Positions 1 to 64,000 of a DNA stretch of 64,000 nt are shown here, in pieces. A program made the position numbers and the translations under genes. The stretch comes from Zingiber officinale (lineage: Eukaryota; Streptophyta; Magnoliopsida; Zingiberales; Zingiberaceae): the NCBI RefSeq assembly GCF_018446385.1, contig NC_056002.1:4017474-4081473 (forward strand), written 5' to 3'. The first letter of the stretch is position 1. Every line of letters begins with the position of its first letter. The notes under the pieces were generated by a model that saw only the letters and a program-made list of their open reading frames with translations, did no database searches and had not been told where the DNA came from.

Positions 1-1021
1 AGTATACCCTCCTCAAGAACTTTCAACTCAAAATTGAATAACAACAAATTAAAGTAAAAGACAGAATTAAAATAAGAGACAAGGAATTAACTTGGTTACA
101 ACCAAGACGGTTATTAATCCAAGGCGGTCCACTAGAATGTCTCCTTCACTGTAGGCGGAGAAGCCTTTTTTACATACTAAAAGAGCTCACAAGTTGCTAG
201 GAATTGAATGTTTGAATGAATTTTTAGAGTCTTAAGTTAGAAAAAAAAATTCTAAGTGAACTGAATTTTTAGATTTTTTTAAAAAGATTTCTAACTAAAA
301 TGAATTCTTTGATTTTTTTTTTTTAATTTCTAACTAAGATGAGTTCTTTGAATTTTTCAAGCTAATTTCTAAGTCAAAATTGATTTTTAGAATTTTAAAA
401 AAATATTTGAAAGCTTTCAAAGCATTATTTAATTCTTGTTTAATGCTTTTTTAGAAAGTTAATTAAACATTTTATTTCAATATTTCAACTTCCAGGTCGT
501 GGCGAGGCACTAGACCTTCTTGGTTATTAGAGCAACAACCACTTCCTTAGACAAAGCTTCATAAAGAAATTTTAACATTTAATTTTACTTCTGAAAGCTT
601 TTAATTAAATAAATTAATTTAGCACAGATTTCGGAACCCAATAGAGGTTCCTTCCTACAGGATTATTCAAAAAGTTAGGGGGTACATAATTTCTGGGAAC
701 TTTCCTAAGTTGTCCTTGATGTTTTCTAATATACCAATTTAATCTTCCATAAATTTTTAATTTTGATTTTGGAAATTCATATAAGCATGTATCATTATTT
801 TTCAATTTCTCAATTTCAACTTTTAATTTTTCATTTTCTAATTTTAGATTATCATATATTTCTAGTGGGCATGCTTTTGCTAGGTTCAATTTTAGTTCAA
901 CATTTTCTTTTTTCTAATTTGAATAAATATTTAGAAAGAGATTTAATGAATTGAAATGATTGAGTAGGGGTTAGATTACGTACCTGACTCGGTGATGCTC
1001 CCCATTCATCGCTACTTTCTT

Positions 1022-1390
1022 CTATGAGGTTCCTCCCCCTTCATCTATGCTCATTTCTGAGCTTGACTCTTCTTCCAGCTGATGGCTTGCCATTAACGCT
1101 AACCCCGAGAATTCTTCGAGGTTTGATCCGGAGGATGAGTCTGACCATGTGGCTTTCAGGTTCTTGTATCTGGAGGATTCTGGCTTCTTGTACTTTACCT
1201 TTTCTTTCTCTTTCTGTTTGCTCTTCAATTTCGGGCAGTCATCCTTGAAGTGTCCTTCTTCATTGCAATTGTAGCAACGGTTTTTCCTTGTCTTTTGATG
1301 ACGTTTACTCGACTGCGATCTAAATTTGTTAGATTTGAAAAACTTATTAAAATGTCTTACCATTAATGCAACTTCGTTTTCGTCAATCAA
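1022..1390 (-). pseudogene. Zinc-knuckle part of element A gag
   Basis: Minus-strand stretch with one CCHC zinc knuckle (CYNCNEEGHFKDDC), followed by a Lys-rich then Ser/Glu-rich tail. This is the nucleic-acid-binding end of a retrotransposon gag. A further gag-proximal piece with a Leu/Lys coiled-coil-like run lies at 614-889. The remaining 240-614 is AT-rich internal sequence with no gene seen. Confidence 0.75.
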
Positions 1391-1462
1391 TGCATCAGAG
1401 TCAGAATCGTTTGTTTTTGCCTTTAAGGCAATGTTTTGACTAGTCTTCTCTACTCCATTAGG

Positions 1463-2068
1463 CTATGCAACTCGAGATTCGTGAAGTTCAAAAGTAGAAA
1501 ACAAATTTTCTAAAGTACTTACCTCGAAGTCCTTAGAGATGTAATATGCATCTACTAAGGACGTCCATTCTGGAGTTCTGGGGAAGGCGTTGAGCGCGTA
1601 CCGGATCGAGTCCCGGTTCGTTACTTCTTCTCCAAGGTTGCTTAGTTGGGTGATCAGCTCTTTGATCCTTGCTTGGAGTTGCGCCACCTTCTCGCCTTGG
1701 TTCATCCGGAGGTTCGTAAGTTGAGTCCGGAGGATATCGCGTCTTGCAAGCTTCGCTTCGGATATACCTTCGTGAAGCTCCAGGAATTTTTCCCAGAGGT
1801 CTTTTGCGGAGTCGTAGCTTCCGATTCGACTTATCTCTTGTGGTGGCAACACGCTAAGCAGGTGGAACTCTGCCTTTCCGTTGGCGACAAACTCGGCTTG
1901 CTCCTTCTTGCTCCACTGATGCTCTTCTTTGTCTTTCAGAACTTCAAAACCATATTTCATCGTTAGTAAAATATCGAAGTCAGTTTTAAAAAATACCTCC
2001 ATCCGGTGTTTCCACGTCATGAAGTCTCCGTCAAACTTCGGGGGATGAATATTCGCTCCGACCATCAT
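1463..2068 (-). pseudogene. Gag (UBN2-type) of element A
   Basis: An open stretch of about 200 residues on the minus strand, opening with a PPKFDGDFMTWKHRMEVFF-like segment and containing SAKDLWEKFLELHEG. These are hallmarks of the UBN2/gag domain of plant Copia elements, which forms the particle coat. It follows the primer site directly. It is treated as a fossil part of element A. Confidence 0.8.
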
Positions 2069-2116
2069 TTTGATCGTTGTGTTTCAGTCGACGGTTAGTC
2101 CTTCTGAGGTGGTCTT

Positions 2117-2129
2117 GCTCTAATACCAA
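2117..2129 (-). other. Primer-binding site of element A
   Basis: On the minus strand this reads TTGGTATTAGAGC, one base from the initiator-tRNA-Met primer site TGGTATCAGAGC used by plant Copia-type elements. It lies a few bases inside the LTR end, as expected. Confidence 0.7.
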
Positions 2130-2474
2130 TTATTGGTGCAGCGGAGGCTGACAAGAGGGGGGGTGAATTGCCTGTGAAAATAAAGTATACCCTCCTCGGG
2201 ATTTTCAACTCAAAATAAAAGCAGCTAAATAAAACAAAAAGGAAAAATAAACCAGAGACTCGAGAGTTAACCTGGTTACAACCAAGAAGGTTGTTAATCC
2301 AGTGCGATGAAAAGCGTGTACTAAGAAAGTCTCCTTTACTGTAGGCGGAGAAGCCTTTTTACATACTGAGAAAGCTCACAAACTGCTAGGAGTTGATTAC
2401 AGAGTTGAGTACTGAGTTGATTCCAATTTCCTAGCTCCAGGGGCCTTTATATAACTCCTAGAAAGTCTATCTCG

Positions 2475-2700
2475 AAGGTCCAAGGCGCCTCCAACAAGGT
2501 TCAAGGCGCCTCCAACCAAGTCAAGCGGATAAAACTCTATCCGCGCACGAAAGGTCATTTTGACCAGCTTGGAGGCGCCTCCAACAGTGTTGAAGGTGCC
2601 TCCATTGTTGAAGGCGCCTTCAACACTTGTTGACGGCGCCTCCAATGTGGAGGACTGCGCAGGCGCCTCCAGCAGTTCCTTTAAGGCGCCTACAGCTTGC
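2475..2700. repeat. GGCGCC-word array inside LTR A
   Basis: About eight copies of a 14-16 bp word built on GGCGCC (mostly AAGGCGCCTCCAAC and variants such as GGTGCC) occur in about 220 bp. The core is self-complementary and several copies extend to GGAGGCGCCTCC. The same kind of word occurs in the LTR of the related element at 37.5-37.65 kb. Confidence 0.7.
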
Positions 2701-3072
2701 TCTTTAGCTCTTTTTGACTTCGTTTCAGCTTCCGAAGCTCCGATAACTTGGGTGATTATGACCAACCGGAATAGGGCTCACCCGAACCAAATTCCCGGCC
2801 TTTTCCTCTAGCAGTCTTCCTCTTCGGCTTAACATCCCTCGAATGCCGCACACGTTCTTCTCGTCCACCGGTGTACTCTTCCGCAGCTCTCTCGTCCTTC
2901 GGACCCACCGAGCCCGTCGGCTCCCTTCCCGTGTCGTCCTTCTCGCTAGCTGCGTCTTCCGCTCGACTTCCTGCGCTCCTAAGCTCTTGCACACTCAGAC
3001 ACAGGGATCAAACACAATGCAGGACCTAACCAACTTAGTTGATCATATCAAAACAACCACGGGGTTCAACAG

Positions 3073-3230
3073 GAGGCTCCCAATTGATCGGCTGATCGAT
3101 TGGGATACGCTCTGTGCGACGACGTCGGCTTCCCAATCGATCTACTGATCGATTGGGAAGGAGATTTTTCGCAGGGACTCACCCAATCGATCGATTGGGC
3201 ATGAGCAAATCGATCGGTTGATCGATTCAG
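3073..3230. repeat. ATCGAT palindrome array inside LTR A
   Basis: At least six copies of CAATCGATCGATTG-like words occur in under 160 bp, in both the continuous form and the form interrupted by a few bases (ATCGGCTGATCGAT). Each is self-complementary or nearly so. No coding function. Confidence 0.75.
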
Positions 3231-3309
3231 CCCATGTGTGACTTGCCAAATCAAGTCCAAAGTCCCTAAAACCAACATCCGATTAACCATGATCTGTTGG
3301 TACATTATG

Positions 3310-3520
3310 CCTAGCGTCTGGTCATCCTCGGCCCGCTAGGACTTCCTCACCAAGTGTCCAGTCAATCCCTTTGACCCACTTGGACTTTTCTTCTTGTGCC
3401 AAGTGTCCGGTCAATCCCTTTGACCCACTTGGACTTTTCTCCTTGTGCCAAGTGTTCGGTCAACATTGACCCACCTGGACTTAACGATATCAGGTGTCCG
3501 GTCAGCTTTGCCCCACCTGG
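3310..3520. repeat. Tandem mini-hairpin units, about 45-50 bp each
   Basis: Five successive units share a loop around GGTCAA...TTGACC. Arms are CCTAGCG/CGCTAGG (3310-3340), CCAAGTG/CACTTGG (3350-3383 and 3399-3432), CCAAGTG/CACCTGG with one mismatch (3448-3478) and CAGGTG/CACCTG (3491-3519). The arm sequence changes between units but mostly stays complementary. Confidence 0.75.
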
Positions 3521-3529
3521 ATTTTCCCG

Positions 3530-3880
3530 TGCATGGTTTCACTCACCAGGACTTTAACTTCTGCCTAGCTTCACTCACTAGGACTTCCCATCTACCTGGT
3601 TTCACTCACCAGGATTTTCACCTAGCTTCACTCACTAGGATTTTTCATCTGCCTGGCTTCACTCACCAGGACTTTCACCTAGCTTCACTCATTAGGATTT
3701 CCCATCTACCTGACTTCACTTACCAGGACATTCACCTATCTTCACTCACTAGGATTTTCATACTGCCTAGCTTCACTCACTAGGTCTTTTACTTGACTTC
3801 ACTCACCAGGATTTCCAATTGCCTGACTTCACTCACCAGGACTTCCCAACTGCCTGACTTCACTCATCAGGACTTCCCAG
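3530..3880. repeat. Minisatellite of CCTRG...CYAGG hairpins
   Basis: Roughly a dozen units of about 25-30 bp around a TTCACTCA loop. Units carry CCTAG/CTAGG (3564-3582) or CCTGG/CCAGG (3595-3613) arms, and some are imperfect. Regular spacing, short loops and location inside an LTR exclude a CRISPR array. The reverse complement of the same unit recurs at about 32,515-32,670. Confidence 0.75.
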
Positions 3881-4124
3881 TCAAGTATCTAGTCAATCTT
3901 GACCTACTTGACTCTTCTTCACATCTAACTGGTCAACCTTGACCAGAGGGGAATTGTACCAACAATCTACCCAAATGAACGATTGCACCTGCAATCTCCA
4001 TTTATTGTCAGTCTCCATGTATTGTCAAACATCGAAACCCAAACATCAAGACTCAAACTTGAGCCAACCTAAGTTTAGTCAACTAGGTCAACCTTGACCT
4101 AGAAAATATTGCACCAACAGAGAC

Positions 4125-4415
4125 AACATGAGTCGATGGTAATGGCTCATACTCAAATACCAGGTCATCTACCATTGAACTAATCAATATTCCCTTAGCA
4201 ATGAAGTCCTTCCTTTTCCATGCCTTATAGGCATCAAGGTCGCGTCTGTGCTGTGCTGTAGAACCATCAGCTGGTTCTTCCATGATTTGATTTATATCCT
4301 CTAGAACTTCTTGTTCCTCAAGAACGTATTGTATCTTAAGGTGCCAGATTTTATAATTATCCCCATATAATTTCTCACCCTTATTAAGTTTAGCTATGAT
4401 GTTTTTAGTTGCCAT
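4125..4415 (-). pseudogene. Gag N-terminus of Copia element B
   Basis: The minus-strand reading begins MATKNIIAKLNKGEKLYGDNYKIW, then a KIQYVLEEQEVLE segment, characteristic of the gag start of plant Copia elements. The stretch is interrupted by element A at 4119. Fossil; no function inferred for the plant. Confidence 0.7.
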
Positions 4416-4853
4416 GATCTACATAAATAAACATATTATTTATTATTTCAGTGTAATTCATATATGTGCAATTAATTATTGACTCAGTGTAAATTAGAAT
4501 TAGTTTACAAAATCAAGTGATAACTTTGTTTCCACTCATCATTTGTATATTCTAATCTAATCAACATTGATCAATTTTATTACACACATCCCATCTAATG
4601 AACGAATTATTTAATATGAATGAATTATATATATGAACTAATCATATATATGAACTAATCAAATTAAAATGAACTAATCATTTTATTTAACATGAACGAA
4701 TCATGAAATGAAATAATCATTTTCAAGTTTGTTAACATATAACATAACTTTTATTATATATAACTCCGTTTGTACATAACGACAGAAATTATTATATGAC
4801 TCAAAAACTAAATGAGCTAACACTGTTCGTACATAACGACAGTAAACATAACA

Positions 4854-5300
4854 CTAGTAACATAGATAAGCTAGCATCACTCCCATTAGGATAAATGCTA
4901 GAGCAGTGAGCAATTGTATCCCGTTTATCTTAGACTCTATGATGGGTGGGTTAGCCTTAGATGTATCCATCAGATCCATTTCTAGATCTTCTACACATTC
5001 TTGAGAATCCTCCTTTGATTCTTCGGGATCCATCTCTAGATCCTCCTCGGGATCCATCTATAGGTCCTCCTCAAAATCTTCAGGATCCATTTCTGGATCC
5101 TCTTCAAATTCTTCGAGGTTCATCTCCGATCATCCTCAGATTCTGCGGGATTTGGATCCTCCTCTAAATCTTCAGAATCCATTTCTGGATCCTCTTCAGA
5201 TTCTTCGAGGTCCATTTCTTTGGGATCTGGATCCTCTTCAGATTCTTCAGGACCCCATTCCAAATGAAGTAACTATCTGCACATCTCTGAATATGAGATG
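4854..5300 (-). other. Acidic-repeat small ORF with C-terminal hydrophobic segment, in leader of element B
   Basis: Between the primer site and gag of element B, the minus strand carries repeated GGATCC-containing units that encode Glu/Asp/Pro-rich words (EESEEDPEMD, DPEEDLEMDP). The open stretch 5057-4854 ends in a hydrophobic run (IQLLTALAFILMGVMLAYL) and a stop, so the predicted piece would be an acidic domain with a tail anchor. I do not recognise the family. It could be an extra ORF carried by the retroelement or a captured host fragment. It is decayed and treated as part of the fossil. Confidence 0.45.
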
Positions 5301-5560
5301 TGCCTATCAGAATCATCCCAAAGTTGGAATGCTATCTGCCTTAGATGTTCCGATAATGAATAAACTAGAGACCATCTTCTTTCTTTTTCCTAGACTGGAT
5401 ACCCTTCTTGCTCGAGATTCCAGAACAACCAATCGAGCCGACCAATAAGCCTACCGACTCTGTGATCCGGGTCATATTCCAGCTTCTTGATCTCCTCCTA
5501 TAACTCATGTTGTCGTTCATAGTGACCAATCATCGTGTATATCGTTCTTTGTATCTGAAA

Positions 5561-6690
5561 TTGAAAATCATGATGTTAGTACAAAACCGACAGATCAGTA
5601 ACAAAAACCAGTCAAATTCAATTCTCACATATAGAACAAAATATACAGAATACACAAGTAATTAAGAAAAACAAATTTCCTTATTTTGGGGAGTCTCATG
5701 TGACTGACACATTGGATTGGTCGATCAAGAATCCGGATCTTAAGCTTAGTCTATTGTCCTCATTAGAACTAATCTAATTGGACAGAGATTTCTGACCTAT
5801 GTTCTGTTATTGTTTAAGCCCATTTGAGTCAATCGCAGACTTATTGATTAAACTTATGTCCGTTTGATTCATCCAATTGCCCATTGGATTAAGTCTGACC
5901 CATTAAAACAAATCTAATCTTTTTGATTAAATATGACACAACAGAACTAATCTGGGCATATTTGATTAGCCCAACTTCCGTAATCAAGATCACCCCAATT
6001 AATTCAATAATAAACCGAACTGCTTAAACCAACAAATACTTTGAACCAGATCTAGGTATCATTGAATCAAACTGGTTTGCTTAAATCAACTAATAATTTA
6101 AACCAGACCTGAGTTTGATTGGACAAGTTGGTCTGGTTCAATTTTCAGTTAATTGAACCATGAATTAATTAAATATCTATTTATTAATTAATAATATATT
6201 TCTATATGCATTTAATTAATTAATAAATATATTTAATTAAAATGTAAACATGCACTATGTATCTACGTGAAGAAAGAAAAAAAATAAAGAAAACAAACAT
6301 GCAAGTGATATCCGTCAAAACCTACTGTTCATGTCATTTTTTTCTTCAATCTTCAATCGATTCATGAATCGATTGAAGAACTGTGCCCTTTTTTGAATCG
6401 ATTGATTAATTGATTAAGCCATTTGACGGATGAACAATACTCACTGTTCATCTTCTTCGCGACGACAGATAACGCGAGACTTTCTCACGCCGATTTTCAC
6501 CTGTACTAAAACACAGTCGCTGACACTCCTCTGCTGCGACTCTATGCCGCTGAGGACTACGTGATTACGGATGGAAATCGCAGAAATGGAATCTGGCAGA
6601 GATCCCAGAAATTGCAACTTCGTGATTTCTCCATGAGCGATCACGATTTCTCAGCCGCGGGGATTTACATACTTTCAAAACTTGCTCTGA
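5561..6690. other. AT-rich leader of element B, no gene seen
   Basis: No supportable gene. It contains repeated short words (GATTGG/AATCTAATTG and AACCAGA..TTGATT types) at 5700-6140, an AT-only stretch at 6160-6240 and a 30-bp perfect palindrome at 6350-6379. Confidence 0.5.
6350..6379. repeat. Perfect 30-bp palindrome centred on CATG
   Basis: The bases read the same on both strands from 6350 to 6379. The core AATCGATTCATGAATCGATT contains two ATCGAT words. A second imperfect ATCGATT group follows at about 6396-6418. The ATCGAT theme also occurs in LTR A. Confidence 0.85.
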
Positions 6691-6696
6691 TACCAT

Positions 6697-7063
6697 TGTT
6701 GTATCTTTGAGATCATGAAACAAAAACGAAATCAAATCGTAATCACTCACAGTGATCTCCCGAAGAAATCGTAGATGAAGACACTGATCGACGAAGATGT
6801 TGCCGCTGTCGGAAGCATGATCACGGGCAAACGGAAAGTGCTTCAAGGTTCACGAGCCAAATCCCAAGATGTTCTACTTTGCCTCTCTGATCACCTCCAA
6901 TCCTTATCTTCGTTCACCTTACTTCTCATGGCTTGGACTCACCTTTTATAAGAAGGTTAAGGAAGCCGAAGGGGAAAAGACGCCCCTTCATCTCCTTGAC
7001 ATTACGCAACAAGGAGGGAGATGAAGGGGAAACGACACCCTTTTATTTCCTCAATGTCTAACA
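6697..7063 (-). repeat. 5' LTR of Copia element B (367 bp)
   Basis: Bounded on the minus strand by TGTTAGACATTG (start, 7063) and ...ACAACA (end, 6697), followed by TGGTATCAGAGC at 6685-6696, an exact initiator-tRNA-Met primer site. A TATA-like CTTATAAAAGG (minus strand of 6942-6952) fits an LTR promoter. hAT transposase sequence resumes right after the LTR. Confidence 0.75.
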
Positions 7064-7322
7064 CATATTTCATTTTATAACGAGGATCCAAAACCACTGC
7101 AATATACAATAACAAATTGGTTCTCTCAAATTCTCCCCAATATTTATTAAATTTTTGCGTCATTCCTTTCACCATATTACTAATCATAATGTCTCCATTT
7201 CTACACATTTGACTTAACATCATTTGAATAGTCACGAGTTCATGAAAATAAGAATTGGAAGTCACTTGTAAAGAACTCGAGAACAACACAGTGACTTTAT
7301 AGAAAATCTTTAAAAACCTCAT
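7064..7322 (-). pseudogene. hAT transposase, downstream piece
   Basis: The minus-strand reading includes MIKSMV-like and LLLYIAVVLDPRYKMKYV motifs of the domain that follows the hAT catalytic core. It is frameshifted relative to the upstream stretch and cut at 7063 by the LTR of element B. Confidence 0.7.
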
Positions 7323-8206
7323 CCATGTTCGAGCATTTTGCCAATCAATTTTCTCTGGGGTCCTATGTTTCTTTTTCTCTTTCTTTTCCCAACTGTATCA
7401 TCAGAGAGCATACAATTGTGTTGGATTTCTTCCAAAAAAAAGTCAAGATGTTTCAAGCTTTTTTCTTCTTCTAATTTTTCAAAAACTTTTTCAAACCTTT
7501 CTACTAATTCTAGCATCAAATATGTCGAGTTCCATATAGTTAGAACATCCAAACACACCATCTTCTGTGTAGAAATTTTCAATCTCTTAGCAACCTTTTT
7601 GAAACTCAACAATCTAGCCGGAGAAGATCTCACATAACGAACGACATTTGGAATTTTTATAATAGATTCATTATGGTCCTTCAAGCCTTCTCTAACAATT
7701 AAATTCAAAATGTGAGCATTGCATCCCACATGAATGAACTCATTGTTCAGAACATTCGACTCCAAATCTTTTATCAACTTTTTTAGGTGAGTAATGGCAG
7801 TATCATTTGAACTGACATTATTGATTGTCAAGCATAAAATGTTTTCGATGCCCCAATCTAACAAATAATTTTGTACCATATTCCCTATTGTCATACCACA
7901 GTAATTATTAACCTGACAAAAGTTTAAAATTCTTTTATACAAATTCCATTCACCATTTATCCAGTGTCCGGTTAAAGCCATATAATTAATATTTTGTATA
8001 GATGTCCAAGTGTCTGTCGTCAAGCAAAGATGTTGAGACTTTAATAAATTTCTTAGCTTTCCTTTTTCTTCCACATATATACTCACGCAATCTCTAGCAA
8101 TTGAATGCCGAGAAGGCATGACAAACTTTAGCTGCATTGCTTGACAAAACCTTTTAAACCCTTCTCCTTGTACTGTTCTGAAGGAAAACTCATTCGTCAT
8201 AATCAT
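7319..8206 (-). pseudogene. hAT transposase (RICESLEEPER-like), central part
   Basis: A 295-residue open stretch on the minus strand. It contains the RNase-H-like core typical of plant hAT transposases: LCLTTDTWTS (first catalytic Asp region), YMALTGHWI, ILCLTINNVSSNDTAI and GCNAHILNLIVREGL. Family members are usually about 650-700 residues with a BED zinc finger in front and a dimerisation domain behind. Here the front is missing, and the rest continues in another frame at 7064-7322 (AVVLDPRYKMKYV) before Copia element B interrupts it. Probably a dead transposase; a functional domesticated gene is unlikely with these breaks. Confidence 0.8.
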
Positions 8207-8970
8207 TGATGCTAACTTTCATCTGCATATTTCAGGATTATATGCAAATGCTTTTAATGTTTGTTCAGCATACAAAGTTAAACATGATTCAAAGTTAGTC
8301 TCTAAGAATAATGATTCAAAGTTTAATTAGTGAACTAAGTATGCTAGAAGTGCTTACCTAGGGTTTTCGACTAGAAAGAAGACGCATAATAGAGGCGTCG
8401 ACTTCATTCCTTTTGTAGGCGTCGACTTCATTCAATTATTTCATGTATTCTTCTTCAATCTTCATAGTAACATAAGACATGCATCGAGCACTCGAGTGCG
8501 TCCCAAGTCCCAGTCGACCAGTTCCACGACAAGACATGATGCTTGGTTGCTTCATAAGTTCGACGCTTCATCTTCAGTTCGTCACTTCCATCCGCGTCGT
8601 TCTGCTTCAGAGGTCCTCGTTTTGGGTGTTCGTGTTTTACAGCAGGGGGTGTTTTTCAATAGGGTGTTTTACAGCGATTCGATTTAGTTATCCACGATTT
8701 TTTTGAAGCAGCAAACCACTTCCGAACCGGACCTGGTCGGGTTCATTATTTTCAAGCTGATTTTTATTCGGTTTGATCGGTTTTTTTCGGTTCGGTTTGG
8801 GTCGGTATAAGCGGGTTGGTTAGTTTGGCGGGTTGACTGCTCACCCCTAGTTTTCTCATTACTTAGAAACCCGTAACTAAAAAAAATTGTCTAATGATGA
8901 TGATTAACTCCTACAAATGGTGTAAAAATCAACTCATATTTATTAGTATTATATGTCATATTAAATACAA

Positions 8971-9470
8971 CTATATTACTAAATATACTATATGCCTTTC
9001 TTGATACATGATCCGTCCAAAAACACCTACCAAATTTGTTATCTGAATCAATATAGTAATTAAAGAAAAACTTGAATTCTTCTCTTTCTCAGAGGTAAAT
9101 AACTCAATCAGTGTTTCGGCATCGATACCCTTTTGTTCATCCCTTAGCTCTTTCTTTAAGTTTATAATATCTCTTTCTGTGCAACCTACATGCTTAGAGC
9201 TTCCATACTCTATATCCAATAATTGTACTTGTTCACAGGTTGACACAGTAGCCTCTAAAAATTGTTGAGTCAATGCTTTCTTTACTATCGAAATACTACG
9301 ATGTGAGCGTAGCAAATGCACTGTTATAGGAGACGAGAGTTGATGATTATGACTTTCTATGAAGTTAATGAGAACCAAATTAAGTCCAGTTTGTTTCTTC
9401 ACTAATGAAATTTTTAACTTACATCCAGTTCTAATTTTGTCACATGCTCTTGTTTTTTTATTTTATCACC
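8971..9470 (-). pseudogene. FAR1/FHY3-like (MULE-derived) protein fragment
   Basis: The minus strand encodes the end of a FAR1 DNA-binding domain (RACDKIRTGCKLKISLVKK then SHNHQL, the CxxxxxxxC and HNH parts of its WRKY-like zinc fold). After it comes the usual linker with LRSHRSIS, HVGCTERDIINLKKELR and SEKEKNSSFS, which precedes the MULE transposase core in FAR1-related proteins. The MULE core and the first part of the DNA-binding domain are missing, about 150 residues against 600-850 for the family. It is either a remnant of a MULE transposon or of a FAR1-related gene. Its end near 8950 lies close to the hAT boundary at 8850. Confidence 0.7.
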
Positions 9471-10249
9471 TTGTGTCTGCATATTTCATTGAACATCTGT
9501 ATGCCCTTCTTTAAAGCATACAGATTTTTTCGCGACTACTTTATTAGTTTTCTTATTTTTCCTATTATTATTTATTCTTGCACTAAATCATTGATTATTG
9601 AACGAAAATGCCCCCTCTAGTGATGTAAATTTCATCTCAGTTTTTGGTTTTTAATCATCAACAACTTGGGAAATGTATAGCTGATCGTTATAGAGATTTT
9701 CTTCCATTAATGTAGATTGTTTGATTCAGAAAACCGAACAACAGAACAAGTGGGTGAAAGCCTTTTCCTTTGTGTATGTTTCATGTGAGCATGCTCCTTT
9801 CTTTGGCTTCACGTTTCAAGGCATTTTACTCTATTTTTCCTCCAAAAACACGTCCTATTAATCAAAATAAGTAAAGAGCAGATCTTCGAATAAAAGAAGT
9901 AGAAATATGACATCATAATGAAATAAGGTATAATAAACATAGATTATGCTCATGAAATACAAATAGATATGTATCAAAATATGAATAAAAGTGTATATAA
10001 TTTACGCACATCAGTAGGAGCATAAATACTATAATAGTTACTGGACAACTATAAGTTGAGCAACAATTTTCTTGCTTGATTCTTGAAGTTCACTGCGATC
10101 AAAATGTCATCCAAAATGTAGTATGCTTATAAATTTCTTTATTCAGGCAAGAAAGAGAAGCATTCTACATAGGTCAATGTAAATTATAAAATGATTATGA
10201 TAATAATAATAACAATATAAAATCTAGAATAAAATATTACTTTATAATA
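9471..10249. other. Intergenic, nothing recognised
   Basis: AT-rich DNA without a long open frame, recognisable domain or terminal repeat. It may hold decayed upstream parts of the FAR1-like fragment, but I see no support for this. Confidence 0.5.
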
Positions 10250-10565
10250 CTAGGTACGTTGGTGTTGTTTTTTAAAAACCAACACCAACGTGGTACTAGT
10301 TTTTCCAAACCACCACCATGTTGGTGCTGATTTTCTTTCAAAACCAGTACCAACGTGGTGCTGGTCTTTCAAAACCACTATCAACTTGGTGTTGGCAACA
10401 TGGTGATGGTTTTTTAAAACCAACACTAAGTTCATGCTGATTTTGGAAAGAAAATTAGTACCAATGTCGTGGTGGTTTTGAAAGACCAGCACCATATTGA
10501 TGTTGGTTTTGAAATAAAACTAACAATGTGGTGCTAGTTTTGAAAGAAAATTATATCGACGTTTG
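10250..10565. repeat. Hairpin-forming inverted-repeat array (ACCAACGTGGTGCTGG type)
   Basis: About eight variants of a 35-45 bp unit, CCAACACCAACGTGGTGCTGG plus an A/T spacer, in alternating orientation. The clearest pair is 10355-10378 with its reverse complement at 10472-10494 (23 of 24 positions). The array as a whole could fold into one long imperfect hairpin. Open frames across it are low-complexity (HHVGT, WWWF) and are not genes. Confidence 0.7.
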
Positions 10566-11748
10566 TGTTGCAACCCTAAAAACTAGCAATTGGAGTTCAT
10601 AAAGTCGATATGGAATATGGATTCTGAAATACCGATAGAAAAAGGAGAGGAGGGAGATGACTATTATAGCTATGAGTAAAGACCCTAACTCACTTGACGC
10701 AAGCTGAGAGTTGAATAAGATGACCTGTATCTAGGGTTGGAAGCGTAGGAAGAGAAGAGTGAATGAGCAACAAAGAGGGTTTAGGGCTTTCATTTTAGGA
10801 AATGAAGGAAGAGAAAGAGCAAAATTAAGCCTACACAAGAAGAGAGAGAGATTAAAAAAATTCAAGTTTACGATGCATCACCAGTCCATGTATGTTGTCT
10901 CCCATGGTTGCTCATATAAATGTGTGCAGGATATCAAATATATATATTGTACTATTACCCTACGGACCATTCGCTGCGGAGCTGTTCGCGATAGCTTGAT
11001 CGAGGCACCTGGAATTGATTCAGGCGCCTTGATTTTTTTTTATTTTTTAGTCGAGATGCCTGGAATTGATTTAAGCATCTCGATTCTTTGTTTATTTGTT
11101 TTGATTTTTTAAAAATAAAAATTCTTTAAATCTTAAATCCTAAACATTCTAAATACATATTTTATACCTTGTAAGCACCTAAAATTTTTTTAGTTTTACA
11201 TTTTTTTTAACTTAAACACTATAACCTAACCCCTAAATCGATTTTTTTTTAGTGTATATATATACTAGAGAAAATTTGATTTAGGGGTTATAATTGATAT
11301 GTTGCTGACTCATCTTGAGATTTTTTTAAATATCGAATCGTGCCTCAATTCTTTATTTATTTATTTTTTGTTTATTTTTGGGGATATATTATATGTATTT
11401 AGGATTTAAGATTTTAGAATTTAGGAGTTGAGTTATAATGGATTTGAGTCAATAAGATTTTCCCTCTAAAATTCATGCTTCTCTCTTGGTTTATAGTGTT
11501 CAAGATTAACAAATTTAGATGCTCACAAGATATATTATATGGATTTAGGGGTTTGATTATAATGAATTTAAGCTAATAAGATTTTCATCTAGGGTTCAAG
11601 CTTCCTTCTTAAGTTATAGTATTTAAGATTAAAAATTTTAAATGTTTATAGGGGTATAGTGTTCATTTTTAAGAAAATCTTGATTTTTAAAATATATATG
11701 TATAATGAGTTGAGCCGCCTCAATTCCAATAAAAAAAATATAAAAGAT
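10566..11748. other. Intergenic, low-complexity, no gene supported
   Basis: It contains short repeats such as GAGGCACCTGGAATTGATT (10999 and again as GAGATGCCTGGAATTGATT at 11048), repeated TAGGGTT/TTAGGATTTA stretches at 11240-11640 and T-rich runs. A short open stretch at 10759-11112 has no recognisable domain. Confidence 0.5.
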
Positions 11749-11766
11749 GACGAATGCACCTCCAAT

Positions 11767-11960
11767 AAAAAATGTGGAACCGTCACATCAGCGGTCTCCC
11801 TAGAACCGGTCCCACGGATATGGAGGGAGGTAAATGCAGGTACACAGGTGGAAAGTGCATAGCGGAGACTTAACCCTAGGCAATGACACCCCGAGAATCG
11901 ACCTCTGGACCTTTCAGCCACAGAACCATGCACTCCCCATCTGTGCTACGCCCTAGGGAC
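11767..11960 (-). mobile_element. tRNA-derived SINE, minus strand
   Basis: A 194-bp unit flanked by a perfect 18-bp direct repeat, GACGAATGCACCTCCAAT, at 11749-11766 and 11961-11978. Read on the minus strand it starts with a tRNA-like head: TAGCACAGATGGG resembles box A and GGTCGATTCTC resembles box B of a pol III promoter. It continues through a body with ACCTGCATTTACCTCCCTCC and ends in a short T run. This structure is like the plant Au SINE family, which ends in poly(T). Intact ends and a perfect duplication suggest fairly recent insertion. Confidence 0.8.
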
Positions 11961-11992
11961 GACGAATGCACCTCCAATGCATTAGAGACGTG

Positions 11993-11994
<2 letters not shown>

Positions 11995-12029
<35 letters not shown>
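11995..12029. repeat. (GA)n microsatellite
   Basis: About 17 uninterrupted GA units. Immediately downstream of the SINE target duplication. Likely length-polymorphic. Confidence 0.95.
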
Positions 12030-12030
<1 letters not shown>

Positions 12031-12486
12031 CTTAAGTTGCACCAATATCATTTATTTAGATAAAATCAGAGGTTGCTCGATCATTTTCAGAATTTATGTT
12101 AATCTAATCACCATTTTGATAAAGAGTTTTTGAAAGTCAAGTCGTTGCAACTTGGTTCAATTATTGTATAGATTATAAAATATTATTACATTATTATATA
12201 TTTGAAAATCACATAGTTCTCAAAACATTGGATACAAGTTCTTAGAAAGTACAAAAATTTATTTTTTAGTTTTTTCTTCAAATTTAATTTTTTAGAGTTT
12301 TTTATTTTTTAATGCATTTTTTTCAAAAAATAATTAATGTTTTGAAAACTATTTTCCCCCCTCTTTACGTGCTTTCAAAATTTATTATAAAATTTTATGA
12401 TCTTGTGATAGTTGTTTTACAATTACAAGATTTTCATCCGTTTAAAAAATTTTAAAATAAAACGTTTTATATCAATTTTGGAAAAA
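12030..12486. other. AT-rich intergenic spacer
   Basis: No gene or repeat recognised. It runs into the ATAAT target site of the Copia element. Confidence 0.5.
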
Positions 12487-12491
12487 ATAAT

Positions 12492-12936
12492 TGTTGACGA
12501 GTGGCTCATATTTGGATGAAGGGATGTCATGGAAGAAAAATCTGTTAAGATTTTTCGTAATAAAATTCTGTTAAGATTTTATATAACAGAATTTTGTTAT
12601 GTTTTTCATAACAAATTCTGTTACATTTTTACCAGGTCTGGGGGTTTAGCAGTATTTATAGGGATCATTGTAAACCCATTGTAGATCAGACAACACAAGA
12701 ATCATTAGATGTGATTCTCTTGTGTAGAAGAGAATTCTAATAAAGCTTCGGCCGTTTTGTGGAGTAGGCAAGTCGCCGAACCACGGTAACTCTTTTTCTT
12801 TCTCTTCTTCTTCTCCTTCCTGGTGTTTGCTCTCTTTTGTGCGTCTTTGTCTTGTTGTTCCGCGCGATCTCTTTTCTCTCTTCCTCTTCTTCCGCGGTTT
12901 AAAGGTTGAGAGGTATTGCCCTCTCTTTGCACAACA
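12492..12936 (+). repeat. 5' LTR of Copia element E (445 bp)
   Basis: Runs from TGTTGACGAG to GCACAACA. It contains a repeated AATTCTGTTA/TAACAGAATT inverted motif at about 12540-12630, a TATTTATAGGGA promoter-like segment near 12655 and a pyrimidine-rich R/U5 part. Confidence 0.93.
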
Positions 12937-12975
12937 ATTGGTATCAGAGCTACGGGTTTGGCTGATTTCTTCAAC

Positions 12976-14176
12976 ATGTTGGGGGCGACTTCTGCGAAGT
13001 TTGATATGGTGAAGTTTGACGGAACCGGAAACTTTGGATTATGGCAGAGAAGGGTCAAGGACTTGTTGGTGCAACAAGGCATGGTGAAGGCGCTAGGAGA
13101 AAGAAAACCAGAAAGCATGGAGAAATCAGATTGGGAAGAACTTCGGCGAAGGCAGTAGCAACAATCAGGCTTTGTCTTACGGATGACGTGATGTACCATG
13201 TCATGGACGAGGAGTCACCGGTGACAGTTTGGCAAAAGTTGGAAAGCGGTACATGTCAAAATCATTGACAAACAAGTTGTATCTCAGCGAAATTATTCGG
13301 GTGAAGATGACAGAAGGAACCGATCTGAGCCAGCACATCAACGTATTCAACCAGATTGTAAGTGATCTGAAGATCAAAAACGAAGACAAGGCACTGATGT
13401 TGTTGAATTCTCTACCTTCATCTCCTACGTACGAGAATTTGGTTACTACTTTGATGTGGGGTAAGGAAACTCTCAAATTGGAGGAGATCACAAGTGCGTT
13501 GCTAGGTTTTCACCAAAGGAAGAAAACAAGCGATGAAATTTCTCAAGGAGAAAGACTTGTGATAAATAGCAACCAAGAGCGTGGTAGGAGCAAATCTCGA
13601 CATGGATATGACAACAACAACAAGACTCGTTCTAAGTCGAGAAGGAAGAAGGTGATCACGTGCTACAAATGTGGAGTTAAAGGTCATATCAAGAGAAATT
13701 GTCCAGAGATAAAGAAATATGTTGCAGAGAACAAAAGTAGTTCGGCAAAGTCTGCAAACATAGTTGAAGAAGAAAATTCAGAAAGCGGTGATGGAGATAT
13801 GCTATCAGTTATGTCAAGTTCGGAGCAGCTGACGGATGCATGGATTTTAGACTCTGCATGTTCATATCACATGACTCCAAACAAGGATTGGTTTGACACC
13901 TATAGGGCAGTGGATTCTGGTTCAGTGTTGATGGGAAACGATGCATCATGCAAGGTTATCGGCATAGGGAATGTCAGAATCAAGATGTTTGATGGTGTGA
14001 TCAGAACTTTATGTGATGTCAGATATATACCAGAGCTAAGGAAGAACTTGATCTCACTAGGCACACTGGATGGTATTGGTTGTAATTACAAATCAGTGAG
14101 CGGGGTGATGAAAGTCAGTAAGGGAGCTCTGACGGTAATGAAAGGACAAAAGGTAGCAGAAACATCTACAAGTTGA
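12976..14176 (+). pseudogene. Copia E gag, zinc knuckle and protease region
   Basis: UBN2-type gag beginning MLGATSAKFDMVKFDG, then a CCHC knuckle (CYKCGVKGHIKRNC), then an aspartic protease region with WILDSACSYHMTPN and the downstream LISLG segment. These make the particle coat and processing enzyme in active relatives. It is treated as a broken fossil. Confidence 0.85.
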
Positions 14177-14234
14177 TAGGGACTACAGTTGTAGGTGGAG
14201 TCGCCTCGGTGAGTCTGAATCAGATAGTACAGTC

Positions 14235-15001
14235 TTGTGGCATATGCGGCTAGGGCATATGGGTGAACGTGGGATGCTAGAACTTCACAAGAGAGATTTG
14301 TTGAAGGGTGTCAAAACGTGCAAGCTTGAATTCTGCAAATTCTGTGTTCTTGGGAAACAGAGCAAAGTGCAATTTAAGACGGCAACAAACAAGACGGAGG
14401 GGATTCTGGACTACGTACATACGGATCTCTGGGGACCGGCCAGTGTAGCATCACGTGGAGGGCACTTGTATTTTGTGAGTTTTACTGATGATTTCTCACG
14501 AAAGGTATGGGTATACTTTATGCGTCACAAGTCAGAAACTTTTGCAAAGTTTAAATTGTGGAAAACTGAAGTAGAGAACCAGACCGGAAGGAAGATCAAA
14601 TGCCTTAGGTCAGATAATACAATTCAAAGTTTGAAGAACTCTGTGAGCAGCATGGGATAATGAGGCACTTCTCGGTTCGCAGGACACCTCAGCAGAATGG
14701 GGTAGCGGAAAGGTTGAACAGGACAATCATTGAGAAGGCAAGATGTCTCAGGCTGAATGCAGGGCTTGCAAAGAATTTCTGGGCGGAAGCAGTTAACATG
14801 GCATGTTATCTCATTAATAGATCACCAAGGGCAGCACTAGAAGGCAAAGTATCAGAGGAAGTATGGACAGAGAATCAAGTAGATTACTCTCATCTTCGAG
14901 TTTTTGGATGTCCAGCCTATATGCACATATCTAGTGAGGAAAGATCAAAGTGGATGCAAAGTCAAAGCAATGCATTTTTCGGGCTATCAGAAAGGAGTTA
15001 A
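14235..15001 (+). pseudogene. Copia E integrase region
   Basis: GAG-pre-integrase zinc site (WHMRLGH...CKFCVLGKQ), then the integrase core with HTDLWGP, FTDDFSRKVWVYF, LRSDN and QQNGVAERLNRTI. Residue spacing matches Tnt1/Tork-type Copia integrases. Fossil, broken. Confidence 0.85.
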
Positions 15002-15187
15002 AGGCTTCAAGCTTTGGGATCCTAAGGCAAACAAGGTGGTGATCAGCAGAGATGTGGTGTTTGACGAGAAAGCTATGTTACAACGTACTTAGGAAGAAGG
15101 AAAGGAAACACCACAAAGCAACAAAGAGAAAGATATTGTGCAGGTGGAGCTAGAGACTCATGACTTCGATGATTCTAGCTCGAGCAC

Positions 15188-16729
15188 ATGGAGCATCGCA
15201 CTATAGCTAGTGGTAGAACGAGACGAGTCGTAAAACCACCCACTAGATACAGATTCGAAGACTTGGTATCTTATGCACTTACCACTAGTAGCGGAGACCC
15301 TACATCTTTTCAGGAGACAATACATAGCTCTGAGAAGGACAGGTGGACGGGTGCTATGGCAGAGGAGATGGAGTCGTTGCATAAGAACCAAACGTGGGAT
15401 CTAGTGGAACTTCCTGAAGGAGAGAAAGCTATAGGGTGCAAGTGGATATTCAAGAAGAAAGAAGCAATCTCAGAGGGAGAAGAAGTGAAGTTTAAGGCTC
15501 GGTTGGTAGCAAAGGGGTATTCACAAAGAAAGGGGATTGACTATGAAGAAATTTTCTCTCCAGTGGTAAGACATACGTCAATTAGAGCGGTATTGGTTTT
15601 GGTGGCACATCACGATTTGTATTTGGAGCAAATGGATGTGAAGACGGCATTTCTTCATGGAAATTTGGAGGAGCAGATTTTTATGTCACAACCTGAGGGA
15701 TTTAGTCAGTCCGGACAAGAGCAGTTGGTTTGTAAGTTGAAGAAATCGCTCTATGGACTGAAACAATCTCCTAGGCAATGGTACAAACGTTTTGATTCAT
15801 ACATGATTCAAAACGGATATAGGAGATGCGAGTATGACTGCTGCATATATGTGAAGGGCCTTGAAGATGAATCACTGATTTTCTTACTACTATACGTAGA
15901 TGACATGCTCATTGTTGCGAAGAAGATGAGAGAGGTTGACAAATTGAAGAGGCTACTGAGCAAGGAATTTGACATGCAAGATTTGGGAGAGGCCAAGAAG
16001 ATTCTTGGGATGGAGATTCACCGGAATAGAGTTGCAGGGAGATTATGGTTGTCTCAACGTAGCTATGTGGAGAAGGTGTTGGATAGGTTCAACCTGAAGC
16101 ATGCAAAGTCAGTGAACACACCCCTAGTGCATCACTTCAAGTTATCCAGTACATAGTGTCTAAAGACAGCTGACGAGATCCAAGAGATGTCAAAGGTTCC
16201 TTATGCCAGTGCAGTTAGTTGTCTGATGTATGTCATGATTTGTATGAGACTAGATTTGGCGCAAGTAGTTAGTATGGTAAGCAAGTTTCTCTCAAATCCT
16301 GGTCGACAACATTGGGATGCAGTGAAGTGGATTTTTAGATATTTGAGAAATACAACTGATTGTGACATCATGTTCAGTAGACAACTGGAAAATCCTTCAG
16401 TTGCTGGGTACGTAGATGCGGGCTATGCAGGAGATTTAGATAACAGGAGGTCTACTACATGATACGTATTCAATGTGGTAGGAGGACCTATTTGTTGGAA
16501 ATCTATGATACAATCTATTGTTGCATTGTCTACTACGGAATCCGAGTACATGGCAGCGGTGAAGCGTGAAGGAAGCTTTATGGCTTACAGGGTTGGTCGA
16601 GAACTGGGTGTTCAGCAAGGTGGAGTCAAGTTGTTATGTGATAGTCGAGTGCTATCTATTTGGCGAAGAATCGTGTATCATGCGAGAACCAAACACATTG
16701 ATGTGAGGTTTCACAAGATCGAGAGTTGA
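15188..16729 (+). pseudogene. Copia E reverse transcriptase and RNase H region
   Basis: Reverse transcriptase with KARLVAKGYSQRKGIDY, TAFLHGNLEEQIFM, LKKSLYGLKQSPRQWY and the YVDDMLI catalytic box, then an RNase H part with YVDAGYAGD, STTESEYMA and the TKHIDVRFH end motif. The order after integrase identifies Copia. Fossil, broken. Confidence 0.88.
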
Positions 16730-16933
16730 TTGCTTGGAAATTCAACTTGAGAAGGTTCACATTGCAGACAATGCTGCAGATATGCTGACAAAGCCGGTGA
16801 CCACAGAGAAGTTTAAGCATTGCTTGAACTTGATCCATATCTCTAGATGCTAGAGGAAGGAAACCTAGATCCAGATGGAGTTTTGTCCGGATATTCGTAT
16901 TCTTGAAGGGTGAATATTCGCCAAGGTGGAGAT

Positions 16934-17380
16934 TGTTGACGAGTGGCTCATATTTGGATGAAGGGATGTCATGGAAGAAAAATCTGTTAAGATTTTTCGT
17001 AATAAAATTCTGTTAAGATTTTATATAACAGAATTTTGTTATGTTTTTCATAACAAATTCTGTTACGTTTTTACCGGGTCTGGGGGTTTAGCAGTATTTA
17101 TAGGGATCATTGTAAACCCATTGTAGATCAGACAACACAAGAATCATTAAATGTGATTCTCTTGTGTAGAAGAGAATTCTAATAAAGCTTCGTCCGTTTT
17201 GTGGAGTAGGCAAGTCGCCGAACCACGGTAACTCTTTTTCTTTCTCTTCTTCTTCTCTTTCCTGGTGTTTGCTCTCTTTTGTGCGTCTTTGTCTTGTTGT
17301 TCCGCGCGATCTCTTTTCTCTCTTCCTCTTCTTCCGCGGTTCAAAAAGGTTGAGAGGTATTGCCCTCTCTTTGCACAACA
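16934..17380 (+). repeat. 3' LTR of Copia element E (447 bp)
   Basis: Nearly identical to the 5' LTR. The sequence preceding it, AAGGTGGAGAT, is a typical Copia polypurine tract. Confidence 0.93.
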
Positions 17381-17385
17381 ATAAT

Positions 17386-18105
17386 AAATTATTGTTTTTA
17401 ATGTTGGATTTCGTAAAGTCATTTTTGGATGGTTTTCTGATCTTTATATGTTTTAAAAATATTTTTATGAATGTGTTTTTTTTGAAATAATTTTTTTAAA
17501 GCCTTTTCATTTAAAAAAAAAATCATTCGAGAGTTTTCTATACATTTTTTAATTATTTTTTTATTGTTGATAATTTGATTTTGATGTGGAATTGCCTATC
17601 GAAATGATGTTACATGTAGTTATGTTTTCTTCTGCGTAGCGTATAGCGTAGGTTATTCAATTGGACTAGATAAGGTCAAGTCGAATAGTTGATTGAATTA
17701 ATCAGATAGATAAATAAGTATAATTAAATAAATCAATCAAGATGGTCGACTTAATCGGATTAAATGGATAAACTGAGGCAATTGGTGTATTAAAGAGCTG
17801 CTAAATAGATCGAGCTATTTTATTCCTCGTCTACGAACGAAATCCATTGCCTATGTTTGCTTGCCTAAGTCCACGGATCAATATCAGAAGACTTGCTCAT
17901 TAATTACTGGTTGATTCTGACGGATAAGAATCCATGTGAGCCCCTAGCTCGTTTCCAAATCAAAATGTGGAACAAATTGCGCCACGGAATCTTGTGATCA
18001 TGAACAACTACTGTATGTTGCTCTTTTTAAAGCATCGATCGATACCAATTTAGTAACAACGCAATTATATTATACTAGGAATTGAATTACAGAGGGAGAG
18101 AGCTC
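17386..18105. other. Upstream region of the receptor kinase gene
   Basis: AT-rich spacer between Copia element E and the kinase gene. It must hold the kinase promoter, but I cannot single out a convincing TATA box or motif. Confidence 0.5.
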
Positions 18106-20413
18106 ATGAAAAGATCTACACCAGCATCGTCCTTCTTCACTTCTCTTCTAGTCTTTTTCTTTCTCACCACTCTTACAGGTGGAGTGCTCGGTAGATCTCA
18201 AAATAAAAGCTGCTCTTCCTCTTGCGGTATCCTTGACGATATCCACTACCCGTTCCGCCTAGAAAGCGACCCAGAGTGGTGCGGTAAGCCAGAGCTTGAG
18301 CTCATCTGTGAATCAGGAAAAGATGCAGTCTTGCATAACTTGTCACCTACAGACAAGTACCTGGTCACCGAAATATCATATAATCAATCGGGCTTCAGGC
18401 TCGTCTATGCCGGTTATGTCACAGGTTCTAATAAATGCGTGCTTCCCAGTGCCCACTTCCCCCTAAATACACTTTACCTCATCCAAATGCCACTTTGGCC
18501 ATTTGGTTCGACTGAAGATGCTAGAGATCATGAGTATTATATGTTTGAAGAATGGGCTAGTTTTATGAGCTGCAAACAGGAAATTCATAGCGATCTTTAC
18601 AAGCCCATCCATTGTCTTACTGGGGACAATAACTCGGCTACACACGTCATCGTTGGCAACGATGCATATGCCATACGCAACCTCAAGAACTCATGTAGAT
18701 TCGTAAACTTATTGCCAGTTGACGGAGAATACAATTACAGTGACGTGGATGTATTTGAACTCCTGGCAAAAGGAGTCTGGATTGGATGGTCTCTCACGCC
18801 ACCCTCTGACATTTTCGAGTATTGTTGGAAAAATTTTTGGTAGGAACATAACATTCAGTTAACCTTAATTATCATATGCATGTTCTCACTCTTTTCTTAC
18901 AATATTTAATTGCTATCTCTGCAGGTCAAAAGTATATTATTACAGCATCGAGAATTCCCCTTACAGGATGCTTGGTCCCCTCTTTGCCGAATTAGGTCTT
19001 TTAGATTGCGTCTACTGGGAGGAGAGTTATCGCAACCATTATCACGTTGCCTTCGGTTTTACAGTGGTCTTAGTCCTTGCACTAGATATAGCTCTTTGTC
19101 TGCTAGGTATGCTTTCACTTCATTGACTTTCCATCTGCATGCAGTAACACTACTTATTGTCCAATTGCATAACTAGTTTGTTCGCTATTCACTTGTTTTT
19201 TTTTTCCCTCTCACTTGTTACCACAGTTGGTAGATTTGTGATTGCACCTCTATCAATTTATGCATTCCTCGCATACAATTATTGGAAGACAATTAGAAAG
19301 CCCATCGACTCAGTTGAAAAGTTCCTGCAAATCCAGCAAACTCTAACTCCCACACGCTTCGCCTACAGCGACATCATAGCCATGACGAGTCACTTCAGAG
19401 AAAAACTAGGCCAAGGCGGCTTTGGTTCAGTGTACAGAGGATACATTCTTGGTAAATTCCCTGTCGCCGTCAAGATGCTTGTCGGCAGCTCCAAGTTCCA
19501 CGGTGAAGATTTCATCAGCGAGGTCTCCACGATCGGCAGGATCCACCACATCAACGTGGTGCGTTTGGTTGGGTTTTGCTCCGAGGGATCAAAGAGAGCA
19601 CTCATCTACGAGTACATGCCCAATGGCTCGCTCGACAAGTACATCTTCTCTGCCAACAGGGGAAACACGTTCACTGTCGAGAAGCTCCATGAGGTGGCCC
19701 TGGGGATTGCTAGAGGCATCAACTACCTCCATCAGGGCTGCGACATGCAAATTTTGCACTTCGACATCAAGCCCCACAACATCCTCCTCGATCGCAACTT
19801 CATTCCCAAGATTTCAGACTTTGGGCTTGCAAAATTGTACCCAAAGGACAAGAACGTAATATCCATGAGCGTTACCAGAGGCACGATAGGATACATAGCA
19901 CCCGAGCTGATATCGAGAAATTTTGGGATCATATCCGACAAGTCGGATGTCTACAGCTTCGGAATGCTGCTAATGGAGATGGCCGGCGGGAGACATAATG
20001 TAGATGCGAGAGCTGAGAACACCAGTCAGGTTTATTATCCTTCTTGGGTCTACGACAAACTTGTTCAGCTGCATGTAAGTGAGAGCAGTCATGGTATTGA
20101 AGAGATTGTAATCAGTGAAATGGAGAGAAAGTTGTCCATGGTGGGACTTTGGTGCATCCAAATAAAGTCAAGTAGCCGGCCATCCATGAGCAGTGTAATA
20201 GAGATGCTTGAAGGAGACGTGAATGATCTACAGATGCCACCCAAGCCTTTCTTTTCCTCAGTAGAGCCAAGTCTGAGAGAATTAGAATTCTCCTCCACAA
20301 TTTCATCTTCTGGAGAAGAAGAACTACATGATCAGCAGCATACTTTACGTCCCAACCATTCCGGATTGGCTTCATCTTCTATACAACTATCTGTCATCTT
20401 AGAGCATTCTTAA
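18106..20413 (+). CDS. LRK10L-type receptor-like kinase, 3 exons
   Basis: Predicted plasma-membrane receptor kinase of 700 residues. Exons are 18106-18839, 18925-19106 and 19227-20413, all with GT-AG introns and consistent phases. The ATG at 18106 is chosen because the in-frame stretch upstream begins without an ATG and because 18106 opens a good signal peptide (SSFFTSLLVFFFLTTL). A Cys-rich GUB_WAK (galacturonan-binding-like) ectodomain follows (CGILDDIHYPFRLESDPEWCG), then a membrane segment around residues 295-330. The kinase has a GQGGFGSV loop near 366, VAVKM Lys near 386, [11 protein letters not shown] near 482, DFG near 502 and APE near 529. HFD in place of HRD makes it a non-RD kinase, a feature of many immune receptors and normal for LRK10L. 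Ligand unknown. It appears intact; a truncated second copy lies at 40.2 kb. Confidence 0.92.
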
Positions 20414-20839
20414 ACTTAATATCTGCAAGTTAATAATATTGACTCTTATGTAATAAGAACTAATAAATAATTAAAATTTTACATATGAGATGAAGTAGAT
20501 ATTATCTCTATTCGATGCTCCCAACTGAGTAATAATATGTTGTGACAATTTATTGCTTTCTTTGCCTACATGTAGCTATGTGACTAGAATTCATAAATGA
20601 GACATACTCAACTCTATTTCTTTTTTCAAGTATTTATAAAGGTAATTGTAAAGTAATGGTAAAATAATGACAAATCTAAATATACCCCATGTAAACCAAA
20701 GCAAAAGCATATGAATAAATATTATGAACAAAGCATAGTATGTGAACAAATATTGTATTTAATTAGGACATAACATACCCCATGTAAATCAAAATTTGTC
20801 TAACACTTATCTCTTTCATCTCCATAAAGCACAAGATAT
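20414..20839. other. 3' flank of kinase gene and left edge of CACTA element
   Basis: Homology with the second kinase copy stops about 8 bp after the stop codon (20421). No CACTA terminal repeat could be identified here, so the left border of the transposon is only bracketed between 20422 and about 20840. Confidence 0.4.
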
Positions 20840-20859
20840 CTTATCTTAACAACCATACA

Positions 20860-21839
20860 CTTTTAGGGCGTCCTAACATAGCTTCATCAAATTCTATGTG
20901 TATGCTCTCATCTTCAGACATCAATCTGACAACATACGAATAGATATACTTGCATGTTGTTAGTAATGTTTTTTCAATTTCTTTGTACTTGTCCTGATTA
21001 CCATGAACATTTGAAAGAGCAAATGATTGAGGTTACACATTCTTCTACAATATTTTAAAATATTCATATGAGTATTCATGATAATTGATTTTTTTTTCAA
21101 ATATCAACTTTTCATAAAAATTGAAAGTACCTTCTTCGTTGATAAAATTACCAACTCTTTAGGTCAGCTAACAATTGTTCCAACAACACCATTGATGATT
21201 GTTGGTCTAGACCGAATTGGGATAGGAAGCTTTGCTCCTTCATCTAAAACAACATCAATGGATACCTTAAAATTTCCTTTCCCAAGTGGAACATGATGAA
21301 TCAATATATTTGAGCCTCTTTCTGATAGTATTATGTCGTACGCTACCATATTGTCACGTTGTTCCACAGTCAAATTATATTTTTTCCCCCTTTAAGAACA
21401 ATAAGAAATTATATATAAATATTTGAATTTAGAGAAAGGGAATTAATTTGACATAAAATTGAGAAATATAGAATCTCTAAGTTTGAAGTGTCGCATTCAT
21501 AAACCTCTACATCATCTCTCCATTTTGGGTCGTTCATGTTTGAGGACTTGTTTGATATCACAACCTCACAAGATCATTAATGACATGAGCAAGTTGAGTC
21601 TTCAATTTCTCTACTTCAGCCTTAAAGCTCTTATTCTCCTCCAACTGTTCTTTGAAATTGTTCATCGAACTCTTTGGGACTGATTCTCTATTTTTTCTTG
21701 TAGTTTTAAAGTAGAGTTGGGGTTTTACATATTCTCCCACACCTATAATGCGTTCATAGTGTTCCCGATTTCCTAAGACAATAGTTAACGCATCATTTAT
21801 CCCAGAAGATTTGAACTCTCTTTTGACTTTATTTTCCAA
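20860..21839 (-). pseudogene. CACTA second gene (Transposase_24 type), C-terminal pieces
   Basis: The minus-strand stretch 21839-21558 includes NDALTIVLGNREHYERIIGVGEYVKPQLYF, which matches the GTPEHPGRVRGVG.YV.P..YF block of the plant transposon family PF03004, followed by a coiled-coil-like segment. The piece at 21373-21164 (HHVPLGKGNFKVSIDVVLDEGAKLPIP) and a short piece near 20930-20860 (FDEAMLGRPKSVWLLR) fit the following domain. The frames are broken between pieces. In En/Spm this second product binds subterminal repeats and assists transposition. Confidence 0.65.
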
Positions 21840-24276
21840 GAAGTCATCATATAATAAGTGATGTAATAAAACAATCGAAAACCTCCAATATTATTTAACT
21901 AGACAATATGATAATTAGATAAAACTAAATATTTATAATGTTTTCAGCGACTTCTGCTATTGCTATATTTGTTATGTTGCTAGATATATCCTCGCAGGCT
22001 TTATGTCAAAGCATCGATCTATCAACTTCCTCATTTTCAGCAATTAATTTTTTTTCCTCTCCAATTCCAAAATTGATTAGTTGAATAAAATGCTCCATAG
22101 CTTATCAATTCAACCTCCAAGCCAATGTAACCCTTACGAAACAGTTTGTGATGATATTTAAAATGCATCGTTCATTCTTTTTACTTTTTATGAATAGCAT
22201 ACATCATTCTATGCTTGAATTAAGTATGGAAATAAGCTTGAAAGCAAAATATTAACACCATTATGTAAATCGAGACAAAAGAATACTAATATGTTGAAAG
22301 CAAAAGATTAACAACATTATGGAAATAATCCTCTATATTTCAATTATACAACTTTAGTATAACTTGCTGCAATTTTTCCTTATAACTTGTTGTATAACTT
22401 ACTTTAAAATGCAAACAAGAAAATTGGTATAGACGTACAAATCTTGAATGATAATTCAAAGACTTGCAAATGCAAACTAACAAACAACACCATACAAATC
22501 TATAAATGCAAAGACTTGCATTTGCAGCTATACACCTAGTGCACAATCACAAGATTTCATGCAACCCTAACAAATTTTGAAATCCCAACACTAAGAACAT
22601 CATTGTCACTCAACATTCAAAGTGAGTTCAAAAGATGAATCCTTCAAATGTTTAAGATGAACATAAAAGGAAACATGACTCATATGAGTACGTACCCATG
22701 ATGGATGAAGTCTCTCAGCTATAAATAATTTCCAAACTGCTTTTGGGATCTGATATTGACCTGGTGGAAAACTCAATTTTTCAAGATTGTCTGTATTTGG
22801 CCAAATAAATTTGCTAGTGTCATGCCCCATGGGTATAGTTCCCAGTACCCCACTCGGTGACAATATAATATAAGAAACCCTAAGAATCATCTAAACAGAA
22901 TAATCAAGAGATATGAAAAATGGATAAAATAGAATCCTTAAAGTGAAATAAAAAAGATGGTAAATGAAGAATATTAAAAAGTGAAGACCATGAGCCTAAC
23001 TTTATACCAGAGCTTTATATTGGAGTATTGGGTCACCCATATGTTATTGTGGTAGCGCGATGGCTCGCTGTCCAGAGCACCTGACCGTACACCCGAGGCG
23101 TAGTGGCGTGATGTAGCCCTAAGTTAGTGTTTATTATGTCTTCCACCGGTGAAGACTGATAGCTCGTACGTCAAATGACATTTGTGATTGTCTTATACTC
23201 TAAGGAGGCTTTTAGCCTATCTATGTGATATTACATTCTGATGATATTGGCTCAAGTGATTCACTTTTTAGTTGATTTATCATATTTAGATCATTGATAT
23301 ACATGTTGATATTACCATGATAACTTGTATATCGATTGATTAAATAATAAGATTGGAGAATTGATTTTAATTGATGATGATAAGGTGAAGATCCTAAACT
23401 CAAATATAAAAATATTACCTAATTATAGATAACGAGAACCAAAGATGATTATGCATATATATGTATAAATGGAGAACTTTAAGAATAACCTAAAGTTGTA
23501 ACGAAAGATTGTGATTTACTCTACTTCTTTAACTTCTTAAACAAGATTAAACTCATACACATTTTTCTTGAGTATCCACTTAGCCATTTGGATAACTTTC
23601 TACATTCCTTGACCTCCAGTTTTGCAGACACAGGGATTCTTTTGATATTATAGTTGGTCCTAGCTTTACATAGAGTTGCTCAAAGATCTCGACGTATTGA
23701 TTCCTAGTTTGTTTTAGCAAGCTCCAGCAAAGGCCACAGCTAACTTCGACGGCTATTGTGCTTGGTTAGAAAATAGGGCTGCAACTACGGCTTCGCTTTT
23801 CCCACTTAGCTAGTGGTCCGGCGAGCTCCAGCAAACTCAAATGAGCTCCGATGGTGCTGCCGAGAAATAGGACAGCAAGGAAGGGGAAGCTTGTTGCTTG
23901 TTGCCGTTGGAGAAGAGAAGAGAAGAAGAAGGGTTGCAAGCTTCGATGTGGAAGAGAAGAAAAGAGGAAGAAAAAGGAGGAGGTGAGGGGTGCACGTGGG
24001 TTGGTATGGGTTGTATTTTTTTCCTTTTTTTTAATACTTAACAGCTAGTGAGTTTGTTTTTGAAATCTCGCCATTTTTTATATGCTGAATTCATCACAGC
24101 AGTTTCACTTTGTGATGCTAATTCAAATACATTCTACAACACAAAATATTAGCTGATACTATTAGTGGAGAAGTTGAATAGGAATAAGAAAATAATCAAC
24201 ATACAAGCTAGATAATTATACAACTAATATGACAAGAATGAATTAAAGAAAGTAATGACAACATAGAATTGGAAAG

Positions 24277-24459
24277 CTAACTTGAATTGGGATTGTATTT
24301 ATATATTAATCTTTCCAAGATCTCTTTCCATAATTTTTGTTTTATATTTTCTAGAACAGTAGGCCAAAACTTTATGTTGATTGACACCATGGTTCTAGCA
24401 ACAGAGCCAATGTACAATTGCAATGTCTTTCCATTTGCATTGTATAATGGTTGTCCCAT
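24277..24459 (-). pseudogene. CACTA second gene, N-terminal piece
   Basis: The minus-strand reading TMVSINIKFWPTVLENIKQKLWKEILERL fits the WxxVxxxxKxxIWxxI start block of Transposase_24 proteins. It lies upstream of the 21.8-kb piece in gene orientation, with about 2.4 kb between. Confidence 0.55.
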
Positions 24460-24869
24460 AATCTATCGTCACTTTTTTCCCCATCTTGTAGCTGCAATGA
24501 GTTTACACATTGATGTAGGACCTCTCTCGTTCTTGTGCACATCTACAGAACGTTCTTCTCCATCAGTAACTCCATGTAGCCTCGCATCAGCTACTCTATG
24601 TAGCTTTACATCGACTACTTCATGTATCTCCTCAACTGTTACTCCCTATTTTTTAGGGCCCATCAAGTATTGTCTGCATAAGAACATAAATAATAGTAAC
24701 ATAAGCATGACAAATATAATTACAATAACTCAAGCATAAATAAATAACAACACAAGCATAAACATGACATAAAATTCATAACATAATTTTTTTAAAATGC
24801 ATAAAGCATCCTTTCTTTTTCATAGCATAAACATTACATAAAAATGCAAAACATCAATTATTTTCTTTT

Positions 24870-26631
24870 TCATGTCCCAAGCAATTTATAATCTAAAGTA
24901 TCTTTCATGAGCAAGAATGCAATGAGTATCAACATCACCAATTGGTTGAGAGTTCGAAATACTGCTTCAATTATCATCATCTCCCTTATAACATTTATTT
25001 GGAACTGGGAGCACAACTGACCACCTCTTTTTAAATTTGTCATCAATATAAAAGACTTAGTTGACTTGACTTGCAAGCACAAATTCATCATTCGTGTGTC
25101 CTCATTTGTTTAAATTAACCAAGGTGCAACCCACCCACACTTGAAAAGAGGAACGTGAAATTGATGATAGTCTAATTTCCATATTTCTTCAATCATTCCA
25201 TAGAAAGACACATCAGCTAGAAAGAGATTCTTATCTTTAGCACTACAGACAAGCATGGTGATGGCAACTGAAGAAACCCCACTATTTTGACAAACTCTGT
25301 CATCATCCCGCGCCTTTATTTGGTATAAATTGTCATTTATCACATAATTATTATACTTAAGAATTTGTACACGTGGTCCATGGGTCAACCATGTTAATGT
25401 TGATGTCATTCCACCATTGCAACTGTCAATTTTGGTAGCCACCTAACATGTATTCAATTTGAATATGGTAATTAAAAATAGTAGCTACAAGTTGTTCACC
25501 GCAAATGATAGTAAAAAATTGATAAATCTAGTATAAACCTTTCCACGAAACCAGTCAATAAATCTCTTGTTGTATCTTGTATCCACCTTTCATCTTTCTC
25601 TTTTTTGAGAAACATTGATTTCAAGAAGGTTTTATGTTTACTCTAGAAGTATTAATATATAAATTTGTGTGAGACATTAATCTCTTTTAGTATGCAGAAT
25701 TATAAATAATACAATACACTTACATTATATAGGGAGATACTTCTTCCATATTTTCTAGCACAGTCAAATGTGTTTATTGCAGATCCACTTGTTGCACTAT
25801 AATTGGTGTGTTGCATGCTTGGAAGTTAGAAACATTTGCTTTCAGGTCTCGAATTGATTGAGGGACCCCAATAGGATCAATGTCATTGAGGTATTCAGAA
25901 CAAAACTCAATTACTTCTTCTGCTAAATGTTTCTAAACAATGCAACATTCAGGATGTTTTCAACTGCCTACATAACTCTTAAGCACCTTCATGCATCTTT
26001 CAAATGGATACATCCATCTAAAGTAAACTGGTCCACATAATCGGACTTCTTGAATAATATGGATTGTTAAGTGAAGCATGACATCGAAGAAAGATGGGAG
26101 AAAATATTGCTCCAATAAGTAGAGTGTAACAACCAAGTCATATTGCAGCTTATCTAACTTGGCTACATCTATAACCTTACAACAAATATCTTTAAAGAAG
26201 AAGCATAATCTTATGATGGCATATCTAACATGTTTTGACAACGCATCACATATGACTATTGGTAGAAAATGCTACATTAAAATATGACAATCATGGGATT
26301 TCAAGCAAGTCAACTTCAACTATGATCTATGCACACAATATTGTTCATGTTTGAAGAGAAACCTTCTGGAATTTTTATATCCTTTAATGACTTGCACACT
26401 TATAACTTTTCTTTTTTTGTGAATTAGCACACAGCGATAGGAAGATATGTTCTCTACTCCCCAACTATAGGTGTTAATTCAGGCCTAATTCCCATCTCAA
26501 CCATGTCCAACCTAGTTGCCACATTATCCTTGGGTTTTCCTTTAACATTCATCAAAGTATTAATAAAATATTCGAATACATTTTTCTCGATGTGCATAAC
26601 ATCGAGACAATGCCTAACATGCTGGAGTTTC
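24870..26631 (-). pseudogene. CACTA TNP2 transposase, C-terminal half
   Basis: Minus-strand pieces in order. At 26631-26454 is VRHCLDVMHIEKNVFEYFINTLMNVKGKPKD, the TNP2 block near the end of the catalytic region. At 26241-25960 is a DUF4218 domain (FLPSFFDVMLHLTIHI, GPVYFRWMYPFERCMKVLK). At 25442-25110 is DUF4216 (YGMIEEIWKLDYHQFHVPLFKCGWV). Near 25090-24960 is the C-terminal FVLASQV...KKRWSVVLPV-like end. Stops and frameshifts separate the pieces. The catalytic half lies beyond the LTR insertion at 26632-33524; leaving that insertion out, the reading runs on as IFYWK then LQHVRHCLD, as expected of TNP2. Confidence 0.8.
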
Positions 26632-27722
26632 TGTTGGTGCAATTGACCTCTAGGATTTTGATGTTTGACAATATAGCTAAGTTTGGTCAGTTTGACCAAG
26701 GGTTGATCCAGACAGGACTTGATGTTTGGAAGAGAGAATATAGTCAACACTAGATGACTAGTAAAGGTAAGTCCTAACCTTTGTTTTTTTATCTATTATG
26801 CTAACTCAGTGTTGCAGGGAAGTCCAGCTAGGTCAACGGATCGATCGGATAGCTGGCATGAAGTCCAGACAAGATCAACGGGATGACCGAATGTCTGGCA
26901 AGATGGTAAGTTGAGGTAAGTCACTGGAGGAGAGTAACTTTGTGAGGACGTGTTCCCTATTTGAGGGAACAGTAGGCGTCGATCCAACTTAGATCCATTT
27001 AAAAAATTTAAGTTGAGATCTTGACTAGATTATGGTCTCGAGGAGATAGAATCTAATTACTACTATATTTATTATATTGTGCTAATTTTGTTTTGCAGAG
27101 TAGTATAATTTTTATTGCCTCGACCTAACCTTTTCTTGCAGGAAAACAAGTTGCTGGAAAAGGGGGGGTCCGGACGCTCGGAAGGGATCCAGGTGCCCGG
27201 AACTGGTCCAGGCTCCTGGAACTGGTCTGGGCTCCCGGAATGTCAAAACCTATCTCGTCACCAGCTTGGAGCACGTTGATTGGGTAGGCCGACGTCACAG
27301 TCTAAGCACCCCGAAGGGATTCGGGCACCCAGAACTGCTTATATAAGCAGTCTTCCTCCAAAAGCCAAATACAACTTCTTCTATGATTGCTCTCTTACAC
27401 GCTGCTCCAAAGACGCTCCTGCGATGCTGTGAAGCTCCTCCGACAACCTGCGACTCAGTTTCATTTTTCTTGTTGTTAGTATTTTTTATAGTTCATGTAC
27501 TAAATTGTGTAATACTTTTTGTGAATTATTAGTGATTGTCCAACGAAAGTACTCTCACGTGCAGGCCTTGGAGTAGGAGTCGACGAAGGCTCTAAACCAA
27601 GTAAAATTGGTTTGTTAGCATTGCTTCAATTTTTCACTTCAGCTGCGTACTCGATTTAACTAACGATTTTCGATGATGGTTATTCACCCCCCCCCCCCTC
27701 TAGCGAACTTTATGATCCAACA
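26632..27722 (+). repeat. 5' LTR of element D (1,091 bp)
   Basis: Contains two mini-hairpin units (26824-26898), GC-rich CCGG-word repeats at 27165-27240, a TATA box inside an 18-bp perfect palindrome (27334-27351) and a poly(C) tract just before the end. Confidence 0.85.
27334..27351 (+). promoter_or_regulatory. TATA box embedded in perfect palindrome (LTR D)
   Basis: ACTGCTTATATAAGCAGT reads identically on both strands and contains TATATAA. The same 18 bases are conserved in the 3' LTR at 33135-33152 although the LTRs have diverged around them. Probable LTR core promoter. Confidence 0.7.
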
Positions 27723-28150
27723 AGTAGTATCAGAGTCAGTACCGCTCTGAATTGGTGCAACCACTAATCAAGCAAAGGGGGTCCTTTTCAAAAGAAAATT
27801 TTTATATCGTTTTGGTTTAAAAATTATTCTTACGCCTCTCATTTTTTCCCCCAATTTTTTTTTAAAAAAAATTCACTTCAATTTTTTGACTATTAGTTTA
27901 AATTGACAAAATAATCATTCTAGTAAAATTTGTCATAATACTTTTTTTTATTATTTTTTTATTATTTAAAAAAAAATGGTGAAATATCTTTATTTCTGTA
28001 TCTCCCACACTGCTTACCCCAAGACAAAGTCTTGGAATTTACTTCTTGTCTATATTTTTTGCAAGTATACCAATGTCTATTCAAAAAAGACGGAGCATCC
28101 ACGAGCTACCATCATACAATCAAGAAGATTTCAACTACTAGAGGCGAGCA

Positions 28151-28660
28151 ATGGAATGGTTCTTAAGAAGTCTAAATTTTAATAATTTGCTGATATTGAG
28201 AAAGTCTTCTCGGGACTCAGAATTGAACAAAAATATAAGTAAACTTATTTTTAATATTTTACCTAACAATATTTTATGCATACTAGAAAAGTACAAGAAT
28301 GCACATGATCTTTGGACCCAGTTGATCAAGCTACATGAGGAGTCATTAAAGCTAGAGGATCAAGTCGAAATTAAATATGGACTCGAGTCAAATCCAATCG
28401 AAAAGCCTACTGAATTAGGGGATGCGCTTAAGGTTAGTATAATTTATCAAAATACCCCTATTAGTAGTAGTTTAAATAATCTACATGATAATTCAAATAA
28501 GTATGAAATTATCCCAAGTATAGTGCATGATAATCTAGATTTACATGATTTAAATTCAAAACCACAAAATAATCTATATTCTGATCAAGTCAATCAAGAC
28601 TTTGATCAATTTGGAATCAACTTGACTTGGTCAAACAGAACAATGACCAAATCAATTTAA
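28151..28660 (+). pseudogene. Gag-like stretch of element D
   Basis: Includes YKNAHDLWTQLIKLHEES, which matches the SAKDLWEKFLELHEG block of Copia/TR-GAG gag (compare element A). Downstream the reading becomes Asn/Leu/Lys-rich and repeats itself (the block around 28,480-28,650 recurs at 28,660-28,820), leading into the A/T tract. Fossil; broken. Confidence 0.55.
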
Positions 28661-28795
28661 ATAATTCAGATAAGTATGAAATTATCCCAAGTATGATGCA
28701 TGATAATCTAGATTTACATGATTTAAATTCAAAACCACAAAATAATCTAGATTCGATCAAGTCAAGACTTTGATCAATTTGGAATCAACCTTGAC

Positions 28796-29239
28796 TTGGT
28801 CAAACAGAACAATGACCAAATCAATTTAAATAATTTAGTTAATTTAGAAAATTTAAAATTAAGTGAACATTTAGACATAAGTAAGTCAAACATTAAAATA
28901 AATTCAAATTTACAAGTTAAAAATGAGAAAATGGATTTAGATAAAATCAGTAAATATCTTAATAAAGTATTTAATAATCTAAATAATATCAGTCCAGAAA
29001 ATTTTATCCAAAACCAAGATAATTTAATTAACAAAAAATTAAATTTTAAAGATAGGACTAATCTAATAAATTCAACTAATAATGTAAATATAAAAGATAA
29101 AGAAAATATGAGGATAAATTCAAACACTTCAATAAAACCAAAACCAACTTTAATAAATTCAAAATTAAATATTAAAGAAAATTTGAAATTAACAATTAAT
29201 AAAAAGATAAACCTTAGAAATAGAATTCAAACAATTTAA
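28796..29239 (+). pseudogene. Asn/Lys/Leu-rich open stretch of element D
   Basis: A 147-codon open stretch made almost wholly of N, K, L, I and S. No domain recognised. It is best read as the beginning of the A/T-rich expansion of the element's interior rather than as a gene of the plant. Confidence 0.4.
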
Positions 29240-29299
29240 TCAATTCAAATTTAAAAACTAAAAAAAAACTTAAACACTAAAAATAACCTTAACTTAAGA

Positions 29300-31520
29300 T
29301 TGAAAGCAAAGTTAAATATTAAATACACTCTTTTAAGGACAATTTGACTCATTTAATTAATTAAAAATTAAAATTTTAAATTTAAATTATAAATTAAATA
29401 TTAAATCTTAACTAAAATTACCATTAAGTTTATTACAATTACAAAGGTAATCGATATAAAACCTAAAACAACCCGTTCAATAATTCAAGGGGAAGACTTT
29501 AAATTAGTTGACACCTCCAAAAGTAATAGGTTACCTGGCAGGGTAATTAGGACTAAGTTAAAAAGAGACAAAAGTTTAATTTGACAAATGATACTGGTGA
29601 AGTTTTGGATTATAATATGTTAGGGAAGCTCTATTTATGCAGGTCTAGGAAGATATGATTTCGACCTGATGCATTTGGCTTAGTGGAACTAACTGAAGCT
29701 AATGATATCCAGGTGACTCACCAGAGCTCAGAAGTTTATCCAAAGAATATCTGTTTGTTGAGTCCAAAGCTAAACCTGAATCTAAAACAAAGTTAAACCA
29801 AGTTCTGAAATTGAATTTAACTTATCTCACAAAAATTATAGTATTTCCAGATTCAAAACATACATTGGGTCAGATGACTAAGGATGGAAATTCAAACTCA
29901 AATTAATTTAAATTAATTAATTAAATTCAATTCAATTAGAATTAAAATAAATTAAATTTAAATTAAATTTACTTCAATTAAATTTAAATTAAATTTACTT
30001 CAATTAAATTAAAATTAAATTTACTTCAATTAAATTAAAATTAAATTTAATTTAATTAAAATTAAATTAAATTCAATTAAAATTAAATTAACTTTAAAAT
30101 TAAATTAACTTTAAATTAAATTCAAATCAATTTAAATTCAAAGTTCAAATTAAATTAAATTTAAATTCAAATTAAATTAGCTTTAAAATTAAATTAAATT
30201 CAAATTCAAATTAAATTAACTTAAAATTAAATTCAAATCAATTTAAATTCAAAGATCTAATAAATTTAAATTTAAATTTAAATTAAATTAACTTTAAAAT
30301 TAAATTAACTATAAAATTAAATTAAAATAAAATTCAAATCAAATTAACTTGAAAATTAAATTAAATTCAAATTCAAAATAAATTAACTTTAAAATTCAAA
30401 TTAACTTAATTAAAACTTAACTTAAATTAAAATTAAAAATTAACTTAACTAAAACTTAACTTTAATTAAAACATAATTTAAAACTTAACTTAAATTAAAA
30501 TTAAATATTAACTTAATTAAAACTTAACTTAACTTGAAATTAAAAATTAACTTAACTAATAATTAACTTAAAAGTGAAATTAAAATTAAACTAAAAATTA
30601 AATTAAATTTAAAATTAAAATTAAACTAATTAAATTGAATTAAATAAAAAGTAAATTAAAATAAAATAAAATTAAAATTAAAATAAAATTAAAATTAAAA
30701 TTAAACTTAAAATTAAATTAAACTTAAAATTAAATTAAACTTAAAATTAAATTAAACATAAAATTAAAATTAACCTTAAAATTAAATTAAACTTAAACTT
30801 AAAATTAAAATTACTTAACTTAACTTGAAATTAAAAATTAACTTAACTAATAATTAACTTAAAAGTTAAATTAAAATTAAACTAAAAATTAAATTAAATT
30901 TAAAATTAAAATTAAACTAATTATATTGAATTAAATAAAAAGTAAATTAAAATAAAATAAAATAAAATTAAACTTAAAATTAAATTAAACATAAAATTAA
31001 AATTAAACATAAAATTAAAATTAAAATTAACCTTAAAATTAAAATTAAAATTAAAATTAATTTAAACTTAAAATTAAATTAAACTTAAAATTAAAATGAA
31101 ACTTAAAACTAAACTTAAACTTAAACTTAAATTAAATTAAACTTAAAATTAAAATTAAATTAAAATTAAAACTTAAATTGAAAACTTAAATTTAAGATTA
31201 ACTTAAAATTAAAACTTAAAAATTTAAAACTTTAAATTAAAACTTTAATTAAAACTTAAATTTAAAATGTAAATTTAAAACTTAAATTAAAATTTGAAGT
31301 ATTTAAAAATATTTCAAAAATCATTTAAAAATACTTTTACAATTTATTTAAAAAAGGATCATTTTAATCCTTTTAAAAATTATTTCAAAAATTCTTTTCA
31401 AAATTCTTTAAAAATTATTTTTAAATTTTTTAAAAATATTTTATAAACTCTTTTAATAAATTATTTAAAAAATACTTTTAAAAATTATTTTTTAGACACT
31501 TAATTTAAAACTTAATTAAT
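29300..31520 (+). repeat. Almost G-free A/T-rich low-complexity tract
   Basis: About 2.2 kb dominated by AATTAAA, TTAAATT and AAACTTAAA words, with long stretches that contain no G on the plus strand and only scattered C. The strand asymmetry (A over T, C over G) is continuous. It lies between the gag-like part and the 3' LTR of element D. Confidence 0.9.
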
Positions 31521-32514
31521 AATTAACTTAAACTTTAAACTCTATTAAATAATTAATAAGTAAATAATTAAAACTTAATTGTTTAGTCTAACCTTATTTA
31601 AGAACTTAGGTTGGTTTGCTCAGTATCTTAATTTAACCTAATTAAAATATTTTACTCTAATTCATTTTAAATCAAATTTGACTTTACATTAAAATGTTAA
31701 TCAAAATTTTAATTTATTTTAATTAAATCATAATTAAAGATTGACTTAAATTGAATCTTAGCTTTACTTAACTTTGTTTAATAACTTTAATAAATTTAAC
31801 TCTAAATTAATACTGACTTCAAACTTAGTTAATCCTACTTAAATTAAATCTAAAACAAAAAATGAAATAAATAAAAATTTATATTATAACTAAGATTTTC
31901 ATTAAATCAATTAACTCAATCAATTAATACAAAATTTAAGTTGTTTTAATCAAATAAGTATTAAATTGAGTTACTTATTATTGAGTTAGTAATAAATCAA
32001 TTCTTAACTTAATCCTAAAATAATTGATTATTGATGCATTTAAATAATCTTATTTTAATCAAACTTAAATAAACTAGTATATAGAAATATTTATGTAAAT
32101 AATACACTTGATGAACATATGTGTTACTAACACTAAATCCCCTAAAACACTTAGGTATAAAAATGTGCTAAGGTCTTAAAATTTAACATACCTAAACCTC
32201 AGTCTTAACTTAAGAGGAAGTATTAACTTAAGAGGCAGTGTTAACTTAAGGGGAGTGTTGACTTCAGAGGGAGTGTTAACTTCAAAGGGAAGTGTTAACT
32301 TTAAGGGAGAGTAACTTAGAAAAGGGAGAGTACCTTTAAGGAAGTCTTGATAGTTTGTTTTTGGTATTTATAGAAAGTTTTTATATCCCTTAGAAAAGTG
32401 TTTTAAATCATTTTTATAACTTAGACAATTCTGTTAAAATTATTTTTGTAACCGAAGGATAGGCAGGTGAGAAGTATACTAAGTGACTAGTCCTAATTGG
32501 AGGTTAGGCGAAGT

Positions 32515-32675
32515 GAAAGTTCTAGTGAGTGAAGCTAGGTGATGGAAGTCCTAGTGAGTGAAACTAGGTGGTGGAAGTCCTGGTGAGTGAAGCCAAATCC
32601 TAGTGAGTGAAGTTAGGTTGTGGAAGTCCTGGTGAGTGAAGCCAAACAATGGGAGTCCTAGTGAGTGAAGTTGGA
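32515..32675 (+). repeat. CCTAGTGAGTGAAGCTAGG-type hairpin units
   Basis: About six units of 25-30 bp with arms CCTAG/CTAGG or CCTGG/CCA around a GTGAGTGAA loop. This is the reverse complement of the minisatellite at 3530-3880 in LTR A. Confidence 0.75.
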
Positions 32676-32734
32676 CAGTCGGTTGACAGAACCAACGAAT
32701 CTTGAAATCTATTAACACTATCTTACTTTCTTGC

Positions 32735-33524
32735 TTTATCTATTGTGCTAACTCAGTGTTGCAGGGAAGTCCAGCTAGGTCAACGGGTCGATCATATAGC
32801 TAGCATGAAGTCTAGACAAGGTCAATGGGCTGACTGGATGTCTGGCAAGATGGTAAGTTGAGGTAAGTCACTGGAGGAAAGTGACTTTGTGAAGACGTGT
32901 TCCCTGTTTGAGGGAACAGTAGGTGTCAATCCAATTTAGATCAATTTGAAAAATCTAAGTTGAGATCTTGACTAGATTCTGGTCTCGAGAAGACAAAATT
33001 TAATTACTACTCTATTTATTATATTGTGCTAACTTTGTTGTGCCCAAAACTTATCTCATTGCCAGCTTGGAGCGCGCTGATTGGGTAGGCCAACGTCATG
33101 GTCCAGGCGCCTGAAAGGGATCCGGGAGCCCAGAACTGCTTATATAAGCAGTCTTCCAACAAGAGCCAAACACAACTTCTTCTACGATTGCTCTCTTGCG
33201 CACTGCTCCAAAGACGCTCCTGCGATGCTGCGAAGCTCCTCCGACAACCTGCGACTCAGTTTCATTTTCCTTGTTGTCGGTATTTTTTATAATTCGTGTA
33301 CTAAATTGTGTAATACTTTTTGTGAATTATTAGTGATTGCCCAATGAAAGTACTCTCAGGTATGGGCCTTAGAGTAGGAGTTGACGAAGGCTTCAAATTA
33401 AGTAAAATTGGTTTGTTAGCGTTGCTTCAATTTTTCTCTTTCACTGCGTACTCGATTTAATTTATGATTTTCGACAATCGCTATTCAACCCCCCCCCCCC
33501 TAAAGAGAACTTTACGATCTAACA
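32735..33524 (+). repeat. 3' LTR of element D
   Basis: Aligns with the 5' LTR from GCTAACTCAGTGTTGCAGGG to the CTAACA end. The sequence before it (about 32,455-32,700) holds extra CCTAGTGAGTGAAGCTAGG-type units not present at the same place in the 5' LTR, so the exact upstream border is unclear. Confidence 0.8.
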
Positions 33525-33699
33525 GTTTCCAGTAAAAAATATTAAAAAAGATTGACTTTTTCTTCTAACATTTTCTGAAATTTATTGCTTCTAAATCTTT
33601 TTCATTTATATTGACTTTCAACTTATTAGACTTTGCATTATATTTTTTCCCAATCACACTTATCTTTTTCCAAACTCACACCTTATGTTAGAAAGTTTG

Positions 33700-35542
33700 T
33701 GTTGCGATATGCCCGATGTGGGTGCGTGCTAGAATACATTTCGTAAATATGTGTAGCGAAAAATAAAATAATAATAATTTTTAATTATTAGATCACACAC
33801 ATCATACGCATACAAGGATATAACATGTCAAACATGATTGCATAATTAAAATTTTACAGGAAGTAAATTTACGCTAAGTATACTTTACGAATGGCTTGTA
33901 ATGAGAAGGACATCAACTATAGTGACATTGTTGAACATCGCCTCTATTCGTATCCACGTCGAGCTCCTCAAGACAACTCCTTGAGTACAAGCCTCTCCTT
34001 TGGAATTTACTAGCCACGAGCGAAGAAGAAGGATCAAGAGAAAGAAGAAGAGAAGCATAGAAGGGAGAAAAATTTTCTCCCTTGTGATGGTCACGACAAC
34101 AAGGAGGGGAGCCACCTTGTTGTTGGCGGTGGGAAAGAGAGGAGAGGGAGAGGAGAGGTAGATTTGGTTTCCCAAAGCTTAATCAACCAAATAATGAAAC
34201 TTCTATCTAATTCTCTCTCAATTACATCTATATATAATCCTCTTTAATGAGTTGAATTAGAAAGATCAAATCCATCAAATCCAACCAATTAGCCCTTAAC
34301 CAAAAATTAATCCATTAACCCCTTAGTTTGGTTCACAAGTAAACCAAGTTGATTCATGACTAATTCATGATTAAACCAAATATGGTTCAAATCTACCATA
34401 AGACATGTAGCTCATCCGCGCTTTCATTATGACAAATATTTCTATATTTATCTTATATATAGTTCAACTAGATATTTATCTCTTGATCTAAAAATCCTAT
34501 TCTTTAACTTATTTTACGTCTTTTAGAGATTCGTTAATGTGTGTGACCCAATAGATTCCGGGTTTATCTTGGTCGTCCATAATTAACTACTTAATTATAA
34601 AACTATCATGAGTAGCACCTAGTAGTACATCATGATCCCCAATTAGTTAGAAAATCATAGTTGATTTTAGAACTAATTCTAAACCCTTCAGCAACTACAG
34701 TGAGTCGTGCCTTGTTCCTTTCACTCATCTTATACTCACTTGGTTCAAGACATGGTCTATGTGTCTGCCCCCACTAGACTGATTATGTCACACCTAGACC
34801 AAGTAATACTTTCTCGTTCTATGGATTCAAATTACTCGTACATGTGCCTAAGAGTCTCGCACTCTTAACATGTGATATTTTGGCCAAAGACTTTGAGTAA
34901 TAATCCTAACGAGTGACCATAGAGTATACGTCTCCTTGCAAGGAATGGTGAATCCTCTATGGGCTATCCAAACATCTCCGGGCATTTTAACTTATACCCA
35001 ATCATCCCGAGTCCACACCTCAATGAGGTGCTTGCTTAAGATATCAAAGTATAAGTCTCCATGACCAAGATGACTTGTATATCTCAAGTCGAAGGAAACT
35101 TGCACTCGAGCTGTAGTAAGAGCTTCACAAACATATCTATATATATAAATAACCATATAAAATCTTACAACGAGTCACTTTAATAAACTAGTTACTATAA
35201 CTAGTATCCACGTTTAACTCTCGACATTCCAATGTCTCCAGCCAGTGAGAAAATAGTTGTTTTACGAACCAAGGAGTATAATCTATGCTAGTCTTACAAA
35301 ATTAATGATGTCTGAATGCATCAATTCGATGACTAGAGAAATTCTAATACGTTCATAATTGTATATGTAGAGGTAATCACTAGTTATGATCCAATCATAA
35401 TTTCTCTCATGCTATGAATTATATTATGGAATTCATTAAATGAGTTTAAGATAATAAAACATATAATATGTACTCAAATAGTGAATCTATATTTAGTAAA
35501 AATCATAAGACGATTGTCTTATGACATCCTCAAAATCTAACA
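33700..35542. mobile_element. Solo LTR (1.84 kb) in CACTA transposase
   Basis: TG...CA-bounded segment (TGTTGCGATA to AATCTAACA, with imperfect inverted ends) flanked by GTTTG at 33695-33699 and 35543-35547. No gag or pol sequence inside, so it is a solo LTR or a small non-coding LTR element. Family not recognised. It is younger than the CACTA element. Confidence 0.75.
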
Positions 35543-35547
35543 GTTTG

Positions 35548-36991
35548 TCAAACAACTTAATCCCAGATAATGGTCTAGTTGCTTCTCCAAGTTCCTCCAC
35601 ACCATTAAACTCCTTTATTTGCTTATGATAGGGATGAAACCATGAGAGGAATCATCTATGGCCAGTAAATGACATTTTCTTCCCATTTTTCAAGTGCTTT
35701 GCATAAGTATCTTCTTCACATACTGGGCATGCATAATAATTATGTATAGTACATCCACTAAGGTTACCATAGGTAGAAAGTTATTGATGGTTAATAATAA
35801 AACTGCTTTAAGAGTGGAGAACTACCTTCGATAAGCATCATAGATCCCATCAACTCCTTCCCATAATCGTTGCAAATCTTCAACTAACACCTCCAGATAG
35901 ATATCTATATCGTGTCCAAACTACTTAGGCCCTGAAATGAGCATAGTTAGCATGATGTATTTTCTCTTCATGCACATATTTGGAGGTAGATTATAGTTGA
36001 CCAACATGATTGGCCAGTAGCTGTACCAACTACTAAGGTTGCTATGAGGATTAATGCCATCAGTTGTAAGTGCTAGGCGAAGATTTCTTGGCTTACTTTT
36101 AAAGTCGGGCCACATATGATCCACCAACTTCCACGATGGTGAATCAACTGGATGATGTAACTAACCAACAACTCTTGTAGAATCTGCATGCCATATTAAA
36201 TTTTTTTATGTCTCTAAAGATTTAAACATGTGCTTAAATCTTAGTATGGGAGGGAAATACCAAACTATCTTAGCAGGAAAACCTTTCTTCTCAACCTTAG
36301 TTTTGGTTAGCTTCCACCGTGGCAAGCCACATCAAGGGCAGCTTATGGAGTTTTTATATTGCTTCCTATAAAGAATGCAATCATTGGAACAAGCATAAAT
36401 CTTTTTATGAGTCAACGTCAAACAACTCAACGTCTTTTCTACATCATACATTGATGACGGTAGATTGTGATTATTTGGTAGCATATCCCCAAAATCCAAT
36501 AGTAGATCAGAAAATAGAGCATCACTCATTCCATGTCTTGCTTTTGTATTGGATAGTTTCACAAGTGCATTTAACTTTGTGTAACGTTGACATCCCTTGT
36601 ACAATGGTTTCTCTGATTCCTCCAAAAACTTCATAAACGCTTCAGGATTTTCTGTATAGTTATCATACACTGCCTCACATATATGAGCGGTTTTAAAGTT
36701 GTCATAATAATTATTAATTAACTCCTGGTTGATACTCTATTTTGCTTTATCATCTTTAGCAGGCTCACCATGTCAAATCCAATTCACATAATTTTAACTA
36801 AAACCATGGAAATAAAGATGCTCTAAAATGGACTTAACCAATCCTTGTTTAAGCTTGATATATTTGCAACAAGGACAATGAATGTTATTGGAGTCAATAT
36901 TGGAATTCTGTAAACAATCTATAATGAACTGTTCTACACCCTCCTCATATCGTTTGGACCTTCTATCCAAGTATATCCAGGATTTATTCAT
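35548..36991 (-). pseudogene. CACTA TNP2 transposase, N-terminal half
   Basis: Begins at 36991 with the transposase-associated domain (MNKSWIYLDRRSKRYEEGVEQFI with a CPCCKY zinc site). Then come a TNP2 front block at 36670-36332 (KLNALVKLSNTKARHGMSDALFSDLL, LPSSMYDVEKTLSCL) and the core block at 36127-35921 (LRLALTTDGINPHSNLSSWYSYWPIMLVNYNLPPNMCMKR, the most conserved TNP2 stretch). Frames are broken between pieces. A 175-bp piece between the two LTR insertions (33530-33694) belongs to the same gene. Confidence 0.85.
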
Positions 36992-37156
36992 TTCAATCTA
37001 GTAAAATCCCCAAACAATTAGGTCACAATCTAAAGATATTAAAGTAAATATACAAAAGTTAAAAAAATACTACATGTAGTTCAAAATATAAAATCTATGG
37101 AACTTCAATTTGAAAAATCTAATATAAGAAATAAGAAGAGACACTTCGAAGAGGTG

Positions 37157-38003
37157 TGTTGGAACCCTGTGGTAGTTTTAATGTGATCAACCAAGTCAGA
37201 TTAGGTCCTGTTGGTGTTTAACCCTGTGTCTAAGTGTGCAGAAGATTAGGAGCACAAGAAGTCGAGCAGAAGACGTGACTAGCGAGAAGGATGGTATGGG
37301 AGAGAGCCGACGGGCTCGGTGCGTCTGAGGGACAAGGTGCTGCGGAAGAGTACACCGGTGGACAAGAAGGATGCGTGCGACCGCTCAAGGGATGAGAAGC
37401 CGGAGCGGAAGCCTGCTCGAGGAGAAGGTCGGAAAAAGGGTTCGGGTGAGCCCTATTCTGATTGACCGAAATCACCTAGATGATCGGAGCGGTAAAAGAG
37501 CATAATGTGACTGTAAGCACTGCTAGAGGCGCCTTCAAAGGAAGTTGAAGGTGCCTCCGCGCCTTCTGTGGAAGGCGCCTTAAACTGGACAGATTTCGTC
37601 ATTGGCAGTGAATAAACTTTTATCCACTGGCGCCTTGCTGGAGGCGCCTTCCAGCCCAGGATAATATTTTCCAATGATTATAAAATGACCCCTGGACCTA
37701 GGAATAGAACACAACACTTGTAATTGAATTTTCTTGAGTTCTATTCTATAATTAAGTGTGCAAATTGTTATAAAGAGGCTTCTCCGCCTGAAGGAGAGTT
37801 TCAGTACGCTTTTAATTTCCTTGGATTAACAACCTCCCTTATTGTAACCAAGTAAATCGATTATGTCTCTTTTTCTTTATTTAATTTCTTAATTCCGTTT
37901 ATACAAGTGTTAGATTTAATTACGCTATAAAAGTTCAAGGAAGGTTCGTTTTTTATTGCGGGGCTATTTTTCCCCCACTAGTCGGCTGCTACCGGGACCA
38001 ACA
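37157..38003 (+). repeat. 5' LTR of element C (847 bp)
   Basis: Runs from TGTTGGAACCC to GGGACCAACA. It shares the AGCGAGAAGGA...GCTGCGGAAGAGTACACCGG segment with LTR A and carries GGCGCC words at 37520-37660. It lacks the long mini-hairpin arrays of LTR A. Confidence 0.8.
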
Positions 38004-38060
38004 AGTGGTATCAGACCGAGGTTCGATCAGGAGGACTAACCGCTGAACGAAGCATACGAG

Positions 38061-39302
38061 ATGACCGAATCAAGTATCTATCCACCGAAGATCAAGGGGG
38101 GTTTTACCAACTGGAAGAAGAAGATGGAGGTATTTTTCAAAACTGATTTTGATTTACTTTTAATAATGAAATTTAGTTTTGTAGCACCCGAAGGCAAAGA
38201 AAAATACCACTGGACCAAAAAGGAGCAGGCCGATTTCGTGGCAAATGACAAAGCATAGTTCCATTTGCTAAGCCTCTTACCGCCACAAGAAGTCAACTGG
38301 ATTGGAGCCTACGAGTCTGCAAAAGAGCTCTAGGAGAAATTCCTAGAACTACACAAAGGAACCTAGGAATCGAAACTCGCAAGATGGGATCTTCTCAGAA
38401 ACCAGATCAGCAACATCAAACTGGAAGAAGGCGAAACCGTTGCACACCTTCACTCCAGGATCAAGGAGCTTATCACTGGACTCATGAATCTCAGAGAAAA
38501 GGTAAGTAACTGAGATTCTCCAGGGTACGCTCTTAACGCATTCCCTAGAAATACTGAATGAGCATCATTAGTAGATGATTATTATATATCTAAGGATCTA
38601 GATTCAACTACTTTAGAAGAATTATTTTCAACTTTTAAAGTCCATGAAACGAGATGTGCAGGTCCGAAGAAGGAGCATAACATTGCCTTAAAGGCAAAAG
38701 ACAGAGGAACAAAATTCAGAATCTTCTCTCGATGATAATGAAACAGCACTGATGGTACGTAAATTTAAAAAGTTATTTAAAACCAAACATTTAATCAAGT
38801 GCAGGGTAGAAAAAGAAGAATAAAATGCTACCACTGCAAGGAAGAAGGGCATGTGAAAAATAACTACCCTAAATTGAAAGATAAGGACAAGAGCAAGAAC
38901 AAGAAGCCGAGTCAAGCGAACAAGTACAAGAATATAAAGGTGACGTGGGATGAAACGTCATCCAAATTGAAAATTGAAGCAATCGTCGAACTTGCTCTAG
39001 TGGCAAGTCACCAAGAAGAAGAAGACGAAGCAAGTTCTTTCGAAATAAGCATCAATGAAGGGAGAGTGACATCGAAAGAAAACAATACTTCAGGGGGAAG
39101 CTTTGGATTAAGGGATCGACAAGGTAAGTCAGATATGTATCTTCCCCCTGACAAGTTATTTCAGTTTATAAAACTATTAACAAAAAATTACTTTAAATTA
39201 GAAAATGAAATTATAGAATTGAAATTAACTTTAACTAAATCTTGTCGATTAGAAGAATTTGATAAAATAAAAAATGAAATGAAAGCTTGGAAAATGAAAT
39301 AG
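38061..39302 (+). pseudogene. Gag region of element C
   Basis: UBN2-type gag start (YPPKIKGGFTNWKKKMEVFFKTDFDLLL), a zinc-knuckle relative (CYHCKEEGHVKNNYP) near 38,825 and a Lys/Glu-rich C-terminal part. Clear homology to element A gag. Fossil; broken. Confidence 0.75.
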
Positions 39303-40225
39303 AAAATTTAAAAAATCGTGCATTCTCAAATATTCAATATATTAAAAAATATAATGGATTAAATTGATACCTTAAATATTATAAGGCTTATATTAGGAAA
39401 ATTTCACAGAAATACATACCTAAGAAATTTTTAATTAACCCAATAGGAAGGAATTTATAATGGATTCCAAAATCATATTTTAATTGAATGTTTTTAAATT
39501 ATGACTTTTAGAGAAAATTAAATATTAAATTTTTTTAAGAGGCTTTGTCTAGAAAGTGGTTGTTGTTCTAATATCCAAGAAGATCTGATGTCTCGTCATA
39601 ACTTAGAAGCTAATTATTAAAATAAGTATTTAATTGATTAACTGTTAAGCATTTAGAAATTATAAAAATACCTTAATTTTTTTGTTAAAAATTAATTAAA
39701 TATTTTTTTAATTCTTATCTTTTAAAAACAGTTAGAATTTTTTTTTTCACTAGTTTTATTATTTTTACTCTTACACTTTTAAATGAACCACATTTTTAAT
39801 GTGATCAAAAGGGGAGTAGGGAAGAACAAGTCTAGAGGGTACTTGCAAGTCTAGAGAATACCTACAATTTTTTTTTTTCAAAAAGGTTAAAAAATTTAAA
39901 TTTTTTTCTAGCAAATTTTACTTAGAAAAATTCTTTGACTTGCAATTTTTTTTCCAAAAATTAGAAATTTTTTTTACCCTAACTTAATTTGGATTTGATT
40001 ACATTAAAAAGGAGGAGATTGTTGGTACCCTGTGATAGTTTTGATATGATTAACTAAGTCATGTTAGGTCCTGTTGGTGTTTAACCCTGTGTCTAAGTGT
40101 GCAGGAGCTTAAAAGCACAGGAAGTCGAGCGGAAGATGCGGCTAGCGAGAAAAAAGATACGAGAAAGAGCTAACGGACTCGGTGCATCTGAGGAACGAGG
40201 TGTGCTGCGGAAGAGTACAACGGCA

Positions 40226-40246
40226 GAAACACGTTCACTGCCAAAT
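40226..40246 (+). other. Filler DNA at LTR-kinase junction
   Basis: Between the last LTR-like base and the first base aligned with the kinase gene lies GAAACACGTTCACTG (40226-40240), a copy of 40305-40319 in the kinase sequence 79 bp downstream. It is followed by CCAAAT, which partly resembles TGCCAAC at about 40294. This looks like templated filler from end-joining repair. Confidence 0.7.
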
Positions 40247-41049
40247 ATCTACGAGTACATGCCCAATAGCTCGTTCGACAAGTACATCTTCTCTGCCAAC
40301 AAGGGAAACACGTTCACTGTCCAGAAACTCCATGAGGTGGCCCTGGGGATCGCTAGAGGCATCAACTACCTCCATCAAGGCTGCGACATGCAAATTTTGC
40401 ATTTCGACATCAAGCCCCACAACATCCTCCTCGATCGCAACTTCATTCCCAAGATTTTAGACTTTGGGCTTGCAAAATTGTACCCAAAGGACAAGAACTT
40501 AATATCCATGAGCGTTACCAGAGGCACGATAGGATACATAGCACCCGAACTGATATCGAGAAATTTTGGGATCATATCAGGCAAGTCGGATGTCTACAGC
40601 TTGGGAATGCTGCTAATGGAGATGGTTGGCGGGAGACATAGATGTGAGTGCTAAGAACACCAGTCAAGTTTATTATCCTTCTTGGGTCTACGACAAACTT
40701 GTTCAGCTGCATGCAATAAGTGAGAGCACCCATGATATTGAAGAGATTGTAATCAGTGAAATGGAGAGAAAGTTGTCCATGGTGGGACTTTGGTGCATCC
40801 AAATTAATAAAGTCAAGTAGCCGGCCATCCATGAGCAGTGTAATAGAGATGCTTGAAGGAGACGTGAATGATCTACAGATGCCACCCAAGCCTTTCTTGA
40901 CCTCAGTAGAGCCAAGTCTGAGAGAATTAGAATTCTCCTCCACAATTTCATCTTCTGGAGAAGAAGAACTTTACGTCCCAACTATTCCGGATTGGCTTCA
41001 TCTTCTATACAACTATCTGTCATCTCAAAGCATTCTTAAACTTAATATG
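40247..41049 (+). pseudogene. Truncated second copy of the LRK10L kinase
   Basis: Matches 19604-20421 of the intact gene at roughly 96-97% by eye, including [35 protein letters not shown] and the C-terminal tail. The ectodomain, membrane segment, glycine loop and catalytic Lys are absent. A shift after GGRH (near 40640) and a 4-base insertion before the SRPSM block (near 40803) break the frame, and one in-frame codon is added near 40711. It cannot bind ATP normally without subdomains I-III. Homology ends 8 bp past the stop, at the same point as in copy 1. A remnant of a local gene duplication. Confidence 0.88.
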
Positions 41050-44000
41050 GTTTAAAATTCTGATTGGTGTTGATTAGCATAACCAAAATGTATTGTTCCA
41101 TTCAGCAATTTATGTTACATTGGGTTTGGCACAAATACTTGTCCCTGTTCAACCTTTATTGTTCCTTTGATTCTCTCATTCATGGGGAAGAGATGACTGA
41201 CTAAAAAGATACAGGAGGCGAAGAAGAGATGCTTGGAGTAGAACACCCATATCTTATGGCTATACCTTTGCTTAATTCCATTTGTGTCAATTCAAGTTGA
41301 ACTCCAATTAAACTCTGATTGGTTAATAGAGATATAGCTATAGTGAATGTGGAGAAACCAATGCCAATGTTAATAGCATTATGTCATATGAGTTTTGAAA
41401 AATTGTGGATTAATCTCAGTAGGATGCTATAAGAATTAATACTCTTACTTGATGCACAGCACTTATTTTGATACTCGGAAGGCATTAAATCATAAGCATG
41501 ATATATTTATACAATTTGTTACTCTAAAATTTACATTAAATTGACTTTTTGATTGATACAAGTTTTGTAGTTAGAGGTAAACGAGCTAAGTGATAAAACA
41601 ACAATCTAGGGACTTCCCCACCATGTAACAATGATCTCAACACTATTCCCACTCATGAAAGCTAAAAGAAATAAGCATTTGCAGTTATTTTATTAGCCAT
41701 TTAGGAACCCTTCAATCCTACAGATATGATGATCTAAAAGCTACAAATTCTTAGTCCAATAAGCCACCATTGTCACTTCAGGCTGGTCATTTGCCCAAGA
41801 TGAATAGCTCCTTCATCAACCATATATCACTTCCATAATTTATTCCTCTAATTTCAATGATTTCTGTTCAACTAATAATAGCCCACTCATATGATCTTAT
41901 CTTTTAAACCCTCTTTTATAGCTCATAATTCTCCACTGTTGACACCTTTATTCCATTTTATGTCTCTGTCTTTATAATTTCGCCACAACCTTCAAATTCC
42001 TTTTTATACTATATATGTTGCTTTCTGTAGATATGAATTAGGAACAAGCGTGATTTCCTTAGCTGGAACTTATTTGATTAATAAATATGGAGGGCCTTCA
42101 CTATCTATGTGCCATGTGCAGGCTATTCATAAAGGTATTAATTTTTTTTGTCATGATAGTTAGATATGAAGACGGTTTTTTATACAGATTCTGCTATTAG
42201 TTAGAATGAAATGATGAAATGTGAAGTTTGAAGAGCTCACTTATAGCTAGTTCGAGAGTATTAGCCCATTTATACAGTGTTTAGAATAGGATTTTTTATG
42301 CTGATTCAACAGATTTCGGCCTTGCTATTTGCAAACCGAGATATTCTTATTATTGTACACCCTATCGAGCCATTTGAGACAATCTAGAAAACGTATAGAT
42401 GTCATCCTTGCATTACAAAATTTGCTGTCTGGATCAGTACTATAAAGAATACTGGCAACTCTTCCATATTACACTTCCACCAGGACCAGTTCGCTCTGGT
42501 TTATTTATCCATCTCAACTTTATGCAGTCTTTTTTAGCTCGTCTTTGATCTTTTACTCGTCGAGAAACTCATATATTGCCACATCTCTGTTATCCTGCTT
42601 TTACAGCCTATTCAAAGCTTCAAGTGGAACACTAGAAGACAGGTGCTTCTACTTTGGAGCAGAAAGATTACATTTACAATAACAGTGTATGAATGTAATC
42701 TGACAGGCGACCAGAGCCCGGTACATATGGTATATAATTAACCTGCATGTGCCTCTCTTCCTGTGCACTTTATCTTATGCGCTCGCGTCCATCTAATATG
42801 CATGGATATTGGAGCTGAAGATTACTTCATCTTCTTCTGCAGATCCACTCCAAGCTCATCACATCTACCATAATATTCCCGGCCGTTGGTGCTTTCTTTC
42901 TCCATCAATGAACCTCGTTACAGGAAGCACCAAATCCAACGTCGTCTGTTTCAAGAAGCACCTATCAAAAACTGATGTTAATTGTCTTTTTGTTTTCACC
43001 CTGCAGAATCTGCTGCTCCTCTTGTGCATCCACACTCCATTCAGCAGATCTCATGGGCTTTGCAGTCATTGTGGCAAAAGGTGAAACCCTCGCGGGGTGA
43101 GCTTTGCAGTCATTGTGCCACTGCAGTCAATGGCCAAACACTCTGCCATCACGAAAATAAGAAAACGGGTATCACACTGATCATCAACATCGTTCTTCAT
43201 AAATTTTTTACATGAAAAAAAATGACAGAAGCCCATTTGGGCTGAAAGGCTGGTGGCAGTGAAGGGATGAGGTCGAAGAGACCAGGGTGAGGAAATAATT
43301 GTACCAGAAGAATCATGGTTGGGTCCCGTTGGGCTTCAAGTACTACCAAATTGTATACAAGACATGTCACTTTTTGTCGGATTGTGGGACCTTGACCCCG
43401 AGCTTCATGAGCTGGGCTGGCCAGCACATATATTACAGCACTTGCACGGACATCTTGTCGTCTCCTGACCCAAAGTAGGGTTCTTTTTTTCCCCTTCACA
43501 TGTTCAAATTTTATATGGAAAATAATGAAACGACTTGACGTTTTTAGGTTTTGGCACTGCTGGTACAGATAGGTTGAGATTTTCCCTTATTTGGATTATT
43601 TCATATTTTAAAACATTTAATCGAGTTGGAAAGCTATGAAAGAAAATTCATTAAAAATAGATAGGAAAAAGGAAATGAAAGGGCGAGAAAATATTTGCTA
43701 AATACGTTTTTTCTATTCCGCCACAAAAACTGAACCAGGAAGGTCCGCGTAAGGCCCCACCCATAACCCTACTATTTTTGCATTTTTTTAATAAAAATAA
43801 AAATAAAAATAAAAGAATTAGGGCTGAGCTGAGGTGGACGGTGGACGTAGGACCACGCACGTGCGTCGTCCTCCTTTCATTTGTCTGACTTCTTTTACAG
43901 ATTTACCAGCTTTTTCTAATCCTTGTTGGCCATCGTGGGAAACGCATCGAAGTGCGATTGGATCGTGGGTGGGAAACGATTTCTGGAGTGGAATAATAAT

Positions 44001-45600
44001 TCGAAATTTTGGGTGGAAAATGTCGAAATAATGGGAACAACTAGCGGGTTTTTGTATGTGTTGCTGCTGATTTTATTTTATTTTATTTTATTTTCAAATT
44101 TTTAATTAATTATTTAATTGTTTATTTATTTTTGTGAGGAGTTGAGGATCTCTCAGTTTTTGTGCGTCGCCATGTGGCGCGCCTTCCGATGAGTAAGAGA
44201 CACGACTGCGACCGAGTTTGGCGCCGTTAGACGTGAAAGGTTGTCAACTATTCCAGATACTTTTGACGAAAGGACCAAAACACCCTCGAGCTCTTCCTTT
44301 ATTGCAGCATCGCCATCGATTTATTTTTAAAAAAACATTGGATATACTTTAATTTATTAGATATTTATTTACTTTTTAAAAACTATAAATTAAAAACAAA
44401 TAAATAAATAAATCATGAGACAACAAGGACTAAGAAATAATTAAATTAAGGGTATTTTTACTTCAAAATATTATTTTTTAAAGATGTTTCAATGACAATA
44501 AAACCTAATCTGTTAAATTGTTTACACCGAACCATTTAAAAAATTGATTGAATTCATCGCAATTCAGCATTGAATTCAATTACCTGTTATCTCGTTAGTT
44601 GAACGAACATGCGGATCAAATTCATCTAATCTACTTGTAAAATAATCAAAAACAATAGTTATGCTTTATAGTTCAAATTGCTTCATCAAATTACGAAAAA
44701 CAACTAAACCAATCGTCATCCCTTCCAAATATCACACAAAATGTCAAAGTCAGTCTGAAAATAGAGACAGTCTCATTCCTTTGGAGCCTCAGCTCTGAAT
44801 GAATGATGATTCTCGTCATTACAGGATCCGATGAAGCAGGAAGTGTCGTACCTGCCCAGCTGCCCTGCCAACACAGTCACTCACTCCTTTGTAGTTACGC
44901 TCTAGCTAGGGGCACTTAGGGGAGCAAGTGTGGTTGGGGTTTGGATGGACTATTTGCTTGTGATGACAGTTGAACAGTAGCAGTACTGACAGTATTTTTC
45001 TAAACAGATTTGCAATTTTTTTAAAGAAAAAAAAAACTAAGAAAAAACAAAAACAAAAGGACTCGTATCGTGGCAGTGGAAACCTCACTGTTGCTGTTGC
45101 TTTTGTTGTCAGTGTGCGTGGAAAGATATATAGGACATCCTCCTTTTGTTTGCCTTTTGGTGTCTCATCTATCTTATATCTTCTCCTTGGTCCACTCCCA
45201 ATCATGGTTTTGAATGCACTGTACATGTAGCACTGCTCCAGTTATGATTAGAGGAGTCACTCGATGAATTAAACTACCTGGAAAAAGTTTACACCTTTTT
45301 AATTTTGATCTTCTCTTCTGCTTCTGCTTCTGCTTATGGATTTTTGATTTCTTAGAGCAGTTACATGCTTTGCTTTCATAACTGACATTATTTCATTAAA
45401 CTACGTAGTGAGGATGCGTGACTGCATGTTCTTTTTAAACTGCAGGAAGGATAGGGACTTAGAATTTTCAACTAGATTTTGTTATAATCCATCCTCGATG
45501 TTTTCATTTACATGTTGACAGTGAAGATGAATGTCATTTTCGTAAATTTTCCGAGTACGATGGGTATTTAACCTACGTAGGCCTTCTTCTTTCCTATATT
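41050..45600. other. Long intergenic region, no gene supported
   Basis: About 4.5 kb between the kinase remnant and PSS1. Open frames are short and without domains. Visible items are a (TTTTA)n-like run at 44073-44100, A/T runs at 43790-43815 and 45030-45060, and a GTGGCGCGCC-containing GC island near 44170-44230. An unannotated non-coding transcript cannot be excluded. Confidence 0.5.
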
Positions 45601-45655
45601 GAAGCCTTGTTTGACCGCCCTGTACTGGGTCTTCACTTTTCTCTCCTTTGCTCCC

Positions 45656-45663
45656 TTTATAAG
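45656..45663 (+). promoter_or_regulatory. Candidate TATA box of PSS1
   Basis: TTTATAAG, followed about 35-50 bp downstream by a CT-rich initiator stretch and a GC-rich 5' leader (45,700-45,850). It lies about 1.1 kb before the start codon, which would need a 5'-UTR intron ending at the AG of 46730-46731. Confidence 0.5.
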
Positions 45664-45689
45664 CGATACTTTTTTCGCTTGCCCTGTTT

Positions 45690-46745
45690 CTTTCGTCTCT
45701 CTCTCTCAAATCGATCGGGACGCAGAAAGGAGGAGAAAACGATCAAAAAGATTGCGCCTTTGTTCCGGGTTCGTTTTGGCGGCTCGGATCTCGCTCTGGT
45801 CGTACGGCTAGAGGCGGGCGTGTCCGCCGCTTCTACGTCGGTAATTCCTTAGGAAAAGGGGAAAAGGAATCGGCTTTCCCTTTTCCTGTTCCACTTCTCC
45901 CAGCGCGCGCGATGATTTGAACGCTGGGTGGACTTTGTCATCGTTCTGTATAATTGAGTTACTTTACCGAAGGAAAAAAGAATAACGAGGGAGAGAAGAA
46001 CAGTAGGATTCCTCTTCGAGCCGTTGCGTGCAACTATTCCCTTCTTTTATTCTCTGTAGAAGGTACTTTGCCTTTTCATTCTTTGTTTTTGTGTTTTGAG
46101 TTTTTTTTTTTTTTTTGCGCCAAACTCACCTCTCTTTCACGGTTGTTTCTCCTTTCTCTGGCGGTCTGGCCGTTTTATCTCTGTGATCTGGAAAAGTTGG
46201 TTCTTTTTTTTTTTAGTGTGAAAAGGGTATTCTCCTTTGGTATCACTTTCGGTGGCTATCATGAGTTCTAAATCTTCCGTTGTTGATGATAAGATTAACT
46301 TTCAAAACCTTCGTACCTGGTCTTTTTTTTTTTTTTTTTTTGGCGTAGTTATCAGTTTAATAAAATGACCATGGGTGTTGGATTTGAAGCAATCTATCTT
46401 GGCTCTGCACTGACTGCTACTCCCTGACCTTTGCAATTTAGAACGGAAAGGTTATTTATTGTATTAGGGTCCAGGTATTTCTAATATTTATTAATGTAAA
46501 GGTTTCAGATTTCTTTTAGGTATTATTCTTTTTATGGGATAGGGTTGATTTTTGTACCACCTGCATATATCTTATATTTCTATTTTCTTCCGTGAAACAT
46601 TGAATTATTGGTTTAGTTTTGGATTCTGCAGATTTTGTTTCTTCAGAAAAAAATCTTGCAAGTTTTGTTTCCATGTTATTTCCGAGATTTTAAGATTGGT
46701 AAATCTTTGTTTATTATAATTGTTTTCACAGCTTGTTTGAGTATC
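45690..46745 (+). other. Probable 5' UTR and leader intron of PSS1
   Basis: The coding exon is preceded by a strong acceptor (TTGTTTTCACAG ending at 46731) only 14 bp before the ATG, so the leader must be spliced. Candidate donors are TCG/GTAATT near 45840 and AAG/GTACTT near 46063; I cannot choose between them from sequence alone. Several long T runs lie in the presumed intron. Confidence 0.5.
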
Positions 46746-49700
46746 ATGGAGGCCAGCAGCCAAGGAAAAATAACAAGCAGAGACTACAAAATTAGAGAAG
46801 AGAATGGTGCAAAATTTCCAACTGATTTTGGTGAACTTGATCCCTGGACGGCTTGGGCATACAAGCCACGTACAATAACTTTACTTTTTGTTGGAACATG
46901 TTTATTAGTGTGAGTGCTGCTGGATCCTTCAATTTTGACAGTTCTTTTGATACAAGATAATTTGTTTGATCCTTCATTTCTTTGGATGTCTATAAAGAGA
47001 TTTTATTATATATCTTTCTGGCATCTTCCTTTCTTGATTTCCCTCTGTATTTTTGTATATGTTAAGACAAGTGATATGAAATCCACTAACTTGAATTTAC
47101 ATAGGCAAGCGATTAGTTGAACAGTTGCCTTTCATCTGAGCTATGTAGATAGGATACTAATACATGATGAATTTTATGAGTCTCGATTTGTTCTACAATT
47201 TACTTTTGATTGCATGCTTTACTTGGCGAATGTGAAGAATGTTTTGGCATAATCTGAAGAATGATGTGTTGGCCAGAAGTTTACTATGTTACATAATGAT
47301 AGTCTTTTACTTAAGTACCAAGTAAGATTGAACAAGAGATCTGATAGTCTTGTAACATATGTTCTTTTTGAATTCTTTTAACGGTTTATCATCTTTTGGC
47401 TGCTTCATATTCTAAACCATTTTTTGCAGTTGGGCAAGTGGAGCACTAGATCCTGAAAGCACAGCATCAACTGACATTGTTACATCAGTAAAGAGGTAAG
47501 TTTTCTAGTTTATTGTACCTCAGGATTGTAATTTGCATGTGGAATTTATTCTTTGAATTCCTTTCTCTTGCAGAGGTGTCTGGGCGATGATTGCTGTCTT
47601 TTTAGCCTATTCCTTGCTGCAAGCACCTTCAACGTAAGCTATGGCTTCCATTTTTGAGAGCTCAGAACTTATAACTTTATGATGTAGATACATGTATCTC
47701 AGCATTATACAAGGTCATTCGAGAGCATTTGTTGCTTTGTATCTGGAATAATTTCCCCATCAAGAATTGCAATAATGCAGTTTTTCTATAAATTATGGAC
47801 ATTGTCACTTGTTTGTACACTCTATTTTATTCAGGGTTCTTATAAGGCCACATCCTGCAATTTGGCGCTTAGTTCATGGAATGGCTGTTGTGTACCTTGT
47901 TGCCCTAACATTTTTGCTTTTCCAGGTTTGTTGTGTTTCTATCTTTTAATTAGGATGATTATCAAGCGCATCTGATTCAGTTTCATTCTTTTCCATTTGT
48001 TGTTTTTGGAAACCATTTTCCTATTTATTGTGCTTTAGTAATTGTTGCCATTGATTCAAATAGGATAAAATTTGAGCCAAGAGTAATAATTCTAATAGTA
48101 TGTGATGCTGGATACTTCATCAGCTTTAATTTCTCATGAAAATTCACATATAGTAGATTCGTTCTTCAAACTTTTTGCTACTGAGGTTTTTGTTGCTTCA
48201 TCTGTTATTGTGATTTTGGTAGAATCTAGACCTCAAATAATCAATAAATTCATCTAATAATTCTGCTGTGAATTTGACAAATGTTCCTCTGGTTTCTTTT
48301 TCTCATTTCCAGAATCGTGATGATGCTAGGCAGTTTATGAAATATCTCCATCCTGCTCTGGGAGTTGGTAAACACTTGATTTAGGTGCTTTATGGTTTCC
48401 TCCAGAAAATAGCATATTCATAGATAAAGAAATTAACAGAATCTTTGTTTGTGCATTCCAGAATTACCTGAAAGATCATATGGAGCTGATTGCCGTATTT
48501 ATGTCCCAGAGAATCCAAAAAACAGGTTTATCAATGTTTATGTATGATTCCTTCATTCATCAACCTTTTGTCATTCAGTTTATATTGCTTGGATCTTTCA
48601 AGGAACCTAAACCTTTTTAGATCTTGTCATCACTAATTTGTGTTAGTTTATTGCAGAATACATTATTTGATGAGTTTGTTCTTGCTCATATTTTTGGATG
48701 GTGGGGTAAGGCAATAATGATACGAAACCAGCCCCTTCTGTGGGTGTTGTCGATTGGCTTCGAATTGATGGAGGTTCATTTTCATTGTTTTACCTCTTTT
48801 TCCTTTTTTCCTTTTTTTGCAAAAATTACTTAAGTTTTTTTCTTTAAAAAAACATTATTTAAGTTCATTAGCTAACAATTGCAGTTTACTTTTCGCCACA
48901 TGTTGCCAAATTTCAATGAGTGCTGGTGGGACAGTATTATTTTGGACATCTTGATCTGCAATTGGTTTGGTGAGACCTTAGTTACTCTCTTGTTACCTGC
49001 AAATGGATGCGAAAATAATTACTTTAGTAATGGTTCGAATGATGCGTTGAACATAAAGTATGAAAATTGCCTTATCTCTGATGCTTTGGTGGCATATTTT
49101 GAAATATGGTCTCATACTAGCATGTCTGACAGTACTGACTTGTGTTGTCCAATGCTCATTATCACTAAAAAGTAATAGCCATATGACCCATTGGTAAATA
49201 CTTGCAGGTACTTCAACTGACATCTAAAAATTTTTAGAAATGCAGCCTTAGCGGTCCATTTTGTTTCTGAGTAAATGCATCATTGTGAACGCTTTTAGGT
49301 TGGTCACAGAAGTCTCCCTGATAGTCTGAACCTTCATTATTGGTGACTGGTAACTAGATGGCTCTCGGTTCCGCATTATTATTTTCTTTATGTTTCTCAA
49401 AATCTCTCTTATTTTAGCTTGAAATTAATTGAGGATTAATATTATTTGGTGATTTAAAGTATGTCAATAGCCTTATTTTGTTCCTAAATTACTCACGCCA
49501 GGTTCCTCTATAGTTCTTCCAAGAACATGAAGGTAAAGTGCATTTCCAATATGACCATGTAGGAAAGGTGGCTAAATCCTGAAGAATCAAGACTCTAGTT
49601 AATTAGCTTTGCCTTGGAATCATTATCATTTTGCTTCATAGGGACTTCCAGTCACAGTTTAGTTTGGATTATTTATCTAAATCCATAATCACTTTACTTA

Positions 49701-51844
49701 CTCCAATGAAAATTATGTTCTAGGTTCCAAGCTTTTTTTAAACAAAATTCTTTTACAAGGTTCTGAAACCTTTGTTTATTCTGTTACATGCACATAGATC
49801 CATTCAAGTAAAAGAGGAGACACATAGACCATTTAGGCCAAAACACATTTCATATTTTTGTTTATGATACAGGTATTTGGGCAGGAATGCATACTGTTAG
49901 GTACTTTGATGGAAAAACCTATGAGTGGGTGGGCATAAGCCGCCAACCAAATATAATTGGTAAGGTACGGTATGTTGTATTTCTTTCATAATTTTATTTA
50001 TGTTCAAGTTTGCCAATAATTGTGAGACTTTGGGGCATGAAATTTTTCTTTGTTCTCGGGATGTGACCCAGAAATTGTGAGAAATTTTGGTTCTAGTGGG
50101 CATTCTATCTGATATCAGCACCAGAGCCAACAATATCTTTTCACAAACCAAATAGCTGAATTGGAGGATTCAGTTGTTCATTTCCTTGGTGTTACATTTT
50201 AGTTTCATAAAATTTCCAGGCTATCAGAACTATCCTTGTTATTTTCAATTGATAAAAATGATTGGTATTGCATCTGTCCAAGAGTTGGTGCTTGATTTTA
50301 ATGTGACTCTTGCAGTGGCTGTAAGGGTGAGTGGAGTATAACTTAAGCCTGTACAATACGTTGCTCATTGGTGATTTTGATTAATTGTCACGATCACTGC
50401 ACACCAATCATACCATGCTGCCAACCAGTCCATTCATTAGCATGATTTTGTTCTTTCTCGAGTTAATGAGTCAAACTGTCAACAATGGTTTGTTCTTACA
50501 TGACAATTTTGTCATTTTGCCCACACAATGTCTAAGCATTCACTTAGATTTCCATTTAATGCCGCTCAGGTCCAGGCCATGCATGGTACAGACTAATTAA
50601 CTTCTCTACACGATTTATTCATTACACAAAGGATATCACTGTTTCTAATAGACAAGTTTTACTCTGTTCTGACAGAAAATTGATGGTCTACAGTTTTGAT
50701 TGTTGGTGTAGGCATACTTTTAGCAATTTTTTTATGACAAATAGCAAACTTTAAAAATCCTATAGTTCTGTATATTGTACACTCAGCATAACCCAATGGA
50801 GTTGTAGATATTCCTCCTCCGAAATTTCATCATGTCTGTGTTTGTTCCAACTATCACATTTGCCCAAGAGTTAAACCTGATGATTGAATTGAACGTTCAC
50901 AGTGGTGATTCAACCTCTTGCAGACAACAAAACAGAAAAAGCTTGTGGTTCATCCAAAGTGATTAAATTCTTGTTTTTATAGAACATTTTTTTTCTAATC
51001 GTCACAATACCATTTTTTGGTTATCCCTTGGCTTCCATTGTAACTTTTCAAGAGATGTAATTTTCTTACACAAAACTGCTCCAATATGTATTGTGTAGCT
51101 AAGGTATGGGTATTTTTTCGATTCTGTTCTTTGATTATAATTTGTTTGTGAAGGTCAAAAGAACATTGGGCCAGTTTACACCTGCAAGATGGGACAAAGA
51201 CGAATGGCATCCCTTGCTTGGACCATTGAGATTCATTCAAGTGCTGTGCCTTTGCATTGTTTTTATGATTGTGGAACTCAACACCTTTTTCCTCAAGTTC
51301 TGTCTATGGGTTCCTCCTAGAAACCCCTTGATTGTTTATAGATTAGTTCTGTGGTGGCTAATTGCTATACCAACAATCCGCGAATACAACACCTACTTGC
51401 AAGACAGGTATCTATGTATCATTCAGTCTATCCATAAAGTTTCTAGATATTCCACTTGCAGAATCTGAAGTTGTGTGGAATCAATATAGCTAAAAGGGAT
51501 ACTAACATGACCAATGATTTCAGAAAGCCTATCAAGAAGGTTGGAGCATTCTGTTGGCTTTCACTAGCAATATGCATAGTGGAGCTTCTAATTTGTGTCA
51601 AATTTGGCCATGGTCAGTAGCATAACACTTTAATTTGTTCTGTCACTATGTTGCTTGAAGAGTTCATTTTCTTTACGTTTGATACAAGCATTCTCATCGG
51701 TGTTCTTCCAAACCAGGTCTCTTCCCAAACCCAATGCCCCCATGGTTAATAACTTTCTGGACGACTGTCGGCATGGCCCTAGTGGTGTTCCTATTCATCT
51801 GGACTTGTCAGATTCATCAATCCGTGATGAAGAAGAGGCGATGA
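46746..51844 (+). CDS. PSS1: Phosphatidylserine synthase (base-exchange type)
   Basis: Makes phosphatidylserine by exchanging serine for the head group of a phospholipid, in the ER membrane. Twelve coding exons: 46746-46909, 47430-47495, 47574-47633, 47835-47925, 48313-48367, 48462-48541, 48657-48773, 48885-48969, 49873-49964, 51154-51407, 51524-51612 and 51717-51844. All junctions are GT-AG, phases agree and the total is 426 residues, close to the roughly 425 of known plant PSS1. Signature stretches are [73 protein letters not shown] (residues about 222-240) and [12 protein letters not shown]. Multiple membrane segments run throughout, and the C-terminus ends in a basic KKRR tail. The first 30 residues are variable in the family. 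It looks intact. Confidence 0.97.
49965..51153 (+). other. Large intron 9 of PSS1
   Basis: At 1,189 bp this is the longest intron of the gene after the leader intron. No transposon ends or open frames of note. Donor GTACGG, acceptor TTTGTGAAG. Confidence 0.7.
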
Positions 51845-53411
51845 TCGCCTACCTACATTTTTCATTTTCTTCCCCCACTTTGACTCATTATTTTACCTCT
51901 GTAAATACTCTGCATCTGTAAATGAATCAATTGCTGCCTAGACTGGAAACCAGTCAGGCAAGTAGAGGATGATTTTTCATTTTAACTATGTATCAATGCT
52001 CTTCCTGCAGGATTTTTTGTGGCTGTACCTATATTTTTTATACTTTGATCTAACCTTTTATTTATTCAATTGAGCAATGACAAGAGCATGCCTTTTACAA
52101 AATGGATTGTAAAAGACATTTGAACTGGAGCTCACTCTCTTTGTAGCACTACTTTTGTAATGAAGAAAGTTGCCATTTGTAGATTATTTTCTCCAACTCA
52201 AAGCATCAAAATTTTGATGTTCTTTCTGTTCAAGACGTGATTGTCCTGGTTAATGGTTGTGACATGTTCTCCAGCTGCAACAACGAAGGTAAAAAGAGGC
52301 GTGGTAGGGTTAAATCTCGAATCTCGAACCTCGAACAGGACGAATAATATGGCATATGCTCTGAGTCTGAGGTGGGTGAACTATTATGACAATTGCACCC
52401 CTAACTTATTCTAATAAATAGCTTGTACATCCGTAGCTCATGGCCTCATGGACCATAAAGGAGCTTGAAAGCCATTCCTCACCTTCTCAGCTCCACACTT
52501 TCCCATTTTCATATTACAATTTCAACAGCAAAATCTGCAGAGAAAAAAAAATAGTCTCAAATGCATGCAAATTTAACCGATCGATCGAACCAGTGTGGTC
52601 CAAGAGTAACAATAAATGTGCACGCTATAAAGTATAGAAAAAGGAACCTAAATCATGTGACTGAAAAGGATTAAACAGCTTGCTGGCTAAACGTACCTTA
52701 TGATCCAATTATCTGAATTTAATAATATCAAGAGATAATTTGATTTTGATCCTCACAATTTCATCTGGTCCTTACCATTTCATGAAATCATTTATGTTTA
52801 TTTAACAGTCTCAGTGCAGCTAAACTAGCAGCCGTCCTCCATCATGATCTCACATGTAAATTCGAGCCGTAAAAAAACGTCACGCTTGCTTTAATCTTTG
52901 CCTTTAACTCTCTGACAAGGTTTGTTTACTTGAATCACACCCACCAATCTAGCAGCCCACCTACTCTAGAATTTAGTTTATCGTACAAAAATCACAATTA
53001 TTTGATTGCCTAACAGGAGGCGTAGTTTTATGCACTTCAATTAATGTCAGCTCCTTGGACCGGTTTTAGATAGATTGTCGATTTCATTTTGTTATATCTA
53101 GCGTCGCCATCAACAACAGTGTCCCGTCAAAATCTTAATCACTGCAGAAAAAAATGGGAAGGTAAAAAACACTGTGAAGTTTAGTTGGCCATATTTGACC
53201 GAGCATGGCGAGAGAGAGTCAACAAAACAAAAGAGAAAAAAATATGAAGAGGCTGGAGTTGTTAAGATACAGCGAGGATTGATTGAAGGTCAGCATGTCA
53301 AACAATCCACGGGAATGGCCAGAGCAAATTAATACACGAGGAAATTAAGCACTTGCAGCGTAAGAAAGAAGAAGAGAAAAAGTGAGTTAGTGTAGAGGAG
53401 GGAGGACGAGG
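51845..53411. other. Intergenic between PSS1 and GT61 gene 1
   Basis: Holds the PSS1 3' UTR and the promoter of the next gene. No further gene seen. Same-strand (head-to-tail) spacing of about 1.6 kb. Confidence 0.5.
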
Positions 53412-55047
53412 ATGAAGGCTGCGAGGAATCCTCCCAGGCTCGAGCCAAGGAGAAGTGGCAATGCGCTCATCATTGCCACCATGCTGATTTCCCTGTGCAT
53501 CCTCACCCTCGTCAAGGCTCGCTACTGCTCCGCTCCGTATGGTTTGTGTTCTTGTTTGGTGCTTTCTTTGGCTCTGATGAGTTGGGGATTTTGTGTTGTT
53601 GAGAGAATGCTACTGTTCCTCTTCTTGCAGGAAAGTCGCAGAGATTAGCAGAGGATTTAGAGGCGTCGAGAGTAATCGTAGAGAAGAGTGGGGAAGCTGC
53701 TCTAATAGGTAATTTGAAAAGATTTGGTAGAAAAAATTGGGTTTTTTTTCCTTCTGTTTTTTTGAAGAGAAGAGAAGAGTAGAGAATTCGTACTTTTGTG
53801 CAGAGGATGAAGATGAAGAATTAACCATAGGAACATCTGAAGAACACGCTGCAGAAAAAGCTGTGTTGAGCTCGAACAAGCCAATCTGCTCCGAGACAAG
53901 CAGGAGATCTGATGTCTGCGAAGTAGAAGGGGATGTGAGATTGCAGAGCAGCTCGCAGACCATCTTCCTGCCTCCTTCCTTGACAGATCGAGAATGGAAG
54001 ACGAAGCCTTATTGCAGAAAGCACGATCCCCCGGCGATGAGGAAGGTCAAAGAGTGGACTTTGAAGCCGTTCCCCGAAGGCGGGCCGCCGCCTCAGTGCA
54101 CCGTCAACCACGCCGCTCCGGCGCTGGTCTTCTCCATAGCCGGATTCACCGGCAACCTCTTCCACGACTTCACCGACGTGCTCGTCCCCCTCTTTATCTC
54201 CGCTTACCAATTCCGCGGCGAGGTCCAGTTCGTGATCCCGGAGCACAAGTCCTGGTGGGTGAGCAAGTTTGCCCTAATTTTTAAGCAGCTCTCCAACTAC
54301 GAAATCATCGACGCCGACAACGACGACCGAGGCGCTATCCACTGCTTCCCGCGGGTAATCGTGGGATTAAGCTTCCACAAGGAGCTCAGCGCGGATCCGG
54401 CCAGGACGCCGACGGGGTATGGAATGGCGGAGTTCAAGGCGATGCTTCGGAAGGCTTACGGCCTGGAACGCCCGAGGGCGGTGCCGTCGGGAGACCAGTG
54501 GGACATCCGGCGGAAGCCGAGGCTGCTGATCATCACGCGGAAGAAAACTAGGGTTTTCCTGAACGAGCGGGGGATGACGGACATGGCGATGAGTCTAGGA
54601 TTCGACGTGCGCGTAGCGGAGCCTGACATGAGCACCGACCTGTCCAAGTTCGCGCGGCTGGTGAACTCCGCCGACGTGATGATCGGCGTCCACGGCGCCG
54701 GGCTCACCAACATGGTGTTCCTCCCCGACGGCGCGGTGCTGATCCAGGTGGTGCCGTTCGGGGGGCTGGACTGGCTCGCCAGGGAGACCTTCAAGGAGCC
54801 GTCGCCGGCGATGGGGATCAACTACCTGGACTACCACATCAAGGCAGACGAGAGCACGATCGGCGAGCAGTACGCGGCGGACGACCCTGTGATCAAGAAT
54901 CCATCCGCCGTGCACAAGCGGGGGTGGAATGAGATCAGTCGGATCTACCTGGAGAACCAGAACGTGAGGCCGCACCTCGGCCGGCTGCGGAAGACGCTGT
55001 TGGAGGCGCTTAACCACCTGCCTCACGGCCGCCATGGAAGAGGATGA
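53412..55047 (+). CDS. GT61 family glycosyltransferase, copy 1 (3 exons)
   Basis: Predicted type II Golgi membrane glycosyltransferase of family GT61 (DUF563), which in monocots includes xylan arabinosyl- and xylosyltransferases. Exons are 53412-53541, 53631-53708 and 53804-55047, with GT-AG introns, for 483 residues. One membrane anchor at about residues 17-37 (ALIIATMLISLCILTLV) is followed by a short stem. The catalytic part includes CTVNHAAPALVFS (about 168-180), GFTGNLFHDFTDVLVPLF (183-200), LLIITRKKTR, VNSADVMIGVHGAGLTNMVFLP (GVHGAGLTN near 364) and VVPFGGLDW. The third exon is distinctly GC-rich. The acceptor sugar chain and donor cannot be told from sequence. Convergent with the second GT61 gene. 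Confidence 0.94.
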
Positions 55048-56566
55048 TCAAACCAATGGATTGCAGTAAACTGATCGATTGATCTCCCTCCTCCTATTCT
55101 TGTTCTTGTTCCTTCTTTTTTCTTCACATTGATCTCTGCATTCATTTTTGGTTCTTGTAAGAAAAATTCATACAAGTGTGCGATTAGATTCACAATAACA
55201 GTCCAAACCAAATCCATCAGTGTAAATTTCCTAGTTAATCTTTATGATAACCTTCTATAAATGGCATGCAATTCTCCATCAACAGAACTTGAGAATAATC
55301 ATTCATGCCTAAGTAAACTACAAAGAGTTCAACTAGTTTGGATTTTCCCATGATTGATAAACTTCTCATTTGACTTTGTTGTCTTCGATCCTCTGCATCT
55401 TTCAATTGAAGGGGAGAGCTCCCAAGGTCAAATGGTTCGGTGTGCGGGAGCTGTCAAAGAACGGACAAGCCAACCTCTCTTTTGCTCGTTGGCTAATATC
55501 TGTCCAAGAATTGGAAGAATCTTCCATCAAAACATCACAATTTACCAAAATTCAAAACAACATTTGGGTGGGCAAAGAACAATTCAAAGGTAGCAAGTTG
55601 GATGAAGAAGAATGTTTCGAGGAACACATATGGCCTTGATACATATCAACATACTGTGCAGGGTTGATATCCGAGTCTAAAGTGTGGATGAGCCTTTGCT
55701 AATTTGGGGAAACACAAATCATTTTTGAATTAGCTTTTGTCATGTTCCAACCAAAAACAAAAGAGAAGGCAAAAGCAAATTGTCTTGAGAGGGCATGCCT
55801 CCACTTCGCCACACGTTAAAGCAGTTTTGTATAGTATGTCTCTCTCATGGTGCAGAATTTGTTATTGCTTCATCATCAGAGTCACTGCAGCATCTTCTCT
55901 AATAATTGTTCTCTATAAATTTTAGGTCAGCATCTCCTCTCCGATCCTTGGCATGGAGCAAAATTATTGTCCTCTCCGTGTCGGTCTCCTCGTCCTTGTC
56001 TCTAATTCTCTGCCTGGTGCACGCAGAGAGCGCTGAGTTGTATGTGCCCTTCCTTATTCAATGGCATAATTAAAGCAGTCTGCTCGAATATACTCAAAAC
56101 TGAATGAGCAATTAACACAGATGCCCATCACTTGTTTAAACCTTTAGGTAAGGTGAACAGAATTACAGAAACCTGAATAGCCAAACTAGGTTGTCGTTTT
56201 ATTTATCTATTTCCTTTCAACTTGATCCTCCCATGCTGCTGATTAACTAGCTTTACAAATTATAATAACCACTTAGATAGTAGAATTGCTCAGTTTTTGT
56301 TGTTGCGACAGTTTCTGATGGTTTTCGGCACAAAGTTCTTGATAGCTACCGAAGTAACATTCTTGCAGAAGATGATGGAGATCTTTATCAGTTTGTAAAA
56401 TGTCTGGATCTATATGCCATTCTGACAGAAGAATTAACAGACTGTAATTACAGAAGTTCTTAAAACCCCATTCTGAATCATTAAATCACTTGACATGAAA
56501 ATATAATCTGATGAAATCAAGAAGAGGGAGGGAAAAAAAAAAATGGCCTCGGCGTGACTCTGCTAC
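55048..56566. other. Space between the convergent GT61 genes
   Basis: Contains both 3' UTRs. No complete gene. Two small open stretches deserve mention. 55,400-55,639 reads as WFGVRELSKNGQANLSFARWL...WP without a known domain. 55,936-56,040 reads as LAWSKIIVLSVSVSSSLSLILCLVHAES, a hydrophobic stretch like a membrane-anchor exon, placed after a TTTTAG acceptor-like site. Confidence 0.4.
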
Positions 56567-58558
56567 CTATTGGATGATGAGCTCCAGTGCCTTCCACAGC
56601 GTGTTCTTGAATTTCTTTATATCGAGCTTCACGTTCTGGTTGTCCATGAAGGTGGACCTCATCACAGGGTGCCCTCGCTGGTGGAAGGACATGGGATCCT
56701 TGAACACTGGGTGATCCCTCGGATACTGCTCGATCAAACTGCTCTCCTCTATGGCAATGCTATACTGCACATAGTTGAGCTTCATGTCCTTAGCTGGCTC
56801 CCCGAAATCCAGCATCGCCATCCACTCGAGGCCCCCCCACGGCACCACCTGGATCACCGTCGCGTTGGGCGGCAGGAACACCAAGTTGGTGAGCCCGGAG
56901 CCGTGCACGCCCAACATCACGTCCACTGAGTTGACCAGCTTCGCGAATTGGCCCACGTCGGATCCCACATCGCCGTCGTTGACGATGATTTCGAATCCCA
57001 ACTGGTCCGCCAATTGAGTTATTTCGTGTAGATTTGTGAATGCTCGAGATTGCTTCCTTGCTACGATGAGAATTCTGGGTTTCTTCCCGGCAAGGTCTTC
57101 GATGTTTGAAATGGCGTCCCTTTCCAGGGAGAAGGCTTCTCTTAGGAACTTGGCGAAGTCGACCATGGAGTAGCCGTTGGGGGCGCGCGCAGGGTCGATG
57201 CTAAGCTCCTTGTGCGAGCGGAGGCCGACTACGACCTTGCTGAAGCAGTGCACCTCCTTGTTCTTGTCGTAGTCGATCACCGGAAACTTGGAGAGCTTTT
57301 GGAACACCGGGAGGTAGCGGTAGACCCACCAGGGGTTCATGTCGCTGACCACGAACTGAACCTCGCCGTCGAGTTGCCGGGCAGCGAGGAAGAGCGGGAT
57401 CAGCACGTCGGTGAAGTCGTGGAAGAGGTTGCCGGTGTATCCTCCGGCGGAGAAGACGACAGCAGGGGCAGCGTGCCTGACGGTGCATTGCGGCGCCGAG
57501 ACGTCGACGGCTTTGACTGTCAGCTCGCGAACGCGGCTGAAGGCGGCGGCGTCGCCCTTGCGGGCGTAGGGGCGGAACCGGAACGCCTCGTTGCGCTCGC
57601 CGGAGTCGACGAAGAGGACGTCGGAGGAGTTTCCAGGGATGCGGATGTCGCCGGACAGCTCGCACACGTCGACCCGAGGGTCAGAGAATTCGCACGACAG
57701 CTTCTTCTCCACATTACTCTTGATTTCATGAGCTGCTTCAAGATCAGAATAGCGTATCCAACTTCAGATTTACCGAATCAAAGTGCGGCCAAACTAGATC
57801 TAAAAAATCTCAAAAATCGCAATAAAATCATTCTACTGTGTGCTTCATCTTGATCCGAGTTGCCACCGTTCTTTGCTCCCCCCTCCTCTGCTTCACTCGT
57901 ACTCTCTGCAACAAGTTAAAAATTAGCTGAAAAGCTCAGTAACCTTCAACCAATTCCAAGCACAGACCTAACGCTTCATCGTCCTCCTTCCCCTGGAGAT
58001 TCTCCTCTTCATTCTTTTCTGTAACAGGAAGCAAATCTGTGACCCTTTTGCTGATATAGGAGTTCATCTTATTCACAGAAAAACATGATAAATACTTGAA
58101 ATCCATCATGAGTAGAGTCGGATCTAGTGAAGATCCTCACCTAATTGCTTAGAAGCCTGATCATCATCTCTTAGAGTAGGAGCTACTTTCTCTCCCTCCA
58201 CATCTATGCATCAGAAACTTAAAAGAGTCTTAAAACCAGTATTCTATGATTGAATTCACACGAAACAGCAACAAACATCATGAGAAGTACCTGATCTCTG
58301 AGTTCCCAACTTTGAGCCAACTGGATCAATATCAAGATTTAGTTAGAAGGAAAAAAAAATACATTTTTATTTTCATAACCATCTAATTTCTCGTGTACAA
58401 TAAAAGCAAAACAAAAGGAACTCACGACTGGGAAAAGTAAAAGGCCTGGAGATCAGTATGAAGGTCATGGAAATAACGAAGCATCCTACTACAAGCATAA
58501 CGAATCTGAATCGCTGCGTCTGGCCGGCGTTTCGGAACAGCTTCAATTTGTTCGCCAT
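56567..58558 (-). CDS. GT61 family glycosyltransferase, copy 2 (6 exons)
   Basis: Type II Golgi glycosyltransferase of family GT61, 503 residues. Minus-strand exons in order: 58558-58426, 58320-58291, 58203-58141, 58018-57968, 57905-57837 and 57732-56567, with GT-AG introns and matching phases. The ATG at 58558 gives a short basic N-terminus and a membrane anchor (FRFVMLVVGCFVISMTFILI, about 18-37). The four short middle exons make a Glu/Asp-rich stem. The catalytic exon includes CTVRHAAPAVVFSAGG, GNLFHDFTDVLIPLF, ILIVARKQSR, VNSVDVMLGVHGSGLTNLVFLP and VVPWGGLEW. The second-largest family difference from copy 1 is the longer, split stem. The main exon opens at a CAG (57732), with an alternative AAG acceptor 3 bases earlier. 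Substrate unknown. Confidence 0.94.
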
Positions 58559-59586
58559 CTCTTCTTTGATCGCCTCCTCTTCGCCGCCCTCTCTCAGTAG
58601 GAATTTGCTTCCTTCTTATCTTTTGACCTCCCAAGGAACCTGAAAGCTGTCTGTTGCAACTTGATAGGTTTAATAAAGATGCAGTAGTAGTTAGTGAAAC
58701 TTAGCTATTGAGGTGGTTGACTGAGATGGGGATCTCACCGTCTCACCTTGTCCCATGAACTGGCCGGGCCAGCAGACTTGTAAAGCAAGCAGAGAGGTTG
58801 GTGGAGGAAAGCAGGTAATCAGGCGTATCTTTATCTTTTTCTCTAAGCAAGAAGCCGTCAAATGGGAGAAGTATACTACGGTGCTGTTTTGACATTGATG
58901 ATTTTAATAAATAGGGGAGTCCTTTTAATTTATTTTTTTTAATCTTTCATCTGCTCCGTTGAAGTTTCCAATGCTCATTCTTGATGTTTTAGTCGTTTTT
59001 AGGGAAGCGTGCTTAAAAATAAGAGGAGAGCTTCAACTCCTAATAACTCTTGTTTAGTTACTACAGCAGCCCTTTAATATAATAACACAAACCCTTAACA
59101 ATTCTTTCTATGGGTTAGAACTCATTTTGAATTTGACTTGCGTATTTTCCTTTGTCTCTTGTTTATTTATGGTCTTCTGGATGGAGAAGATTAGCACAGT
59201 GAGTGGTTCACAAACAAAGTGACTGATGTCGAAATTAAACGTTTTCTTCTTCTTTCTTTCTAAGTTGGAAGTTAGTGGATATATCGTAATCGGTGTGTTG
59301 GAGCCTTGACAACGGTCAACTTCGCGAACCAAACTTCCAACTTGTTCATGAGTTTATTGGTGGATCGCGAGGTGAGAGGATCCAACCGCTTTAGCTTTTG
59401 CTAATATACCTAAAAAAATTAGGTTTTAAAAGAATTTTTTTTGATGGGCAAGTGAAATGTTTTACATCAATAATATTTCACAATTATAAAATTATATTTC
59501 TTATATAATAGTTGTGATATTTTTATAAATCAAATATTTTTAAAAAAAACTCATTCTTATCCAATACGCTTTAGGAAGTTGTTGTT
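58559..59586. other. Upstream region of GT61 copy 2
   Basis: Non-coding. Presumably its promoter and 5' UTR; a GGCGGCGAAGAGGAGG leader-like sequence lies just upstream of the ATG (58560-58600). No other gene. Confidence 0.5.
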
Positions 59587-60455
59587 TGATACGGCAAATG
59601 ACATGGGACTCAAAGTAAGGTCAAAGTCCAAAAAATCGATATGACTGCCAAAATTAAAAAGGAATCAACTCAGGATTAACATGATCAAATTAATTCAACC
59701 AAATGATCATCCGATCAGATACTTAATCCAATCGGATCTCAAATTTCTCAGTATCCATGAAACTCCAAGCTCTTGCCACCATTCAGAGCTAAAAAAAAAA
59801 AAAAATATGAGCAAACTATTTCAACCACGTGGTCAACCGATCAGACTTTCAATCCAATATAATCCAGTAGGACATACTGAATACTTGGTTCAACTAACCT
59901 TGTTGGCCGGGTACAAGGTAATTCTTAGCATATAGTAGATCGGTTATATTATCGATCGGATTTAAGAGACTTAACTCTTCAATTTTCATGAGCGAAGTGC
60001 TCAATATAAACCTGATCTGTCCTATCGCCAGTCGGATCTCTTTTAGGAGGCGACATTGTTAGAAGATTACAACAATTTGTTAGAAATTATTCCCTTATTC
60101 TAACATATGGAACCTTCTTCTACCTAGAAAAGACCGTTACACATTTTATACTATTCAACATATTTTGACATCAGATATTTTCTATCATCTTATTATCGCG
60201 GAGGTTATGAGAGATAGTATAAAAAAATATTCTCTCCGTTAATAAAATACATAAATATATGCATCTATACTACCGTTCTATTGTCCATCTTTTTTATTTT
60301 TTTCACTTAATTAATTACTAACTTAAGTATTGAAGGCCTATATTAGGTACCTCTTCCTTGATTTTGACCCTAACTGCTTTCCTAGTAAAGTCTATCTCTC
60401 GGTCAATTAAAATTACCAATCCAGAATACTATCTGCACCGTTTCAAGACGTATCA
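59587..60455. mobile_element. Solo LTR, 869 bp
   Basis: Bounded by TGATACG...CGTATCA, a 7-bp inverted terminal repeat with TG...CA ends, and flanked by TTGTT at 59582-59586 and 60456-60460. It contains GATCGGAT words and a TATATGC-type A/T part but no coding sequence. Best explained as a solo LTR left by recombination between two LTRs. Family likely Ty3/Gypsy but not certain. Confidence 0.7.
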
Positions 60456-60460
60456 TTGTT

Positions 60461-60718
60461 GTTCTCTACAAGCAAGCATAAACTGAACCACTACATGGAA
60501 AGGAACAACAAAAATGATTACTTCCGCAATGAAAATTAATGGTCAATTGCCTAAACCTCTAACATTATGTTCCTTTTAATTACCCAAAAAAAAGTGATTG
60601 GTGGGAAAAAAAAATCTAAAACTAAAAATGATGCATTTTATAATCATTTAGTACATCTCCCATGAATTTTAAAAAAAATTATATAAAATATACCACCGTA
60701 AATAAAGAATAGTCCACT
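60461..60718. other. Short spacer between solo LTR and Gypsy element
   Basis: AT-rich, nothing recognised. Confidence 0.5.
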
Positions 60719-61251
60719 TGACACGGGTCAACGATCACGGTAGAGGTCAAAGTCAAAACAATCAATGTAGCCCGAGCGAGAGGGGCATACATAGGTCAAT
60801 CAGCAGGAAAGCGAGCTGAGCGGGCTATCCGTTCGGCTCAGGATATGCCATTGACAGTGAATAATGAACCGGTATAATAAAAGAGGAAAAAAATGGAAAT
60901 TTAATAAAGGGAAGAGAAAATAAAAGAGAACACTCCATCTATCATTGAATACAGAGAAATCAAGATAAAGATGTCTTCTGTATGCAAATTAATATTATTA
61001 AACAGAGGAATATGAAGGGACATTAAGATAGGTATAAAAGAGTATGATAAGTATGAAGAAAGGAAAGATTCATCTCTGTCCCTATTATTTTCAATTCCTC
61101 TTCTTCTATTTCTGACTTGACCGCCGGAGGGTCAACGTCTGTGACCCCTTCCCTGGTTTGGTTTATTTTGCAGATAGGAGCGATGTCTTCATCCAGTCAG
61201 CGGAATCGCCACATCCCTAGCTTTCCAACTTCACGCTTTCGGATAGGATCA
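60719..61251 (+). repeat. 5' LTR of Gypsy element F
   Basis: Start TGACACGGGTCAACG and end GGATCA are set by TG...CA and by the primer site. The 5' border is tentative because no second LTR is available for comparison. Confidence 0.55.
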
Positions 61252-61560
61252 TTTTGGCGCAATCTGTGGGAACGTAACCTGCATCCGGACGAGAAGATGG
61301 AAGACGCTGGACGATTCACAACGGTGACGTTAATGCAAGAGGAGCTCGACACACTGATACAGGCCCGAGCGGCGAAGATAGTGGAACAACAGCAATAACA
61401 GGAGCTGGCCAAGCGCCAACAAGCACTGGCTGAACGTTAAGCTCAGGAGCCTACAGCCTCCGCAGTAGGTCGACAGGCTGAGCGAGGAGACTGAGCTGAA
61501 CGACTTTCCATTTGGGAACCGAACAAGAAGCCGATCAACACTTATAGGGATGCCCCTCCT

Positions 61561-62680
61561 GTGCCGGTCCCATTCCACCAAGTAGAAGAGAGGGCCCGAG
61601 CGAACAGACACTGGAGATCTTCCTCGGATGAGACACCCGCTCGAGACATAAGGAAAAGGAAGACACCCAGAGAGAATGATTCGCCCGAGCGGGTCAATCA
61701 ACAATTTTTGGAGGAGATTCTAAATGACCCTCTACAGAAGCATTACACCCCACTAACGATCGAGGAATATAATGGAGCGACCGACCCCGACGACCACTTA
61801 GCCAAGTTTGATAACACGACCACACTTCACCAATACATGGATGGGGTGAAATACCGAGATCTTGTTATCTGGATCGACGTAACGTTGGCTCAAGCGGTTG
61901 CCGAGCAACTCGATTCATAGTTTCAAAGATTTTTAAACGGCTTTCCTGCATCACTTCACTAGTAATCGCCGCCACCAAAAGACAAATGTGAATTTATTCT
62001 CACTGAAGCAGGGGCCCCGAGAGGCATTAAGGGCATATATTCAGTGCTTCAATCAGGTAGCGATGGGCATCCCGACAGTCTCCTCGGGCGTGTTAGTGAA
62101 CGCCTTCACCCAAGGGCTCACCGAAGGAGAGTTCTTCCAGTCGCTCATTTGGAGACCATCGAGGGACTTTAGCCACCTACAAAAGAAGGCTAATGAATAC
62201 ATCAACGTGGAAGAAGCCCAGGCGACAAGGAAGAAGGAGACACCCACTGAGCCCACAGGAGTGTCTGAACGACGGCAGCCGAGCAATCATCAACCCCCCA
62301 TGGGGTCTCGGTCAGGAGGAGCCCCACCACACGAGCCCAGAACACATGTCGTGCAGCATGTGGCCGCCGCTCATCCAAAGGCTGCGAAAGGTAAGATGTG
62401 GGCGCCTATGTTCTGCTCCTTTTACCAGTCGGCGACGCACAACACCCGAGATTGCTACAACTGGCAGCTGGCAGGTCGACCTTACGGGGATATCATCACC
62501 GATCCCCATCACCCGATCGGCGACAAAGGCGTCGATCAACCGTCCAAAGGGAAGTCGAACCATGCCATCATCAGCCTCAGTGTGGGAGCAATCAAAGTCC
62601 TGCCTGAGTCTCTACCGAGCAGAACAAGTTGTCGGCATGAGAGGAAGAGAACCGAAGTAACACTGCTCAGGGAGAAATAG
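61561..62680 (+). pseudogene. Gag of Gypsy element F
   Basis: Retrotrans_gag-type stretch (YNGATDPDDHLAKFDN, LAQAVAEQL), followed by SLKQGPREALRAYIQCFNQVA and VNAFTQGL, then a region with CSFYQSATHNTRDCYNW. These are typical of Tat-lineage gag. Fossil; broken. Confidence 0.75.
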
Positions 62681-62826
62681 GAGTGATTGTCGGTGAGTCG
62701 ACCAGCGGAGATTCTAACCAAGCAAGGAAGCCGCATGCTCGTTGACTTGAGATCCACGCTGTTGGCAGCAGCAAGGAGATAGCTGAAGGACCCGAAATCA
62801 GTTTCGGCCTAAGAGATTTAGAGGGA

Positions 62827-63123
62827 GTGGAAACTCCTCATGACGACGCACTGATTATTCCAGCGGTAATCGTCAATTATACAATCCATCGAACTTTTGT
62901 TGATACAGGGAGCTCGATCAACATTATATTCAAAAAGGTGTTCAATCAGTTACAAATCGATCGGAATGAGCTACTACCTATGACAACTCCACTTTACGGT
63001 TTCATGGGCAACAAAGTGTTGTCGATCGGACAGACCAAGCTATCCATCTCACTCGGCCAAGGAGCCCCTGAAGAGGGCAATGACCACAATTTTCATTATG
63101 GTAAACGCCCCATTAGCCTATAA
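62827..63123 (+). pseudogene. Aspartic protease of Gypsy element F
   Basis: Retropepsin-like stretch with VDTGSSINII as active site and the LYGFMGNKVLSIGQTKLSI flap region. It follows gag as in Ty3/Gypsy elements. Fossil. Confidence 0.75.
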
Positions 63124-63558
63124 TGTTATCTTAGGCCGACTGACCCTCAACGAGTTCCAAGCAGTAGTATTCACCTACTACCAGAAGATTAAGTTCTCAG
63201 TAGATGACAAGGTGGGAGAAGTCAAAGGTGATCAATTAGTCGTTTGGCGATGAAACGTCGAGATGGTCAGATAAGAAGTGAGGACTGCTCGGAAAAACCT
63301 ACGTCTAGAGGTAAACACCATCATTGAGAAGACCCTTACGTTGATTTATGAAGAAAAGGAGGAGGTCCAGATCCACCCGAGCCAGTCGGAAGCAACCACC
63401 TTCATTGTCATCGATCTGGAGAATGAGAAAAAAAGGCAAAACTGTCTGCCTGTCTTAGGCATAACCATGATGTATTCGCCTAGTCGACCCACGAGCTCTC
63501 TAGAATCTCGCCGAGTGTCGCCCAACATGAGCTTCATATCCGATCAGACGCCCACCCT

Positions 63559-64000
63559 GTGAAGCAGCGGAAGAAGGACTTCAGCATGAAGCAGAACCCG
63601 ATCATCCTGGTAGAAATAGAGAAATTACTGGAGGCTGGCTACATCCGGGAAATCCAGTTCCCGAGCTGGCTCGCCAATGTCATGCTGGTCTCCAAGCCAG
63701 GAAACAAATGGCGGGTGCACATCGACTTCCGCAACTTGAATAAAGCGTGCCCGAAGGATTTCTATCCACTGCCCCAGATAGACCAGATGGTGGATTCTAC
63801 GACGGGCTACGAGCTGATCTGCATGCTCGACGCATATCAGAGCTACCACCAAGTGCCGCTCGTTAAAGAAGAATAGTAAAAGGTGAGCTTTATCATGGTC
63901 GATAGAACATTCTACTACAACGTCATGCCGTTCAGATTGAAGAACGCCGACGTCACCTACCAAAGGCTCATGAACAAAGTGTTTTGGAAGTAGATCGACT
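63559..64000 (+). pseudogene. Reverse transcriptase start of Gypsy element F
   Basis: Contains EIEKLLEAGYIREIQFPSWLANVMLV, KWRVHIDFRNLNKACPKDFYPLP and MLDAYQSYHQV, the first reverse transcriptase blocks of Ty3/Gypsy elements. It continues past the window end. Fossil. Confidence 0.8.

Follow-up and report, generated by a model that had tools for sequence, protein, structure and literature searches.

Palindromic arrays in LTRs are known in print, as is the correction of one hairpin arm from the other by snap-back copying. Excerpts of Bousios et al. 2010 (PMC2829016) describe 13 Sirevirus elements whose LTRs carry high-copy palindromic repeated motifs (RM) in their upstream half, before the TATA box. 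Twelve of the 13 published RMs share a CGG-CCG core, the exception being Tnd-1. The same excerpts report a poly-C signal that precedes the LTR end by 21 bp on average, an LTR/PBS junction reading CA/ATTGG or CA/AGTGG plus TATCAGAGC, and, ahead of the 3' LTR, several exact AGGGGGAG PPTs.

Both promoter function and the triggering of silencing are attributed to palindromic LTR arrays. In maize, predicted hairpins concentrate in Copia LTRs, where the excerpted text of Martin et al. 2023 (PMC10760457) discusses function and silencing as opponents in a tug of war; citing Bousios 2016, it also gives a small-RNA excess over palindromic regions of Sirevirus LTRs. Template switching at inverted repeats, which corrects arms, is established for DNA replication in the excerpts of PMC8794818 and PMC8604942. 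According to the available part of a review (PMC12786077), WRKY factors bind W-boxes of the EVADE/ATCOPIA93 LTR. The first-pass annotation of the DNA studied here knew of no named description of arrays like these; such descriptions exist both for Sirevirus palindromic arrays (PMC2829016; PMC10760457) and for template-switch arm correction (PMC8794818; PMC8604942).

The analysis covers a single window, a stretch of 64,000 nt from Zingiber officinale that is rich in retroelements and plant-like in content. Pfam matches include copia-type gag, reverse transcriptase, protein kinase and glycosyltransferase 61 domains, while tRNA and Rfam scans of the window return no matches. A hairpin scan lists 22 dense intervals, nine of which fall in identified LTRs and 13 outside them by our assignment. 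The arrays of interest lie in an LTR (LTR1) on the minus strand, which is taken as the sense strand of the element that bears them.

3072 to 4119, minus strand: visible 5' part of LTR1, starting with TGTTGGTGCAAT and broken at 3071 by a nested element
3078 to 3231, minus strand: third set of palindromes, AATCGATC..GATCGATT-like hairpins
3310 to 3520, minus strand: array B, five units with 7-nt arms and a GGTCAA..TTGACC-like core (3520-3490, 3478-3448, 3432-3399, 3383-3350, 3340-3310)
3532 to 3871, minus strand: array A, 12 units with consensus CCTRGT-GAGTGAA-RYYAGG, partly in a 57-bp dimeric higher-order repeat
3881 to 3911, minus strand: further B-type unit with arms TCAAGTA/TACTTGA, 9 bp when extended (3913-3879)
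3929 to 3946, minus strand: B-type core whose short arms, CTGGTCA/TGACCAG, are flush with it; outside the core 3 of 7 arm positions pair
4083 to 4102, minus strand: B-type core whose short arms, CTAGGTCA/TGACCTAG, are flush with it; outside the core 4 of 7 arm positions pair

Because LTR1 starts at 4119 and is broken at 3071, the arrays sit in the upstream ~1 kb of the LTR. One end of LTR1 is visible; its 3' end, promoter, TATA box and internal region lie outside the window. The first 12 letters of its TGTTGGTGCAAT start (4119) are those of a TSD-bounded LTR at 26632, and one 21-bp BLAST match to that LTR follows this common start. The core of the hairpins at 3078-3231, with their AATCGATC..GATCGATT arms, resembles the published Tnd-1 motif ACAATCGATTGT. 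Searches with the array pattern give no match in viral contigs; in prokaryote genomes, seven stretches from bacterial or archaeal records contain single matches, taken as chance.

LTR1 is interrupted by a second LTR, which belongs to a nested element.

2131 to 3071, minus strand: LTR of a nested Sirevirus-like element, homologous to the LTR at 37158-38003 and outside the array
1463 to 2083, minus strand: gag of the nested element (Pfam Retrotran_gag_2, E 5.6e-16)

The nested element has a TATA near 2453, a poly-C run of seven C and a PBS, ATTGGTATTAGAGC, at 2130, and its LTR/PBS junction, TA/ATTGG TATTAGAGC, departs from the Sirevirus junction by two mismatches. An assignment of the array to the LTR with the PBS at 2130 was dropped, since homology with the LTRs at 37158 and 40021, by which that LTR (3071-2131) is recognized, places its start at 3071. 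The placement of the array inside an LTR in the first-pass annotation is correct for an LTR that runs on the minus strand from 4119 down to at most 3072; this LTR is cut by the different LTR at 3071-2131.

A perfect 10-bp inverted repeat, TGTTGGTACA/TGTACCAACA (3295-3304 and 3955-3964), encloses the whole array block. It is close in sequence to the LTR terminus TGTTGGTGCA and has a 3-bp direct repeat (GAT) outside. Four of 2000 shuffles of both flanks reach 10 bp. A reading of 3295-3964 as a separate solo LTR or MITE was not adopted because the flanking direct repeat is just 3 bp (GAT).

Other palindromes and repeated stretches occur in the window. The nested LTR (2475-2693) and the LTR at 37158 (37526-37650) contain another set, centred on GGCGCC. 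Both LTRs of a third copia element have strong AT-rich hairpins (12535-12610 and 16977-17055) with a 16-bp stem, TAATAAAATTCTGTTA, and these are two of the four densest intervals in the hairpin scan. Two kinase-like stretches, 19148-20413 and ~40226-41000, look alike by eye, the Pfam scan covering the first; the other directly follows a truncated LTR fragment at 40021-40223. Similar reading frames adjoin one another in opposite orientation at 53731-55047, which matches glycosyltransferase 61, and 56567-57763.

A second array-bearing element lies on the plus strand.

26632 to 33524, plus strand: second array-bearing element, with its 5' LTR at 26632-27722, its 3' LTR ending at 33524 and the TSD GTTTC on both sides
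26824 to 26898, plus strand: two B-like units with arms CCAGCTA/TAGCTGG and CCAGACA/TGTCTGG, in a 42-bp tandem repeat found by TRF
32521 to 32675, plus strand: array C, six A-type units within the 3' LTR or adjoining it
32771 to 32845, plus strand: 3'-LTR counterparts of the units at 26824-26898, with one uncompensated arm change each

This element has two LTRs, TG..CA ends and a 5-bp TSD (GTTTC), as an LTR retrotransposon should. Alignment of its two LTRs holds from 26779/32726 on, without fixing where exactly the 3' LTR starts. TATATAA occurs at 27340 and 33141, about mid-LTR, with the boxes before it, and array C ends 466 bp upstream of this motif. Twelve C are found at 27687 and 33489, with the LTRs ending at 27722 and 33524. 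The LTR/PBS junction, CA/AGTAG TATCAGAGT, is a near-match, with two mismatches, to the tRNA-Met PBS junction. The plus strand of 31300-32460 holds no exact copy of the AGGGGGAG PPT; variant purine-rich repeats are present at 32201-32341. The six ORF pieces scanned of the 20 listed in this element give no retroelement Pfam match. About 1.6 kb of AT-rich low-complexity repeats occupies 29888-31491. LTR1 and the second element have the A-type array in common (77% over 181 columns by BLAST). Array C is missing from the 5' LTR (26632-26778 compared with 32440-32725) and, given its presence in one LTR only, such arrays may come and go as whole blocks. An AAGTGAA at 32511 was considered as an A-type unit and dropped as a false site.

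All of the array B arm pairs named in the first-pass annotation are present: CCTAGCG/CGCTAGG (3340-3310), CAGGTG/CACCTG (3520-3490) and CCAAGTG/CACTTGG, which occurs twice (3432-3399 and 3383-3350). The remaining unit, 3478-3448, pairs CCAGGTG with CACTTGG and has one G.T. The loop between these arms, described as a constant GGTCAA..TTGACC, is not constant; it is exact in two of the five units, the others carrying TTGACT, GGGCAA..TGACC or GGCCGA..TGACC.

B-type arms covary, and independent mutation from one ancestral unit is rejected. Over ten units, which comprise array B, the unit at 3911-3881 and those at 26824-26898 and 32771-32845, 66 of 70 arm pairs are Watson-Crick, or 73 of 84 when the two flush-armed cores outside this set (3946-3929 and 4102-4083) are counted. 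Once the two 3'-LTR counterparts and the near-copy at 3383-3350 are merged, seven collapsed units remain, with 47 of 49 pairs Watson-Crick. This is matched by only 0.08% of the 5040 arm permutations and, when independent mutation is simulated 20000 times in each of two ways (uniform or site-specific), by no run. In these seven units, 53 of the 57 differences on the five-prime side are matched by a complementary difference on the three-prime side. Adding the flush-armed cores gives 54/63 over nine units (0/20000 permutations), and the eight B-type units of LTR1 by themselves give 47/56 (0.04% of permutations).

The strength of this covariation derives from the units added at 3911-3881, 26824-26898 and 32771-32845. 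Within 3310-3880 there are four distinct B units, for which 17% of the 24 permutations (1 in 6) are as good, as are 0.025% (uniform) or 5.4% (site-specific) of simulations. The B-like units of the second element were first picked by eye as palindromes; TRF lists the tandem pair regardless of its arms, and some choice remains. The claim that arms change together thus stands for the B-type units as a wider set (47/49 in the seven collapsed units), and is much weaker for the interval in which it was made.

There are 18 A-type units, 12 in array A and six in array C, with 88% identity by column in the alignment. Their loop is identical at 125 of 126 letters while the arms vary. Eleven of the 12 array A loops are exactly GAGTGAA, and no inverted A-type loop is found in arrays A and C. 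For this block the first-pass annotation gave a TTCACTCA loop with CCTAG/CTAGG or CCTGG/CCAGG arms. The block is less clean than that, perfect stems (pairs 2-6, aligned by eye) numbering 6/12 in array A, 1/6 in array C and 7/18 overall, and pair 1 is T.G in 15 of 18 units.

Across all A-type arms, 77 of 108 pairs are Watson-Crick; permutations average 67.8 and reach that count in 0.06% of cases. Taken separately, array A has 55/72 (0.3% as high); array C has 22/36 against 20.3, which is not significant (30% of permutations as good). The A-type covariation score is 0.362 versus 0.273 in shuffles (0/500 as high), and paired cells are 92.2% versus 88.2 (1/500 as high). Pairs changed on both sides and the number of pair types do not exceed shuffles (296/500 and 499/500). 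The signal resides in pair 3, which is G-C in nine units and A-T in nine, and which is the sole pair whose two-sided change is seen in at least two distinct sequences.

Array A has a 57-bp dimeric period, so two old subtypes copied as a dimer explain most of the pair-3 signal. For array A as a separate question, it is probable that two ancestral subtypes, CTAG and CTGG, were amplified as a dimer and then drifted, with no covariation process involved. The 57-bp period, the restriction of repeated two-sided change to pair 3, and two-sided pairs and pair types that stay within the shuffle range (296 and 499 of 500) all agree with this history. The score and the paired cells do beat shuffles (0 and 1 of 500), though relatedness alone can have this effect. 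Amplification of two subtypes leaves array B and its related units unexplained, since these contain at least six arm sequences, each of them paired.

The LTRs of the second element provide a simple control for whether selection or copying maintains the arms. They are taken as identical at insertion and today show 94 differences over 798 aligned positions. Every hairpin listed by the finder (17 and 16) was followed from one LTR to the other, leaving out unalignable pairs (47 and 12) and pairs that are not Watson-Crick in the starting LTR (18 and 13). Starting from the 5' LTR, where 11 of 17 hairpins have aligned pairs, 63 of 77 Watson-Crick pairs are the same, 14 have changed on one side and none on both (1.1 expected). 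Starting from the 3' LTR (14 of 16 hairpins), 81 of 98 are the same, 17 are one-sided and none is changed on both sides (1.4 expected). These counts replace a hand-picked one (13 of 33 listed hairpins; 98 pairs) with 76 the same, 21 one-sided and one changed on both sides that was not paired in its starting LTR; the replacement left the odds of the readings unmoved. Changes are single after insertion and paired between B-type units. As all changes in these stem pairs are one-sided, arms are not kept paired after insertion.

This result bears on arm homogenization, in which a polymerase, whether of the host or the reverse transcriptase during element replication, snaps back and copies one arm from the other without selection. 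Such template switching accounts for well-paired arms of different sequence and has the precedent in DNA replication excerpted above (PMC8794818; PMC8604942). Its reported companion, inversion of the spacer, is absent, with no inverted loop in arrays A and C, and the three-letter spacer lies on the 3' side in all ten B-type units when aligned by eye. With 125 of 126 loop letters constant and none inverted, a recognized sequence is favored and frequent spacer-inverting template switches are disfavored. The form acting in host replication is further disfavored because no paired change follows insertion; the reverse-transcription form stays a candidate. Snap-back copying, one of two sources that the first-pass annotation proposed for the symmetry, encounters no inverted A-type loop and no compensation after insertion, and we regard homogenization without selection as unlikely. 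A combined version, in which arms are rewritten pairwise by snap-back in reverse transcription while selection holds the loops, would yield symmetric variants without one-sided intermediates and would end at insertion. We consider it quite unlikely.

The other proposed source was selection for RNA folding. The element transcript might be selected to fold back in its 3' U3, for packaging, for stability or as a template for small RNAs. RNA folding of 3310-3880 is better than in all of 100 shuffles on either strand, with z of -3.25 for the minus strand and -4.27 for the plus strand, and DNA folding of the minus strand gives a z of -3.37 (0/100 as good). The small-RNA excess that the excerpts of PMC10760457, citing Bousios 2016, give for maize Sirevirus palindromic regions also fits. 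However, folding of the plus strand is no worse than that of the sense strand, array C is at shuffle level (z -0.83, 43/200 as good), and loops are more conserved than stems. A strand test by mismatch type in pairs 2-6 of the A-type units has no signal (7 G.T, 7 A.C and 2 other), giving no hint that the sense strand tolerates G.U, although T.G occupies pair 1 in 15/18. Because the plus strand folds as well, array C matches its shuffles and G.T equals A.C, nothing points to the element RNA specifically. Selection for an RNA foldback, having no sense-strand signal, is in our judgment very unlikely.

The W-box consensus is TTGACY, and the GGTCAA/TTGACC core of the B units is an inverted W-box pair. 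The segment 3071-4119 (1049 bp) has 16 TTGACY sites compared with 1.82 in shuffles (0/1000 as many). The second element has five in its 5' LTR versus 1.5 (1.5% of shuffles) and three in its 3' LTR versus 1.44 (18%). The nested LTR has three versus 1.18 (11%), the LTR at 37158 has one versus 0.89, and no site occurs in the copia LTR before 12934. The entire window is mildly enriched (116 versus 83; 0/100 shuffles as many).

We lean, by a little, toward reading the arrays as a palindromic cis-region like that of Sirevirus-type Ty1/copia LTRs, symmetric through the active phase of the lineage and decaying once inserted. The arrays would act as tandem dyad-symmetric boxes upstream of the promoter. 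Their GAGTGAA loop and inverted W-box-like GGTCAA/TTGACC core are probably transcription-factor sites, and the variable arms would supply the symmetry of each box. Box units may multiply through tandem duplication. Most likely, arms stay complementary during transposition of the lineage because asymmetric boxes work worse and leave fewer copies. An inserted copy would be freed of the pairing constraint and would decay one side at a time. The boxes, their complementary arms, the conserved loop, the surplus of W-boxes and the one-sided decay of inserted copies are observed here; we infer both the binding of factors and selection as the driving force. Several results weigh against this reading: a core other than CGG-CCG, no exact AGGGGGAG PPT in 31300-32460, no retroelement Pfam match in the six scanned ORF pieces of the second element, folding and arm pairing of array C at shuffle level, the mild TTGACY richness of the entire window, and the 13 of 22 hairpin-dense intervals outside identified LTRs. 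Nor does selection on a bound site, taken alone, account for the pairing of arms that differ in sequence. For the pairing mechanism, selection in the active phase is favored over snap-back copying in reverse transcription. With constant cores and exchanged paired arms within one element, the many copies in one plant genome would let one ask directly if selection holds the symmetry or copying makes it.

In the literature looked at, the unreported detail is paired arm variation within one element. Among the matches listed for Sirevirus palindromes, template switching, the ginger family and W-boxes, the excerpts contain no report of such variation between units of one LTR, which is no proof of absence. 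Set against excerpts on template-switch mutation at inverted repeats, the arrays are alike in that this process would yield paired change of both arms; they differ in that neither spacer inversions nor paired changes after insertion are found. The EVADE/ATCOPIA93 LTR, as excerpted in PMC12786077, also has W-box motifs in a copia LTR. Unlike those, the W-boxes here are inverted pairs central to hairpin units, and WRKY binding to them is putative.

The structured palindromic cis-region of maize Sireviruses, in its excerpted description, shares clusters of palindromes in Copia LTRs and strong predicted structure with the present arrays, a comparison made by sequence and folding. Against the available text on Sirevirus RM boxes, several differences appear. 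The arrays have a GGTCAA..TTGACC or GAGTGAA core in place of CGG-CCG, several box types succeed one another within one LTR, arm sequence varies among the B-type units of a single LTR, and the second element has no exact AGGGGGAG PPT in 31300-32460. There are likenesses as well. High-copy palindromic boxes cluster in the upstream LTR half (for LTR1, in the first ~1 kb that is visible), and the second element has its boxes ahead of the TATA box and a poly-C signal; its junction is an imperfect version of the CA/ATTGG type. Box sequence varies between families while palindromy stays, and the 88% column identity of A-type units falls in the published range. On this comparison we treat the arrays as functional analogues of Sirevirus RM boxes, and call the elements Sirevirus-like rather than proven members of the group.
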